From: Caryophanales bacterium
GTDB lineage: Bacteria > Bacillota_I > Bacilli_A > RF39 > UBA660
DNA: 52,047 nt
NCBI GenBank assembly: GCA_016282375.1
Contig: JAEEKI010000003.1
Span: 1 to 52,047, forward strand
Reading direction: 5' to 3'
Shown: positions 1 through 52,047 of the stretch, in pieces
Layout: every line of letters starts with the position of its first letter
Position numbering within the stretch: position 1 is the stretch's first letter
Program-made: the position numbers and the translations under genes
The notes under the pieces: model-generated
Databases searched by the model: none
The model's input: only the letters and a program-made list of their open reading frames with translations
What the model was told of the DNA's origin: nothing

Positions 1-189
1 AATCCAATAATTGAATCAAAAAATGGTTGGTTAAAGAAAGAAATGTATATTGATTTTAATCAAAATGACTATAAAAATGTGGAAGAATATATAAACGCAA
101 TAATAGAAGATCATAACAATTATAGGCCAAGTTATGCCTTAAACTATAAAACCCCAATCGAGTATAGAACTCAATTAGGGTTTAAATAA
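1..189 (+). CDS. IS3-family transposase OrfB, C-terminal 62 residues (5' partial)
   Basis: Frame 1 is open from the window edge to TAA at 187-189. The product ends in HNNYRPSYALNYKTPIEYR followed by a short tail, the hallmark C-terminus of the rve/DDE integrase core of IS3/IS150 transposases (N-x-x-RP-x-x-AL-x-x-TP-x-E-Y). OrfB carries out strand transfer as part of the OrfAB fusion. The catalytic DDE residues lie upstream of the window, so intactness is unknown. Confidence 0.85.
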   Translation, partial: NPIIESKNGWLKKEMYIDFNQNDYKNVEEYINAIIEDHNNYRPSYALNYKTPIEYRTQLGFK

Positions 190-225
190 TACTTTTAATG
201 TGTCTACTTTTTATTGACTACTTCA
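1..225 (+). mobile_element. Right end of an IS3-family insertion sequence (left part outside window)
   Basis: The window opens inside the transposase reading frame of an IS3/IS150-type element. After its stop codon comes about 36 bases ending in a TTTTTATTGACTACTTCA-like sequence with a terminal CA at about 225, the form expected of an IS3 terminal inverted repeat. The left end is not in the window, so the inverted repeat and any target duplication cannot be verified. The ispG stop codon lies only about 12 bases beyond the inferred end, on the opposite strand. Confidence 0.7.
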
Positions 226-237
226 ATTTTAATCTTG

Positions 238-1293
238 CTATTTTTTTATCATTTCGATTATTATCTTTTTTAACTCTGGGATAATTTCTTCTTGTTTAAC
301 TTTTTTAATAATTTGTCCTTTTTTAAAAATTACGCCTTCCTTGATGCCACCAGCGATACCAACATCTGCTTCTTTGCCTTCGCCTATACCGTTAACAGCA
401 CAACCCATGACGGCTACTGTAATGTCTTCATTAATTGTTTGAAGGAACTCCTCAATTTCTTTAGCTATTGGTAATAAATCTATTTGCGTTCTTCCACAGG
501 TTGGACAAGATATTAGTTTAGGACCTTGATATAAATTACAATTTTTTAATATTTCTTTGGCTACTAAGACTTCTTCTTTGGGATTATCTGATAATGAAAC
601 ACGAATTGTATTACCAATGCCTTTTTTTAAAAGAATACCTAGTCCAATACTAGATTTAATAGTACCACTAAATTTAGTACCTGATTCTGTTATTCCAATA
701 TGAAGAGGATATTTAAATACTTTAGATGCTTCTTCATAGGCTTTAAGACATAAATCCAAGTCTGTGGCTTTAAGAGATAGGCATATATCATAAAAACCAT
801 ATTTTTCTAATATAGCAATATTTCGTTTTGCACTTTCTATCATACCTTTAACGGTTACTTTTCCATTTACTAACAAATCTTTTTCAAGTGATCCACTATT
901 AATACCAATTCTAATAGGTATATGTTTTTCTTTACAAGCATCAACAACTTTTTTAATGTTTTCTTCGGAACCAATATTACCAGGATTAATTCTAATTTTA
1001 TCAACACCACTTTTAATAGCCTCAAGAGCTATTTTATAATCAAAATGAATATCAGCTACGATAGGAATATGAATTTGTTTTTTTATTTCTTTGATGCCTT
1101 TTGCATCTTCAATATCTAAGCATGCTACTCTAATTATTTCGCATCCTACTTTCTCTAATTCAAGAATTTGATTAACGGTTGATTTAACATCTTTAGTTTT
1201 AGTATTAGTCATAGATTGTATTACTACTTTGTTATTACCACCAATTTCAATATTACCTACTTTAATTGTTTTTGTTTGTGTTCTTTTATACAT
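238..1293 (-). CDS. ispG: 4-hydroxy-3-methylbut-2-en-1-yl diphosphate synthase (IspG/GcpE)
   Basis: IspG is the [4Fe-4S] enzyme of the MEP isoprenoid pathway that reduces MEcPP to HMBPP in the cytosol. The 351-residue product has the family's length for Firmicutes, a TIM-barrel N-terminal half ([20 protein letters not shown]) and the C-terminal cluster motif CPTCGRT (Cys263, Cys266) with Cys298 and Glu305 in GCAVNGIGE. An in-frame ATG exists 18 bases upstream, but AAAGGA sits seven bases before the ATG at 1293, so I take 1293 as the start. It is a single gene, transcribed toward the IS3 end. No other MEP gene is in the window. Confidence 0.95.
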
Positions 1294-1484
1294 ATGATAT
1301 AATCCTTTCATTATTCATCATACGCTATTTAAGATATCATTGTAAATATTATAGGAATAGTTTATAATTAAATCATAAATAATAGAGTTAATATGAAGAA
1401 AATGATTTTTTAATAAATAATTTTTTTAAAAAATAGTTGCTTGAATATATATAGTATAATAGGAAATAATAAGGGAAATAAGAT

Positions 1485-2636
1485 ATGAATAAAAAGAATA
1501 CAATATTAATTATCATAGTGGTTGTTACATTGATTACGGTAATTGGTATAGCAACTTATGCTTATTTTGCAACAGGTAATTTGAATATCACTAATGTTGT
1601 TAATGCCAATACTGTAACGGAAAGAAATAACATGGTCTTTGATACCATAGGTGGTGGAATGATACTTAATATCACAGCAGCTAATATGGCTGAGAGTCTA
1701 AGTGGAAATATTGCCGCCGAGAATAATACAACATTAACCGTTAATTTTACGGCCAATACAGAATATAGTATGGTATGTACATATGATATTGTGTATGAAT
1801 GGACAAGTAGTGATAAATATACAGCTCATACAAGTGGAGTATCGTCAAATGAATTTACTATTCAAGGAACACTAGCAAGTAATGCCCATGTAACTGAAGG
1901 AACTAATAGTATTAAAAATGAAAAAGATTTATCAACACTTTCATATACAAACTATAGTGCGGTCGTCATAAGTGGAGCACAAATTGATGGAATTGGTAAT
2001 ACAATGAGTACTGCAGTATGGACATTATCAAGTAAGTTTTATAATGTAAATGCGGATCAAAGTACATTATCAGGGAAAACATATGCAGGAAGATTTAAAG
2101 TAGCCAATGTCTCATGTACAGCAGGTACAGTAACAATACCAGGACCAACTGGATACTGGTTTGCTTTATCGACATTGGATGATAATACAAATCAATATGA
2201 ACCATTATATACACACCCTAACTATGGAGGAACATTACAAAGCAGTGGGACTGCAACAGGACATAATATATATATAGGTCAAGATAGTAGTAAGTACTAT
2301 GTATGTGCAACAATACAAGAACATGAAATATGTTTAAGTCAACCATATACCCAATACGGGTTAAGCGGCCATACATATTGTAATGATGATAGTTGTTATT
2401 TTTCAAGTGCTCAACAAACAAGTGCAAAGCAAGCAAGTTACCAAGCATTTATTGATGCAGGAATAAACGTTGACATTAATAATAATTGCGGCACGAACGT
2501 CTACTACGCTGACTGCTATGTAGGCGACCTCTACTGTGGAGTGAACATCCGCGGCTATGTTTACTGTGACGATTACTCTGAGTACGTGCGCTGTGAAGTC
2601 GATCCGCTTGGCCGTGCCAGTTGTGCGGGTGACTGA
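1485..2636 (+). CDS. Membrane-anchored surface protein with a hypervariable-looking Cys/Tyr-rich C-terminus; candidate DGR target
   Basis: The 383-residue product starts MNKKNT, then a single hydrophobic helix (residues 6-28) ending ATYAYF, as in pilin-like or SipW/TasA-type exported proteins. A beta-rich, Ser/Thr/Asn-rich domain follows (about 35-215), then a section with YVCATIQ and CLSQPYTQYGLSGHT. The last 48 residues contain six Cys spaced 6-9 residues apart with many Tyr, Asp, Val and Gly. DNA for that tail is GC-rich, poor in A, and dominated by NNC/NNT codons, unlike the rest of the gene. This is what mutated Asn (AAY) codons look like in the variable repeat of a diversity-generating retroelement. 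The start is supported by AAGGGA nine bases upstream. The function is unknown; surface adhesion or receptor-type binding is inference. Confidence 0.75.
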   Translation: MNKKNTILIIIVVVTLITVIGIATYAYFATGNLNITNVVNANTVTERNNMVFDTIGGGMILNITAANMAESLSGNIAAENNTTLTVNFTANTEYSMVCTYDIVYEWTSSDKYTAHTSGVSSNEFTIQGTLASNAHVTEGTNSIKNEKDLSTLSYTNYSAVVISGAQIDGIGNTMSTAVWTLSSKFYNVNADQSTLSGKTYAGRFKVANVSCTAGTVTIPGPTGYWFALSTLDDNTNQYEPLYTHPNYGGTLQSSGTATGHNIYIGQDSSKYYVCATIQEHEICLSQPYTQYGLSGHTYCNDDSCYFSSAQQTSAKQASYQAFIDAGINVDINNNCGTNVYYADCYVGDLYCGVNIRGYVYCDDYSEYVRCEVDPLGRASCAGD

Positions 2637-2690
2637 GGTTAGTGTTTGGTCGTCCCCGCGTTATTCCGAACATCATTAATATCTTGAATC
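2487..2690 (+). other. Candidate DGR variable region (3' end of the surface protein gene and flanking DNA)
   Basis: From 2487 the sequence switches from AT-rich to roughly 50% GC, runs through the stop codon at 2634, and returns to AT-rich at about 2680. In frame, most codons end in C or T (tac, gac, ggc, cgc, aac, tgc, atc, gtc), reachable from AAC/AAT by adenine-directed mutagenesis. Apparently fixed positions such as gta-ggc-gac (VGD) and the Cys codons interleave with them. The non-coding 2637-2690 part could hold the initiation-of-mutagenic-homology element. No template repeat or reverse transcriptase is in the window, so assignment rests on composition and the adjacent hairpin. Confidence 0.55.
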
Positions 2691-2691
2691 T

Positions 2692-2713
2692 AATTTTGCC
2701 GACAGGCAAAATT
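2692..2713 (+). repeat. Perfect 9-bp inverted repeat with GACA loop, downstream of the variable region
   Basis: AATTTTGCC, GACA, GGCAAAATT: a perfect hairpin/cruciform. Short-stem hairpins with a four-base GRNA loop just 3' of the variable repeat are an established target-site element in DGRs such as the Bordetella phage system; GACA fits GRNA. It has no T-tract, and a separate terminator follows at 2769, so it is unlikely to be a terminator. Confidence 0.7.
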
Positions 2714-2768
2714 GAAGGCCAATGCGTGTGAAAACGTTAGTGTAGGCACACCAAAAATTATGTAAATC

Positions 2769-2799
2769 AAAAAAAGTTTGAATTTTCAAACTTTTTTTG
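2769..2799 (+). terminator. Intrinsic terminator of the surface protein gene
   Basis: An A-tract plus AGTTTGAA pairs with TTCAAACT followed by seven T, giving a symmetrical stem that could terminate in either direction. Confidence 0.75.
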
Positions 2800-2859
2800 T
2801 GTTTTTAAAAGGAAATCATCAATTTATCCGGTATATATATAAGTGAGAGGTGATATAAA

Positions 2860-3753
2860 ATGAATGAATTAAATTACTATAATGAGATAAAGAATGAATT
2901 ATTAAATAATGATATTAATCATAGTGTTAAAACATATTCAATTAATAAAGCTGATTTAAACGCTTATTACAATGTTGGGAAAATGCTAAGTGAAGCCGGT
3001 AAACACTATGGTGAAGGTATTATAAAAGAGTATGCTAAGAGACTTACTAGTGAATTAGGTAAAGGATATACACAAACTAGGTTAAGATATTATCGACGCT
3101 TTTATGTTGTGTTTTCAAAATGTCCGACACTGTCGGACAAATTATCATATTCTCATTATTGCGAAATAATATGGATAAATGATTATAATGAAATTAATTA
3201 TTACATAAGCATTTCAATTGAACAAAAATTGTCAGTTAGACAGTTAAGACAAAGAGTTAAATCTAATGATTATGAGAGACTCCCTTTTGATACAAAAATG
3301 AAAATAATTAACAATAAACAATTGCATGTGACTGATTTCATTAAGAACCCTATTTATATTAAGTGTAATAAAAGTGAAGAAGAAATATCAGAAAAAGTAT
3401 TACAAAGGATAATACTTGAAAATATATCTTATTTTTTAAAAGAATTGGGAAATGGTTTTTCTTTTATTGATAATGAATATAAGATTCAAATAGGAAATTC
3501 TTATAATTATATTGATTTATTATTATTTAATTATGAATATAATTGCTTTGTGGTTATAGAACTAAAGGTTACTGAATTAAAGAAAGAACACATTGGTCAA
3601 ATCCAAGTTTATATGAATTATATTGATAGGAATTTAAGAAAGGTTAATCAAGATAAAACAATTGGAATAATTATATGTAAGAAAGATAATAAGTATGTTA
3701 TTGAGTACTGTTCTGATGATAGGATAATTACTAGAGAATATCAGTTAATATAA
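2860..3753 (+). CDS. DUF1016/YhcG-type PDDEXK nuclease domain protein
   Basis: The 297-residue protein has a DUF1016 N-terminal helical region (YYNVGKMLSEAG, KRLTSELGKGYT, LSYSHYCEII, LSVRQLRQRV) and a C-terminal PD-(D/E)XK fold: IDLLLFNYEYNCFVVIELK gives the Asp and the E-x-K residues, followed by GQIQVYMNYID and TIGIIIC. Relatives are usually about 350 residues and are often found with restriction-modification and other defence or mobile genes; the biochemical role is not established. It has its own GAGAGGTGAT ribosome site and stands alone between the candidate variable region and parA. The gene contains a perfect palindrome at 3121-3139. Confidence 0.85.
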   Translation: MNELNYYNEIKNELLNNDINHSVKTYSINKADLNAYYNVGKMLSEAGKHYGEGIIKEYAKRLTSELGKGYTQTRLRYYRRFYVVFSKCPTLSDKLSYSHYCEIIWINDYNEINYYISISIEQKLSVRQLRQRVKSNDYERLPFDTKMKIINNKQLHVTDFIKNPIYIKCNKSEEEISEKVLQRIILENISYFLKELGNGFSFIDNEYKIQIGNSYNYIDLLLFNYEYNCFVVIELKVTELKKEHIGQIQVYMNYIDRNLRKVNQDKTIGIIICKKDNKYVIEYCSDDRIITREYQLI

Positions 3754-3828
3754 TTATATTATTGTTTTCATATTCTAATATTTGTAATTATATGTTAAAA
3801 TAGAAAGTAGCGATAAGGAAGTGTTAGT

Positions 3829-4614
3829 ATGGCTAAAGTTATTTCTCTAGTTAATCAAAAAGGTGGTGTAGGTAAGACTACATCTAGCATTAATTTAGCA
3901 GCTGCATTGGGCCAATTAGGGAAAAAAACGCTTCTAATCGATATGGATCCTCAAAGTAATGCTACAACAGGAGTAGGTCTAAATTCTAATGATTTTGATA
4001 ATGATATATATGAAACAATCACAGGTAAATGTGATATAGGAAAAGCAATTTTAAAGACAAAATTTAAGAATTTAAGTGTAATTCCTTCGACTTTAAATTT
4101 AGCTGGTATAGATGTTGAATTTGTTAAGAAGATGTTTTCTGATAAAGAATTTCAACGTAATAATCAACTAAAAGATGTTTTAGAACCAATTAAAGATAAA
4201 TATGATTATATTATTATTGATTGTCAACCATCATTAGGATTATGTACAATGAATGCTCTAGTAGCTAGTGATGCTGTTATTATACCTGTTCAATGTGAGT
4301 TCTATGCCCTTGAAGGTATTACACAACTTCTTAATTCAATTATTATGGTTCAAAATAGTATGAATCCTGATTTAAGAATTGAAGGTGTATTACTTACAAT
4401 GCTTGATGGAAGAACAAATATCGGTTTAGAAGTAATTGAAGAAATAAGAAAGTATTTTAAAGATAAGGTATTTAATACAATAATACCAAGATTAGTAAGA
4501 TTAGTAGAGGCTCCATCACATGGAAAACCTATCAATGAATATGATCCTGAAAGTCGTGGAGCTGAAGCATATCATAATTTAGCGAGGGAAGTGATTGAGA
4601 GAGATGGAAACTAA
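3829..4614 (+). CDS. parA: Chromosome-partitioning ATPase ParA/Soj
   Basis: This is a deviant-Walker ParA ATPase of 261 residues. It has KGGVGKTT (11-18), the A' motif LLIDMDPQ (35-42) and the Walker B-like IIIDCQPSLG. ParA binds DNA cooperatively as an ATP dimer and is stimulated by ParB to move or separate origin regions. It is followed by parB with a 10-base overlap, then DUF951 and ychF, the same neighbourhood as soj-spo0J in Bacillus, which usually lies close to the replication origin. Confidence 0.95.
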   Translation: MAKVISLVNQKGGVGKTTSSINLAAALGQLGKKTLLIDMDPQSNATTGVGLNSNDFDNDIYETITGKCDIGKAILKTKFKNLSVIPSTLNLAGIDVEFVKKMFSDKEFQRNNQLKDVLEPIKDKYDYIIIDCQPSLGLCTMNALVASDAVIIPVQCEFYALEGITQLLNSIIMVQNSMNPDLRIEGVLLTMLDGRTNIGLEVIEEIRKYFKDKVFNTIIPRLVRLVEAPSHGKPINEYDPESRGAEAYHNLAREVIERDGN

Positions 4615-5470
4615 GAAAAAAGCATTAGGAAAGGGTTTAGAAGCATTGTTTTCCAATGCCTCTTTTACGTTTGATGATTTAGAAGAGGAAATTGTCAAAG
4701 AAGAAAAACAAAATTCGATTGAAATACCTCTTAATGAAATAAGATCTAATCCATATCAACCACGTAAGACTTTCAATGATGATTCATTAAGAGAACTAGC
4801 TGATTCAATTAAAGAATATGGTGTTGTTGAACCTATCATTGTTAAAAAGAGTATTAAGGGTTATGAAATAGTTGCTGGTGAAAGAAGAACGAAGGCTGCT
4901 AAGTTGGCTGGTTTAGAAACAATTCCAGCGATTGTAAAAGACTTTTCTGACAGTGATATGATGGAAATTGCTTTATTGGAAAACATTCAAAGGGAGGATT
5001 TAAATCCCATTGATGAAGCAGAATCTATTGCTAATATCATCAAATTAAAAGGATATACACAAGAAGAATTTGCTCGTCGTTTTGGTAAAAGTCGTAGTTA
5101 TATAACTAATTTACTGGGAATATTAAAACTTCCTTCAGATGTTCAAGAAAAAGTTAAAGATGGAAAAATATCTATGTCACATGCTCGTAGTTTAAGCAAG
5201 ATTGATGATGAAGAAAAGATAACTACGATAGCTAATAAGATAGAAAAAGAAGGACTTAATGTTCGGGATGTTGAAAAAATATTGTCTAAAAAAACAGTTG
5301 CTAAAGTAGGTAAGTCATATAATTCTAATTTAAGAATTTATGAAGAAGCAATTAGTGATGCGACAGGTGGAAAAGTTAAAGTTAGTGATAAAAAAATAGA
5401 GATTTATTATGATTCTCTAACTGATTTAAATAGAATAATGGAAATATTAAACATTAATATTGAGGATTAA
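4604..5470 (+). CDS. parB: Chromosome-partitioning protein ParB/Spo0J
   Basis: The 288-residue protein has an N-terminal ParB/Srx CTPase domain with IRSNPYQPRKTF and the GERR box (92-95), then a KorB-type helix-turn-helix (YTQEEFARRFGKSRSYITNLLGI) and a C-terminal dimerisation domain. ParB binds parS, spreads as a CTP-gated clamp and recruits SMC. A TTG nine bases upstream is in frame, but the ATG at 4604 gives the conventional METKKKALGKGLEALF start. It overlaps the end of parA, so the two are co-transcribed and probably translationally coupled. Confidence 0.95.
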   Translation: METKKKALGKGLEALFSNASFTFDDLEEEIVKEEKQNSIEIPLNEIRSNPYQPRKTFNDDSLRELADSIKEYGVVEPIIVKKSIKGYEIVAGERRTKAAKLAGLETIPAIVKDFSDSDMMEIALLENIQREDLNPIDEAESIANIIKLKGYTQEEFARRFGKSRSYITNLLGILKLPSDVQEKVKDGKISMSHARSLSKIDDEEKITTIANKIEKEGLNVRDVEKILSKKTVAKVGKSYNSNLRIYEEAISDATGGKVKVSDKKIEIYYDSLTDLNRIMEILNINIED

Positions 5471-5471
5471 T

Positions 5472-5669
5472 ATGAAACAAGAGTATTTTCTAAATGACGA
5501 TGTTATTATGAAAAAACCACATGCTTGTGGTACTAATCTATGGACAATAACTAGAGTAGGTGCTGATATAAAAATTAAATGTAAGGAATGTGGTCGAGAA
5601 ATAATGATGGATCGATTAGAATTTCAAAAGAAATTGAAAAAGGTGATAAAAAATGAAACGAAAGAGTAA
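5472..5669 (+). CDS. DUF951 small zinc-ribbon-like protein (YyzM family)
   Basis: The 65-residue protein has HACGTNLWTITRVGADIKIKCKECGREIMM, the DUF951 pattern with a CKECGR knuckle. In many Firmicutes a DUF951 gene sits between spo0J and ychF, as here; its function is unknown. TGAGGA at the end of parB is five bases before the ATG at 5472, so translation is coupled. The alternative TTG twelve bases upstream lacks a ribosome site. The 3' end overlaps the next gene by 17 bases. Confidence 0.85.
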   Translation: MKQEYFLNDDVIMKKPHACGTNLWTITRVGADIKIKCKECGREIMMDRLEFQKKLKKVIKNETKE

Positions 5670-7206
5670 AAATAGGGTGCATGTAAAATTACATCCGGTA
5701 ATGACCTTTATTTTCATTGTTTTAATTGTCATAATTGCTAGTGGTATTTTAAAACTACTTAATTTTTCTGGTACTTATAATGCTTTAGGTACAGTAAAGT
5801 TAGAATATACTTCAACAACTGAATCTGTAACATCATTATTAAATCTTAGAGGAGTTAAGTATATTTTTTCTAATACGGTATCTAACTTTGCTAATTTTAC
5901 TGTTTTATCACACCTAATTATTGTTCTTTTAGGTATTGGGGTAATGGAGTATAGTGGATTTTTAAAAGTAGCCATTGAACTATTAACTAAACATGCCAAA
6001 AAGAACTTGATAACGTTTGTTATTGTACTATCTTGCGTACTAGCAAGTATAGTTGACAATTTACCGTTTATTGCCTTTATACCGTTGGCTGCTTTGATAT
6101 TTAAATATGGTAAAAGAAATCCTAATATCGGCATTATAGCCTCATTTGCTGCTTTGACATGTGGATATGGATTATCATTATTCTTTACAGGTGTTGATTC
6201 AGCGTTGATGAAAATGACTGTCAATGCTGCACATGTATTAATGCCTGAGTATGCAATGAATCAGTTTTCAATGGTTGCAATTATGTTTGTTAGTATAATT
6301 GTTGTCTCAATTGCAATTACACTTTTAACGGAAAACTACATAGCTAAAAATATCCCTAAGTATGAATTTTCTGAAGATGAACTTGATGAAATTGAAACTG
6401 AGCAATTAACTAAACCACAAATAAAAGGATTAGTTTTGGCAGGCTTAGGGAGCGTAGCTTATTTATTGATTTTTATTTATAACATTATTCCTGGATTGCC
6501 TTTTTCTGGTAATTTCTTAAATTATTCCGAAGCAATCTATATTGATAAATTATTTGGTGCTAATTCATTCTTTGCAAACGGCTTTGTCTTTATTGTTACG
6601 ATGTTATTTATCATATGGGGATTATTATATGGTATTGGTGCCAAAACCATTAAAAATAACCGAGAGTTTGTTGATGCTTTAGGTCATAGTTTAAATGGAA
6701 TTGGTAAAACTCTAGTATTTATTTTTGCAGGTGCTACATTTATTAGTATTTTTAAACAAACTAATATTGGTAATGTAGTAGTAGTTTTACTAACTAATTT
6801 GATTGTTAATTCTCATTTTACTGGATTAGCTTTAGTAATATTATTATTCTTAGCATCTGCTATATCAACATTGTTTGTACCTTCTAGTTTGGGTAAATGG
6901 GTTATAATGAGTTCTCAAGTTGTACCAACTTTCTTAAATGTTGGTATTTCAGCGGAATTTACCCAAATTGTTTTCCGTTTTGGTGAATGTATGACTCTTG
7001 GCTTAACACCGGTATTTGCTTATTATATTGTTTACCTTGCTTATTTGGAAAGATATAATCGGAATGAAAAGAGTATGAGTTTAGCTACTTCATTTAAGTA
7101 TCAATTACCATATTCGCTATGTATTGGTGGTATTTTACTTGCTATTATTATTTTGTGGTATATAATATCATTACCACTAGGAATTGGTGGAACTATTAAC
7201 ATCTAG
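5653..7206 (+). CDS. AbgT-family membrane transporter
   Basis: The polytopic membrane protein of 517 residues (about 11-13 hydrophobic segments) resembles the AbgT family: KLHPVMTFIFIVLIVIIASGIL at the N-terminus, SIVDNLPFIAFIPLAALIF, and a second repeat with ANGFVFIVTMLFIIWGLLYGIG and STLFVPSSLGKWVIMSS. Family members import p-aminobenzoyl-glutamate or export sulfonamide-like drugs using an ion gradient; the substrate here cannot be inferred. AAGGTGATAAAAAATG gives the start inside the end of DUF951. It sits between DUF951 and ychF in the parAB operon, where Bacillus has different membrane proteins. Confidence 0.8.
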   Translation: MKRKSKNRVHVKLHPVMTFIFIVLIVIIASGILKLLNFSGTYNALGTVKLEYTSTTESVTSLLNLRGVKYIFSNTVSNFANFTVLSHLIIVLLGIGVMEYSGFLKVAIELLTKHAKKNLITFVIVLSCVLASIVDNLPFIAFIPLAALIFKYGKRNPNIGIIASFAALTCGYGLSLFFTGVDSALMKMTVNAAHVLMPEYAMNQFSMVAIMFVSIIVVSIAITLLTENYIAKNIPKYEFSEDELDEIETEQLTKPQIKGLVLAGLGSVAYLLIFIYNIIPGLPFSGNFLNYSEAIYIDKLFGANSFFANGFVFIVTMLFIIWGLLYGIGAKTIKNNREFVDALGHSLNGIGKTLVFIFAGATFISIFKQTNIGNVVVVLLTNLIVNSHFTGLALVILLFLASAISTLFVPSSLGKWVIMSSQVVPTFLNVGISAEFTQIVFRFGECMTLGLTPVFAYYIVYLAYLERYNRNEKSMSLATSFKYQLPYSLCIGGILLAIIILWYIISLPLGIGGTINI

Positions 7207-7218
7207 AAAGGAGTTATT

Positions 7219-8319
7219 ATGTCATTAAAAGCGGGAATTGTTGGATTACCAAATGTTGGTAAGTCAACTTTGTTTAATGCAATAACGAAAAAGAATATAT
7301 TATCAGCAAACTATCCCTTTGCAACCATTGAACCTAATGTTGGGGTAGTAGTTGTTCCTGATAAACGCATTGATTTCTTAAATGCCATGTATGAACCTAA
7401 AAGTTTGGTTCCTACTACTTATGAATTTATTGATATTGCGGGCTTAGTTCAAGGTGCCTCAAGTGGAGAAGGTCTTGGTAATAAATTTTTATCTCATATT
7501 CGAGAAGTTGATGCTATTGTTGAGGTTGTAAGATGCTTTGATAATCCGGAAATAACTCATGTATCTGGTTCAACAGATCCGATAAGGGATATTGATATTA
7601 TTAATGTCGAATTAGTATTATCTGATTTGGATATTATTGAAAATCGTTTAGATAAAATTGAAAAGAAAGCTTTGGCTACGAAAGATAAAGATTCTCTAGC
7701 AGAGGTAGCTTTATTGAAAAAGATTGAAGATGCCCTAAAACAAAACATTGCTGTTCGTAAGTTAGACTTTAATGAAGATGAACAAAAAATTATCAAGAAT
7801 TATAATTTAATTACAGCTAAACCAATTATATATGCTGCGAATGTTGATGAAGAAACAGTTTCAGTAGGTGACAATAAGTATTCTTTGCTAGTTAAAGAGT
7901 ATGCTGAAAAAGAAAACTCTGGTGTCATAGTAATGTGTGCCAAAATGGAAGAAGAATTATCTTCGTTTGATGAAGAAGAAAAGAATTCTTTCTTAAATTC
8001 AATGGGTATTGCTAGTAGTGGTTTAGATAAATTAATATATGCTACATATGATTTACTTGGCTTAGCAACATTTTTTACAAGTGGTAAAGATGAAGTAAGA
8101 GCATGGACTTTTAAAAAGGGAATGAAGGCGCCAGAATGTGCCGGTATTATTCACTCTGATTTTGAAAAAGGATTTATTAAGGCTGAAGTAACAAGTTTTG
8201 ATGATTTATATAATTATGGTAGTGAAGCTAAAGTTAAAGAGGCAGGTCGTTTACGTCTAGAAGGAAAAGACTATTTAATGCAAGATGGCGACATATGTTA
8301 CTTTAGATTTAATGTGTAG
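7219..8319 (+). CDS. ychF: Redox-regulated ATPase/GTPase YchF (Obg-related)
   Basis: The 366-residue protein has an N-terminal G domain with GLPNVGKST (P-loop), DIAGLVQGASSGEGLGNKFL (G3/switch II) and a non-canonical NVDEE-type G4 loop, consistent with YchF's preference for ATP. A coiled-coil insertion follows, and the C-terminal TGS domain contains RAWTFKKGMKAPECAGIIHSDFE. YchF binds the ribosome and affects stress responses and leaderless mRNA translation. GAAAGGAG lies seven bases upstream. Its place after parB-DUF951 is conserved. Confidence 0.95.
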   Translation: MSLKAGIVGLPNVGKSTLFNAITKKNILSANYPFATIEPNVGVVVVPDKRIDFLNAMYEPKSLVPTTYEFIDIAGLVQGASSGEGLGNKFLSHIREVDAIVEVVRCFDNPEITHVSGSTDPIRDIDIINVELVLSDLDIIENRLDKIEKKALATKDKDSLAEVALLKKIEDALKQNIAVRKLDFNEDEQKIIKNYNLITAKPIIYAANVDEETVSVGDNKYSLLVKEYAEKENSGVIVMCAKMEEELSSFDEEEKNSFLNSMGIASSGLDKLIYATYDLLGLATFFTSGKDEVRAWTFKKGMKAPECAGIIHSDFEKGFIKAEVTSFDDLYNYGSEAKVKEAGRLRLEGKDYLMQDGDICYFRFNV

Positions 8320-8324
8320 AATTT

Positions 8325-9467
8325 ATGGGAAAAGTATATATTTATAAATGTGTTAATTATGAGGAAAAAAATGTAAATAAAGCGATGAAAGAACTTCTTT
8401 CATCTTTTTCGGTTTTAAAAAAGATAAAACCGGGTACTAAAGTAGTCATAAAAGCTAATCTAGTATCAGCAATGAGTCCGGAAAAGTCTGCAACTGTACA
8501 TCCAGAGTTATTGAAATATTTAACTAAGTTTTTACAAGATAAAGGCTGCATTGTAACTATTGGTGATAGTCCAGGAGGTATTTATACTAAAGCTCACTTG
8601 AGTCATGTTTATAATATAACTAAAATGGATGAAACAGGTGCATTATTAAACGAAGATTTTTCTGTTAAAAAAGCCGTATTTAATGATGCTCAAGTATTAA
8701 AAACTTTCGATTATACAGGATACTTGGATAATGCAGATATGATTATTAATTTTTGTAAATTAAAAAGTCATGCAATGATGAAAATGAGTTGTGCTGTTAA
8801 AAACTTGTTTGGTACGATACCTGGTACAACTAAACCAGAATATCACTATCGTTTTCCAAATCATGTTGATTTTGCTAATATGTTAATTGATTTAAATGAG
8901 TATTTTAAACCAGTAATAAACATTGTGGATGCAATCGTGGGAATGGATGGTAATGGACCAACGATGGGAAATCCTAAACAAATTGGTTGTGTACTTGCAT
9001 CAGAAAACCCATATGAACTTGATTATATTTGTGCCAAAATAATTGGTTTAAAAGAAGATGATGTAGAAACTATTAAACAATCCATTATTCGTAAACTTTG
9101 TAATCCAGATAAGATTGATTTAAATGATAATCTTGATAAATATTTAATCAAAGATTTCGAAGTAAAAAAAGGTCGTAATTCAATTGCTTTTCGCGAAAAT
9201 GACAAAGGTTTAATAAGTAAAATTATAGCCTTTGGAGGTAATAAAATATTTACTAATAAACCACATTGTATTAGTAAAAAATGTATTGGTTGTGCAAAAT
9301 GTGCAAATATTTGTCCAGCTCATGCCATTAAGATGGAAAACAAAAAACCACATATTGATCGCAGTAAGTGTATTAAATGCTATTGTTGTCAAGAATTTTG
9401 TCCTGTGGGAGCAATGCGGGTTAAAACTTCTTTACTTGTTACATTTCTTAATAAAAAACATAAATAA
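8325..9467 (+). CDS. DUF362 protein with C-terminal 2x[4Fe-4S] ferredoxin domain
   Basis: The 380-residue protein joins a DUF362 domain (about 20-290: KPGTKVVIKANLV, GDSPGG, KLKSHAMMKMSCAVKNLFG, NIVDAIVGMDGNGPTMG) to a C-terminal bacterial ferredoxin with CIGCAKCANICP and CIKCYCCQEFCP. DUF362 proteins occur in many anaerobes and are presumed iron-sulfur electron carriers; no substrate is known. It starts five bases after the ychF stop, so it is probably in the same transcript. An intrinsic terminator follows immediately. Confidence 0.85.
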   Translation: MGKVYIYKCVNYEEKNVNKAMKELLSSFSVLKKIKPGTKVVIKANLVSAMSPEKSATVHPELLKYLTKFLQDKGCIVTIGDSPGGIYTKAHLSHVYNITKMDETGALLNEDFSVKKAVFNDAQVLKTFDYTGYLDNADMIINFCKLKSHAMMKMSCAVKNLFGTIPGTTKPEYHYRFPNHVDFANMLIDLNEYFKPVINIVDAIVGMDGNGPTMGNPKQIGCVLASENPYELDYICAKIIGLKEDDVETIKQSIIRKLCNPDKIDLNDNLDKYLIKDFEVKKGRNSIAFRENDKGLISKIIAFGGNKIFTNKPHCISKKCIGCAKCANICPAHAIKMENKKPHIDRSKCIKCYCCQEFCPVGAMRVKTSLLVTFLNKKHK

Positions 9468-9492
9468 TCGTTATCATAGCGATTATTTTATT
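9462..9492 (+). terminator. Intrinsic terminator after the DUF362 gene
   Basis: AAATAATCG pairs with CGATTATTT around a nine-base loop, followed by a T-rich tract; the stop codon lies in the 5' arm. Confidence 0.65.
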
Positions 9493-9521
9493 TATATGGT
9501 AAGATATATATGTGATATAAA

Positions 9522-10430
9522 ATGACATTTACAACGGCATTAAAAGAAGAAATATCTAAAATAGAATTAAGTCCCATCGAAGCAAGATGTGAACTTTTTG
9601 CTTTTATTCAATATGGGGGCAAAATAGGAAAAGATATTAATATTATTTTAGAAAATGCTTCGGTTGCTAGAAAACTTTATAAAGATATTAAATTAGTCTA
9701 TGATTATAGTCCAACATTAATTGTTAGAATTCAAAAACGGTTTCGTGTTAAACAAATATACATTATTAGTATTAAAGAAAATCCCAAAAAGGTAAAAGAG
9801 GATATATCGACATCTAACTTTAATGCTGAATCTCGAGAGGAAAAAATAGCCTTTTTACAAGGAGCATTTTTGGCCGTTGGTAATATATCCAATCCCCAGA
9901 CAAGTGGATATCATTTGGAATATATTTGTCGTAAGGAAAAAGATGCAAATTATATCCGTAAGTTATTAATTGAATTTAATTTAAATGCTAAGATTGTTGT
10001 TAGAGGTTATAAACATGTTGTTTATTTAAAAGCAAGTGAAAATATTAGTGATTTATTAAGATTATTTAAGGCTACGAATGCATTGTTTTTCTTTGAAGAC
10101 ATACGAATATATCGTGATCATAAAAATATGGTTAATCGCCTTAATAATTGCGAAATATCCAATCAAACAAGAAGTATTGAGACAGGATTAAAACAATTAG
10201 AAAATATCAAATATTTAAAAGAACATGATCTTGTTACGTTATTAGATGATAAAATGAAAATTGTTATTGAAGCTAGAGAAAAGTATCCTGAAAGTAGTTT
10301 AACAGAATTAGCTGACATAATAACAACTGAGTATAATTATAAAATAGGTAAGTCAGGGGTTAATCATCATTTTATTAAAATTAATAATATGGTTAATAGC
10401 CATAAGATGAACAATGAAGAAAGAGTATGA
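9522..10430 (+). CDS. whiA: DNA-binding protein WhiA
   Basis: The 302-residue WhiA protein begins TFTTALKEEISKIELSPIEARCEL (WhiA N-terminal), has a degenerate LAGLIDADG homing-endonuclease-like fold in the middle (AFLQGAFLAVGNISNPQTSGYHLE) and a C-terminal helix-turn-helix (YPESSLTELADIITTEYNYKIGKSGVNHHF). WhiA is a sporulation regulator in actinomycetes; in Firmicutes it influences division and chromosome segregation. Its usual partners yvcJ and yvcK are not adjacent here. GTGATATAAAATG gives the start; truA follows nine bases after the stop. Confidence 0.92.
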   Translation: MTFTTALKEEISKIELSPIEARCELFAFIQYGGKIGKDINIILENASVARKLYKDIKLVYDYSPTLIVRIQKRFRVKQIYIISIKENPKKVKEDISTSNFNAESREEKIAFLQGAFLAVGNISNPQTSGYHLEYICRKEKDANYIRKLLIEFNLNAKIVVRGYKHVVYLKASENISDLLRLFKATNALFFFEDIRIYRDHKNMVNRLNNCEISNQTRSIETGLKQLENIKYLKEHDLVTLLDDKMKIVIEAREKYPESSLTELADIITTEYNYKIGKSGVNHHFIKINNMVNSHKMNNEERV

Positions 10431-10439
10431 GGAGTAAAA

Positions 10440-11156
10440 ATGAGGGTAAAAATAGTATTTAGTTATGATGGTTCAAAATTTTTTGGCTTTCAAAGGCAAA
10501 AAGATAAAAGAAGTGTTCAAAATGAAATAGAAAATGCGCTTAGTTCTTTATATAATGAACTGATTGCTATAAAGGGTGCTGGTCGTACAGATGTAGGAGT
10601 TCATGCCAACAATCAGGTAGCTCATTTTGATGTGCCACACATAATACCTAATTTAAAAACACGTTTGAATGAATTGGTTAAGCCAAATATTTATATTAAG
10701 TCCTTAGTAAAAGTTAAGGATGATTTTCACGCCCGTAAAAGTGCTAAGAAAAAAGAATATATTTATAAAATAAATGTTGGCCCATTCAAAAGTAGTTTAA
10801 ATGATTATGTCTATCAACCTAATTATAAGTTAGATGTTTCTTTGATGAAAGATGCTGCTAACGTCTTTTGTGGGACGCATGATTTTCATAATTTTGTAGC
10901 TGGGTATCGTGAGGATTATATATCAACAATTAACAGTATAACGATTACTAATACATTTCAAAAGATAGAGATTAGATTTGTAGGAGTAGGTTTTTATCGT
11001 TATATGGTACGTAATATGGTTGGTGCTTTATTAGAAGTTGGCAAGTGTAAAATTGACCGCACTCAAATTAAAAAAATGTTAGATAATCCCAATGAGGATA
11101 TTAAATTACCAACAGCCCCACCGGAAGGCCTATATTTAAATAAAATATGGTATTAA
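10440..11156 (+). CDS. truA: tRNA pseudouridine(38-40) synthase TruA
   Basis: TruA of 238 residues isomerises uridines 38-40 in the tRNA anticodon stem-loop. The catalytic Asp51 lies in GAGRTDVGVHA; FSYDGSKFFGFQRQ at the N-terminus, FHARKSAKKKEYIYKI and FYRYMVRNMVG are the other family blocks. Length is normal. TGAGGAG spaced before the ATG comes from the end of whiA, so the two are coupled. Gene order truA-rplM-rpsI is conserved in Firmicutes. Confidence 0.95.
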   Translation: MRVKIVFSYDGSKFFGFQRQKDKRSVQNEIENALSSLYNELIAIKGAGRTDVGVHANNQVAHFDVPHIIPNLKTRLNELVKPNIYIKSLVKVKDDFHARKSAKKKEYIYKINVGPFKSSLNDYVYQPNYKLDVSLMKDAANVFCGTHDFHNFVAGYREDYISTINSITITNTFQKIEIRFVGVGFYRYMVRNMVGALLEVGKCKIDRTQIKKMLDNPNEDIKLPTAPPEGLYLNKIWY

Positions 11157-11172
11157 GATCATACGTTTTTTA

Positions 11173-11201
11173 TTGACTTTTAGGGCTTAATTTCATATAA
11201 T
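11173..11201 (+). promoter_or_regulatory. Sigma-A-type promoter of rplM-rpsI
   Basis: TTGACT, a 17-base spacer and a perfect TATAAT lie just after truA. The predicted start at about 11208 leaves a leader of about 70 bases before the rplM ATG. Confidence 0.8.
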
Positions 11202-11207
11202 TTTTAA

Positions 11208-11279
11208 TGGTACATTTTATTTACGAAGAAGTTCGCTGTGGGAAGGCAAAACTTTGGAGTGATGAAAGGGAAATTAGAT
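11208..11279 (+). promoter_or_regulatory. rplM leader, candidate ribosomal protein L13 autoregulatory element
   Basis: The short 5' UTR can form CGAA-GAAG-TTCG and ACT-TTGG-AGT hairpins immediately before the AAAGGG ribosome site. Firmicutes commonly carry an L13 leader in this position through which L13 represses its own operon. The assignment rests on position and compact structure; I could not run a covariance search. Confidence 0.5.
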
Positions 11280-11708
11280 ATGAATTCATTTATGCAAACA
11301 AAAGAAAACATCAAGAGAGAATGGTACGTTATTGATGCTGCCGGTCAAACTCTTGGTAGAGTTGCTACAAAAGCAGCTCATGTATTGTGTGGAAAACACA
11401 AACCAACATATACTCCACATGTAGATTGTGGTGATTATGTAATTATCATCAATGCAGACAAAGTTAATTTAACTGGTAATAAGCTAGAAGATAAGAAATA
11501 TTATAATCATTCAGGTTATCCAGGAGGATTAAGAGAAAGAACTGCTGAAGAAATGATAAACAACTATCCAGAAGAAATGATGGAAAGAGCTGTTAAAGGC
11601 ATGCTTCCTCATAACAGATTAGGTAGAGCTATGGGTAAGAAATTATTCGTATATCGTGATGAAAATCATAAACACGAAGCTCAAAAACCAATCAAGATGG
11701 AAATATAA
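11280..11708 (+). CDS. rplM: 50S ribosomal protein L13
   Basis: L13 of 142 residues, a large-subunit protein bound early to 23S rRNA. Blocks [32 protein letters not shown] and [18 protein letters not shown] are diagnostic. An in-frame upstream ATG at 11262 would add six residues, and an even longer frame exists, but AAAGGG sits nine bases before 11280 and the family length fits, so 11280 is chosen. Twelve bases separate it from rpsI. Confidence 0.95.
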
Positions 11709-11720
11709 TAGGGAGGAAAT

Positions 11721-12140
11721 ATGGCAAATAAACAAGTATGGACTGCTACTGGAAGAAGAAAAAAGAGTATTGCTAAAGTTACTCTAGTAGGTGGTACAGG
11801 TAATATTACTGTTAATGGTGTTGATGTTAATGAATATATGCCTTATCAAACTTTAGTAATGGATTTAACTCAACCATTAGTATTAACTAATAATTTAAAT
11901 CGTTTCGATATTGATGTTCAAGTTACTGGCGGAGGTTTTTCAGGCCAAACTGGTGCGATCCGTTTAGGAATTACAAGAGCATTATTAGCTTTTGATGCTA
12001 ATACCGATCAATCAAGAGATGATAGTTATAGACATATTCTTAAAACGGCTGGATTTATTACAAGAGATCCAAGAGTTAAGGAAAGAAAGAAATATGGTCT
12101 AAAGAAAGCTCGTAGAGCTCCACAATTTAGTAAGAGATAG
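11721..12140 (+). CDS. rpsI: 30S ribosomal protein S9
   Basis: S9 of 139 residues; its C-terminal tail reaches the decoding site and touches P-site tRNA. It has [17 protein letters not shown] at the start, [41 protein letters not shown] with the obligatory basic KR end. A consensus AGGGAGGA ribosome site precedes it. It forms the classic L13-S9 operon and ends just before an intrinsic terminator. Confidence 0.96.
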
Positions 12141-12146
12141 TTTAAG

Positions 12147-12172
12147 AGCCTGTATTATCGGGCTTTTTGTTT
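12147..12172 (+). terminator. Terminator of the rplM-rpsI operon
   Basis: AGCCTG pairs with CGGGCT around a TATTAT loop, followed by a T-rich run. A near copy, including upstream bases, lies at 12557-12589. Confidence 0.8.
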
Positions 12173-12205
12173 TTTAAGATAAATTTTAAGTAAAAATTCA
12201 CCGGC

Positions 12206-12234
12206 TTGCAAAAAGGTACTTTTTTTGTTATTAT
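12206..12234 (+). promoter_or_regulatory. Promoter of the plus-strand antisense RNA
   Basis: TTGCAA, exactly 17 bases, TATTAT. It directs transcription toward the 3' end of the convergent peptide gene at 12352-12435. Confidence 0.7.
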
Positions 12235-12240
12235 GTATAT

Positions 12241-12353
12241 AGATGAAGGAAACTTCATATAATAAAAAAGGAACACTTAATACGCTATGTTGAGTGAAGC
12301 CGATTAAAATCTTTTCCACCTAAATCATTGCTGAGTTAGGTGGATTTCTTTTT
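12241..12353 (+). ncRNA. Candidate antisense RNA of a type I toxin-antitoxin-like pair (~110 nt)
   Basis: The predicted RNA runs from the promoter at 12206 to the terminator at 12316-12353. It begins with an ATGAAG-GAAA-CTTCAT hairpin, then a CACTTAA/TTGAGTG stem and the CCACCTAA/TTAGGTGG terminator. It has no convincing ORF. Its 3' end overlaps the 3' end of the convergent peptide mRNA, the arrangement of TxpA/RatA-like and Fst/RNAII-like type I systems. A role as antitoxin is inference. Confidence 0.5.
12316..12353. terminator. Bidirectional terminator shared by the antisense RNA and the peptide mRNA
   Basis: A perfect 8-bp stem CCACCTAA/TTAGGTGG with a 12-base loop, flanked by T-rich sequence on both strands (TTTCTTTTT on plus, AAAAGATTTT read on minus). 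Confidence 0.75.
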
Positions 12354-12435
12354 ATATTAAAACTATAAATAGCAATAATAATAAAAGAAGGATAATAATG
12401 AGTAATACTCCGATTAAAAAATCTTTCTTGTTCAT
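12352..12435 (-). CDS. 27-residue hydrophobic peptide, candidate type I toxin
   Basis: A short ORF on the minus strand encodes MNKKDF followed by about 21 residues of Leu, Ile, Val and Phe: one membrane-spanning helix with a charged N-terminus and no hydrophilic tail. It has a strong ribosome site (GGGAGGC, suitably spaced) and a near-consensus promoter upstream. Its mRNA converges with a plus-strand RNA that shares the terminator. Single-helix membrane peptides with convergent antisense RNAs are typical of type I toxins, but the sequence does not match a named family I recognise. It could also be an ordinary small membrane peptide. Confidence 0.6.
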   Translation of the reverse strand: MNKKDFLIGVLLIIILLLLLLLFIVLI

Positions 12436-12496
12436 TATATTGCCTCCCTTCGTTAGAAGTTTGGCTCCACCCAACTTATTAAGTATTCCAATTTTT

Positions 12497-12525
12497 ATTA
12501 TAGCAAACAAATGTACGTAATTCAA
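12497..12525 (-). promoter_or_regulatory. Promoter of the hydrophobic peptide gene
   Basis: On the minus strand: TTGAAT, 17 bases, TATAAT. The predicted 5' UTR of about 55 bases can form a hairpin (AAGTTGG with CCAAACTT) just before the ribosome site, which may restrain translation. Confidence 0.75.
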
Positions 12526-12565
12526 TACTGTTTATAAATATGTTAATTTAGTTGTAGATAGTTTA

Positions 12566-12589
12566 AGAGCCAGATTGTCGGGCTTTTTT
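12566..12589 (+). terminator. Second copy of the rpsI-type terminator
   Basis: AGATAGTTTAAGAGCC followed by a TCGGGCTTTTTT arm repeats the sequence around the rpsI stop and terminator at 12135-12167. With the first copy it brackets the peptide/antisense locus. Confidence 0.65.
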
Positions 12590-12603
12590 GATGATTTAAT
12601 AAC

Positions 12604-12632
12604 TTGACTAATACATTAATAGGATTTAGAAT
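12604..12632 (+). promoter_or_regulatory. Promoter of the 83-residue protein gene
   Basis: TTGACT, 17 bases, TAGAAT, about 30 bases before the ATG at 12664. Confidence 0.65.
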
Positions 12633-12663
12633 ATATTCCCAAGTGAATTAATGGGAGGTTTTT

Positions 12664-12915
12664 ATGAAAGACAAACTAAATAGAGAAGATAGATATGAAA
12701 TAATGAGAATTATTATTAATAATGCAAATCCAGCGTTGATTGCAGCTTTAGTTAAAGATTTTGGTTACAAATTTAATACCAAGGATGATATAGAACAAAA
12801 AAGAAGAGAGTTACTTGAATATCTTCAAGAGATGAATATGGTATGGAATAATTATTACGAAGATGCTCTTGATGAGTTTGGGTTAGTATCTGGCGAAGAT
12901 AAATATAGAAGATAA
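12664..12915 (+). CDS. Small hypothetical protein, 83 residues
   Basis: A charged, mostly helical protein (REDRYEIMRIIINNANPALIAALVKDFGY, then a KRRELLEYLQEMN helix and an acidic end). I do not recognise a family. It has its own promoter, a strong GGGAGG ribosome site and a terminator immediately after, so it is a monocistronic, probably expressed gene. It has no membrane segment, so it is presumably cytosolic. Confidence 0.75.
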   Translation: MKDKLNREDRYEIMRIIINNANPALIAALVKDFGYKFNTKDDIEQKRRELLEYLQEMNMVWNNYYEDALDEFGLVSGEDKYRR

Positions 12916-12935
12916 AGCCCTTTTAGGGTTTTTTA
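12914..12935 (+). terminator. Terminator after the 83-residue gene
   Basis: AGCCCT pairs with AGGGTT around a short loop, followed by a T-run. Confidence 0.6.
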
Positions 12936-12980
12936 TTTGCTCTAATTTATATGATATAATTAATAATAGGAGTTGATAAT

Positions 12981-13697
12981 ATGAAAGTTAGAGTAGTTGG
13001 TAGTGGAAGCATGTGGACAGCCTATAATAGTGCTTCTTATTTAATTGATGATAGTATTATCATAGATTTTCCTAATGGCATGTGTAAATATCTTTTTCGC
13101 CAAGGCATAGATCCAAGAGCGATTAATAATGTAATTATTACCCATTTTCATGGTGACCATTATTTTGACATTCCTTTTTATTATTTATTAAAGTCTCGTA
13201 GTGATAATAAAGCCATTAACTTATATTGCGGTAAAGAAGGTAAAAGGAAAATTAATAAACTATTTGCTTTAGCTTTTCCGAATTCAGTTAAGAGAGTAAA
13301 AGAAAGTATTGACTTAAAATATCATTTTAATAAAAAATTTAAGATAGATAATTATGAAATATCACGGGTGTTAATGGATCATGGAAGAATGAAACCGGCA
13401 TATGGATATATTTTAGCAGACGATAAAATAAAAGTAGGGTTTACGGGTGATACTACTTTATGTGACAATGTTAAATATTTAGCCAGTATGTGTGATTATT
13501 TGTTTTGTGATTGTATGTTTATTGAGGGGACCTCTAAGCATATGGGTATAGATATGTTAAAGAAATTATCTAGTAAATATAAAAATTGTACTTTTGTTGT
13601 CAGCCATCTTGAGGATGATACTCGTTATAAATTAAATAAATTAGATTATAATAATGTTATTGTACCTGAAGATGGTGTAACTATAACTATAATGTAA
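12981..13697 (+). CDS. MBL-fold metallohydrolase (RNase Z-like)
   Basis: The 238-residue metallo-beta-lactamase-fold enzyme has VRVVGSGSMW at the N-terminus and HFHGDH (55-60) as the main zinc motif. Other likely metal ligands are the His of DHGRMKPAYGYIL, the Asp of GFTGDT and the His of VVSHLED. This layout is close to RNase Z, arylsulfatase and related MBL hydrolases. It lacks a clear exosite arm, so assignment as RNase Z itself is doubtful. AGGAG precedes the ATG. Confidence 0.85.
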   Translation: MKVRVVGSGSMWTAYNSASYLIDDSIIIDFPNGMCKYLFRQGIDPRAINNVIITHFHGDHYFDIPFYYLLKSRSDNKAINLYCGKEGKRKINKLFALAFPNSVKRVKESIDLKYHFNKKFKIDNYEISRVLMDHGRMKPAYGYILADDKIKVGFTGDTTLCDNVKYLASMCDYLFCDCMFIEGTSKHMGIDMLKKLSSKYKNCTFVVSHLEDDTRYKLNKLDYNNVIVPEDGVTITIM

Positions 13698-13768
13698 CTA
13701 ACTATATAGGATAATTGTTGCTTTATAATATACCATCACTTATAATAATAAGTCATGGAGGTTTAGTT

Positions 13769-14245
13769 ATGGTAGTTAAAACACAACCATCTGATATCTT
13801 TAAGTCACGTGCGAAACATATTGCTTTTGCTATTAATAAGGAAGGATTTAATGATTCTGGATTTGCGGGAAAGGTATCTGAACAGTATTGGCCTGAATTA
13901 GCTATATGTGGTGAACATGAGATAGGAACCGTATTATCTAAAACGGTTGGTTCCACGACTTTTCATGCTTTAGTTTGCCATTCTTTACGAGAAGGATGGG
14001 GCGAAGATCAGGCAGCAGTTATTCAAGAGTGTTTTGATAATATTCCTGTTGATGATGAGCCAATTCATACCATTGCTATTGGAACAGGATTAATTGGTAT
14101 TATGTCAGGTGCAGATTTTAGACAAATAGTATGTGGAATGCATGAATCAAAGCAAAATATTATATTACATGCTGGATATAGTCTAGAGGCAGTGATTAAT
14201 TGTTACAACGAAGAAAAAGATCAACTACATCGTGGGAGAAGATAA
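13769..14245 (+). CDS. Hypothetical protein, possibly macro-domain-like
   Basis: The 158-residue protein (start chosen at 13769 because GGAGG lies eight bases upstream; an 18-residue longer frame has no ribosome site) has a central alternating alpha/beta pattern with TFHALVCHSLREGWGEDQAAVI, a Gly-rich IAIGTGLIGIMSGADF loop and a helix plus IILHAGYSLEAV. The Gly-rich loop and order recall ADP-ribose-binding macro-like folds, but I do not see the classic NAAN motif, so the call is weak. A terminator follows. The minus-strand SAM riboswitch at 14320 points toward its 3' end. Confidence 0.5.
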   Translation: MVVKTQPSDIFKSRAKHIAFAINKEGFNDSGFAGKVSEQYWPELAICGEHEIGTVLSKTVGSTTFHALVCHSLREGWGEDQAAVIQECFDNIPVDDEPIHTIAIGTGLIGIMSGADFRQIVCGMHESKQNIILHAGYSLEAVINCYNEEKDQLHRGRR

Positions 14246-14246
14246 G

Positions 14247-14270
14247 AATCTGATTATTCAGATTTTTTTT
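14247..14270 (+). terminator. Terminator after the macro-like gene
   Basis: AATCTGA/TCAGATT stem with a TTAT loop and eight T. Confidence 0.8.
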
Positions 14271-14283
14271 ATGAAATAATTAC

Positions 14284-14318
14284 AAAAAAAAGATCCAAGT
14301 ATACCCTTGAATCTTTTT
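14284..14318 (-). terminator. Riboswitch-associated terminator (minus strand)
   Basis: Read on the minus strand, AAGATTCAAG pairs with CTTGGATCTT around GGTATA, followed by seven T. It lies directly 3' of the SAM-I aptamer, as in S-box leaders that terminate when SAM binds. Confidence 0.85.
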
Positions 14319-14319
14319 A

Positions 14320-14405
14320 TGTCTTATAGTACTAGCTTTACCACCTAACTAAATAGGTTGGTGAAACATCATGGGGCTAGTCCCTCCGTTTCTCTTTATA
14401 AGACA
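14320..14405 (-). promoter_or_regulatory. SAM-I (S-box) riboswitch aptamer, orphan
   Basis: On the minus strand: P1 TGTCTTATA/TATAAGACA, then GAAAC, GGAGGGACTAGCCC, GTTTC closing P2, CACCAACCTA/TTAGGTGGT as P3, and AAAGCTAG. GGAGGGAC-x-GCCC and CAACC are the conserved SAM-I core. P2 here (GAAAC/GTTTC) differs compensatorily from the copy at 49179 (GTGAT/ATCAC), which supports a real fold. A terminator follows, but no minus-strand gene lies downstream: the next gene, ending at 14245, is on the plus strand. Confidence 0.9.
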
Positions 14406-14480
14406 TCTTAATAATAACATGCATATATATAAAAGTCTATAGTTTTTTTGAATGTATACATTAACTTTACGTTTTTATTC

Positions 14481-14509
14481 TTGATAAAGCAATAATATTT
14501 TTGTATAAT
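14481..14509 (+). promoter_or_regulatory. Promoter of the kinase-like gene at 14533
   Basis: TTGATA, 17 bases, TATAAT, about 24 bases before the ATG. Confidence 0.7.
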
Positions 14510-14532
14510 AGGTAACTGTTTCGAGGGGTAAT

Positions 14533-15243
14533 ATGGCTTTATATAATAGAAATTTTCAAAAGATGGATATTGATTTAAAAAAACTGGAACGTCTTAATAG
14601 TGTTGTTACTAACGCTATTATTTATCGTTATGAAGATATGATATTAAAAAAGTATTGGGTATGTACACAGTTTGCTATTGAAGAAAAGATGTTTGATGTT
14701 CTATCAAATATTAGAAATAAGCATTTAATGGAATTATATGAAATATTTCGAATTATAAAAGATGGTGAATGTGAACATTACAAAGAACTTGAAAAAAAGA
14801 AAGGCCATTTAGTTATCGATGGCTATACGGCAAAGTATTACCAAGCAGAGAAGATAAATCCTATGACAATGGATGTTAATTATTTATTACATAATATTGA
14901 AGGTTTAAAAGAATTAATAGATATTATATCTGAGAATAGTATCATGATGTGTGATACAAAGCCGGATAATACGATTATTAATTCTGAAGGAATAGTACTT
15001 ATTGATCCAGATTATTATTATTTTACGGATGAAATTGTATTTTATATTAAAAGGCATAATTATCGCGAATTACTATTGTTATTAAGAATGTTATTTATAG
15101 ACCATGCCGAGGAATATACATCTAAAATTGGTGCGTATTTTGATGATTTAACGATAACTCATCCAGAGAGATCTATTGAACAACTTGAAAAAGATTTAAA
15201 AAGAGTTCGTAGACCAATTCAAATTATAGATAAAAGATTATAA
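14533..15243 (+). CDS. Protein-kinase-like fold protein (atypical)
   Basis: The 236-residue protein lacks a clear Gly-rich loop but has a catalytic-loop-like MCDTKPDNTIINSEG (~148-162) followed by VLIDPDYYYF, equivalent to the HRD...N and DFG motifs of the protein kinase/aminoglycoside phosphotransferase fold. The remainder is helical, with a Leu-rich RELLLLLRMLF segment. The substrate is unknown. It has its own promoter and terminator, so it is monocistronic. It could be a pseudokinase because the ATP-binding lobe is poorly conserved. Confidence 0.6.
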   Translation: MALYNRNFQKMDIDLKKLERLNSVVTNAIIYRYEDMILKKYWVCTQFAIEEKMFDVLSNIRNKHLMELYEIFRIIKDGECEHYKELEKKKGHLVIDGYTAKYYQAEKINPMTMDVNYLLHNIEGLKELIDIISENSIMMCDTKPDNTIINSEGIVLIDPDYYYFTDEIVFYIKRHNYRELLLLLRMLFIDHAEEYTSKIGAYFDDLTITHPERSIEQLEKDLKRVRRPIQIIDKRL

Positions 15244-15268
15244 AAAACCAATTATTTGGTTTTTTATT
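15242..15268 (+). terminator. Terminator after the kinase-like gene
   Basis: AAAAAACCAA/TTGGTTTTTT stem with a TTAT loop. Confidence 0.8.
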
Positions 15269-15310
15269 TTTGGTAGAAATAAATTAATGTTATAATGACA
15301 ATGTACAACT

Positions 15311-16018
15311 ATGGAAAGGCAGGCATATTATTTGAAAATATTTGTTTATTTAGACGAAAGTGGTTCGATTCATAAGAATAGTAAAACTCGTTATTTTACC
15401 GTAGGCGGATATATTACCACATTAGATGATAAAAACAAGATTATCTCTCTTTATAGGAGAATGAATAAAAAAATTAAAGTTAATCGACAAATTTCATTGA
15501 ATAAAGAACTTAAATCTTTTGACTTAATCGATGATGAGAAAAAGATTATTTTGCAGAATACACAAAATATTAGTTCTTTTTATGGCTGTGTTAAAGTATT
15601 TGACAAGTTAGCAATGCAAAAAGAAGTGGTGGAATCCAATATCTTTTTTAATTATGCTGTAAAAATATTATTTAATGATTGTATACTTCCTTTTAGTAAG
15701 AAGAAAAGAATTAAGGAAAGAATTGAGTATGTTATAAGTATTGATAATCGCAATATTCGTGTAGGTGATTTAAATAATTTAGAAACATATTTGAAAACAG
15801 AATTTTGTTTAGAAGATGTTAGTTTTCGAGTAAAGTATTATGATTCAGCATCTAACTTTGGTATTCAATTAGCCGATTTAATTGTTAATACTTTTTATAA
15901 TTCTTTTAAAAATAAAGAGATAGTTAAGGATGTTCTACCCGTATTAAAAAATAGTAAATTTAGATGTAGTCTTTTTCCTAGACAAATACTTAAAATAAGG
16001 TTTTATAAATATTATTAA
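15311..16018 (+). CDS. DUF3800 domain protein
   Basis: The 235-residue protein has IFVYLDESGSI near the start and FGIQLADLIVNTFYN near the end, the two signatures of DUF3800, whose Asp/Glu residues are thought to form an RNase H-like active site. Members are frequent in mobile and defence islands; the function is unproven. The ATG at 15311 has no ribosome site, whereas a TTG at 15332 follows GGCAGG and gives the usual MKIFVYLDESG start, so the true start may be 15332. Confidence 0.8.
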   Translation: MERQAYYLKIFVYLDESGSIHKNSKTRYFTVGGYITTLDDKNKIISLYRRMNKKIKVNRQISLNKELKSFDLIDDEKKIILQNTQNISSFYGCVKVFDKLAMQKEVVESNIFFNYAVKILFNDCILPFSKKKRIKERIEYVISIDNRNIRVGDLNNLETYLKTEFCLEDVSFRVKYYDSASNFGIQLADLIVNTFYNSFKNKEIVKDVLPVLKNSKFRCSLFPRQILKIRFYKYY

Positions 16019-16024
16019 GAGTAT

Positions 16025-16053
16025 TTGACATTTAAAAAATCATATGTTATATT
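16025..16053 (+). promoter_or_regulatory. Consensus promoter
   Basis: TTGACA (perfect), 17 bases, TATATT. It drives the hairpin RNA at 16060 and possibly the gene at 16148. Confidence 0.75.
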
Positions 16054-16059
16054 GTCTTC

Positions 16060-16126
16060 ACAAGACCTAAGGTAGGTAGCTAAATGCTAAACGTATGCTA
16101 AGTACGTTGCCCCTTAGGCTTTTTTT
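16060..16126 (+). ncRNA. Short hairpin RNA ending in a terminator; sRNA or attenuator leader
   Basis: CCTAAGG at 16066-16072 pairs with CCTTAGG at 16112-16118, enclosing an inner AACGTA/TACGTT hairpin, followed by seven T. Together with the promoter this makes a transcript of about 65 nt. It either stands alone or attenuates the zinc-finger gene that begins 22 bases later. I recognise no known riboswitch in it. Confidence 0.55.
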
Positions 16127-16147
16127 GTTAGTTTTGAGGTGGAGGAA

Positions 16148-16612
16148 ATGGATACAAAAAAAATATTTGATGAAACGAGTAGAATAGGTAGTGAGGCGGC
16201 GATAGAAAGAAGAAAATTAGAACATCTAAATAAGGAATGGCTAAGATTAATTTCAATCTGTCCGCATGAGATTGTATTTAAGTATATGGATAATCATCCT
16301 TATAAAGCTTTGATTGATGGTTCATATTTTTGCCCGGCTTGTGGTAAGATACTTGATCATTTAACAGTCAAACAATTTAATGAATCAGATTTTCATAATT
16401 CAAGAGTTATTCCCTTAACGGATTTATCTTTGTTGGGGACTAAAGAAGTTTTTCAATCAATTCGAAAAGAAGTTTTTGATAACATGGAATTGTATTATAA
16501 TCCTGAAAATAGTATTGAAGAATTATCTCTAAAAATGGAGGATGTTCTTAGAGATCAACAATATGATTACTATCAAGATGTAGCATTGAGTTTAAGGCGA
16601 AGAAAAAAATAG
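16148..16612 (+). CDS. Hypothetical protein with a possible zinc site
   Basis: The 154-residue protein has an N-terminal helical part (IERRKLEHLNKEWLRLISICPHE) and FCPACGK; CPH near residue 40 and CPACG about 30 residues later could form a C-H/C-C zinc ribbon. The C-terminal part is helical and acidic, ending in basic residues. I do not recognise a family. The ATG at 16148 lies just after GAGGTGGAGG; a GTG nine bases upstream is within that ribosome site. It may be controlled by the hairpin leader at 16060. Confidence 0.7.
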   Translation: MDTKKIFDETSRIGSEAAIERRKLEHLNKEWLRLISICPHEIVFKYMDNHPYKALIDGSYFCPACGKILDHLTVKQFNESDFHNSRVIPLTDLSLLGTKEVFQSIRKEVFDNMELYYNPENSIEELSLKMEDVLRDQQYDYYQDVALSLRRRKK

Positions 16613-16714
16613 TAAATATAATTAATTATTAATATATAATATAAACGTAAACGTCATAAATAAAAAATGTTATCTAAAAATAAAATATGTTACAATGATA
16701 ATAGGTGATGATAT

Positions 16715-18091
16715 ATGAAAAATAAAACAATTATCATCTTGGGTTTCTTATTAATTGGCTTAGTAGTTGTCCTTTTCTTGTGGAATAATCGTGTTGTTTC
16801 CACGATTACGCTTGATATTAATCCTAGTATTGAAATAATGTTTGGAAAAAACGAAAAGGTTAAAAAAGTAGTTGCTCTAAATGAAGATGCTAAAGATATT
16901 ATTAGTAATGACTTAAAGGGCATGACTTTAGAAGAAAGCCTTAGTACTTTAGCTAATAATATAATTGATAAAGGTTATGCTGATGATGGATTAGTAACTG
17001 TTATTATGCATTCAACCGGTAATATTGAAAATAGAGATGCGGAAATGATTATGCGTCAAAAATTTGATGATCGACAACTTCAATTGGATGTCATTGTTGT
17101 AGAAAATATTACTAAGGAAGATAAAGAACTTGCTAAAAAGAATAATATAAGTCCAGCAAAAGCTTCTTATATTAATTCCATTGTTGAGAATAATAAAAAT
17201 ATTGATGTGAATGATTTGGCAGATAAACCTGTTCAAGAACTGAGAGAAACCAAGAATACTGGGCGTTATTGTGATAAAGGATATACACTTGATGGTGATT
17301 TTTGTTTAAAAGAAATTCGTCGTGAAAAAGCACCAGATGGTCTGGTATGTCCAAATGGTTATTTTGATGATAACGGCATTTGTTATGAAGAGGTAATGTT
17401 TATTGAGTTAGATAATTTAGTATGTCGTGATGACTTTATTCAAGATGGTAAAGAATGTTTAAGAACAGAAATAATTGATGCTAATCCATCTAAATTTAGT
17501 TGTCCAAGTGGTGAAGAAAAAACGCGAGCAGAGCTAGGACTAACCTCACCAGAGGCTGGTGACGCAAATGATGTGGTGTGTGTTGATTTATCCAATGCCA
17601 CGCATCCTGTGACGCCATGTGAACTTCCGGCAAATGATCCAACCGAAAGAATGAGTGCGGGTGGAAAATGCTATTGGCATCGTGCTCCAGTTATTGAGGC
17701 TGGTTGTCCTGGTAAGATTCAAGTTGATGGTATGTGTTGGGATGATGCTACTAATGTATTAATATGTGCTGGTTATCGTGATGGTAAGCAATACAGTAGT
17801 CGAAATGATATTTGTGAACATTCTATCAAGTATATAGATCCGGTTGTTACGGAATACGAATGTCCAGATGGATTTAAACTTGATGGTAATAAGTGCAAAC
17901 GAGAAGAAAAAGAAGAGGCTATGCGTGAAAGAGTCTGTCCTTCCGGATATACTAAAGTTGAGGGAGATCATTGTTTAAATTATAATAAAACAACAAATAA
18001 AGTAGATGGTTTAGTTTGTGATGCACCGGATACTAAATTAAAAGGTAATGAATGTATTTACTACGAAATAGTTGATGCTAAAAATAACTAA
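16715..18091 (+). CDS. RsgI-like anti-sigma-type membrane protein with Cys-rich ectodomain
   Basis: The 458-residue protein has a short N-terminus, one membrane helix (4-24) and then STITLDINPSIEIMF...KVKKVVALNEDAKDII, which is the RsgI-like middle domain found next to the membrane in clostridial and bacilli anti-sigma factors. From about 180 to the end it is a Cys-rich extracellular region with repeated C-x-x-GY-x-L-x-G-x-x-C units. The cytoplasmic sigma-binding domain of RsgI is absent, and no sigma factor gene is adjacent. Possible role: surface sensing or binding, probably disulfide-stabilised; unproven. Confidence 0.7.
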   Translation: MKNKTIIILGFLLIGLVVVLFLWNNRVVSTITLDINPSIEIMFGKNEKVKKVVALNEDAKDIISNDLKGMTLEESLSTLANNIIDKGYADDGLVTVIMHSTGNIENRDAEMIMRQKFDDRQLQLDVIVVENITKEDKELAKKNNISPAKASYINSIVENNKNIDVNDLADKPVQELRETKNTGRYCDKGYTLDGDFCLKEIRREKAPDGLVCPNGYFDDNGICYEEVMFIELDNLVCRDDFIQDGKECLRTEIIDANPSKFSCPSGEEKTRAELGLTSPEAGDANDVVCVDLSNATHPVTPCELPANDPTERMSAGGKCYWHRAPVIEAGCPGKIQVDGMCWDDATNVLICAGYRDGKQYSSRNDICEHSIKYIDPVVTEYECPDGFKLDGNKCKREEKEEAMRERVCPSGYTKVEGDHCLNYNKTTNKVDGLVCDAPDTKLKGNECIYYEIVDAKNN

Positions 18092-18116
18092 GGGTTTTAA
18101 ATAAACTCTTTTTTTA
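18091..18116 (+). terminator. Terminator after the RsgI-like gene
   Basis: AGGGTTT pairs with AAACTCT (one G-T pair), then a seven-T run. Confidence 0.6.
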
Positions 18117-18153
18117 TGAATAATGATATAATATATGTAAGGAAATGGTGATA

Positions 18154-18546
18154 ATGGAAGAAGTATGTGATTTTTTAAAAAAGTGTGGAACATTTTATAT
18201 TGCCACAGTAGATGGTGATAAACCACGTGTTAGACCTTTTGGTGTTGTTAATATTTTCGAAGAAAAGTTATATATTCAAACTGGAAAATCTAAAGATGTT
18301 TCAAAACAAATGCAAATTAATCCTCATGTTGAAATATGTGCATTTATGGATGGAAAATGGTTAAGACTATCTGGTAAAGTTATAAGAGATGAGCGTATTG
18401 AGGCTAAAAAAAGTATGTTAGATGCTAATCCGATGTTAAGAAATATGTATTCTGAAAATGATGATAATACGGAAGTGTTATATTTTGAAAATGCTAAAGC
18501 AACTTTTTATTCTTTTACTGAGGAACCGCGTGTTGTTGAGTTTTAA
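18154..18546 (+). CDS. Pyridoxamine 5'-phosphate oxidase-family (split-barrel FMN-binding) protein
   Basis: The 130-residue split-barrel protein has CGTFYIATVDGDKPRVRPFGVV, KLYIQTGKSKDVSKQM and ICAFMDGKWLRLSGKV, typical of small FMN- or F420-binding PNPOx-like proteins in Firmicutes. The specific oxidoreductase substrate is unknown; it is not a complete PdxH. The ATG at 18154 follows AAGGA with ten-base spacing and matches the family start; an ATG nine bases upstream overlaps the ribosome site. Its stop overlaps the next start (TAATG). Confidence 0.85.
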   Translation: MEEVCDFLKKCGTFYIATVDGDKPRVRPFGVVNIFEEKLYIQTGKSKDVSKQMQINPHVEICAFMDGKWLRLSGKVIRDERIEAKKSMLDANPMLRNMYSENDDNTEVLYFENAKATFYSFTEEPRVVEF

Positions 18547-18941
18547 TGAAGAAGAAAAGAATTAAAATACTAATCATATTAATTGTTATAGTGCTATTAT
18601 CATTAACTATACCTGTAGGTATTCGTTTTATAAAATATGCAAAGATTATGGGGTATTATTATTTGGTTGATGGTGAAGGTTATAAAGAAATGCACATTGG
18701 TTTTAAAAAATGGAGTATGGGTAGACTTGAAGATCGTAAGTGTGATTTATGGGGGTGTTCTGGATATGAAAGTGGCAATAATTACTACATAAAAGACAAT
18801 AAATTATATTTTTATTATGATCGTCATAGTGTTTTTGATACTAAGCATGAAATAATCGAAGACAGTAATGGCTTTTATATCTTATTAAAGGATAGAAACA
18901 ATACGACTTATAAAAAAGATTTTTATAAAAAGGGTAAATGA
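18546..18941 (+). CDS. Hypothetical single-pass membrane/exported protein
   Basis: The 131-residue protein has a basic MKKKRIK start, a strong hydrophobic helix (8-28) and an extracellular beta-rich domain with two Cys (KCDLWGCSGYESG) that may form a disulfide. No lipobox is seen, so it is anchored or cleaved by an ordinary signal peptidase. I do not recognise a family. It is translationally coupled to the PNPOx gene by a one-base overlap. Confidence 0.7.
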   Translation: MKKKRIKILIILIVIVLLSLTIPVGIRFIKYAKIMGYYYLVDGEGYKEMHIGFKKWSMGRLEDRKCDLWGCSGYESGNNYYIKDNKLYFYYDRHSVFDTKHEIIEDSNGFYILLKDRNNTTYKKDFYKKGK

Positions 18942-18974
18942 TGTGATATAATAGGAAATATAAAGGAGGAACTT

Positions 18975-19223
18975 ATGGACGTAAAAACAATAATTATTAC
19001 AATTGTGATTGGTGCGGTATCTGGTTGGTTAGCAGGCCTAATAATGGGTACAAAAGGAGGCCTTGTAAAAAACATCATTTTGGGAATCGTCGGTGGTTTC
19101 ATTGGTGGATATCTATTTGGACTACTTAATATCTCAATTGGTGGTGCGTATCTAGGACCAATTGTTACTTCTGTAGCAGGTGCTTGTGTACTTATCTTAA
19201 TTGCTAGAATAATTTCTAGGTAA
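18975..19223 (+). CDS. GlsB/YeaQ/YmgE-family membrane protein
   Basis: The 82-residue protein has three hydrophobic helices rich in Gly: IGAVSGWLAGLIMG, NIILGIVGGFIGGYLFGLL and a final helix. This is the transglycosylase-associated (GlsB/YeaQ/YmgE) family, small inner-membrane proteins often linked to stress; no enzymatic role is established. AAGGAGGA precedes the ATG. It is followed by a bidirectional terminator shared with the convergent exchanger gene. Confidence 0.85.
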   Translation: MDVKTIIITIVIGAVSGWLAGLIMGTKGGLVKNIILGIVGGFIGGYLFGLLNISIGGAYLGPIVTSVAGACVLILIARIISR

Positions 19224-19230
19224 AAGAGTT

Positions 19231-19262
19231 AAAAAAAATTGAGTTTTAAACTCAATTTTTTT
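19231..19262. terminator. Bidirectional terminator between convergent genes
   Basis: AAAAAAATTGAGTTT pairs perfectly with AAACTCAATTTTTTT; it serves the GlsB gene and the minus-strand exchanger. Confidence 0.85.
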
Positions 19263-19273
19263 GTGGTTATTTT

Positions 19274-20227
19274 TTAAACTACAATCACAATATATGTATA
19301 ATATGCTATGAAAGTTAAGAGCATTAGTATGCCTTCGAGTCTAGTTATTTTTTTATTTGACTTACAGAAGATGAATAATAGCATGGTAGAAACAATTAAC
19401 ATTATTAAGTCCATACTGTTGTAGCCTTCGGGAGTAATGGTACCAAAAATAGCTACAGGTATACCTAGAACGACACATATATTAAAGATATTACTGCCAA
19501 TAATATTACCTAATAATAAATCTTGTTCACCTTTTTTAGATGATATAATCGTTGTTACTATTTCGGGTAAAGATGTACCAAAAGCGATAATAGTTAAGGA
19601 AATAACTCGTTCACTAATCCCTAATAATTCGGCAATGTCGGCCGCATTATTAACGACTAATTCACTTCCTAAAATAATACCTATAAGGCCAATGATAACA
19701 AGAATGATTGATTTGTGAATTTTATATTTAGGCTCTTTATTAGGCATTTCTTTTTTTTGTTTTACTAACGATACAAGATAATAAACAAAGATGGTAAAGA
19801 AAAGAATAATGACGATAGCATCAGACCTTGTTACTTGATTTATTGCTTCATGGTTAATTTCAATATCTAACATTAATGTAACTAAAAGAGTAGATAATAA
19901 TAAAGCAAGGGGTAGTTCTTTTTTAACGGTATGATCTTTGATTCTAATAGGATTAATAGCTGCTGCTAAACCAATTATCAATAAAACATTCATGATACAA
20001 CTACCAATAACATTACCCAAAACCATATCTGCATGATGTGTAGCTATAGCTTGCATTGAAACAGCAAATTCGGGTGCCGAAGTACCAAAAGCGACGATTG
20101 TAAGTCCAATTAGTGTTTTAGATATTTTAAAGTTTTCGGCTGTCGATGATGCGCCATCCACAAAAAAATCAGCGCCTTTGATAAGAATAATAAAGCCAGT
20201 AATTAGTAATATAATATTTAATATCAT
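19274..20227 (-). CDS. Calcium/sodium antiporter (CaCA family, YrbG-like)
   Basis: The 317-residue protein has ten hydrophobic helices in two homologous halves carrying the alpha-repeat motifs IVAFGTSAPEFAVS and IIAFGTSLPEIVTT, with GNVIGSCIMN and GNIIGSNIFN after them. These residues coordinate Na+ and Ca2+ in exchangers of this family. It probably exports Ca2+ in exchange for Na+ or H+. AAGGAG lies seven bases before the ATG at 20227; a 12-residue longer frame lacks a ribosome site. Confidence 0.9.
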   Translation of the reverse strand: MILNIILLITGFIILIKGADFFVDGASSTAENFKISKTLIGLTIVAFGTSAPEFAVSMQAIATHHADMVLGNVIGSCIMNVLLIIGLAAAINPIRIKDHTVKKELPLALLLSTLLVTLMLDIEINHEAINQVTRSDAIVIILFFTIFVYYLVSLVKQKKEMPNKEPKYKIHKSIILVIIGLIGIILGSELVVNNAADIAELLGISERVISLTIIAFGTSLPEIVTTIISSKKGEQDLLLGNIIGSNIFNICVVLGIPVAIFGTITPEGYNSMDLIMLIVSTMLLFIFCKSNKKITRLEGILMLLTFIAYYTYIVIVV

Positions 20228-20373
20228 TTCATTACTCCTTATATTATTTATTTTACCATACAAAACAAAGATATACTATTTTTTCATAAAATGAGTGTTA
20301 AGAACTGATTATTATGGTAATAATGTTGTTTATTGTGATATAATTATTATACGTGATAATAAAGGTGAGTAGT

Positions 20374-21306
20374 GTGAAAGAAAAGACATTTAAATCATTA
20401 GACGAACAAATAGAAATTTTACGCGGTAAAGGTCTTGTAATTGCTGATGAAGATTTTGCTAAGGAAATCTTACTTCGGGAGAATTACTTTTTTTTGACTG
20501 GTTATCGTTTTTTGTTTATGAAATCCACTACTGATCGGAGATTTCATACAGGAACTACTTTCGAAGAACTGTATTCGATGTTTATTTTTGATCGACAAAT
20601 TAGAAATATATTATTTAAAAACATTTTAGTTGTAGAAAATAACTTAAAAAGTATTTTGTCCTATGTTGTAAGTAAAAATCATGGTTTTAAAGAGAAGAAT
20701 TATTTAAATCCTAATAATTTTGTTCATGACTCAAGTCGTAATCGTCAGATTAATGATTTAATTCATAAGATGAAAAGACAAATCAATATTAATGGTAAAC
20801 AACATAGTGCTACAAGCCACTATTTATCTAACTATGGTTTTATACCCTTGTGGATTGTTGTTAAAGTATTATCGTTTGGTATCGTAGGAGAACTATTTAC
20901 GGTCTTACAATATGATGATAAAAAAGAAATCGCTGAGTATTTCGAAATTGACATTGAAAGTTTAGAAGAGTATTTACCGATATTAGCTAATTATCGTAAT
21001 TTATGTGCACATGAAGATATATGTTATTTGAATAAATCACAAACATTTATTAATAATACGGTATATCATAATTTACTAAATATTCCTAAGATTAATGGTG
21101 AATATATTTATGGTAAAAATGACTTGTTTGCATTAATAATTATTTTAAAAAGAATTTTGGATGAACCTGACTTTAATTTGTTATTAAATGAGTTAGAATA
21201 TGAAATTAGTATTTTAAATGGTAAATTACATTCGATATCCATCAATAAAGTATTAGATGAAATGGGATTCCCTGTGAATTATCAAGATTTAAGGAGGATG
21301 AAATAA
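20374..21306 (+). CDS. Abi-family (AbiD/AbiF-like) protein
   Basis: The 310-residue protein has the Abi_2 pattern: KSLDEQIEILRGKGLVI, ENYFFLTGYRFLF, FEELYSMFIFDRQIRNILFKNILVVENNLKSILSY and, in the second half, YLPILANYRNLCAHEDICY, a HEPN-like R-x-x-x-x-H RNase motif. Abi proteins abort phage infection, but single chromosomal copies also occur widely. A GTG at 20374 preceded by AAAGGTGAG is taken as the start; a longer GTG frame begins at 20353. It overlaps htrA by one base, so the two are in one transcript. Confidence 0.85.
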   Translation: MKEKTFKSLDEQIEILRGKGLVIADEDFAKEILLRENYFFLTGYRFLFMKSTTDRRFHTGTTFEELYSMFIFDRQIRNILFKNILVVENNLKSILSYVVSKNHGFKEKNYLNPNNFVHDSSRNRQINDLIHKMKRQININGKQHSATSHYLSNYGFIPLWIVVKVLSFGIVGELFTVLQYDDKKEIAEYFEIDIESLEEYLPILANYRNLCAHEDICYLNKSQTFINNTVYHNLLNIPKINGEYIYGKNDLFALIIILKRILDEPDFNLLLNELEYEISILNGKLHSISINKVLDEMGFPVNYQDLRRMK

Positions 21307-22412
21307 TGGAAAAAAAATCAAAATCATTTTTGACATTAATATATCCTATTGTTGTATTCTTTATTGGTTGTATGGCAATGTATGGAGTTATATATCGTTT
21401 TCCTAATTTGTTTTCCACGACGACTACTAAATTAGAAAAAAATGTTACCGTAACCGATTTAGGAATTGCAGATTCTGTTGAAAAAGTCTATGATGCCGTT
21501 GTAATTATTTCCACATATCAAAATGAAAGATTATATTCTACAGGAACAGGTTTTGTTTTTAAGAAAGAAGGTAAAGTAGCTTATTTATTAACAAATAACC
21601 ACGTTATAAATGGTGGCGATAAAGTAACAGTTACCTTTACTGATGGTAGTGTAGTAGAATCAAATATTGTCGGTAGTGATTTGTTATCAGATATTGCTGT
21701 TTTGTCGGTTTCTACGGATGATATAATTTCCGTTGTGGAATTGGGCTCAAGTGAGGATTTAAGGGTAGGTGATACTGCCTTTACGGTGGGTGCTCCACTA
21801 GATAATGCTTATTCATGGACAGTTACGCGAGGCATAATATCAGGTAAGAATCGGATGGTGGAAGTAGAATTATCCTCAAGCAGTGGCGACTATGTTATGA
21901 ACGTTTTACAAACGGATGCTGCTATTAATTCTGGAAATAGTGGTGGTCCATTATGTAATGCCAATGGTGAAGTAGTCGGCATTACTTCTTTAAAACTAGT
22001 TGAGGAATCTATCGAGGGCATGGGCTTTGCTATTCCGATTGAAAGAGCGCTTGAATATGCTGAAAAACTTATTAAGGGTGAAGAAATTACTCAACCATAT
22101 ATTGGTATTTCCATGGTTAATGTTGCAGATGCTTATTATGATCTTAAATACTATAATATGCTTACCAAATACAATATTACTAGTGGTGTTGTTATACTTG
22201 GTGTAGAAAGAGGATCAGCTGCTGAAAAAGCAGGATTAAGTGTAGGCGATGTTATTATTAAGGTAAATAATGATCAAGTATCTAGTATTGGGTATTTCCG
22301 TTATTATTTATATAATTATAATCCCGGAGATAATGTACAAATAACTTATATAAGAAATGGCGAAGAAAAAGTTACAACAGCAACTTTAGGAACGAATAAA
22401 AAATTATATTAA
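21306..22412 (+). CDS. htrA: HtrA/DegP-type membrane-anchored serine protease with PDZ domain
   Basis: The 368-residue protein has an N-terminal membrane helix (9-30) and an extracellular trypsin-like domain with catalytic His99 (LTNNHV), Asp129 (LLSDIAVL) and Ser212 (INSGNSGGPL). One PDZ domain (about 265-360: YIGISMVNV, GVERGSAAEKAGLSVGDVIIKVN) follows. It degrades or refolds misfolded envelope proteins. AAGGAGG precedes the ATG, which overlaps the Abi stop. Length and architecture match Gram-positive HtrA. Confidence 0.93.
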   Translation: MEKKSKSFLTLIYPIVVFFIGCMAMYGVIYRFPNLFSTTTTKLEKNVTVTDLGIADSVEKVYDAVVIISTYQNERLYSTGTGFVFKKEGKVAYLLTNNHVINGGDKVTVTFTDGSVVESNIVGSDLLSDIAVLSVSTDDIISVVELGSSEDLRVGDTAFTVGAPLDNAYSWTVTRGIISGKNRMVEVELSSSSGDYVMNVLQTDAAINSGNSGGPLCNANGEVVGITSLKLVEESIEGMGFAIPIERALEYAEKLIKGEEITQPYIGISMVNVADAYYDLKYYNMLTKYNITSGVVILGVERGSAAEKAGLSVGDVIIKVNNDQVSSIGYFRYYLYNYNPGDNVQITYIRNGEEKVTTATLGTNKKLY

Positions 22413-22434
22413 AAGAGCTTTGCTCTTTTTTTTT
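22411..22434 (+). terminator. Terminator after htrA
   Basis: AAAAGAGC/GCTCTTTT stem with a TTT loop and a long T-run. Confidence 0.85.
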
Positions 22435-22484
22435 GACTTATGAAATATCTCAGTGTAAAATAGTTAAGGTAATGAGGAATAGAA

Positions 22485-23138
22485 ATGACAAATAGTTTAA
22501 AATTTAAAAGATTTATTGCATATTTTATTGACTTATTAATTATTTCTTTTTTGGTTACGTTATTAGCCAAAGTTAACTTTATTAATCCTATGCATGCAAA
22601 ATATCAGAAAGCTGTTAAGGATTATCTAGCTTATAATGAAAAAGTACAAAAAGAATATATGCAAGGGTCTGACTTTGATGCAAATTTAATAGTGAATGAT
22701 GAATACATAGATATCGTTTATCATATGGATTATTATGGCATTAGTTATTTGCTAACGGAAATTGTAGTATTCCTATGTTATTTTACAATCTTACCTTTTT
22801 ACAATCATGGTCAAACATTTGGAAAAGAGTTTATGAAAATAATGGTGGTTAATCAGGATGATAGTAGGGTTGGCTTAGGAAAGTATTTGCTGCGAGTTCT
22901 ATTATTACCTATCTATGCTAATGTATTTTTATATACTTCTTTAAGAAGCATTATTCAAGCAATTTTATTGCTTTTCTTAAAACCGATGCCATATTTCTAT
23001 GCTAACATTGGACTAGTATTTATTTTCTTTATTTTCGGCTATGCAGATGTATTATTTTCAATTTTTAATAAAAGAGATTTATCTTTACATGATAAGTTGT
23101 TAAAAACAAAGGTGGTTAATTATGTTAGAACTAAATAG
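22485..23138 (+). CDS. RDD-family membrane protein
   Basis: The 217-residue polytopic protein has FKRFIAYFIDLLIISFLV at the start (the Arg and Asp of RDD), GQTFGKEFMKIMVV and a C-terminal LSLHDKLLKTKVV. An insertion of about 55 hydrophilic residues separates the first two helices. RDD proteins are of uncertain function; some act as ion antiporters. It overlaps the ABC transporter gene by 17 bases, so the two are expressed together. Confidence 0.85.
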   Translation: MTNSLKFKRFIAYFIDLLIISFLVTLLAKVNFINPMHAKYQKAVKDYLAYNEKVQKEYMQGSDFDANLIVNDEYIDIVYHMDYYGISYLLTEIVVFLCYFTILPFYNHGQTFGKEFMKIMVVNQDDSRVGLGKYLLRVLLLPIYANVFLYTSLRSIIQAILLLFLKPMPYFYANIGLVFIFFIFGYADVLFSIFNKRDLSLHDKLLKTKVVNYVRTK

Positions 23139-25662
23139 TATTACAAAAATTTATTCTTCAGAAGATATCGTAGTTAAAGCTTTAGATGATGTTAATTTAA
23201 AGTTTCGTGATAGTGAGTTTGTAGCTATCTTAGGTACTTCTGGAAGTGGAAAAACAACGCTATTAAATATTATTGGTGGGTTGGATAACTATACAGATGG
23301 AAATTTGATTATAAATGGTAAATCTACGAAAAAATATACAGATAATGATTGGGATTTATATCGTAATCATAAAGTTGGTTTTGTCTTTCAAAGTTATAAT
23401 TTGATTCCTCATCAAACGGCGCTTGCCAATGTTGAACTTGCTTTAACTTTGTCCGGGGTTAACAAAACTGTACGTCGTCAAAAAGCCATCGAGGCACTAG
23501 ATCAAGTGGGACTAATGGATCAATTGTATAAAAGACCTAGTCAAATGTCAGGTGGTCAAACACAAAGAATTGCCATAGCCAGAGCTCTAGTTAATAACCC
23601 GGATATTTTACTAGCCGATGAACCAACAGGAGCGCTTGATAGTGAAACCAGTTTGCAAATAATGGATATTTTAAAAGATGTTTCCAAAGATCGGTTGGTT
23701 ATTATGGTTACTCATAATCCAGACTTAGCTAAAAAATATGCTACGCGGATTATTAGATTATCTGATGGTAAAATAATTGATGATTCCAATGCTTTTGATG
23801 GCAAGAAGAACTTGAATGATTCCAAAAAGCCGAAAAGTAAGAAAAACTTTATGTCCTTTAAAACAGCATTGGGTTTAAGTTTAAACAATTTATCAACAAA
23901 AAAAGCTCGAACTATTTTGACTTCTTTTGCGGGCGCAATTGGTATTATTGGCATTGCTTTGGTATTAAGTATTTCGCATGGTGTACGAAGTTATATCTCT
24001 TCGGTAGAGAAAGATACGTTATCTAGTTATCCTATTACTATCGAGGCTAAACAAATTGATACTGCTAGTTTACTAGAAACGATGCGTGATAGTCGGAAAG
24101 ATAATGTCAATGACAAAAAAGAAACAATTGTTACCAATAATATTATGGGTAATATGATAAGTATTATGTCTAAAGAGGTTCAATCTAATGATTTACATAC
24201 TTTTAAAAAGTATTTAGAAAAAAATGCTGATAAATATGACAAGTACAGTAATGCAATTCAATATAGTTATAATTTAAATTTACAAATATATAAGAATTCT
24301 GAAAATGAGATTGTTAAATTAAATCCCAATAACATTCTAGATGCTTTTGGCGCTGATTCCAATGCTATGATGTCAATGTCTACAAGTGTTTTTACGGAAC
24401 TACTAGATAATAAGAATTTTATTGAAGGCCAATACGAAGTACTAGCAGGATCATTTCCTAATAATTATGATGAAGTTGTATTAATTGTCGATAGTAATAA
24501 TAAAATCAGTGATTATACAGCCTATACTATTGGTCTAAAAGATGCCGATGAATTAGATGAAGTTATGGCTAAACTTATTGCTGGTGAACAAGTGGAATTT
24601 ACTGAAGAGAGTTATAGTTATGATGAATTATTAAATACTTCATTTAAAATTGTTTTAAATACAGATTATTATCAAAAATCAAAATCAATATGGATTAATA
24701 TGGAAAATGATGATAACTACATGCATAATGTTTTAAAAGATGCTCTAGAGGTTAAAGTCGTTGGTATTGTTAAAATAGATAGTGATTCTGTTCTAAGTGG
24801 TTATTCATCATATGGTAATATTGGCTATACAAAAGATTTAACAGAATATGTTATTAATAAAATAAACGAATCTGAAATTGCTAAAGAACAATTGGCTAAT
24901 CCAGATATTAATGTCTTCAATAACATGCCATTTTCTACGAGTGAGTTTAATATTAATAGTTTAACATATGAACAAAAAATGCAATTAGCAATGCTTTCTA
25001 CTGAAGAACTTACTAGCTTAATTAATTCTTATAGTAATTCTACTTATGAAGGTAATTTAATAACATTAGGTATTGTTGACTTAGATAGTCCTAGTATTAT
25101 TAATATTTATCCTAAGGATTTTGATAGTAAAGATGAAATAAAATCATTAATTGATAATTACAATGAAAAGAAGAAAAAAGACGGAAAAGATGAAGAAGTA
25201 ATTAGTTATACAGATTATGTTGGTTTGTTAATGAGTAGTGTTACGACTATTATTGATGTAATTAGCTATGTACTTATTGCCTTTGTTTCTGTATCTTTAA
25301 TAGTTTCTTCGATTATGATTGGTATTATTACTTACATTTCAGTTCTTGAAAGAACTAAAGAAATTGGTATTTTACGTAGTATAGGAGCTAGTAAAAAGGA
25401 CATTTCTCGTGTCTTTAATGCTGAAACATTTATAGTTGGGTCATTTGCAGGTGTAATTGGTATTATAACAACTTTATTATTAAATATTCCTATTAATATA
25501 ATCATTAAAAATCTTTCAGGCATTAATCATATTGCTTCTTTACCAGTAATTGGGGCTATTATCTTAGTAATAATTAGTGTCCTATTAACGATGCTTGCTG
25601 GATTAATACCTGCGAAGATGGCTAGTCAAAAAGATCCTGTTGAGGCTCTACGAAGCGAGTAG
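23122..25662 (+). CDS. ABC transporter, ATP-binding and FtsX-type permease fusion (MacB-like)
   Basis: The 846-residue fusion has an N-terminal LolD/MacB-type ATPase (Walker A GTSGSGKTT, 38-46; signature MSGGQTQRIAIARAL; Walker B ILLADEPTGALDS; H-loop VTHNPD). A first membrane helix (about 265-290) follows, then a large extracellular domain (~295-685) and three FtsX helices with TYISVLERTKEIGILRSIGASKKD and a final GLIPAKMASQKDPVEALRSE. Relatives act as mechanotransmitters or in peptide-antibiotic resistance rather than as classical importers. AAAGGTGG precedes the ATG. Confidence 0.93.
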   Translation: MLELNSITKIYSSEDIVVKALDDVNLKFRDSEFVAILGTSGSGKTTLLNIIGGLDNYTDGNLIINGKSTKKYTDNDWDLYRNHKVGFVFQSYNLIPHQTALANVELALTLSGVNKTVRRQKAIEALDQVGLMDQLYKRPSQMSGGQTQRIAIARALVNNPDILLADEPTGALDSETSLQIMDILKDVSKDRLVIMVTHNPDLAKKYATRIIRLSDGKIIDDSNAFDGKKNLNDSKKPKSKKNFMSFKTALGLSLNNLSTKKARTILTSFAGAIGIIGIALVLSISHGVRSYISSVEKDTLSSYPITIEAKQIDTASLLETMRDSRKDNVNDKKETIVTNNIMGNMISIMSKEVQSNDLHTFKKYLEKNADKYDKYSNAIQYSYNLNLQIYKNSENEIVKLNPNNILDAFGADSNAMMSMSTSVFTELLDNKNFIEGQYEVLAGSFPNNYDEVVLIVDSNNKISDYTAYTIGLKDADELDEVMAKLIAGEQVEFTEESYSYDELLNTSFKIVLNTDYYQKSKSIWINMENDDNYMHNVLKDALEVKVVGIVKIDSDSVLSGYSSYGNIGYTKDLTEYVINKINESEIAKEQLANPDINVFNNMPFSTSEFNINSLTYEQKMQLAMLSTEELTSLINSYSNSTYEGNLITLGIVDLDSPSIINIYPKDFDSKDEIKSLIDNYNEKKKKDGKDEEVISYTDYVGLLMSSVTTIIDVISYVLIAFVSVSLIVSSIMIGIITYISVLERTKEIGILRSIGASKKDISRVFNAETFIVGSFAGVIGIITTLLLNIPINIIIKNLSGINHIASLPVIGAIILVIISVLLTMLAGLIPAKMASQKDPVEALRSE

Positions 25663-25725
25663 AAATACTTGCTTTTTTATTTGCTTATTTTTAATATATA
25701 TTATAGAATGATGGTAGGTGATATT

Positions 25726-26160
25726 ATGAGTATTTGTGAAATGGCTAAAGATTTTAAAAAGAGATATCCAGATACTATTTGTTGGCGAGTTCGTAAACAT
25801 GCCGAAGTTATTGAGAATTATATTAATCCTGACGAAAAAGTATTATTTGTTTTTTGCGGGCAAAAGAATCCTAATCTGTTTGATTGGTTTTCAAGTTGTG
25901 TAATTGCTCTTACTAATAAAAGAATTCTTATTGGTCAAAAAAGAGTTCTATGGGGAAGTTTTTATACTCAAATTACACCTGATTTATATAACGATATGGA
26001 AATATATCGTGGTTTAATCTTTGGAAGAATTAGTATTGATACTGTTAAAGAAACGATTGTATTAACCAATTTGGATAAAAACTGTTTAGATGAAATTGAA
26101 ACCGCAATTTCACAATTTATGATGAAAGCCAAAAAAGTGTATAAAAAGGAAGAAAAATGA
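25726..26160 (+). CDS. PH-domain-like protein
   Basis: The 144-residue protein has a helical N-terminus and a bacterial PH-like strand series: VLFVFCGQKN, CVIALTNKRILIGQKR, FYTQITPDLYNDMEIYRGLIFGRISIDTVKETIVL, and a C-terminal helix. The TNKRILI motif is typical of bPH/YdjM-like domains. The role is unknown. TAGGTGATATTATG sets the start at 25726; the 19-residue longer frame lacks a ribosome site. Its stop overlaps the next gene (ATGA). Confidence 0.7.
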   Translation: MSICEMAKDFKKRYPDTICWRVRKHAEVIENYINPDEKVLFVFCGQKNPNLFDWFSSCVIALTNKRILIGQKRVLWGSFYTQITPDLYNDMEIYRGLIFGRISIDTVKETIVLTNLDKNCLDEIETAISQFMMKAKKVYKKEEK

Positions 26161-27200
26161 AAAAACTAGTTGCATTAATAGTTTTTTTTATTTTATTGGT
26201 ATTATTATTTGTTGTAGCATTATATATTCCTAAAAACTATAAATACCAATATAGGGTAGGAGAATATCAAATAGTTGAACAGTATAGTAAAAAGCAAAAG
26301 TCTTATTTTTTTACTGTAACCGGAGATGATGTAACTGGCAAATATGCTTTGTTATCTAAGTATTATCGTAAAAGAGGGTTAATTTCCCATATTGATTCTC
26401 AAGATAATTGTTTGTATATAAGTAGTAAAACGATAAGTAATTTTGATATTTGTCAAAATGAGGATGGGTATGTAACAAAATATTATAATCAAGAAGTACA
26501 AGGTAGTATCATTGATACTTATGATAATATTAATATTTATAAGTCCCTAGATCATAAAATGCTAATTTGGAATTATGATAGTTTTGTATATGTAAATGGC
26601 AGTAATATTAAAAATATTTCTTTGTTTGATGATGATGTTTATGAACTAAAACTGTTAACTAAAATTGATCATTATTTAATTGTTGCAGATTATAACCAAA
26701 AGTATTATTTTGAAAAACTATATCGCATTGACATTAAAAATGGTGCTGTTAAAGAAATAAAATTAAATAGAAAAGTTTATTTTGATGCCTACATTTTAGG
26801 AACTTATAAGAATAATATCTATTTATTTGACAATAACAAGGATATTGAATACATAATTAATCCTATGAAAGGTACTATTGATAAGTACTCTAAATCAATA
26901 CTAGTAAATGGAAAGTGGGAAACTGTTACATTGAATAAACTTAAAAAAAGGGAAGTCGCATTTATTAATACTGAAGATTATTATTTTAATGTGATTGATG
27001 GTTTATTATATTATATAACTCCGATCAATGAAGTATTAGTGACTAATCAAGAAGTTTCTCGAATTGTAGAAAGTAATACACATGAAGTATTTTATATAGC
27101 TGATGATTCATTGTATTATGTCAATTATAAAGATGGGATAAGTATTGTAATGTCATATACAGAATGGCAATTTAATAATAGTAATATATATATCTTTTAG
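26157..27200 (+). CDS. Hypothetical membrane-anchored protein with beta-rich ectodomain
   Basis: The 347-residue protein has one N-terminal membrane helix (3-26) and a long Tyr/Asn-rich extracellular region of repeated short strands (for example DNCLYISSKTI, GLLYYITPINEVL, HEVFYIADDSLYYVNYKDG), which suggests a beta-propeller like DUF5050-type proteins. I do not recognise a specific family. ATGA overlap with the PH-like gene shows translational coupling. Confidence 0.65.
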   Translation: MKKLVALIVFFILLVLLFVVALYIPKNYKYQYRVGEYQIVEQYSKKQKSYFFTVTGDDVTGKYALLSKYYRKRGLISHIDSQDNCLYISSKTISNFDICQNEDGYVTKYYNQEVQGSIIDTYDNINIYKSLDHKMLIWNYDSFVYVNGSNIKNISLFDDDVYELKLLTKIDHYLIVADYNQKYYFEKLYRIDIKNGAVKEIKLNRKVYFDAYILGTYKNNIYLFDNNKDIEYIINPMKGTIDKYSKSILVNGKWETVTLNKLKKREVAFINTEDYYFNVIDGLLYYITPINEVLVTNQEVSRIVESNTHEVFYIADDSLYYVNYKDGISIVMSYTEWQFNNSNIYIF

Positions 27201-27248
27201 AACGCTTAAATGAATTCAACATATTTTATATTAGGAGTGTGTGTAAAT

Positions 27249-27701
27249 ATGTTTGAAAAATATCGTGTAAAGGGTTTTGAAACTATCGATGATATTGCTA
27301 AAAAATATCATACAAATAGGGCATACATTGAAGATATCAATAATTTTTCTCAAGATGAAATGTTAAGAGAAGGAATGGATATAATCGTTCCTCAGAATAA
27401 AGAAAAGTATTTTGATACGTATACTATTAATAAAGGTGATACTTTATATGCTATAAGTAAAAAGTATAATATTAATCCCGAGTTGATAGCGGTGTTAAAT
27501 GGGTTAAATATGGACGATTATATTTATCCTAATCAGGTGTTGCTTTTACCAGTAGGAAATTACAGTTATTATATTACTAAAGATGGTGACACGTTGGATT
27601 TAGTTTCTGACTTATTTAAAAAGAGTAAAGATCAGTTAATTAAAGAAAATGAAACAATTTATTTACTTGCTGGACAAGTATTAGTTAGTAAAAGAAAATA
27701 A
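27249..27701 (+). CDS. Triple-LysM protein without a signal peptide
   Basis: The 150-residue protein consists of three LysM modules: YRVKGFETIDDIAKKYHTN (about 4-48), YTINKGDTLYAISKKYNINPELIAVLNGL (57-103) and YITKDGDTLDLVSDLFKKS (107-150). LysM binds GlcNAc polymers such as peptidoglycan, yet no secretion signal is seen, as in spore-coat/cortex morphogenesis proteins. AGGAG lies about twelve bases before the ATG at 27249; the ATG at 27210 has no ribosome site. Confidence 0.85.
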   Translation: MFEKYRVKGFETIDDIAKKYHTNRAYIEDINNFSQDEMLREGMDIIVPQNKEKYFDTYTINKGDTLYAISKKYNINPELIAVLNGLNMDDYIYPNQVLLLPVGNYSYYITKDGDTLDLVSDLFKKSKDQLIKENETIYLLAGQVLVSKRK

Positions 27702-27703
27702 TT

Positions 27704-27729
27704 ATGGTCTATGCACCATATTTTTTTTG
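27704..27729 (+). terminator. Terminator after the LysM gene
   Basis: TATGGT/ACCATA stem with CTATGC loop and eight T. Confidence 0.8.
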
Positions 27730-27755
27730 TGATAAAATATATATGGTGAAATAGA

Positions 27756-29366
27756 GTGATACTAAAAAAACCATATGCATTCTTAATTAAGTATTTTCGT
27801 GTAATACACTTTATATTACTATTTTTTTTAGTGAATTTTGCTTTTAGTGGGCGTAGTGTATTACAATTTTTTAATAGTTATGTTCGTAACAATTATCAAA
27901 CGCCAGTGGTTACATATTTGCATAGTACTTATGCACCGATATCGTTGTTATTGATATTGGCGGTTATCATCATTATTAATGCTGCAATGTTGGGGTTAAT
28001 GATTCATAAAAAGAAACCGTATAAATTATATTTATTCACACTTTTGTATTATGTGCTTATGTTTGCAATAATAATCTACGTAAGGAGAGTTTTGGCGGGT
28101 TTTGCTGAAAACTTATTACCAGCAACCAGGGCAAGAAGTTTGCGAGATATTTTGTTTTTATTATATCTTCCACAGTTTGTATTTATAATATGTGCTTTCT
28201 TGAGAGCGTTAGGTTTTGATTTTAAAAAGTTTGACTTTGCAAGTGATTTGCGAAAAATGGATTACAGTTATAAAGATGCTGAGGAATTTGAACTTAATCT
28301 GAACTTAGATGTTTATAAAGTTGAACGTAAATCAAGACGTTTATTGCGAGAGTTAATTTATTATGTTAAAGAAAACCGTTTTGTCGTTATTTGTTTGTCT
28401 GTTGTTATAGGTATTGTCTTTTTTAGCTATTTACGAAATAACATTCATAGTAATTATGATGTCACTTACAATATGAATAAGACATTCATTTATAATAAAT
28501 TGAATTTTACGTTCCAAGATGCTGTTATAACAGACTTAGATTATCAAGGTAATAGAATTGATGGTAAAGTATTTTTAGCCTTAAAAGTAAATGTTGTTAA
28601 TACTAGCGGTTCAGTTGCTCATATTGATTACGATAATTTTAAATTGGAATTGGGTACTAAACTAATTAATCCTACCTTAACTGATTCGGTATATTTTATT
28701 GATATAGCTCCAAGTAATGTACCAATATCTATCTCTCATATGACTGATAAAACTTTTATGTTAGTCTATGAGATAACCGAAAGAGATATTAATCGTGCTA
28801 GACGTCTAGTTATTCATAACGGCGTAGTTAATGATAAGGGTGTGGCTATTGATAAGCATATTTATGTTAATTTAAGAACGACTAAGTTAAGTAGTGATAT
28901 TGAAAATATCGATACATATTCTCTGAATGACAAGATTGTTTTTGAAGAATCATATCTACGTAATACTTCTTTAAGAATTAAAAGCCAATCAATTTATAAA
29001 AGATATATTTATAAGTACAAGGATTGTATTTCAAAGGATAATTGCGGTTTATTTGATGATATGTTAACCACTACTGCGGGTGCTACTCAAAACAATGTTA
29101 TATTAGTCTTCGAAGGTGTTTATGATCAAGATATGGAAATTGGTTATTCATTAACTAATACTTCACTTAAATCTTTTGCCGAAAACTTTTGTACAATTCA
29201 GTATCGAGTAGATGGTAAAAATTATACAGCTAGTCAAAGTATTACTCCACTTAATGCTACCGAGTTTATTGCCTTTGAAGTACCTCAAAATATTGAGTAT
29301 GCCGATTTAATTCAATTAATAATTACTGTTCGTAATAAAAGATATTATGTAGCAGTGAATCCATAA
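27756..29366 (+). CDS. Large membrane protein with extracytoplasmic C-terminal domain, unknown
   Basis: The 536-residue protein starts with GTG. It has about five membrane helices: residues 10-30, 60-82, 90-110, 132-150 and, after a hydrophilic cytosolic segment, 212-230. A beta-rich C-terminal half (~245-536) contains LNFTFQDAVITDLDYQGNRIDGKVFLALKVNVVNTSG, reminiscent of DUF4352/telokin-like domains. I do not recognise a named family. It stands between two terminators, so it is monocistronic. Confidence 0.7.
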   Translation: MILKKPYAFLIKYFRVIHFILLFFLVNFAFSGRSVLQFFNSYVRNNYQTPVVTYLHSTYAPISLLLILAVIIIINAAMLGLMIHKKKPYKLYLFTLLYYVLMFAIIIYVRRVLAGFAENLLPATRARSLRDILFLLYLPQFVFIICAFLRALGFDFKKFDFASDLRKMDYSYKDAEEFELNLNLDVYKVERKSRRLLRELIYYVKENRFVVICLSVVIGIVFFSYLRNNIHSNYDVTYNMNKTFIYNKLNFTFQDAVITDLDYQGNRIDGKVFLALKVNVVNTSGSVAHIDYDNFKLELGTKLINPTLTDSVYFIDIAPSNVPISISHMTDKTFMLVYEITERDINRARRLVIHNGVVNDKGVAIDKHIYVNLRTTKLSSDIENIDTYSLNDKIVFEESYLRNTSLRIKSQSIYKRYIYKYKDCISKDNCGLFDDMLTTTAGATQNNVILVFEGVYDQDMEIGYSLTNTSLKSFAENFCTIQYRVDGKNYTASQSITPLNATEFIAFEVPQNIEYADLIQLIITVRNKRYYVAVNP

Positions 29367-29400
29367 AAAAATAGATTACTTAAATGTAATCTACTTTTTT
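29365..29400. terminator. Bidirectional terminator between convergent genes
   Basis: TAGATTAC/GTAATCTA with A- and T-tracts on either side; it also serves trxB on the minus strand. Confidence 0.8.
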
Positions 29401-30296
29401 TATTCGTTTATTTCTTTAATAGCAGTTACAGCAGCAATGGAGCCATCGCTTACTGCAGTAGTTAATTGACGTAATAGTTTTTGCCTTGCATCGCCAGCAA
29501 TATAAATGTTTGGTGTTTTAGTATGTACACCATCTTCACTAATAAAGTAACCTTTATCATCAATATCAGCAACTTTTGTAAATATTTCATTTTTAGGTTC
29601 TTGACCAATAGCAATAAATAATCCATCGATAGGTATGTTTTGATCTTCTTTTCCGTCATTTGAAACGATAGTGATACTATTAAGCTTATCCTTACCATAT
29701 ATTTTGGTAATAGTGCTATTGGTGATAATTTTAACATTTTTATGACTTTTTAATTCTTTTAATAATTTTTTCTCTGCTCTAAATTCATCGCGTCGATGAA
29801 TAACATAAACTTTTTTAGCAATGGCTGATAGATATATTGCATCTTCAACCGCTGAATTTCCACCGCCATTGACAGCAACAATTTTGTTTTTAAAAAAATT
29901 ACCATCGCATGTTGCACAATAAGATACTCCTTTGCCAATTAAATCCTCTTCGTTTGGTAGCCCTAATTTACGATTAGAAGCACCAGTAGCTAAGATGATA
30001 GCTTTACCAGTATAAGTTGCTTTACTGGTAACTACTGTTTTGTTTTTAGTAACATCTAAAACCATTTCGTGTTTATAATCAACACCTAATTTTTTGATTT
30101 GATCATAAAGATTTTTGGCATAATCATATCCAGAAATCTTCTTAATGGCGGGATAGTTTTCTACTTTATCAGCGGCTAGGATTTGACCTCCATATGCTTT
30201 AGCCTCAAGTACTAAAACACTTTTATTAGCTCTTAGGGCATAAAGTGCTGCCGTCATTCCCGCTGGTCCTGCACCTACAACAATAATATCATACAT
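29400..30296 (-). CDS. trxB: Thioredoxin reductase
   Basis: The 298-residue FAD/NADPH-dependent enzyme has GAGPAGMTAALYALR (FAD), GGQI near residue 36, the redox-active CATC (Cys127, Cys130), GGGNSAVEDAIYLS (NADPH) and a C-terminal IYIAGDARQKLLRQLTTAVSDGSIAA. It reduces thioredoxin and so supplies electrons to cytosolic thiol systems and perhaps to the CcdA/DsbD-like protein at 45149. AAGGTGG lies six bases before the ATG at 30296; a nine-residue extension has no support. Confidence 0.95.
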   Translation of the reverse strand: MYDIIVVGAGPAGMTAALYALRANKSVLVLEAKAYGGQILAADKVENYPAIKKISGYDYAKNLYDQIKKLGVDYKHEMVLDVTKNKTVVTSKATYTGKAIILATGASNRKLGLPNEEDLIGKGVSYCATCDGNFFKNKIVAVNGGGNSAVEDAIYLSAIAKKVYVIHRRDEFRAEKKLLKELKSHKNVKIITNSTITKIYGKDKLNSITIVSNDGKEDQNIPIDGLFIAIGQEPKNEIFTKVADIDDKGYFISEDGVHTKTPNIYIAGDARQKLLRQLTTAVSDGSIAAVTAIKEINE

Positions 30297-30327
30297 AAAT
30301 TCCACCTTCTTTATCCTATACATAATA

Positions 30328-30357
30328 ATTATACAAAATACTCTTTTTTAAAGTCAA
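30328..30357 (-). promoter_or_regulatory. trxB promoter
   Basis: On the minus strand, TTGACT, 18 bases, TATAAT, ending about 30 bases before the ATG. Confidence 0.75.
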
Positions 30358-30390
30358 TTGACTATGATATAGTGTACTTTTATTATGTAA

Positions 30391-30418
30391 ATAAAAAACA
30401 GACTATATAGTCCGTTTA
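30391..30418 (-). terminator. Terminator of the tRNA-Cys gene
   Basis: On the minus strand ACGGACTA pairs with TAGTCTGT (one G-T pair), followed by six T. Confidence 0.75.
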
Positions 30419-30425
30419 TCATCAT

Positions 30426-30499
30426 TGGAGGGGCCGACCAGATTTGAACTGGTGATCAAGGTTTTGCAGACCCACGCCTTACCACTTGGCTACGGCCCC
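30426..30499 (-). tRNA. tRNA-Cys (GCA), CCA encoded
   Basis: On the minus strand, acceptor GGGGCCG pairs with CGGCCCC, discriminator T, and CCA is encoded in the DNA. The D-loop has AGCCAAGTGGTAAGGC, the anticodon loop reads CTGCAAA (anticodon GCA), and the T arm is CCAGTTCAAATCTGG. It is a single tRNA with its own terminator. The anticodon and loop sequence match bacterial tRNA-Cys. Confidence 0.95.
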
Positions 30500-30544
30500 G
30501 TATAAAGATAGTATTATTTTATTATATTTTTGTAATACTGTCAA

Positions 30545-30802
30545 TTATAAAGCATCAATGATTAGTTCTTTTATATCAACTAGTTCAGGCTTTTTATTTA
30601 CTAAATCACTTAATAATACAAATGCGTTATGAATAACTTCAGTATTATTAGACCCTTGAATGTGATTATAAAGTGTAATAATAGATATTATTAAGGCTGT
30701 TAAATCATCTTTATTAGTTAATTTATAACTATTAATATCTTGAATACTTAGTAATTGATTTACTTTTTCCGTTAAATTAGCATATGATGTTTGTGCATCC
30801 AT
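30545..30802 (-). CDS. Small hypothetical protein, 85 residues
   Basis: An all-helical, soluble protein of 85 residues (SYANLTEKVNQLLSIQDINSY, LTALIISIITLYNHIQ, NAFVLLSDLVNKKPELVDIKELIIDAL). I do not recognise a family. AGGTGG lies four bases before the ATG, so translation is well supported. It lies upstream of tRNA-Cys on the same strand. Confidence 0.7.
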   Translation of the reverse strand: MDAQTSYANLTEKVNQLLSIQDINSYKLTNKDDLTALIISIITLYNHIQGSNNTEVIHNAFVLLSDLVNKKPELVDIKELIIDAL

Positions 30803-30916
30803 TTTACCACCTATAATAATTCTATCATATTTTTTATGCTTTTATAGCAAAATATATGTTACTTTACAAATGAATTATTTATGATAAAATAAACATTATC
30901 AAGGGAGGATTATGAA

Positions 30917-31474
30917 ATGGATTATGTTTTAAAAAAGATTGATAAGAATGAAAATTATAATGAACTTATTTTAGCTTATTATAATTTCTTCGAAAAATTA
31001 TATGGAAAAAATCTTTCTAGTTTACACGTTAAACGGGAATTAAGTAGTGGGCAAAAAGTATCTCCAGTTTATATGTTTGTTGATGGTAATTATAATTTTG
31101 CCAAAAAAGCTGTTGATGATTGTGAAAAAGTATATCACGCTATGATGATTGGGGCATATGATGAAAATGATGGCTTATCTGCAGTTAGCAGAGTACGTTT
31201 TGTAGTCGACAAACGCGTCTATTATGCGTGTATATCAGAGATTATTCCAACCAATCCTAAAGACACTAGTATAAAAACAAAAGTTATTGATTCTTTTGAA
31301 CATTATTTGGATGAGAATAGTAAAGTTGAAGCCATATCATTTGAGGTACCATTCTATGATAAGGAATTACAAGAATATCTTTTAGATTTAGGATATAACA
31401 TAGCACTTGCAGATGATACGTGTGCAACAAGACTGTTTGAAAAACCAATACAAAGAGACTTAACACATAAATAA
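30917..31474 (+). CDS. Hypothetical protein, possibly a divergent GNAT acetyltransferase
   Basis: The 185-residue alpha/beta protein ends with IKTKVIDSFEHYLDENSKVEAISFEVPFYDKELQEYLLDLGYNIALADDTCATRLFEK, where a helix, a strand and a late helix-strand pair resemble the second half of GNAT domains. The acetyl-CoA-binding Q/R-x-x-G-x-G/A motif is not clear, so the family call is weak. GGGAGG precedes the ATG. Confidence 0.5.
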   Translation: MDYVLKKIDKNENYNELILAYYNFFEKLYGKNLSSLHVKRELSSGQKVSPVYMFVDGNYNFAKKAVDDCEKVYHAMMIGAYDENDGLSAVSRVRFVVDKRVYYACISEIIPTNPKDTSIKTKVIDSFEHYLDENSKVEAISFEVPFYDKELQEYLLDLGYNIALADDTCATRLFEKPIQRDLTHK

Positions 31475-31540
31475 TTTTTAATATTGCGATAACTTCCAAA
31501 ATATAGTAGAATTATATTGAGAATAAAGAGGGTATGTGTT

Positions 31541-32038
31541 ATGGAAAATAGTGATATTGATTTTACTAACATTATTAGTTTACCAAGTAATATTGTCGAA
31601 CCAGAGCCAAACAGTGATGAGTTGACTCCGGGTGATTTTGCTTCTTTATTAAATGAATTAAATAAGCAAGTCAATAATGCCGATGGTAGTATTAGTGAAT
31701 TAATGCGTCGACGTGATGAAATCGAACAAAGTAAAAAAGAATTAGAAGAAAAAACACGTACATTTGATGCTGATCGAGCTAATTTTGATCGATTAATGAA
31801 AGATGAATATCAAAAATTAAATGATCAAAAAATTGATTTCGAACAAGAGAAAACAAAAATCTTTAATGAAATTCAGGATGCTCGAGAGGAATTGTCTCGT
31901 AAGAATCGTGAATTTGAAAAATATCGTGAAGATCAAATGAATTTGATTCGAGATAGTAAAAAGGAGCTTGCTAAAAATTGCGAGCAATTTGAAAAAATAG
32001 TAGCATCATTTAATCGGAAAATAGATAAATTTGAGTAG
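31541..32038 (+). CDS. Coiled-coil protein, unknown
   Basis: The 165-residue protein has a short N-terminal region and, from about residue 45 to the end, a continuous coiled coil rich in Glu, Lys, Arg and Gln (RRRDEIEQSKKELEEKTRTF... onward). No membrane segment. AGAGGG eight bases before 31541 sets the start; the TTG frame eight residues upstream is not supported. The dut gene begins ten bases after its stop and its ribosome site overlaps that stop, so the two are probably co-transcribed. Confidence 0.7.
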   Translation: MENSDIDFTNIISLPSNIVEPEPNSDELTPGDFASLLNELNKQVNNADGSISELMRRRDEIEQSKKELEEKTRTFDADRANFDRLMKDEYQKLNDQKIDFEQEKTKIFNEIQDAREELSRKNREFEKYREDQMNLIRDSKKELAKNCEQFEKIVASFNRKIDKFE

Positions 32039-32048
32039 GGAGATAGTT

Positions 32049-32504
32049 ATGAAACAACGGGGTTTTGAAATTGCTAAAGGTTGGGAAGATAAAGATATTA
32101 AGATTCCTGTTCGAAAAACTAAGAATTCAGCTGCTTATGATATTGAAGCTGCTGAAGATACTATTATACCGATGTTTGAACCTGGGATAAAGCCAACACT
32201 TATTCCTACTGGATTAAAAGCTTATTGTCAGGATGATGAATGGTTTATACTTGCTAATCGAAGTTCGGGACCTAAAAAGGGTTTTGTAATGGCAAATAGT
32301 ATTGGCATTGTGGATGCTGATTATTATAATAACGAAACAAATGATGGCCATTTTTATTTTCAATATTATAACTTTTCTGATCATGAAATATTGGTTAAGA
32401 AAGGTGATGTTATTGGCCAAGTAATATTTATGAAATTCTTAAAGACTGATGATGATGCAGCAAAAGGTAAACGTAAGGGTGGATTTGGTTCTACCGATAA
32501 ATAA
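32049..32504 (+). CDS. dut: dUTP diphosphatase (dUTPase)
   Basis: The 151-residue trimeric dUTPase has NSAAYDIEAAED (motif 1), LANRSSGPKKGFVMANSIGIVDADYY (motifs 2-3, with the catalytic Asp), GDVIGQVIF (motif 4) and the C-terminal KGGFGSTDK (motif 5, which closes over the substrate). It hydrolyses dUTP to dUMP. The GE usually found after DADYY is replaced by NNE. AGGGAG precedes the ATG at 32049; the longer TTG frame overlaps the upstream gene. Confidence 0.88.
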   Translation: MKQRGFEIAKGWEDKDIKIPVRKTKNSAAYDIEAAEDTIIPMFEPGIKPTLIPTGLKAYCQDDEWFILANRSSGPKKGFVMANSIGIVDADYYNNETNDGHFYFQYYNFSDHEILVKKGDVIGQVIFMKFLKTDDDAAKGKRKGGFGSTDK

Positions 32505-32511
32505 AAATACT

Positions 32512-32546
32512 AATATGATAGACAAGATGTTTATCATATTTTTTTT
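32512..32546 (+). terminator. Terminator after dut
   Basis: AATATGATA/TATCATATT stem followed by a long T-run. Confidence 0.8.
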
Positions 32547-32575
32547 ATCATCATATAATATTTTAGGTGATATAC

Positions 32576-33442
32576 ATGGATGAAAGAACCAAGAAGAAAG
32601 TTGTTATTGATGCAGGTCATGGTGGTAAAGATAGCGGTACTGTGAATAACGGTATAGTGGAAAAAGATTATACTTTAAAGATTAGTAAATATATTAAAAA
32701 GAGATTAGATGAACTTGGTATTGATAGCAGTTTAACTAGAACTGGAGATGAATTACTAGATCAATCCTCAAGGCCTCAAAGAGCCCAAAGTTTTTATGGC
32801 AAAGGAGATGATGTTATTATCATATCTAACCATTTAAATGCTGGCGGTGGTGATGGTGCTGAGATTATTTATTCATTGCGTAATAATGATACCTTGTCTA
32901 AAAAAATAGCTCAGGAATTGGAAAATGCCGGTCAAAATGTTCGAAAGTATTATCAAAAAAGATTACCTAGTAATCCTTCGAAAGACTATTATTATTTACT
33001 TAGAAATACACCTAATAATGAAACAATTATTGTTGAATATGGCTTTACTGATAGTACTGGCAATGATATTAATTTAATTAAAAATAAGTGGGAGTCATTA
33101 GCCGAAGCTGTTGTTAAGGCAATTACTAGTTATTTAGGTGTTTCATATTCTCAACAAGGTAATAACTATTATACCGTTGTCAAAGGTGACACTCTTTGGA
33201 GTATTGCTCGTAGATATGGAATTACTGTTGATGAACTAAAAAGTGCCAATAACTTAAAAAGTAATTTACTTAGTATTGGCAAAAAACTAATGATTCCTAG
33301 TAATAATGTCCATATAGTAAAAAAAGGTGATACTTTATATGCTCTTGCTAAAGAGTATAATACGACAGTTAGTAATTTGAAAAAATTGAATAATTTAAGT
33401 TCAGATTTGTTGAGTATTGGTCAAAAACTATTTGTTAAGTAA
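32576..33442 (+). CDS. N-acetylmuramoyl-L-alanine amidase (Amidase_3) with two LysM domains, no signal peptide
   Basis: The 288-residue protein has the Amidase_3 fold with zinc ligands His15 (DAGHGG), Glu29 (IVEKDYTL) and His86 (ISNHLN), and the catalytic Glu in IIVEYGFTD. Two LysM modules follow (YYTVVKGDTLWSIARRYGI and HIVKKGDTLYALAKEYNT). It cleaves the amide bond between MurNAc and the stem peptide. No signal peptide is present, as in sporulation mother-cell amidases (CwlC type) and phage lysins. TTAGGTGAT precedes the ATG at 32576; a GTG nine bases upstream lies inside that site. Confidence 0.9.
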   Translation: MDERTKKKVVIDAGHGGKDSGTVNNGIVEKDYTLKISKYIKKRLDELGIDSSLTRTGDELLDQSSRPQRAQSFYGKGDDVIIISNHLNAGGGDGAEIIYSLRNNDTLSKKIAQELENAGQNVRKYYQKRLPSNPSKDYYYLLRNTPNNETIIVEYGFTDSTGNDINLIKNKWESLAEAVVKAITSYLGVSYSQQGNNYYTVVKGDTLWSIARRYGITVDELKSANNLKSNLLSIGKKLMIPSNNVHIVKKGDTLYALAKEYNTTVSNLKKLNNLSSDLLSIGQKLFVK

Positions 33443-33521
33443 AGATATATATAAAAATAATTGCTAATTTTCACAGATATATATGTTATAATGATGGTAA
33501 TAAGGTAAGGTAGTGATAATT

Positions 33522-34463
33522 ATGGATGAAAAAAAAGGTTTATTTTGCCCTAACTGTGGTATGTTAAATGCTTCAAGTTCTAAGTTTTGTATTAAGTGTG
33601 GAACTGATTTGCCTAAACCAGGTAGTGAAGAAGAGGTTAAACCAGAGAGTGAAGATATTAAGCATCAAGATATTATTCCTATTAAAACAGAAGATGAAAA
33701 AAGTGAAAATCTTCAAGAGTCTGTAGAACCAAAGGAAGAACACAAAACTGAACAACCACTAACAAATAGTCTATCGGCATTGCAAGAAACGGCTGCTAGC
33801 GTTGTTAGTGATTTATATCAATTAAATAATAGTGATGGTAAATTTAATTACTTTAAATATATAGCAGGGGTATTATTAAGACCTTATGATAAATACGTAA
33901 GCGAAGAAAAGAATTTAAGTGATATTAAGAATTTATCTATTTTAGGAGGCATTATTGTTGGCATTCTAACTTTGGTAAGATTGTTGACTACTATGCTTTC
34001 ATATGTGAGAATTAAGTCTGTGTTATCAAATGAAATAACTTGGGCATGGGATAATTTAATTGAGGTACCATATTTTAAAACATTCTTTATTAGCGTCTTT
34101 ATGTATGCTGGAATTATTTTAGCTGTAGCCGGTGTTTATTATCTCGGTGGTATGATCATTAAAAGAGATATCAAGTTCATTAAATTATTAGGAATTTCCC
34201 TAACAGCGTTTATTCCATATGCTGCTGGTACAGCTATTTTATATCCATTATTATCGATGATATATGTACCACTTGGATTAGTTGCTATCATGATTGGCGT
34301 ATTGTATTCAGTATTATCATTAATTGAATTAATAAATGATTCTATGAGTATTGATATTCGTGGTATTCGAATTTATTTCCATTTGGCTTGTTTATCTATT
34401 ATTATGACTATTGCGGTATTCATTGTTTATAAAATAGTATTAGCTAGTTTATTAGGATTATAA
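33522..34463 (+). CDS. Zinc-ribbon membrane protein (Yip1-like)
   Basis: The 313-residue protein has an N-terminal zinc ribbon (CPNCG...CIKCG, about residues 9-27), an acidic Glu/Lys/Pro linker to about residue 85, and five or six membrane helices with the general layout of Yip1-like membrane domains (PYDKY, then helices). The function is unknown. The ATG at 33522 lies after AAGGTAGTG; a GTG nine bases upstream is in that site. Promoter elements for the following small ORF start just after the stop. Confidence 0.75.
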   Translation: MDEKKGLFCPNCGMLNASSSKFCIKCGTDLPKPGSEEEVKPESEDIKHQDIIPIKTEDEKSENLQESVEPKEEHKTEQPLTNSLSALQETAASVVSDLYQLNNSDGKFNYFKYIAGVLLRPYDKYVSEEKNLSDIKNLSILGGIIVGILTLVRLLTTMLSYVRIKSVLSNEITWAWDNLIEVPYFKTFFISVFMYAGIILAVAGVYYLGGMIIKRDIKFIKLLGISLTAFIPYAAGTAILYPLLSMIYVPLGLVAIMIGVLYSVLSLIELINDSMSIDIRGIRIYFHLACLSIIMTIAVFIVYKIVLASLLGL

Positions 34464-34482
34464 AAATGTTTTAATTTGATGA

Positions 34483-34511
34483 TTGACAACCTCTTAAAAA
34501 TATAGTATTTT
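34483..34511 (+). promoter_or_regulatory. Promoter of the leader peptide and rel
   Basis: TTGACA (perfect), 17 bases, TATTTT, about 28 bases before the leader-peptide ATG. Confidence 0.65.
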
Positions 34512-34538
34512 ATTCTTATATTTTTATTGGGGTGTACA

Positions 34539-34640
34539 ATGAAATCTATGATTTATAAAAGCACATGGATGTGTGCAACATTGAATAATATTTGTTCCAA
34601 TTGTTTATATTTTATGGATTTTTCTGTGACTAAATCGTAA
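34539..34640 (+). CDS. 33-residue small peptide, candidate leader peptide of rel
   Basis: A short ORF with a GGGGTG ribosome site encodes MKSMIYKSTWMCATLNN and 16 more residues. It contains three Cys (12, 19, 22), one Trp and five Ser. Its stop codon lies inside the 5' arm of the terminator at 34633, the geometry of a leader peptide that could couple ribosome position to termination. It could instead be an independent small protein. Confidence 0.5.
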   Translation: MKSMIYKSTWMCATLNNICSNCLYFMDFSVTKS

Positions 34641-34674
34641 GTCTGTTTAAATGAGGACTGCGATTTTTTTTATT
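34633..34674 (+). terminator. Terminator/attenuator between leader peptide and rel
   Basis: AATCG...AGTC pairs with GACT...CGATT across a loop of about twelve bases, followed by eight T. It lies 14 bases before the rel start, so it would have to be read through, or to be regulated, for rel expression from 34483. Confidence 0.7.
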
Positions 34675-34687
34675 TAGGAGGATTTTT

Positions 34688-36121
34688 ATGAATGCCAGTT
34701 TCGAAGATTTAAAACGAATAGTATTATCTTACAATGCAGAGGAAATTGATACCATCACTCGTGCTTATGAGTATGCCAAGATGTTACATAATGGTCAAAC
34801 AAGACAAAGTGGTGAACCATATATTACACATCCTGTTAATGTAGCATATATATTGGCAGAGATGCATGCCGATTGTGATACTGTTTGTGCTGGGTTATTA
34901 CATGATACTTTAGAGGATACTAATGTTAAAAAAGAAGATATTGCTCATGAGTTTAATCAAGACGTTGCTAATCTAGTTGATGGAGTTACCAAGATATCTA
35001 AAATGAATTTTTCAACGAAAGAAGAGCAAACTTTAGCTAATACGAGAAAGATTATTACTGGCATTACAAGTGATGTGCGAATTATCATTATTAAACTAGC
35101 TGATAGGCTACATAATATGCGAACACTACAATATAAAACACCATTTAAACAAAAAGAAAATGCTTTAGAGACTATGGATATTTTTGTGCCATTTGCTTAT
35201 TATATTGGTGCATATAGTATTAAAAGTGAATTAGAAGACTTATCATTTAAATATTTGAAACCAGACCGGTATAAAGAAATTGCTGATAAAAAAGCTAATC
35301 TTGAGGAAAGCAGTATTAGTTGTTTAAGAGAGATATTAGAAGTAGTTAAAGATTTGCTTAGTGCAGAAGGTATTCCTAATGAATTAAAAATAAGAACCAA
35401 AAATATTTATGGAATATATAAACGTTTAGAGGAAGGACATAAATTACAAGATATTCATGATTTATTAGCTTTAAAAGTTTTAGTCGAGGAAATTAGAGAT
35501 TGTTATGTTACTTTAGGTTTAGTTCATAGTAAATATCATCCCATTAATGATAAATTCAAAGATTATATTTGTAATCCTAAGACTAATATGTATCAAAGCT
35601 TACACACAACTGTTTTTGGACCCAGAGATCGTATTATTCAGACCCAAATTAGAACTTTTGATATGGATAAAGTAGATACTTATGGTTTAACTGCTTATTG
35701 GGATATTGATAAAGGTAAAGCAAGAGAAACTATGCAACAAGATTTACGAAAAAAGTATCAATTCTTTTCTTCGTTAGTCGATATTGATACCATGTTTTCG
35801 GATAATCAAGAATTTGTATCACAAGTTAAGAGTGAACTATTCGGTAATAAAGTTTATGTATATACCCCAAAAGGTGAGATTATTGAATTACCGCAAGGAT
35901 CGACACCAATTGATTTTGCTTATAAATTAGGTACAGATGTTGGAAATACAATGGTATATGCTATTGTAAATGACAAAAAAGTTCCAGATAATTATGTGCT
36001 TCAAAATAAAGATCGTGTAAAGATTGTGACGGATGATTTATCTTATGGGTGTAGAGATAATTGGGAAGCAATTGCTCAAACCAGTTTCGCTAGAAGAAAA
36101 ATAAGAGATTTCAAAGGATAA
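34688..36121 (+). CDS. rel: Short bifunctional-type RelA/SpoT homologue
   Basis: The 477-residue protein has an HD hydrolase domain (His34/His48, LLHDTLED at 71-78), a (p)ppGpp synthetase domain (KTKNIYGIYKRL-like region, HDLLALKVLV, KPKTNMYQSLHTTV equivalent, QIRTFDM) and a TGS domain (VYVYTPKGEIIELPQGSTPIDFAYKLG). It ends after TGS, so the C-terminal helical, zinc-finger and ACT domains of full-length Rel (~730 residues) are missing. It probably makes or breaks (p)ppGpp but may not sense the ribosome in the usual way. A GGAGG ribosome site precedes the ATG. Confidence 0.9.
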   Translation: MNASFEDLKRIVLSYNAEEIDTITRAYEYAKMLHNGQTRQSGEPYITHPVNVAYILAEMHADCDTVCAGLLHDTLEDTNVKKEDIAHEFNQDVANLVDGVTKISKMNFSTKEEQTLANTRKIITGITSDVRIIIIKLADRLHNMRTLQYKTPFKQKENALETMDIFVPFAYYIGAYSIKSELEDLSFKYLKPDRYKEIADKKANLEESSISCLREILEVVKDLLSAEGIPNELKIRTKNIYGIYKRLEEGHKLQDIHDLLALKVLVEEIRDCYVTLGLVHSKYHPINDKFKDYICNPKTNMYQSLHTTVFGPRDRIIQTQIRTFDMDKVDTYGLTAYWDIDKGKARETMQQDLRKKYQFFSSLVDIDTMFSDNQEFVSQVKSELFGNKVYVYTPKGEIIELPQGSTPIDFAYKLGTDVGNTMVYAIVNDKKVPDNYVLQNKDRVKIVTDDLSYGCRDNWEAIAQTSFARRKIRDFKG

Positions 36122-36219
36122 TAAAAAACACACGTTACCATATTAGACAAATTATAGTAAAATGTCTTTAAAGCATAAAAAATATATGTTATACTTTTTA
36201 TAGTAAGGTGTGTGGTTTT

Positions 36220-37233
36220 GTGGTATACGATACAGAAGTTATTAATAAATTTTTAAACTTCATTAGAAAGGAAAAAAGTCTCAAGTCGATTTGTAATGAG
36301 ATGCAAATGACTCCCTTTGAAATAATGGGTTTAGTTAGTTATATTAAGTCATGTGGTTTAAATATTGCCATCAAAAATGGTCATGCTGATATCTTTATGG
36401 TTAGTATGGGGGATATGGAATTTCATGAAAGAAATACTTTTAATTTTTCTACGGATGATAACAATGAATTTAAATTTATTGCAATAGCAGATACGCGTTT
36501 AGGTTCTAAGTCTCAACAGTTATCAATTCTTAATGATATTTATCAAAAAGGCCATGATATGGGGTTTAACAAAGCCATATTATGTGGAAATATATCTGCT
36601 GGTTTATATCCTCTTACTGATATTTATTCAGAAACTAACTTTGTTGATGATACTCAAGGACAAATCCAATATATCGTTGACAATTATCCTTCAGTTGACG
36701 GCATGACAACATACTTTATTACTGGTAAAACAGATGATAAACATTTAAAACAAGAAAAGATAAGCATTGGTAAAAGAATTGCTCAACAAAGAGAAGATAT
36801 GGTTTTTTTGGGTGAGGATTCTTGCGATGTTATGATTGATAAAACTTTAATGCAAATTCTTAGTTGTAAATTAAATAAAACTTATACAGCATCATATCGT
36901 ACGCAACAACAAATTGATTCTTATCGTAGTGAAGATAAGCCAGATATTTTACTATATGGTGGTCTTTTACAAATGGAAAAATTTACCTACCGAAATGTTA
37001 AAACTATTTCGGTTCCTAGTGTATGTGCTACGACTAAAGAAATGAATGAAAAAAGATATGCTAATACGATTGGAGCATGGTATGTTACTGTTAAAACCAA
37101 TAATCGTGGTAAACTGGAAAGTGTTAATGCTTTAGGTTCTCCATATTATGTGACAGTAAAAAATGATTATTTATCTGCCAAACCTTTAGTTATTAAAGAT
37201 GATGATCAAGCCGTATTAAAGAGGACTAAGTAG
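36220..37233 (+). CDS. Catalytically dead paralogue of the adjacent metallophosphoesterase
   Basis: The 337-residue protein aligns along its length with the next gene. Metal-binding motifs are lost: SDTHLG becomes ADTRLG, HVGDLLDG becomes LCGNISAG, LGSHDE becomes TGKTDD, and GHYHKS becomes YGGLLQM. Both share an N-terminal helix-turn-helix-like segment and blocks such as QIQYIVDNYPSVDGMTTYFI. It is therefore a pseudoenzyme, perhaps a partner or regulator of the active copy. GTG at 36220 is chosen because AAGGTG lies about ten bases upstream; a GTG at 36208 is inside that site. Confidence 0.8.
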   Translation: MVYDTEVINKFLNFIRKEKSLKSICNEMQMTPFEIMGLVSYIKSCGLNIAIKNGHADIFMVSMGDMEFHERNTFNFSTDDNNEFKFIAIADTRLGSKSQQLSILNDIYQKGHDMGFNKAILCGNISAGLYPLTDIYSETNFVDDTQGQIQYIVDNYPSVDGMTTYFITGKTDDKHLKQEKISIGKRIAQQREDMVFLGEDSCDVMIDKTLMQILSCKLNKTYTASYRTQQQIDSYRSEDKPDILLYGGLLQMEKFTYRNVKTISVPSVCATTKEMNEKRYANTIGAWYVTVKTNNRGKLESVNALGSPYYVTVKNDYLSAKPLVIKDDDQAVLKRTK

Positions 37234-37243
37234 GGAGTAGTTT

Positions 37244-38251
37244 ATGGAAAGTAAAAATGATATTAGTTTAACACATATTAATAGAATATATCGATATATG
37301 CGAAGTGGGATGCCAATCGAATCTTTTGCTGAAATGTTCCATTATTCTCTAAATGAAGTAAATGGTATCGTTGAATTATGTAATTTGTATGGTAAAAAGA
37401 TATCAATTGTCGAAGAAGATGGAGTATTAGTTTTTAAAAAGAATAGTATTAAATTACCGTCGACAAGCAAATTAGATATTGATAGTCCAAAACTTAATCA
37501 TAATGAAATATGTGTTATATCCGATACTCATTTAGGTAATATTCATCAACAACTGCATTTAGTTAATGAAATATATGAAGAGGCTTATCATCGTGGTATA
37601 GATACCGTCTTACATGTTGGTGACTTACTAGATGGTAATTATTTAAATAGACCAGAAAGTCCAAGACAACAATTTTTACATGGTTTTGATGAGCAAGTTG
37701 GATATGTTGTAGATATGTATCCTAAAGTTAATGGCATTACAACATACTTTATTTTAGGAAGTCACGATGAAACCCATTATAAAAATGGTCAATCAACTCC
37801 TGATAAGTGGATATCACGCTGTCGAGACGATATGGTTTATTTAGGCCAAGATTCTGGCGAGATAGAAATAAGTAATGTTAAGACAGTTCTTGATCATCCG
37901 GGTGGTGGCTCAGCACAATCACTTTCCTATAAACCTCAAAAAAGAATCGAAATATTAGAATCACATTCGAAGCCTAAATTACTTTTAATTGGTCATTATC
38001 ATAAGAGTTATGTTTTTTCATATCGTAATGTTCAATGTGTTTTGGTTCCGGCTCTTTGTGATAAAACTCAATTTCAACAAAAACAAGGTTTGTCAAATGC
38101 TTTAGGAGCTTATTTTTTGGATATCTATTCCGATCAAAAAGGAAATATTCAGTATTTTGAACCAGAAGAAGTAACTTTTAGCAAAAATGATATTTGGGAT
38201 GAACCTGGCAAAGACCGAGCTAGAGTACGAAAATTAGAAATTAAAGATTAA
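37244..38251 (+). CDS. Calcineurin-like metallophosphoesterase with N-terminal HTH-like segment
   Basis: The 335-residue protein has a metallophosphatase domain from about residue 85: ICVISDTHLG (Asp, His), LHVGDLLDGNY (Asp), FILGSHDE (His-type ligand in place of GNH) and LLIGHYHKS (His-x-His). The N-terminal ~50 residues look like a helix-turn-helix (IESFAEMFHYSLNEVNGIVEL). Substrate unknown; the fold covers nucleases and phosphodiesterases. GGGAG precedes the ATG, ten bases after the paralogue's stop. Confidence 0.85.
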   Translation: MESKNDISLTHINRIYRYMRSGMPIESFAEMFHYSLNEVNGIVELCNLYGKKISIVEEDGVLVFKKNSIKLPSTSKLDIDSPKLNHNEICVISDTHLGNIHQQLHLVNEIYEEAYHRGIDTVLHVGDLLDGNYLNRPESPRQQFLHGFDEQVGYVVDMYPKVNGITTYFILGSHDETHYKNGQSTPDKWISRCRDDMVYLGQDSGEIEISNVKTVLDHPGGGSAQSLSYKPQKRIEILESHSKPKLLLIGHYHKSYVFSYRNVQCVLVPALCDKTQFQQKQGLSNALGAYFLDIYSDQKGNIQYFEPEEVTFSKNDIWDEPGKDRARVRKLEIKD

Positions 38252-38254
38252 CAT

Positions 38255-38284
38255 AAAAAAAGCCTATTAAATAGGCTTTTTTTA
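38255..38284. terminator. Bidirectional terminator between convergent genes
   Basis: AGCCTAT/ATAGGCT with a TAA loop, A-tract on one side and T-tract on the other. Confidence 0.85.
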
Positions 38285-40297
38285 TTGCATACTACTGTCT
38301 AAAGGAGATTTATTAGTGTTATTGTTAGCAATACCTTTACTATCGTTATTTCCACCAAAGATACCTAAATTGAAAATACCTTTTTTGTTATTTTCTTCAT
38401 TCACTGGTTGTTGTGTTTGAACTTGTTGTTGTACTGCTTGTTGTGGAGCTGGCTCAGGTTGTACTTCCGGTTGTGGTTGCGGTGGTTGAGAAGTATTCTT
38501 GGCTTTTTTATTACCAAAGATATTATCAATAATATTGTTATTAGTACTCCAGTATGTAGAAACATCACAACTTGATGAGTATGGTCTTGGATTTGGCATC
38601 TCTAATTTACAAATAAGTGGTATTTTGAAAGCTGTACCAAACGATACACAAGTACCTGGTTGTAATACTTTCATTTTATCGATTACATCTTGAGAAATGT
38701 TTGGAAGCATTTCTTCGATATATTTAATATCCATTGGGTGAGTCATTTTGAAGATTAAGAAATTAGAACATTGTGATATAACGGTATCAGATATTTCCAT
38801 TGGACGTTGACTAATGATATTTAATAATACACCGTATTTTCTTCCTTCCTTAGCTATTCTTTCAAAAATATTGTAACCAAGTAAGAAAACATCGTTATCT
38901 TTTTGAATATATCTATGGGCTTCCTCTAAGAATAGATGGAATGGAACGGTTGCCCGATTAGCATTACCTTTAGAGAATTCAAAGATAATATGTGCAAACA
39001 CTTTAACAAGTGCTTTAGCATAGGTATCATCAAGTGATTCAAGATTAATATTAATGATTTGTGCTTTGCGATCATTTATTGTTATTAAATCACTAATAAA
39101 ATCTTGTACAGGAACAAATTCATTAGTAAAGAAAGTACCAACTTCATTATTAAGAATCGTGTGAAGTCTTACTTTTAATAATTGTGCATCATCATGCATG
39201 TTTTTGTTTTGGGTGAATCCTTCACTAATTAGTGTAAAATCTAGGGCTTTAGCAAAATCTGCTAAACTAAAGGAAACGCCTTCCTTAATATTGTAATTAG
39301 TGTTATCACTTGTATATTTTAAGATGTACTCCATAATAAGTACTTCTTCACCAAAACGTCCACTTGAATCTAGAGCAAAACATTCACTAAATGTTCTTGT
39401 ATAACCTAGTCCAGGAATGGTTGAATCAAAATTAAATTCTGGTGTATGACAAGTATTAATAATACTAAATACATCATCTTTCTTTTGTTGAACAGTGTTA
39501 TTACTATATAAAACAGTTGTTAGAGCATTTGCAATAATCATATTTTTATATTGTCTAGCTTCATCATCCTCTGTAGCAAATATTTTGGCATATTTTAATG
39601 CTCTGTCGATAATGGTTAATTGAGAGTGCTTATCAGCTTGTAAAAGAATAGCATAATCATCTACATTTAATAGATTAAGAGGAATTTGAATTGGCATATC
39701 GCTATCTTCTTTTATATTGGCAGTTATAAACTTATAATTGTATGATGAATTAATACTATTAATGCTACTAAAGGCATTTTTATATTCACCAAATGAGTCA
39801 AAGAATATTAAACTTGAATTATAAGCTACAGCATTGGGATTACTAAGAATATTTTGAACAATTCTTGCTACACCACATGATTTACCGGAACCACTGTTAC
39901 CAAATACACATGTGTGGTTAGCAAACAAGTCATTAGTAATGGGATAAACATTAAAGCCTTTATACATGGCACATTGACCTAATAGGAAATTATCTTTGGA
40001 TGCTTGTCCAATTAATTCAAGTAGTTCATCAGAATTAATAATCCGGATACTACTAGTTAAACTAGCTTTATGTAAAATACCATTACTATAACGTCCATCC
40101 GGTGCAAATTCTCCTAATAACTTAACTTGAATTCTATCAGTGTTAATCTCAACAATTTCACCTAAAACGCGATTACCGTTACTTTCAAATACTAAGTGTA
40201 GGTTTAAAATATCACTTGCTAGTGAAGTATCGATATTATTTTCTATAAAGGCTATATTATCACTAATATAAATAATCTTTCCAAACACTGTAATCAA
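38282..40297 (-). CDS. HerA-like DUF87 ATPase
   Basis: The 671-residue protein has an N-terminal HAS-barrel-like domain (~1-95), then a HerA/FtsK-type ATPase with Walker A GNSGSGKS (133-140), a Walker B-like FHLFLEEAHRY and IISQRP as sensor. The C-terminal ~80 residues are low-complexity Gln/Pro. HerA forms a hexameric DNA translocase that partners NurA nuclease or, in defence systems, Sir2 or DUF4297 effectors. None of these is adjacent, so it may be a stand-alone helicase. Confidence 0.88.
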   Translation of the reverse strand: MITVFGKIIYISDNIAFIENNIDTSLASDILNLHLVFESNGNRVLGEIVEINTDRIQVKLLGEFAPDGRYSNGILHKASLTSSIRIINSDELLELIGQASKDNFLLGQCAMYKGFNVYPITNDLFANHTCVFGNSGSGKSCGVARIVQNILSNPNAVAYNSSLIFFDSFGEYKNAFSSINSINSSYNYKFITANIKEDSDMPIQIPLNLLNVDDYAILLQADKHSQLTIIDRALKYAKIFATEDDEARQYKNMIIANALTTVLYSNNTVQQKKDDVFSIINTCHTPEFNFDSTIPGLGYTRTFSECFALDSSGRFGEEVLIMEYILKYTSDNTNYNIKEGVSFSLADFAKALDFTLISEGFTQNKNMHDDAQLLKVRLHTILNNEVGTFFTNEFVPVQDFISDLITINDRKAQIININLESLDDTYAKALVKVFAHIIFEFSKGNANRATVPFHLFLEEAHRYIQKDNDVFLLGYNIFERIAKEGRKYGVLLNIISQRPMEISDTVISQCSNFLIFKMTHPMDIKYIEEMLPNISQDVIDKMKVLQPGTCVSFGTAFKIPLICKLEMPNPRPYSSSCDVSTYWSTNNNIIDNIFGNKKAKNTSQPPQPQPEVQPEPAPQQAVQQQVQTQQPVNEENNKKGIFNLGIFGGNNDSKGIANNNTNKSPLDSSMQ

Positions 40298-40361
40298 CCA
40301 CCATTCTTTTATGATATAATAATATCATATTAATCCTTAATTTTCAATAAAATAACGATTA

Positions 40362-40781
40362 CTAATAGATTTGATTACAAACTCCAGAATCCGGGTTATA
40401 AAAACAATGGTTTTTATATGATCCAGCCAGTTTTTGCGAGTACCAAGTTGTTTTACATGTCGATTTTCCAGGTGCATAAAACCATAAGGCATGTGTAGCA
40501 GGGTAATAGTATTCACCAGATAAAACCCGTTTAGCTAGTTCTTTTTCTTTTGCAGTTGGACTAGCTTGAAAAAGAGAACTATTAGTTCCTACGAATTGAT
40601 TTTTTTGATAAATAGCATCAGTTATAGTATTGATCTTTTTAAATGTTAAACAATTTGCTAGGGCTCGGTTAACTACAACATTACCAACCATTAGCATTCC
40701 TAATTCACCTTCGTTGAGTGCTTCCGCTCGCATAATTCTAGCTAATAATTCTAATTCTTTTGTGGAATAAGAAATAATCAT
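40362..40781 (-). CDS. Cell-wall hydrolase, SleB/CwlJ (Hydrolase_2) family
   Basis: The 139-residue enzyme has LLARIMRAEALNEGELGMLMVGNVVVNRA, with the catalytic Glu20, NTITDAIYQKNQFVG and HALWFYAPG, all typical of CwlJ/SleB lytic transglycosylases that hydrolyse cortex-type peptidoglycan. No signal peptide is seen, as for CwlJ. In Firmicutes these act in spore germination, although the family also occurs in non-sporing bacteria. Confidence 0.88.
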   Translation of the reverse strand: MIISYSTKELELLARIMRAEALNEGELGMLMVGNVVVNRALANCLTFKKINTITDAIYQKNQFVGTNSSLFQASPTAKEKELAKRVLSGEYYYPATHALWFYAPGKSTCKTTWYSQKLAGSYKNHCFYNPDSGVCNQIY

Positions 40782-40872
40782 AAAATATCACCTAGTCTAT
40801 TGTATGTGTAAATTGAAATAAAGATTATTTATAAAAAGGAGTTAGTAGGTTATAATTAAAATGGAGTATTGT

Positions 40873-41883
40873 ATGAAAGTAGGTAAGTTGATTGGTAATT
40901 TTAAAAGTATCTTAATTTTACTTTTAATAGTTATCCTGACATATTTTTTTGTTTTTGATAAAGCAAATATTACTGATATTTGGCATACTATTTTGAATTG
41001 TAATGTTAATTATATATTATTGGCTCTTATTAGTATGTTTGGTTTTTTTGTTATGGAAGGATTAAATATCAAATTGCTGTTTAAAAACACAGATACGAAT
41101 GTTTCATTATTAAAATGTATAAAGTATTCTTTGATTGGTTTTTTCTTTAGTGGTATAACACCTGGTGCAACGGGGGGACAGCCTGTGGAAATCTATTATA
41201 TGTCTAAAGAGGGAATCAAAGGCTTTAAATCAACATTAGTATTAGTTATTCAGTTATTTACATATAAAATATGTGCTTTATCTTTAGCATTAATTGGTTT
41301 TATGATTAATTACGCTAGTTTAAATACTATGTCTAAGGCTTTGTTTTTATGTGGCTTTATAGTTTATTTGTTTCCTTTATCATTAATTGCTCTTTGTATT
41401 TTTAAACCACAATTTGTATATAAATTAGTTGATGGCTTTATGAATTTTATAAATAAGTTAGGTATTAAGAAAAATGCTGATCGAGAAAAAATACGGAATA
41501 CTATTGAACAATATAATGAGTGCTCTACATATTTTAAACACCATAAATTAATTTTCTTAAAGTCAATTCTTATTTCTTTAGTGGGCGTTCTTTGTTGTTA
41601 TCATGTTTCTTACTTAGTATTATGTGCCTTAGGCTGTAGTGATTTAAATGTTATGAGTGTTATTTGGAGACAGTCTATGTTATATGCTATGGCTTCATGG
41701 TTTCCTTTGCCGGGGGCAGCTGGTGCTAGCGAACTAACTTATATTAACCTTTTTGGATTTATTAATAATAGTGATATTATTGTAAGTGGATTATTATTGT
41801 ATCGTGGTATTACATTCTATATTTTTATCATTATTGGATTGATAGTTTATTTGATTACGTTTATTAAAAATTTAAAAAAATAA
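40873..41883 (+). CDS. LPG synthetase TM-domain/UPF0104 flippase-like membrane protein
   Basis: The 336-residue protein has about eight membrane helices and the family blocks GFFFSGITPGATGGQPVEIYYMSKEG and ASWFPLPGAAGASELTYINLFG, as in the flippase part of MprF and in stand-alone YbhN/AglD-like proteins. It probably moves or binds a lipid; the substrate is unknown. GGAG lies seven bases before the ATG at 40873; a four-residue longer frame begins on that ribosome site. Confidence 0.88.
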   Translation: MKVGKLIGNFKSILILLLIVILTYFFVFDKANITDIWHTILNCNVNYILLALISMFGFFVMEGLNIKLLFKNTDTNVSLLKCIKYSLIGFFFSGITPGATGGQPVEIYYMSKEGIKGFKSTLVLVIQLFTYKICALSLALIGFMINYASLNTMSKALFLCGFIVYLFPLSLIALCIFKPQFVYKLVDGFMNFINKLGIKKNADREKIRNTIEQYNECSTYFKHHKLIFLKSILISLVGVLCCYHVSYLVLCALGCSDLNVMSVIWRQSMLYAMASWFPLPGAAGASELTYINLFGFINNSDIIVSGLLLYRGITFYIFIIIGLIVYLITFIKNLKK

Positions 41884-41922
41884 AAACTATTTTAGAAATC
41901 TAAAATAGTTAACTTTTTTTAA
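41882..41922. terminator. Bidirectional terminator between convergent genes
   Basis: AACTATTTTAGA pairs perfectly with TCTAAAATAGTT, flanked by A- and T-rich tracts. Confidence 0.8.
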
Positions 41923-42427
41923 AAATATGAATTATTTTAGCGGTAATAAAGACAATTTTATCCGCTTTTTTTATGGCAATTGTTTTGCACAATGCTTTAC
42001 CCCCGACTGTTAAAGAGGAGATTAGTGCAGAGATAATAATAGTAATAAGCGAAATATTAATATTGAATGTTGTGGCTATGGAAATAGCTAACATGGCTCC
42101 TAGACCACCACTGATAATGCCACATATATCACCAACAATATCGTTACATATACTAGATACTTTAACATTATTTTTAATCAGAACAATAGCAATGTTGGCA
42201 CCTTTAATTTTTTGTGAATTCATGGCATGAAAGACTGATTCCTTACTTGTTAGAGTAGCGGCCCCAATCATATCAAAAATAATACCAATAGCAATAACAA
42301 GAAAGACTAATATAGCTGTTAGAATTATATTAGCATGCATAGAAATAACATTGGTAGTATAACTAAACATCATTGATAAAACAAATGACCAAACAAATAC
42401 TTGTAATATCCACTTTTTATTTTTCAT
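41909..42427 (-). CDS. Small polytopic membrane protein, possibly DUF21/CorB-related
   Basis: The 172-residue protein has four hydrophobic helices and IFDMIGAATLTSKESVFHAMNSQKIKGANIAIVLIKNNVKVSSICNDIVGD, a pattern common in a group of clostridial proteins related to the membrane domain of CorB/CNNM magnesium-cobalt transporters. Without a CBS domain, a transport role is uncertain. A GGAGGA ribosome site precedes the ATG. Its transcript starts after the terminator at 42444, so it is separate from the upstream RNA. Confidence 0.65.
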   Translation of the reverse strand: MKNKKWILQVFVWSFVLSMMFSYTTNVISMHANIILTAILVFLVIAIGIIFDMIGAATLTSKESVFHAMNSQKIKGANIAIVLIKNNVKVSSICNDIVGDICGIISGGLGAMLAISIATTFNINISLITIIISALISSLTVGGKALCKTIAIKKADKIVFITAKIIHIFKKS

Positions 42428-42443
42428 TTAATCCTCCTGGGAA

Positions 42444-42475
42444 TAAAAAAACTTTATAATATAAATTATAAAGTT
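42444..42475 (-). terminator. Terminator of the ~490-nt minus-strand RNA
   Basis: AACTTTATAAT/ATTATAAAGTT, a perfect 11-bp stem with a four-base loop; on the minus strand a seven-T tract follows. Confidence 0.85.
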
Positions 42476-42935
42476 AATATAGATGGTTTATCATAAATTA
42501 ATTTTACGGCTTTGGTCGAGTTGAATTTCTCTACTTCTAATCCCTTGGTTACCCGTGGGCGATTTCTCCTTTAATAGAAATAATTATCAGTCACCTTAAT
42601 AATTACTCGATTGCCACATAGTCCGCACTTCAAACTTTATGATAAATACACGCTAGAGATTTTCTCAAACACAAACTATCACACTCTTATTCGCTTTTGC
42701 AGTTATAATTTCATTTTTCAAATCCCAAATAACCACTCACGACATGATATTGTTAATGCTCGATTTAATAACAGGGATAAAAATTCATATGCCATTATGA
42801 GTACCCCTGAAATTTTAAATTATATACCCGCCCTAACTTGGGCCGAAAAAGCAGATATATAAAGTCCTAATCATCAATTAATGGATTTTTAGCCCCATCT
42901 TCAAATGGAGTTTGTGACTAGCATAATGCACCACG
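42444..42935 (-). ncRNA. Candidate large structured non-coding RNA (~490 nt)
   Basis: A consensus-like promoter (42942-42970) and a perfect terminator (42444) enclose a stretch with no credible ORF on the minus strand. It can fold into a nested structure: 42487-42497 pairs with 42636-42646 (11 bp, perfect) and encloses 42516-42520 with 42606-42610. That in turn encloses a 7-bp hairpin (42581-42587 with 42599-42605) and a 5-bp hairpin (42563-42567 with 42576-42580). Outside lie hairpins CAGGG/CCCTG (42772/42805) with inner TCATA/TATGA, GCCC/GGGC (42830/42840) and a 5' hairpin (42893/42905). It does not show the signatures of tmRNA, RNase P, SRP or 6S RNA. It may be a relative of the large ornate RNAs or a new class. 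Confidence 0.6.
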
Positions 42936-42941
42936 CGAATA

Positions 42942-42970
42942 ATAATAGCACAAAATACAAAAAAATGCAA
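42942..42970 (-). promoter_or_regulatory. Promoter of the ~490-nt RNA
   Basis: On the minus strand: TTGCAT, 17 bases, TATTAT, predicting transcription start at about 42935. Confidence 0.7.
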
Positions 42971-42982
42971 ATTTTGGCCAAT

Positions 42983-43020
42983 AAAAAACCTATTTTATTA
43001 TATGCTTAATAAAATAGGTT
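42983..43020 (-). terminator. Terminator after the membrane protein gene 43026-44105
   Basis: AACCTATTTTATTA pairs perfectly with TAATAAAATAGGTT (14 bp); on the minus strand six T follow. Confidence 0.85.
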
Positions 43021-43025
43021 ATGCT

Positions 43026-44105
43026 TTATTCTTGTACAGTACACATGGTCAAAGTTACATTTATGGACGTTAATAAGTCATTTATTTCCTTATTACTTGA
43101 AGGAGTACTGTAGAAGGTGCCATCCTCCGTTTCAATAGTATAAATTGAGTAGTTTGCTTCATTTTCATAGTTATCTAAGTTAGCAATTAATTGGTTCATA
43201 TCCACTTTATATTTACCTGTTTTAGGAGTTAATGGTTTATCTTCTGAAGTGAAAGTATAGTAATATTCATAAGTATTATCACTATATAGATATAATACTG
43301 GAGTAGGGCAATTAATACCATCGTAAGTAATAGTAAATTCTAATCTAGGAACTTTACCATATTCAGCTAAATAACTTTCTTTATTTTCCACAATGCTTTT
43401 AAAGATTAATTGTTCATTTTTAAGTAGTGTAGAGTATTTATAAATAGCGTTATCACCAGCTTTGTCTGTTTCTTTTATGGCATATTCAGTTAGAATATCA
43501 ATACTTTTTTGAGAAAAACTTAATGGATAAGTATCGATTTTGGTAATATCATAATCATCATTAATATAAAGTTTTTTTATTAAAACGGAACCGTCTTCTT
43601 TAAAATAAATTCCATAAGTTGTTTTATCATTTAAATCATATTTAATAAGGTAGCGATATTCTTCCACATTGGCTTCGAAAAAGTATTCACCATAGGTAAT
43701 ACCTTCAACTATTTCTCTAGTATGTTTGTCGAGATTGATTTGTGATACTTCTGCACCATTTTGAAAGTTTTCAGTTAAGAACTTTTTTAATTTTGTATAA
43801 TTTTCTTCAGAATACATAAATGTTTCTTCTTTAGTAGAAGGTTCACAATCTAAGGCACTGCAAAAGTTGGTAGTTTTAATTATTATTTTTCGATCAGCAA
43901 CCTTTATTTCGCTTTTTGAACCAGGAATGTAATTATCATGGTAAGTTATAACGAATGAAAAATTATCATCTAGTATTGGGTTAAGTTTGTTAAAATAACC
44001 ATAAAGAGTAATTCCTAAGATTCCTAAGATAGCGGCTATTACAATAATAGTTATTATTTTGCCGTTAACGACCTTTTTTGGGGTATTTATAGTTTCATTA
44101 TACAT
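43026..44105 (-). CDS. Hypothetical membrane-anchored protein
   Basis: The 359-residue protein has a short cytosolic N-terminus, one membrane helix (about 18-38) and an extracellular domain of alternating strands and helices; a FCSALDC pair near residue 80 and a Cys near the C-terminus may form disulfides. A family is not recognised. A GAGAGGAAG ribosome site precedes the ATG at 44105; a 24-residue longer frame has no ribosome site and runs into the divergent promoter region. Confidence 0.65.
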   Translation of the reverse strand: MYNETINTPKKVVNGKIITIIVIAAILGILGITLYGYFNKLNPILDDNFSFVITYHDNYIPGSKSEIKVADRKIIIKTTNFCSALDCEPSTKEETFMYSEENYTKLKKFLTENFQNGAEVSQINLDKHTREIVEGITYGEYFFEANVEEYRYLIKYDLNDKTTYGIYFKEDGSVLIKKLYINDDYDITKIDTYPLSFSQKSIDILTEYAIKETDKAGDNAIYKYSTLLKNEQLIFKSIVENKESYLAEYGKVPRLEFTITYDGINCPTPVLYLYSDNTYEYYYTFTSEDKPLTPKTGKYKVDMNQLIANLDNYENEANYSIYTIETEDGTFYSTPSSNKEINDLLTSINVTLTMCTVQE

Positions 44106-44170
44106 AAAAATACTTCCTCTCACTATTAGAGTAACACATTTTTGGCGTGTTATATTAAAATTATAGTGTA

Positions 44171-44199
44171 TTGACATATTATATTTGTCAATATATATT
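44171..44199 (+). promoter_or_regulatory. Promoter of the ITPase-like gene with embedded inverted repeat
   Basis: TTGACA (perfect), 17 bases, TATATT. The -35 hexamer and the TGTCAA at 44186-44191 form an inverted repeat with a nine-base centre, which could be an operator inside the spacer. Confidence 0.6.
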
Positions 44200-44226
44200 G
44201 TGATATAATATATGATGGTGGTAAAA

Positions 44227-44805
44227 ATGAGGACTGTTTTGATAGCAACAACAAATAAAGATAAGTTCAGGGTTGTAGCTAATATTTTTAAAAAGACGCT
44301 TTTTCCTGAAGATAAATATGAAATAATTTGTCAGACTGATGATATGAATATTCATGAAGAATGGGAAATAGGTAATAATATTGCTAGAGCTAGGACTAAA
44401 GCTATAAATGCTTTTAATTCTTTAAAAAAGTATAACTATGATTATATAGTTGGTTTAGATGATGCCTTAGTTGTCAAGGGTCGTGTTGAACCAAATGTCA
44501 AAATGTATGTGGAAAAAATATTGTATGAGAATTATTTAGCTGAAGGCGAAGAGTACGCTTTTAATCGTGCATACTGTATTGTTGATAAGAACAAAAAAAT
44601 ATATGAAATATCTATAGATATTCCAGTAATTTATTATTCTCTAAAAGAAGATATTGTATTAGAAGATCATACATATCCTTTATCTAATGTTTCATATCCT
44701 ATTGGTTATAACAAACCGTTAGCAAAATTAAGTCCTGAAGAGGAAACTAACTACTATCTACATTATGTTAAAGATGGATTGATGAGATTAGGAATTCCAG
44801 AATAA
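44227..44805 (+). CDS. Ham1/RdgB-like non-canonical purine NTP pyrophosphatase, divergent
   Basis: The 192-residue protein begins RTVLIATTNKDKFRVVANIF (the TxNxxK motif of ITPases), and has NNIARARTKAINAF and DYIVGLDDALVV, where the Asp pair matches the catalytic/metal region SDDSGL, here degenerate. The family hydrolyses ITP, dITP and XTP. The unusual middle region makes substrate doubtful. GGTGG lies before the ATG at 44227; the five-residue extension starts on the ribosome site. Confidence 0.7.
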   Translation: MRTVLIATTNKDKFRVVANIFKKTLFPEDKYEIICQTDDMNIHEEWEIGNNIARARTKAINAFNSLKKYNYDYIVGLDDALVVKGRVEPNVKMYVEKILYENYLAEGEEYAFNRAYCIVDKNKKIYEISIDIPVIYYSLKEDIVLEDHTYPLSNVSYPIGYNKPLAKLSPEEETNYYLHYVKDGLMRLGIPE

Positions 44806-44862
44806 AGAGAACTCAACCGATAGTTTAGTAGTATAAACTTTCCTTTTATTTAGGTTCTTTTT
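44804..44862 (+). terminator. Terminator after the ITPase-like gene
   Basis: AGAAC pairs with GTTCT; an inner AGTTTA/TAAACT hairpin lies in the loop; five T follow. Confidence 0.55.
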
Positions 44863-44897
44863 GAAAATGATATAATTTATACTGTGTGAGGTGAATT

Positions 44898-45152
44898 ATG
44901 GGTAACAGCTTAATAGTAATTAGTGCCGTTTGGTGTCCATCTTGTTTATTACTGAAAAAGCACTTAAAAAAATTGAAAGAAGAATTCAATTTAGAATTTG
45001 AAATGTATGATTATGATTTAGATGAAGAAGAAGTTCAAAAGTATAATGTTGGTGATAAATTACCAGTGATGATATATGGTGATAACCGATTAATTGGAGA
45101 AAAATCTTACGAAGAAATTGTGGCCTTTTTAAAGGAGTGTAAAATAGTATGA
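44898..45152 (+). CDS. Thioredoxin/glutaredoxin-like protein with CPSC
   Basis: The 84-residue protein has a thioredoxin fold: SLIVISAVWCPSCLLLKKHLKKL with redox-active CPSC (13-16), then a strand, KLPVMIYGDNRLIGEKSYEEI with the cis-Pro, and a C-terminal helix. No signal peptide, so it is cytosolic. It may reduce the DsbD-like membrane protein, whose gene overlaps by four bases. No SelB or FAD domain. Confidence 0.85.
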   Translation: MGNSLIVISAVWCPSCLLLKKHLKKLKEEFNLEFEMYDYDLDEEEVQKYNVGDKLPVMIYGDNRLIGEKSYEEIVAFLKECKIV

Positions 45153-46315
45153 AAAAAGTTTTATTGTTCCTTTTATTTATCCTTATTCCATTTAATTGTT
45201 TTGCCATTACTGATTCATATACAGATATAGTATCTAAGTATACAAATGAAAAAATAGAAAAAAAGAAGATTAATTTATATCTTTTTCATGGGGCCGAGTG
45301 TCCACATTGTGCGGATGAAAAACAATGGTTGAAAATTATTGAATATAAGTATAAAAATAAATTAAATGTCTATTATTATGAAGTATGGCATAATAAAGAT
45401 AATGATAAAATCTTAACTCAGCTTAAGGAAGAATTGGGCGTCGCTGGTGATTCGGTTCCTTTTACAGTAGTGGGTGATAAATATTTTTATGGTTATTCAG
45501 AAACTATTGGTTCACAAATTGAAAATGCTATTAAGGAATATTTAGAAATTAATAGTGATCCTAATGAAATAAAAATTCCAATATTAGGATATGTCAATAT
45601 GAAAGATGTATCTATTCCTCTTGTGGCAGTTGTACTTGGTTTTATTGATGGATTTAATCCATGTGCAATGTGGATTTTATTATTCTTAATTAATTTGTTA
45701 ATTGGCGTCGAAAATAAGAGACGGGCGTGGTTACTTGGGTTAACTTTTTTATTTATTTCCGGTTTTGTTTATTTCTTATCCATGCTTGGTATGAATTTCG
45801 TTTTAGGAATTGCTACGATTAAATGGATGAAAATTGCCATTGCAGTCTTTATTTTAATTGCTGGTATTTTAAATCTACGCAAGTATTTAAAAATACGTAA
45901 AGAAGCTGCAGGATGTACAGTAGTTGATGATAAAAAACGTAAAAAATTAATTACTAAAATGCGTAATATTATTAAGAGTAAATCTTTTGTGTTAGCGTTA
46001 ATTGGTATTAGTGGGTTAGCAATTACGGTTAATTTAATTGAAATGGCATGTTCTTTAGGCTTTCCATTAATATTTAATGAGTTACTAACGGTTAATAAGG
46101 TCGTTGGAGTAACAAGAATAATTTATCTATTAATATATGTATTCTTTTATATGATAGATGATATGGTTGTTTTCGGTATATCAATGTTTACTTTAGAGGC
46201 AACCGGAATTACCAATAAGTATAATAAACTATGTACTTTAGTAAGTGCGATTATCATGATTATAATGGGTATTTTATTAATCGTTAAACCTGAATGGTTA
46301 ATGTTTAATTTTTAG
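45149..46315 (+). CDS. Exported thioredoxin domain fused to a DsbD/CcdA-like membrane domain
   Basis: The 388-residue protein has a signal peptide (1-19), an extracytoplasmic thioredoxin-like domain with ECPHC (~50-54) and a GDSVPFTVVG cis-Pro loop. From about residue 155 there are six membrane helices with Cys in GFNPCAMWIL and in NLIEMACSLGFPLIF, at positions equivalent to the two membrane Cys of DsbD. It probably passes electrons from the cytosol across the membrane to reduce exported disulfides. Co-translation with the small thioredoxin and with the cysteine desulfurase nine bases downstream fits a thiol-handling operon. Confidence 0.85.
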   Translation: MKKVLLFLLFILIPFNCFAITDSYTDIVSKYTNEKIEKKKINLYLFHGAECPHCADEKQWLKIIEYKYKNKLNVYYYEVWHNKDNDKILTQLKEELGVAGDSVPFTVVGDKYFYGYSETIGSQIENAIKEYLEINSDPNEIKIPILGYVNMKDVSIPLVAVVLGFIDGFNPCAMWILLFLINLLIGVENKRRAWLLGLTFLFISGFVYFLSMLGMNFVLGIATIKWMKIAIAVFILIAGILNLRKYLKIRKEAAGCTVVDDKKRKKLITKMRNIIKSKSFVLALIGISGLAITVNLIEMACSLGFPLIFNELLTVNKVVGVTRIIYLLIYVFFYMIDDMVVFGISMFTLEATGITNKYNKLCTLVSAIIMIIMGILLIVKPEWLMFNF

Positions 46316-46324
46316 GAGGTAAAA

Positions 46325-47440
46325 ATGATTTATTTAGATTATGCTGCGAACACGCCGGTTGATGAAGAAGTATTAGATTCTTATGTTGAAGCGACGAGAA
46401 AGTATATTGCTAATCCTAATAGTTCACATCCTTTGGGAGTGCAAGCAAAAGAGGTTATAGATACAGTATCAGAAAAAATAGCAAATTATTTTCATACTAA
46501 TAAAGAAAGTGTTATTTATACTAGTGGAGCAAGTGAATCAAATAATTTAGTTATTAAAGGTATAGCAGAAATTAAAAAAAATATAGGAAATAGGATTATT
46601 ATCTCGGCAGTAGAACATTCAAGTATAGTTGCACCATGTAATTATTTAGCAGCACAGGGTTATGATGTCAGTGTTATACCTTTAACAAAAGAGGGAAAAA
46701 TTGATTTAAAAGTTTTAAAACAAGAAATAAATGATAAAACTATTTTGGTAAGTATTTGTTCTGTTGATTCGGAATTAGGTACCGTTCAACCAATTAATGA
46801 AATAAGTAAAATAGTTAAGGATTATCCAAATGTTACTTTTCATACTGATGCTACTCAAGCTATTGGCAAAACAAATATTGATTTCACAGGTGTTGATTTT
46901 GTAACCTTTGCTCCGCATAAGTTTTTCGGTTTAAATGGCTTTGGTGTATTAATGAATATTCATAACCAAAAAATAACGCCTCTTGTTCACGGGGGAAAAT
47001 CTACAACGATTTTTCGTAGTGGTACGCCAGTAACAGCTAATGTTGTAGCACTACAAAAAGCATTTGAATTAGCAACTGACAGCCTTCAAAAAAGATCTAA
47101 TTATATAAGAGGCCTTAACAATCAACTAAGAGAGGTATTTGAAAAATTAGATTGTGTTCATATTAATAGTCCTAAAGATGCCATTCCTAATACTTTAAAT
47201 ATTAGTCTAATTAATAAAGACACTAAAAGTGTTTTAAAAGAATTAGAAAAAAAAGAAATTTATTTATCTACTACAACAGCTTGTGCATTGGGTAATAGTC
47301 CATCAAAATCAGTATTAGCAATTACTAATGATGAGAATTTAGCATCTAATACAATTCGGATTAGTCTTTCGCATTTAACTAGTGAACATGATATAAACGA
47401 GTTTTTAAAAATATTTCAAGATATTATTAATAAGCAATAA
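46325..47440 (+). CDS. Cysteine desulfurase (NifS/IscS-like)
   Basis: The 371-residue PLP enzyme takes sulfur from cysteine for Fe-S clusters or tRNA thiolation. It has YLDYAANTPV at the start, TSGASESNN, HTDATQAIGK, the PLP Lys199 in FAPHKFFG and the active-site Cys320 in STTTACALGN, on a short loop as in NifS/group II enzymes. TTAGGAGG precedes the ATG. It is the last gene of the thioredoxin operon; no IscU or SUF gene is adjacent. Confidence 0.93.
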   Translation: MIYLDYAANTPVDEEVLDSYVEATRKYIANPNSSHPLGVQAKEVIDTVSEKIANYFHTNKESVIYTSGASESNNLVIKGIAEIKKNIGNRIIISAVEHSSIVAPCNYLAAQGYDVSVIPLTKEGKIDLKVLKQEINDKTILVSICSVDSELGTVQPINEISKIVKDYPNVTFHTDATQAIGKTNIDFTGVDFVTFAPHKFFGLNGFGVLMNIHNQKITPLVHGGKSTTIFRSGTPVTANVVALQKAFELATDSLQKRSNYIRGLNNQLREVFEKLDCVHINSPKDAIPNTLNISLINKDTKSVLKELEKKEIYLSTTTACALGNSPSKSVLAITNDENLASNTIRISLSHLTSEHDINEFLKIFQDIINKQ

Positions 47441-47476
47441 AAAAAGAGGCATATAGATAATTGCCTCTTTTTTTTT
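47438..47476. terminator. Bidirectional terminator between convergent genes
   Basis: AAAAAGAGGCA/TGCCTCTTTTT stem, T-run on both strands. Confidence 0.85.
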
Positions 47477-47482
47477 AAAGAA

Positions 47483-48124
47483 TTATTTTTGTTCTTTTAG
47501 AACATGTTTATAGAATAATCCAGCAAGAATTGCACCAATTACGGGAGCAACTATAAAAATCCAAACATTGCATAAAGCACTACCGCCTTGAAGGACAGCT
47601 GGTGCTAGACTACGTGCTGGATTAACACTTGTTCCTGTAAATGGTAAACCAAATAAATGAACAAGTGTAAGTGTAAGACCAATTACAATTCCTGTAACGT
47701 GGCCGTTTTCTTTTTTGTCAGTTACCCCTAAGATAGTTGTTGTAAAAATAAATGTTAAAATAATTTCCACAACTAAAGCAATAACTATTGTCGTGTCACC
47801 AACAAGATTATTTGCTCCTAATGCTGTAAAGCCATTTAATGCTAAAGCAAGTAATAAAGAACCAATAAAGGCCCCAACTACTTGAGCAATAATGTAGCGG
47901 ATACATTCTTTGGTTTCCATTTTTCCCGCAACTGTTAAGGCTATTGATACAGCAGGATTAATATGGCAACCAGATACATTACCAATACTATAAGCTGCTG
48001 CAACAATTACAAGACCAAAGGCCAGTGAAGTTGCTACTAAATTAACTCCTGATGTTACAGCTACACCGCAAGCAATTAGCGTTAAAAGCATTGTTCCTAC
48101 ACATTCAGCAATATACTTTCTCAT
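47483..48124 (-). CDS. Aquaporin (MIP family)
   Basis: The 213-residue protein has six hydrophobic helices and the two half-helix NPA motifs, SGCHINPAVSIAL and GTSVNPARSLAP. A His two residues before the first NPA and GTSVNPARS suit a water-selective channel (AqpZ type) more than a glycerol facilitator. AAGGAGGTG lies six bases before the ATG at 48124; a seven-residue extension has no ribosome site. Confidence 0.92.
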   Translation of the reverse strand: MRKYIAECVGTMLLTLIACGVAVTSGVNLVATSLAFGLVIVAAAYSIGNVSGCHINPAVSIALTVAGKMETKECIRYIIAQVVGAFIGSLLLALALNGFTALGANNLVGDTTIVIALVVEIILTFIFTTTILGVTDKKENGHVTGIVIGLTLTLVHLFGLPFTGTSVNPARSLAPAVLQGGSALCNVWIFIVAPVIGAILAGLFYKHVLKEQK

Positions 48125-48231
48125 TCTACACCTCCTTACTTTCATTATATAATAAATATAACGTACTTGCTAGTTAAAAAGGTTTACATTCTGTTTTTTA
48201 CGGTAACAATTGTTTCTACAAGATGCTATAT

Positions 48232-49113
48232 TTAAATACCTAATTCTTTTAGGTGTTCTTTAATTAGTTCGTAAAATGTATATTGATTTCCATAGGGAAT
48301 AATGTCTTGTAAATTTCCAATACCATTTTCCTTTAAGAAAGCCAGAATATTTAGAGATGAAAAAATGGCATAAATTCTTATTCTTATTAAATCCTCTTTA
48401 CTAGGTTTTAGTTTTTTTATAAATAAGTCATATATTTTAGTTTTATATATTTGAGCAACAGCATCGCCATATCCCATTAAAATTGGTCCACTTATAAGTT
48501 CTCCAGGATCTATAAAAACAACTTCACCATTTTCAGTAATCATGATGTTTTTAGCATTGGTATCAATAGGAACTAAACTATTATCACTAGTAATTAAATG
48601 ATTATATTTAGCGTATATCTTTGTAAAGGCGTTATTCAATATATCATATTCTTTTAAGATGTCTTGCGTAGATTCCTGTCTTTGCATAATAAATTTATTA
48701 AATGAATTACTAGTCCCTTTCATGTTTTCATCTAGTAATCCATAACCATCTATTTTTTTATTACCGATTGTTTCATAGAAAGTAATAATACTATTTACTA
48801 TTTTTTCTTTATAAATATTTAATTCCTTTTGACTAAGTTCATCAAGTGTTTTTCCTTTAATTTCCTTAAATATAGCATATTTAGGATTATCTGAAAATAC
48901 AACTAATTGTTTAAGATATTTATGGTCTAATAAATCGTAGATGATTAATTCATGATCGATATGAATAGACTTTTTTAAATAAAATTTGGCATAAAGTGTT
49001 TGCTCATCTTGTGTAATCACTTTAAAAACATAATTATTAGTTTTACTAATTAATTCAATAGTTTTAACATTATTATTAAGCGCTTTTTTAATTTCATTAA
49101 TATATTTTTCCAT
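48232..49113 (-). CDS. Aminoglycoside-phosphotransferase-like kinase
   Basis: The 293-residue protein has a kinase-like fold: TLYAKFYLKKS supplies the ATP-binding Lys, LVPIDTNAKNIMITENGEVVFIDPGE contains the catalytic-loop Asp...Asn and the IDPG equivalent of DFG. The usual HGD is replaced by PID. Small-molecule phosphotransferases (APH, choline, homoserine kinase-like) share this layout; the substrate is unknown. The ribosome site is weak. Confidence 0.7.
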   Translation of the reverse strand: MEKYINEIKKALNNNVKTIELISKTNNYVFKVITQDEQTLYAKFYLKKSIHIDHELIIYDLLDHKYLKQLVVFSDNPKYAIFKEIKGKTLDELSQKELNIYKEKIVNSIITFYETIGNKKIDGYGLLDENMKGTSNSFNKFIMQRQESTQDILKEYDILNNAFTKIYAKYNHLITSDNSLVPIDTNAKNIMITENGEVVFIDPGELISGPILMGYGDAVAQIYKTKIYDLFIKKLKPSKEDLIRIRIYAIFSSLNILAFLKENGIGNLQDIIPYGNQYTFYELIKEHLKELGI

Positions 49114-49140
49114 CCCAATAATTATAACATGAAAATAGAG

Positions 49141-49169
49141 TTGATTAATATAAATAATAGTAGTACAAT
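49141..49169 (+). promoter_or_regulatory. Promoter of the second SAM riboswitch
   Basis: TTGATT, 17 bases, TACAAT, ending ten bases before the aptamer. Confidence 0.7.
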
Positions 49170-49178
49170 TATATTGTC

Positions 49179-49263
49179 ATCTTATATAGAGTGATGGAGG
49201 GACTAGCCCTGTGAAATCACACCAACCTATTTGATTAGGTGGTAAAGCTAGATCAATAAGATA
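49179..49263 (+). promoter_or_regulatory. SAM-I (S-box) riboswitch aptamer upstream of a metK remnant
   Basis: P1 ATCTTAT/ATAAGAT, P2 GTGAT/ATCAC around GGAGGGACTAGCCC, P3 ACCAACCTA/TTAGGTGGT and AAAGCTAG give the SAM-I core, nearly identical in its conserved parts to the minus-strand copy at 14320. When SAM is bound, transcription would stop at the adjoining terminator. The gene it controlled is now a short metK-like remnant. Confidence 0.93.
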
Positions 49264-49268
49264 ACTTA

Positions 49269-49298
49269 AAGACTTAAGAGCTATCTTGGGTCTTTTTT
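49269..49298 (+). terminator. Riboswitch terminator
   Basis: AAGACTTAAGA pairs with TCTTGGGTCTT (two G-T pairs) around GCTA, followed by a seven-T run. Confidence 0.85.
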
Positions 49299-49311
49299 TA
49301 TTTTTCTAGGG

Positions 49312-49490
49312 ATGACAAGAATGAGAAACAAATGATAGAAAAAGTAAATCCAGGTCATCCAGACAAAATTGCTGATCGAATTGCGGGGGCAATAGTTGAT
49401 TTGGCGTATACTAAAATAGTAGAAATTGCAAGGGATTACATTAATAGTATTGGTGGTTTTGAAAAACTTGCTGAATGGGGATTATATTAA
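49312..49490 (+). pseudogene. Remnant of an S-adenosylmethionine synthetase (metK-like) gene
   Basis: ATG at 49312 opens MTRMRNK and then hits TGA. In another frame MIEKVNPGHPDKIADRIAGA follows with the GHPDKI-x-D motif of methionine adenosyltransferases, but after about 28 residues it jumps to IVEIARDYINSIGGFEKLAEWGLY and a stop, 52 residues in all against about 390 for an intact enzyme. This indicates a frameshift plus a large internal deletion. The identity of the last 24 residues is uncertain. The SAM riboswitch directly upstream supports the metK call. Confidence 0.75.
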
Positions 49491-49522
49491 GTAACTATGA
49501 TATAATTAATAAGAGGTGCTTT

Positions 49523-50287
49523 ATGGATAGTATTTTATATGATTCAATCTTTAAAAGAAAATCATTTCATTTATTTAGAAATATTGGTAATGAAAAAATA
49601 TCTAAGGAAGAATTGAATGATTTATTGTCATACATTGATAAATTAAAACCCTTAGTAGATAATGTTAAATATAAGATTATTGTTCAAAAAGATACATCAT
49701 TTGTAAGGGGTGGAGAATATTCTATTTTATTCTATTCTGAAAAAAAGGATAATTATCTTCAAAATATTGGTTATATAGGTGAACAGCTAGATTTATATTT
49801 AGTTTCTAAGAATATTGGTACCTTATGGTTTGGAATTGGAAGACCAAAAGAGAACAAAATTGATGGATTAGATTATGTAATAATGATTCAAATTGCTAAA
49901 GTAGATTCGCCAAATAAATTTCGAAAAGATATGTATAAGAGTAAAAGAAAATCTATTGAAGAAATATGGAATGGAGAAAAATATTTAGAAATTGCTAATA
50001 TAGTTAGATTTGCTCCAAGTGCATGTAATACACAACCATGGAAAGTAATTGAAAAAGATAATGATTTAGAAGTCTATAGATATCGCAAAAAAGGTAAAAG
50101 AGGAATTATGCCTAAGAATTTAGTTATTTACTATAATCAGATTGATATTGGTATTTTTCTATGCTTTTTAGAATTATGTTTTGAACATAATAGAATAGAT
50201 TATACTAGAGAATTATTTGTAGAAAAAAACTCCGAATTAGAAAATAATCTAGCAGCCATATATAAAATAAAAAACACTAACAATTAA
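49523..50287 (+). CDS. Nitroreductase-family protein (putative TM nitroreductase type)
   Basis: The 254-residue protein has two nitroreductase-like halves: SIFKRKSFHLFRNI near the start, GYIGEQLDLYLVSKNIGTLWFGIGRP in the middle and a second FAPSACNTQPWKVIEK near residue 175, as in Nitroreductase_2 (PF14512) FMN-binding proteins. The substrate is unknown. AGAGGTG lies before the ATG at 49523; the longer frame overlaps the metK remnant and lacks a ribosome site. Confidence 0.82.
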   Translation: MDSILYDSIFKRKSFHLFRNIGNEKISKEELNDLLSYIDKLKPLVDNVKYKIIVQKDTSFVRGGEYSILFYSEKKDNYLQNIGYIGEQLDLYLVSKNIGTLWFGIGRPKENKIDGLDYVIMIQIAKVDSPNKFRKDMYKSKRKSIEEIWNGEKYLEIANIVRFAPSACNTQPWKVIEKDNDLEVYRYRKKGKRGIMPKNLVIYYNQIDIGIFLCFLELCFEHNRIDYTRELFVEKNSELENNLAAIYKIKNTNN

Positions 50288-50300
50288 GTTAGTGTTTTAA
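50271..50300 (+). terminator. Terminator after the nitroreductase gene
   Basis: AAAACACTAAC/GTTAGTGTTTT perfect stem with a six-base loop. Confidence 0.75.
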
Positions 50301-50401
50301 TATTCTCATGGCACCGGTAGTAGTCTATTGTGAAACTACTTATATGCTATCAGTTGCTAAATACAATATATCATAAATTGCTAATTTAGTAAATATGACT
50401 A

Positions 50402-51661
50402 CTAAAATTTAAGATTATTTATAGTTCTTGCTATTTTTTCTTTTCTTTGAATTTCTGCTTTTATTTCAGCTTCTTTTCTTCTTTTTTCTTGTTCTCTTAT
50501 TTGTTTTACCTTTTTTGGATATTCTAAATTAGCATTATTTATCCATTGTTTAAAATAATCAATTATGTTTTGAGCATAATCTAAATTTCTAACAGATAGT
50601 TGTACACTTGCATATTCATATTCAAATCTAAAATTATCAACATCAAATCCCATCAATGAACCCCAAGAATTCGTCTTTATACAATCAATCCATAATTGAT
50701 TAATTGGGTGACTTAATTTGAATCTTAGTCTTCCATCATCTTCATCATACTTAACATCTATTAACTTAGGTGGATCAAGAATTAAAATATCTTTTTCTTC
50801 TGATTCTTTAATTTCAATTTCTTTTAATCGTTTAATTTCTTTATTTGTTTTATTTAATTCGATTCTAGAATTAATTTCAAATTGGACAGTTTCTATATCA
50901 TTTGGTCTATCTTCTTTATTCTGCCTAATCATTAATTCAACAACATCATCTAAAAATGAATATTCTGGTGCAACTTCATCAATTTTTTTATAACTTGAAC
51001 CATATGGGACATGTCCAGTGAATAATTCATTTAGTATTAAGCCCAAAGCATATATATCAGCTCTATGATCAACTGTAGCTCCTTTTTCTTTTTGCTCTGG
51101 TGCCGCATATTGAAAATTAGCCATCCTAGAACCAACTTTTGTTTCTACAATTGTATAAAGGTCATCCTTATTAAAATGTGATATACCTAAATCTGCCACA
51201 ACTAAAGTGTTAGAAGATTTATCAAATAATATATTTTCAGGTTTTATATCTCTATGATAATTTTTACTATTATGAAAATATTTAATACCTTCAAGTATTT
51301 GATTAAAATAATTTAATTTTTGATCATTGCTAATTCCTTCTAACATCAAATCTCTTAAATTGGCATCATAAAGTGGCATTACATAGAACATTAATTTCTC
51401 ATTATTCAACTCAAAAACACCATTATCTATAACTTTCATAATATTTTCATGATTAGCTTTTGAACAATAGCCAATTTCATTTTTAAATCTCTTTATACTT
51501 TCTTTATCAATTTTTTTATTTAACAATTTAAGTGCAAATTCATTTCCTTCTTCATCTGTAACTTTATAAACAGTTGAATTTCCACCTTCACCTATAACTT
51601 TAATCTCATCATATTTACTTAAATATGCCGAAGTGAATTGATATTTAATCCTTTTTGCCAT
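50402..51661 (-). CDS. Stand-alone Ser/Thr protein kinase with coiled-coil C-terminus
   Basis: The 419-residue protein has a complete Hanks-type kinase domain: GEGGNSTV loop (24-31), Lys45, HRDIKPEN (136-143), ADLG (156-159) in place of DFG and APE (187-189), with DHRADIYALGLIL. No membrane helix and no PASTA repeats, so it is cytosolic and differs from PrkC/Stk. The region from ~260 holds a charged coiled coil, a beta segment and a basic Glu/Lys-rich tail. GGAGGC precedes the ATG. Soluble kinases with extra domains are often in defence or mobile loci, but no partner is visible here. Confidence 0.88.
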   Translation of the reverse strand: MAKRIKYQFTSAYLSKYDEIKVIGEGGNSTVYKVTDEEGNEFALKLLNKKIDKESIKRFKNEIGYCSKANHENIMKVIDNGVFELNNEKLMFYVMPLYDANLRDLMLEGISNDQKLNYFNQILEGIKYFHNSKNYHRDIKPENILFDKSSNTLVVADLGISHFNKDDLYTIVETKVGSRMANFQYAAPEQKEKGATVDHRADIYALGLILNELFTGHVPYGSSYKKIDEVAPEYSFLDDVVELMIRQNKEDRPNDIETVQFEINSRIELNKTNKEIKRLKEIEIKESEEKDILILDPPKLIDVKYDEDDGRLRFKLSHPINQLWIDCIKTNSWGSLMGFDVDNFRFEYEYASVQLSVRNLDYAQNIIDYFKQWINNANLEYPKKVKQIREQEKRRKEAEIKAEIQRKEKIARTINNLKF

Positions 51662-51841
51662 GTTCTGCCTCCAATAGGCTATTATACCATAATTACAAGT
51701 AGATATTTAATGATTTTAAATCTACTTGAAGATTTATATTATTTTTATTAAAAGTTGCTTAAAACTAATTTAAATAACATTTTATCCATATAGCCCTCAA
51801 GGGGATACCGACAAAGGGGATGCCCTTGAAGGTAATATATT
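51662..51841. other. Gene-free AT-rich stretch upstream of the kinase
   Basis: It holds a TATAAT (minus strand, 51681-51686) that could serve the kinase, though no good -35 is seen. At about 51793-51836 an imperfect CCTCAAGGG/CCCTTGAAGG inverted repeat lies in a locally GC-richer patch. No ORF of credible length. Confidence 0.5.
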
Positions 51842-52047
51842 ACTAAATACTAATATAAATAAAGATAAAGAAGATAAACATCCATATGTACGGTGTGAAC
51901 ATGTGGATAGTGAATACCTTCAAACTGTATAGATATAATAAATACTATTATAATAAAGATAAAGTAGATAAACGAATTATTGAATAATGCTATTTTGAAC
52001 CTATTCAAAACTAACCTATATACTAAATACTAATATAGTAAAGATAA
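51842..52047 (+). repeat. Direct repeats of ~38 bp spaced by about 90 bp, cut by the window end
   Basis: Three copies begin at about 51842, 51935 and 52022. The consensus is roughly AAATACTAATATA, a short variable piece, then TAAAGATAAAG-x-AGATAAAC; the third copy is truncated at the edge. The spacers differ. They are not CRISPR-like because repeats are degenerate and spacing is irregular. Confidence 0.55.

Follow-up and report, generated by a model that had tools for sequence, protein, structure and literature searches.

The locus raises the question of how the 3' end of one surface protein gene came to differ so abruptly from the rest of the gene, and whether a DGR writes it from a distance. 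The window, the whole stretch of 52,047 nt that was analysed, is contig C22 of G000, a 1.08 Mb assembly in 24 contigs that is 85% complete and 1% contaminated. Our main reading, to which we give a probability of roughly 85%, is that positions 2487-2633 are a remote DGR variable repeat (VR), which is rewritten with about 20 other dispersed paralogues from an AAC-rich template (TR).

A target gene with a distinct 3' end

The gene and its surroundings contain the following features, all on the forward strand.

1485-2636, +: target gene, confirmed as an ORF of 383 aa with a TGA stop; predicted membrane-anchored surface protein with a hypervariable C-terminus
1485-1571, +: hydrophobic N-terminal anchor helix, aa 1-29 (helix predicted at 3-29)
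1632-2123, +: beta-rich N-terminal ectodomain, about aa 50-213, common to the CLec/DUF6273-type DGR target of congener G004 (L088)
2118-2486, +: constant part of the C-terminal module, aa 212-334, a beta hairpin and a long helix; found on several different N-terminal architectures
2487-2633, +: VR, with NNC/GNR codons between invariant Cys/Gly/Val; predicted five-strand, Cys-stapled meander
2637-2670, +: non-coding tail after the stop, GC-rich and A-poor, at the place of the IMH; several sequence subtypes among paralogues
2671-2690, +: conserved 3' flank of the ATCWTTAATATCTTGAATC type, in 16/16 live and 1/20 retired copies (described below)
2692-2713, +: hairpin AATTTTGCC-GACA-GGCAAAATT, with a 9-bp stem and a GRNA-type 4-nt loop as downstream of DGR VRs
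2740-2750, +: GTGTAGGCACA motif, which recurs between VR and TR in the DGR of a relative (L209)
2768-2799, +: inverted repeat, intrinsic-terminator-like, ending the transcript

No family was found for the protein in Pfam, NCBIfam or PHROGs, and an Rfam scan of 1300-3900 gave no match. A DUF1016/YhcG PDDEXK nuclease gene (2860-3753) lies directly downstream of the variable gene. The contig start appears to cut an IS3-type transposase ORF, of which the C-terminal part occupies the first 189 nt of the window.

The variable end carries an adenine-template signature

The base composition changes sharply from 2487, and the GC content of the VR is 56%. Among pyrimidine-ending codons of the VR, 25/40 have C in the third position, compared to 14.6% (1047/7166) in the window ORFs of at least 180 aa (binomial tail 5e-12). 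The abrupt switch to GC-rich, NNC-type codons in the preliminary description was thus borne out. So was its cysteine spacing, C-x8-C-x6-C-x9-C-x8-C-x9-C, which is exactly what the codon positions give (Cys codons begin at 2487, 2514, 2535, 2565, 2592 and 2622). The variable end had been placed at 2487-2690; the coding VR does start at 2487, but it ends at 2633, and 2637-2690 is non-coding tail and flank.

A codon-level alignment of the fetched copies gave a skeleton for the live ones (TGC NNC GCT NNC GNC NNC NNC GCT NNC TGC NNT GTG GGC NNC CTC NNC TGT GNA GTG NNC ATC NNN GGT ...), and every base occurs at its N positions. In nine full-length live paralogues, 2/51 invariant columns are A in the VR, as against 146/406 in the upstream core (p=3e-7). 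At codons with at least four amino acids, a pyrimidine third position is C in 124/154 cases in the VR and in 21/125 in the core (p=1e-27). The live set was picked by eye before the tests, so that these p-values describe that set rather than an unbiased genome-wide test; the TR comparison in the relative G210, given below, is independent of this choice.

With a tighter live set and a leave-two-out comparison, constant positions of the VR were 0.89 identical between live copies (0.88 at third positions) and the core 0.78 (0.69), while template-A positions were only 0.42 identical. Constant sites that are alike beside divergent template-A sites are what homing from a shared template predicts. The signature ends with the VR region, carries on into non-coding sequence beyond the stop codon, and accompanies the 3' flank. 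This comparison, from which the organism's own TR is absent, indicates indirectly that the 3' end of the target would vary at template-adenine positions only. Taken with the cassette of a relative described below, in which a homologous target is accompanied by a TR, Avd and the beginning of an RT, it strongly supports the DGR origin that had been proposed for the variable end.

Tail and hairpin downstream of the VR

After the VR, 2637-2713 holds a GC-rich tail, the flank and a GRNA-loop hairpin, and the same layout was found in L209 and G161. DGR target sites have a 7-10 bp stem with a 4-nt GRNA loop downstream of the VR (Guo et al. 2011, PMC3240598). The tail and hairpin would fit the IMH-and-hairpin layout of DGR targets, and the 9-bp stem and GACA loop at 2692-2713 resemble a BPP-1-type site. 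In contrast to that site, the stem in this family is AT-rich, and in several copies it doubles as a terminator or gives way to one. Where a clean GRNA hairpin would be expected, about half of the live copies show an imperfect one or a stem like that of a terminator. Several copies have a T run after the stem, which makes it likely that the stem also serves as a terminator. The idea that the hairpin is a terminator and nothing else was kept as partly true for the same reason. The tail subtypes of the paralogues differ beyond adenines, suggesting more than one TR or recombination among copies.

Live and retired copies in one genome

A search of the own genome with the window protein gave about 65-67 family matches, covering the N-terminal part, the C-terminal part or both, in architectures that span about 360 to 880 aa. 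The assembly breaks within the family, with 17/48 contig ends falling in a match. Complete 3' ends are present in 36 copies, and these divide into two groups. The 16 copies that look live have a VR GC content of 0.46-0.56, NNC-type codons, almost no invariant adenine and a GC-rich non-coding tail. The 20 retired copies have an AT-rich, eroded end (GC 0.28-0.42), and most of them keep the six cysteines. A ATCTTAATATCTT-type flank follows every one of the 16 live copies and one of the 20 retired copies. We infer that a copy ceases to be rewritten once its 3' acceptor signals are lost, and that selection on the domain continues. In Nostoc, remnant TR-VR homology has been found in a paralogue without a nearby RT (PMC7517822).

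Further live ends lie in about three copies cut at contig ends and in one copy on contig L163 (JAEEYW010000066.1), which was assigned to another bin, Tb.RUG.7. L163 starts with 141 bases identical to those at an end of contig C14 of the own genome, and it carries rpsB-tsf, which a search did not find in G000; G010 has another set. Because of the exact overlap and the otherwise missing rpsB-tsf, L163 appears to be a mis-binned piece of the window's organism. The family thus extends well beyond the single gene, to about 20 live and about 20 retired copies, a context that is invisible from the window alone.

The Cys-rich C-terminal module is also present on proteins of about 745-800 aa (L065 4583-6871, L050, L069 and L072), some of which have the family-type N-terminal domain and a long middle region. 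At four other loci of the same genome (L057, L056, L060 and L062), the family N-terminal domain is fused to leucine-rich-repeat-like C-terminal regions, BspA-type by eye.

Machinery in the own genome and in relatives

An RVT_1 search of the own assembly (about 85% complete) gave no match, in agreement with the earlier remark that no RT lies near the gene. When a reconstructed adenine template was searched across the genus, its matches in the own genome were all VRs, with no TR, and exact VR and flank patterns were not found in viral contigs. Of the proposal that a remote VR is served in trans, the DGR-type VR and its remoteness stood, and the serving template and RT were not recovered from this assembly. 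Trans service by a resident DGR is likely. We also infer that the organism possesses an RT with a TR, that diversification is active today, and that the protein is displayed at the surface and has a role in binding.

The relatives named here are uncultured Bacilli MAGs, part of them from rumen. Among 291 genomes searched in the taxonomic family, only two others proved to contain the Cys module, and an order-level search added G161, G325 and G242. The main parallel is on contig L209 of G210, from another genus of the same family, whose target has the same cysteine spacing as the window protein. Its layout is target and VR, GATA-loop hairpin, AAC-rich TR, Avd gene and a DGR-type RT, of which only the first part precedes the contig end. 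The target ends in NVYCDASDFYCYVDSNGYVGCGDYGAGSSCYVYSAGSVYCS and the nearby TR reads SVNCNASDFNCNVNSNGNVNCNDNGAGSNCNVNSDGSVNCS. Between the VR (2716-2876) and the TR (3086-3246) there are 22 mismatches over 161 nt, and 19/22 are at TR adenines, which make up 43/161 of the TR; the three non-adenine mismatches are near the 5' edge. The VR is followed by the hairpin ATCTTTGC-GATA-GCAAAGAT and by GTGTAGGCACA, as in the window. The Avd protein is a bAvd (PF22296, 1.7e-9; phrog_3206, 'Avd protein of DGR'), and the RT N-terminus is 41% identical to the DGR RT of congener G004.

DGR TR/VR pairs were found in congeners G004, G005, G006 and G009, several with Avd and MutS_I-like genes, and Avd adjoins the RT in G004 and G006 as in L209. 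The DGRs of the genus with full RTs have CLec/DUF6273-type targets, not the Cys scaffold. Since the G004 target and the window protein have their N-terminal domain in common, one anchor appears to carry two kinds of variable tip. G161 is 96% complete. Its two copies look fresh, with NNC codons and hairpins that have GTAA/GAAA loops, and no TR was found beside its sole RVT_1 RT.

Three other candidates for the Cys-type source were rejected. The RT of Tb.RUG.7, the MAG that holds L163, belongs to a CLec-type DGR, and the TRs at the RT loci of G325 and G242 are CLec-type. The Tb.RUG.7 DGR (L174 274-2340) has a target with a pilin-like N-terminus and its TR just before the RT; a second YhcG gene lies just 3' of this RT (3909-4907).

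Predicted structure of the variable domain

An AlphaFold model of the module (aa 212-383, 35 sequences) had a pLDDT of 94 and a pTM of 0.87. The predicted fold is a helix followed by a beta-meander, with one Cys on each VR strand and with variable and constant residues alternating. As the variable residues alternate along the strands, one face would be varied; disulfides and exposure of the variable residues are likewise suggested by the model. Foldseek and VIA-align found no confident relative of the module (best VIA Z 4.8, VWF D), and a PDB sequence search gave chance-level matches only. CLec was not found among the fold matches listed, an absence that is no proof of a new fold. A scaffold other than the usual C-type lectin, as had been suggested from the cysteine pattern, is likely on the predicted six-Cys meander. 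The N-terminal domain weakly resembles beta-sandwich adhesin and pilus subunits (Z about 6), with no confident fold relative.

Proposed mechanism and alternative explanations

An AAC-codon-rich TR would be reverse-transcribed with errors at adenines, and the cDNA would replace the 3' end of the window gene and of about 20 other dispersed paralogues. What would mark each acceptor is the GC-rich sequence that trails the stop codon, together with the GRNA-loop hairpin. The product would be a surface protein held by one N-terminal helix, with a C-terminal tip made of a small helix and a Cys-stapled beta-meander; the variable side chains would lie on one face, with Cys, Val and Gly as scaffold. In copies that lose the 3' acceptor signals, rewriting would stop and silent sites would drift to AT with the cysteines kept, leaving fixed variants.

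What the sequences themselves show is the adenine-template signature, the live/retired split and, in a relative, a homologous cassette made up of target, TR, Avd and the start of an RT. Counting against the DGR reading are the lack of an RT or TR in the own assembly and the CLec/DUF6273-type targets of the full-RT DGRs in the genus. The G161 copies without a TR by its RT, the tail subtypes that differ beyond adenines and the imperfect hairpins also count against it.

One possible alternative is that a Cys-type DGR made the ends recently and that its RT and TR have since been lost, with all copies now drifting. Neither was found in the assembly, twenty copies are already retired, and G161, 96% complete, has fresh copies without a recognisable Cys-type TR. 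We nevertheless consider such a relic unlikely. At 17 contig ends the assembly, which is about 85% complete, breaks within the family; a contig apparently of the same organism sits in another bin, and constant third positions are kept far better in live VRs than in the core.

In another possible explanation, paralogues recombine or undergo gene conversion with one another, the retired copies act as donors, and the resulting antigenic variation no longer involves a retroelement. The large dispersed family, the mosaic tails and constant-site haplotypes, and the homogenised constant sites of the VR would all be expected from this. In an AT-rich genome, however, recombination alone does not account for the loss of invariant adenines or for a fixed third-position C where the first two codon positions are randomised, and the mismatches between the homologous VR and its TR are nearly all at adenines. 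We regard it as quite improbable as the sole process, and it may act in addition to a DGR. The high amino-acid diversity and the GC-rich end could also come from an old adhesin family under ordinary diversifying selection, its GC-rich ends being due to foreign origin or codon bias. This is hardly credible given a signature that stops at the VR, extends into the non-coding sequence behind the stop codon and accompanies the 3' flank.

Known systems and significance

The DGR reading was compared with known systems, and its novelty was weighed against open-access papers rather than the whole literature. Mtd, TvpA and DUF6273-like targets (tentaclins) have the same 3'-end VR on a surface protein gene, with NNC-type variable codons. 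These CLec-type DGR variable proteins have the same hairpin after the VR, and Avd and RT are present in relatives of the window gene; they differ in that the variable domain of the window family is a short six-Cys meander. Remote variable proteins of cyanobacteria (PMC7517822) and Thiohalocapsa PB-PSB1 (PMC10907252) are likewise dispersed and diversified in trans, but, unlike the window family, they are CLec. PB-PSB1, which has been termed unusually rich, has 15 targets with 21 VRs at nine loci (PMC10907252), compared to 16 complete live copies, about four fragments and 20 retired copies in about 1.1 Mb here.

Roux et al. 2021 (PMC8144416) report that VR regions with an annotation are systematically CLec, and until now the C-type lectin fold has counted as the conserved scaffold on which massive DGR variation is carried. 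On balance, we lean towards the fuller claim that in this reduced-genome rumen Bacilli species a DGR acting in trans rewrites about 20 dispersed surface proteins on a new, non-lectin, disulfide-stapled beta-meander, with about 20 retired copies frozen. If there is a second scaffold, a six-cysteine one of about 50 residues, it would reveal which properties let a protein tolerate such variation, and it would offer a compact display scaffold. Surveys that start from the RT and look nearby would miss a family of this kind. With live copies beside retired ones, the birth, upkeep and freezing of DGR targets, and the 3' signals that decide between them, become testable. If true, the organism would have a bacterial repertoire made of a hypermutating set and a frozen set.
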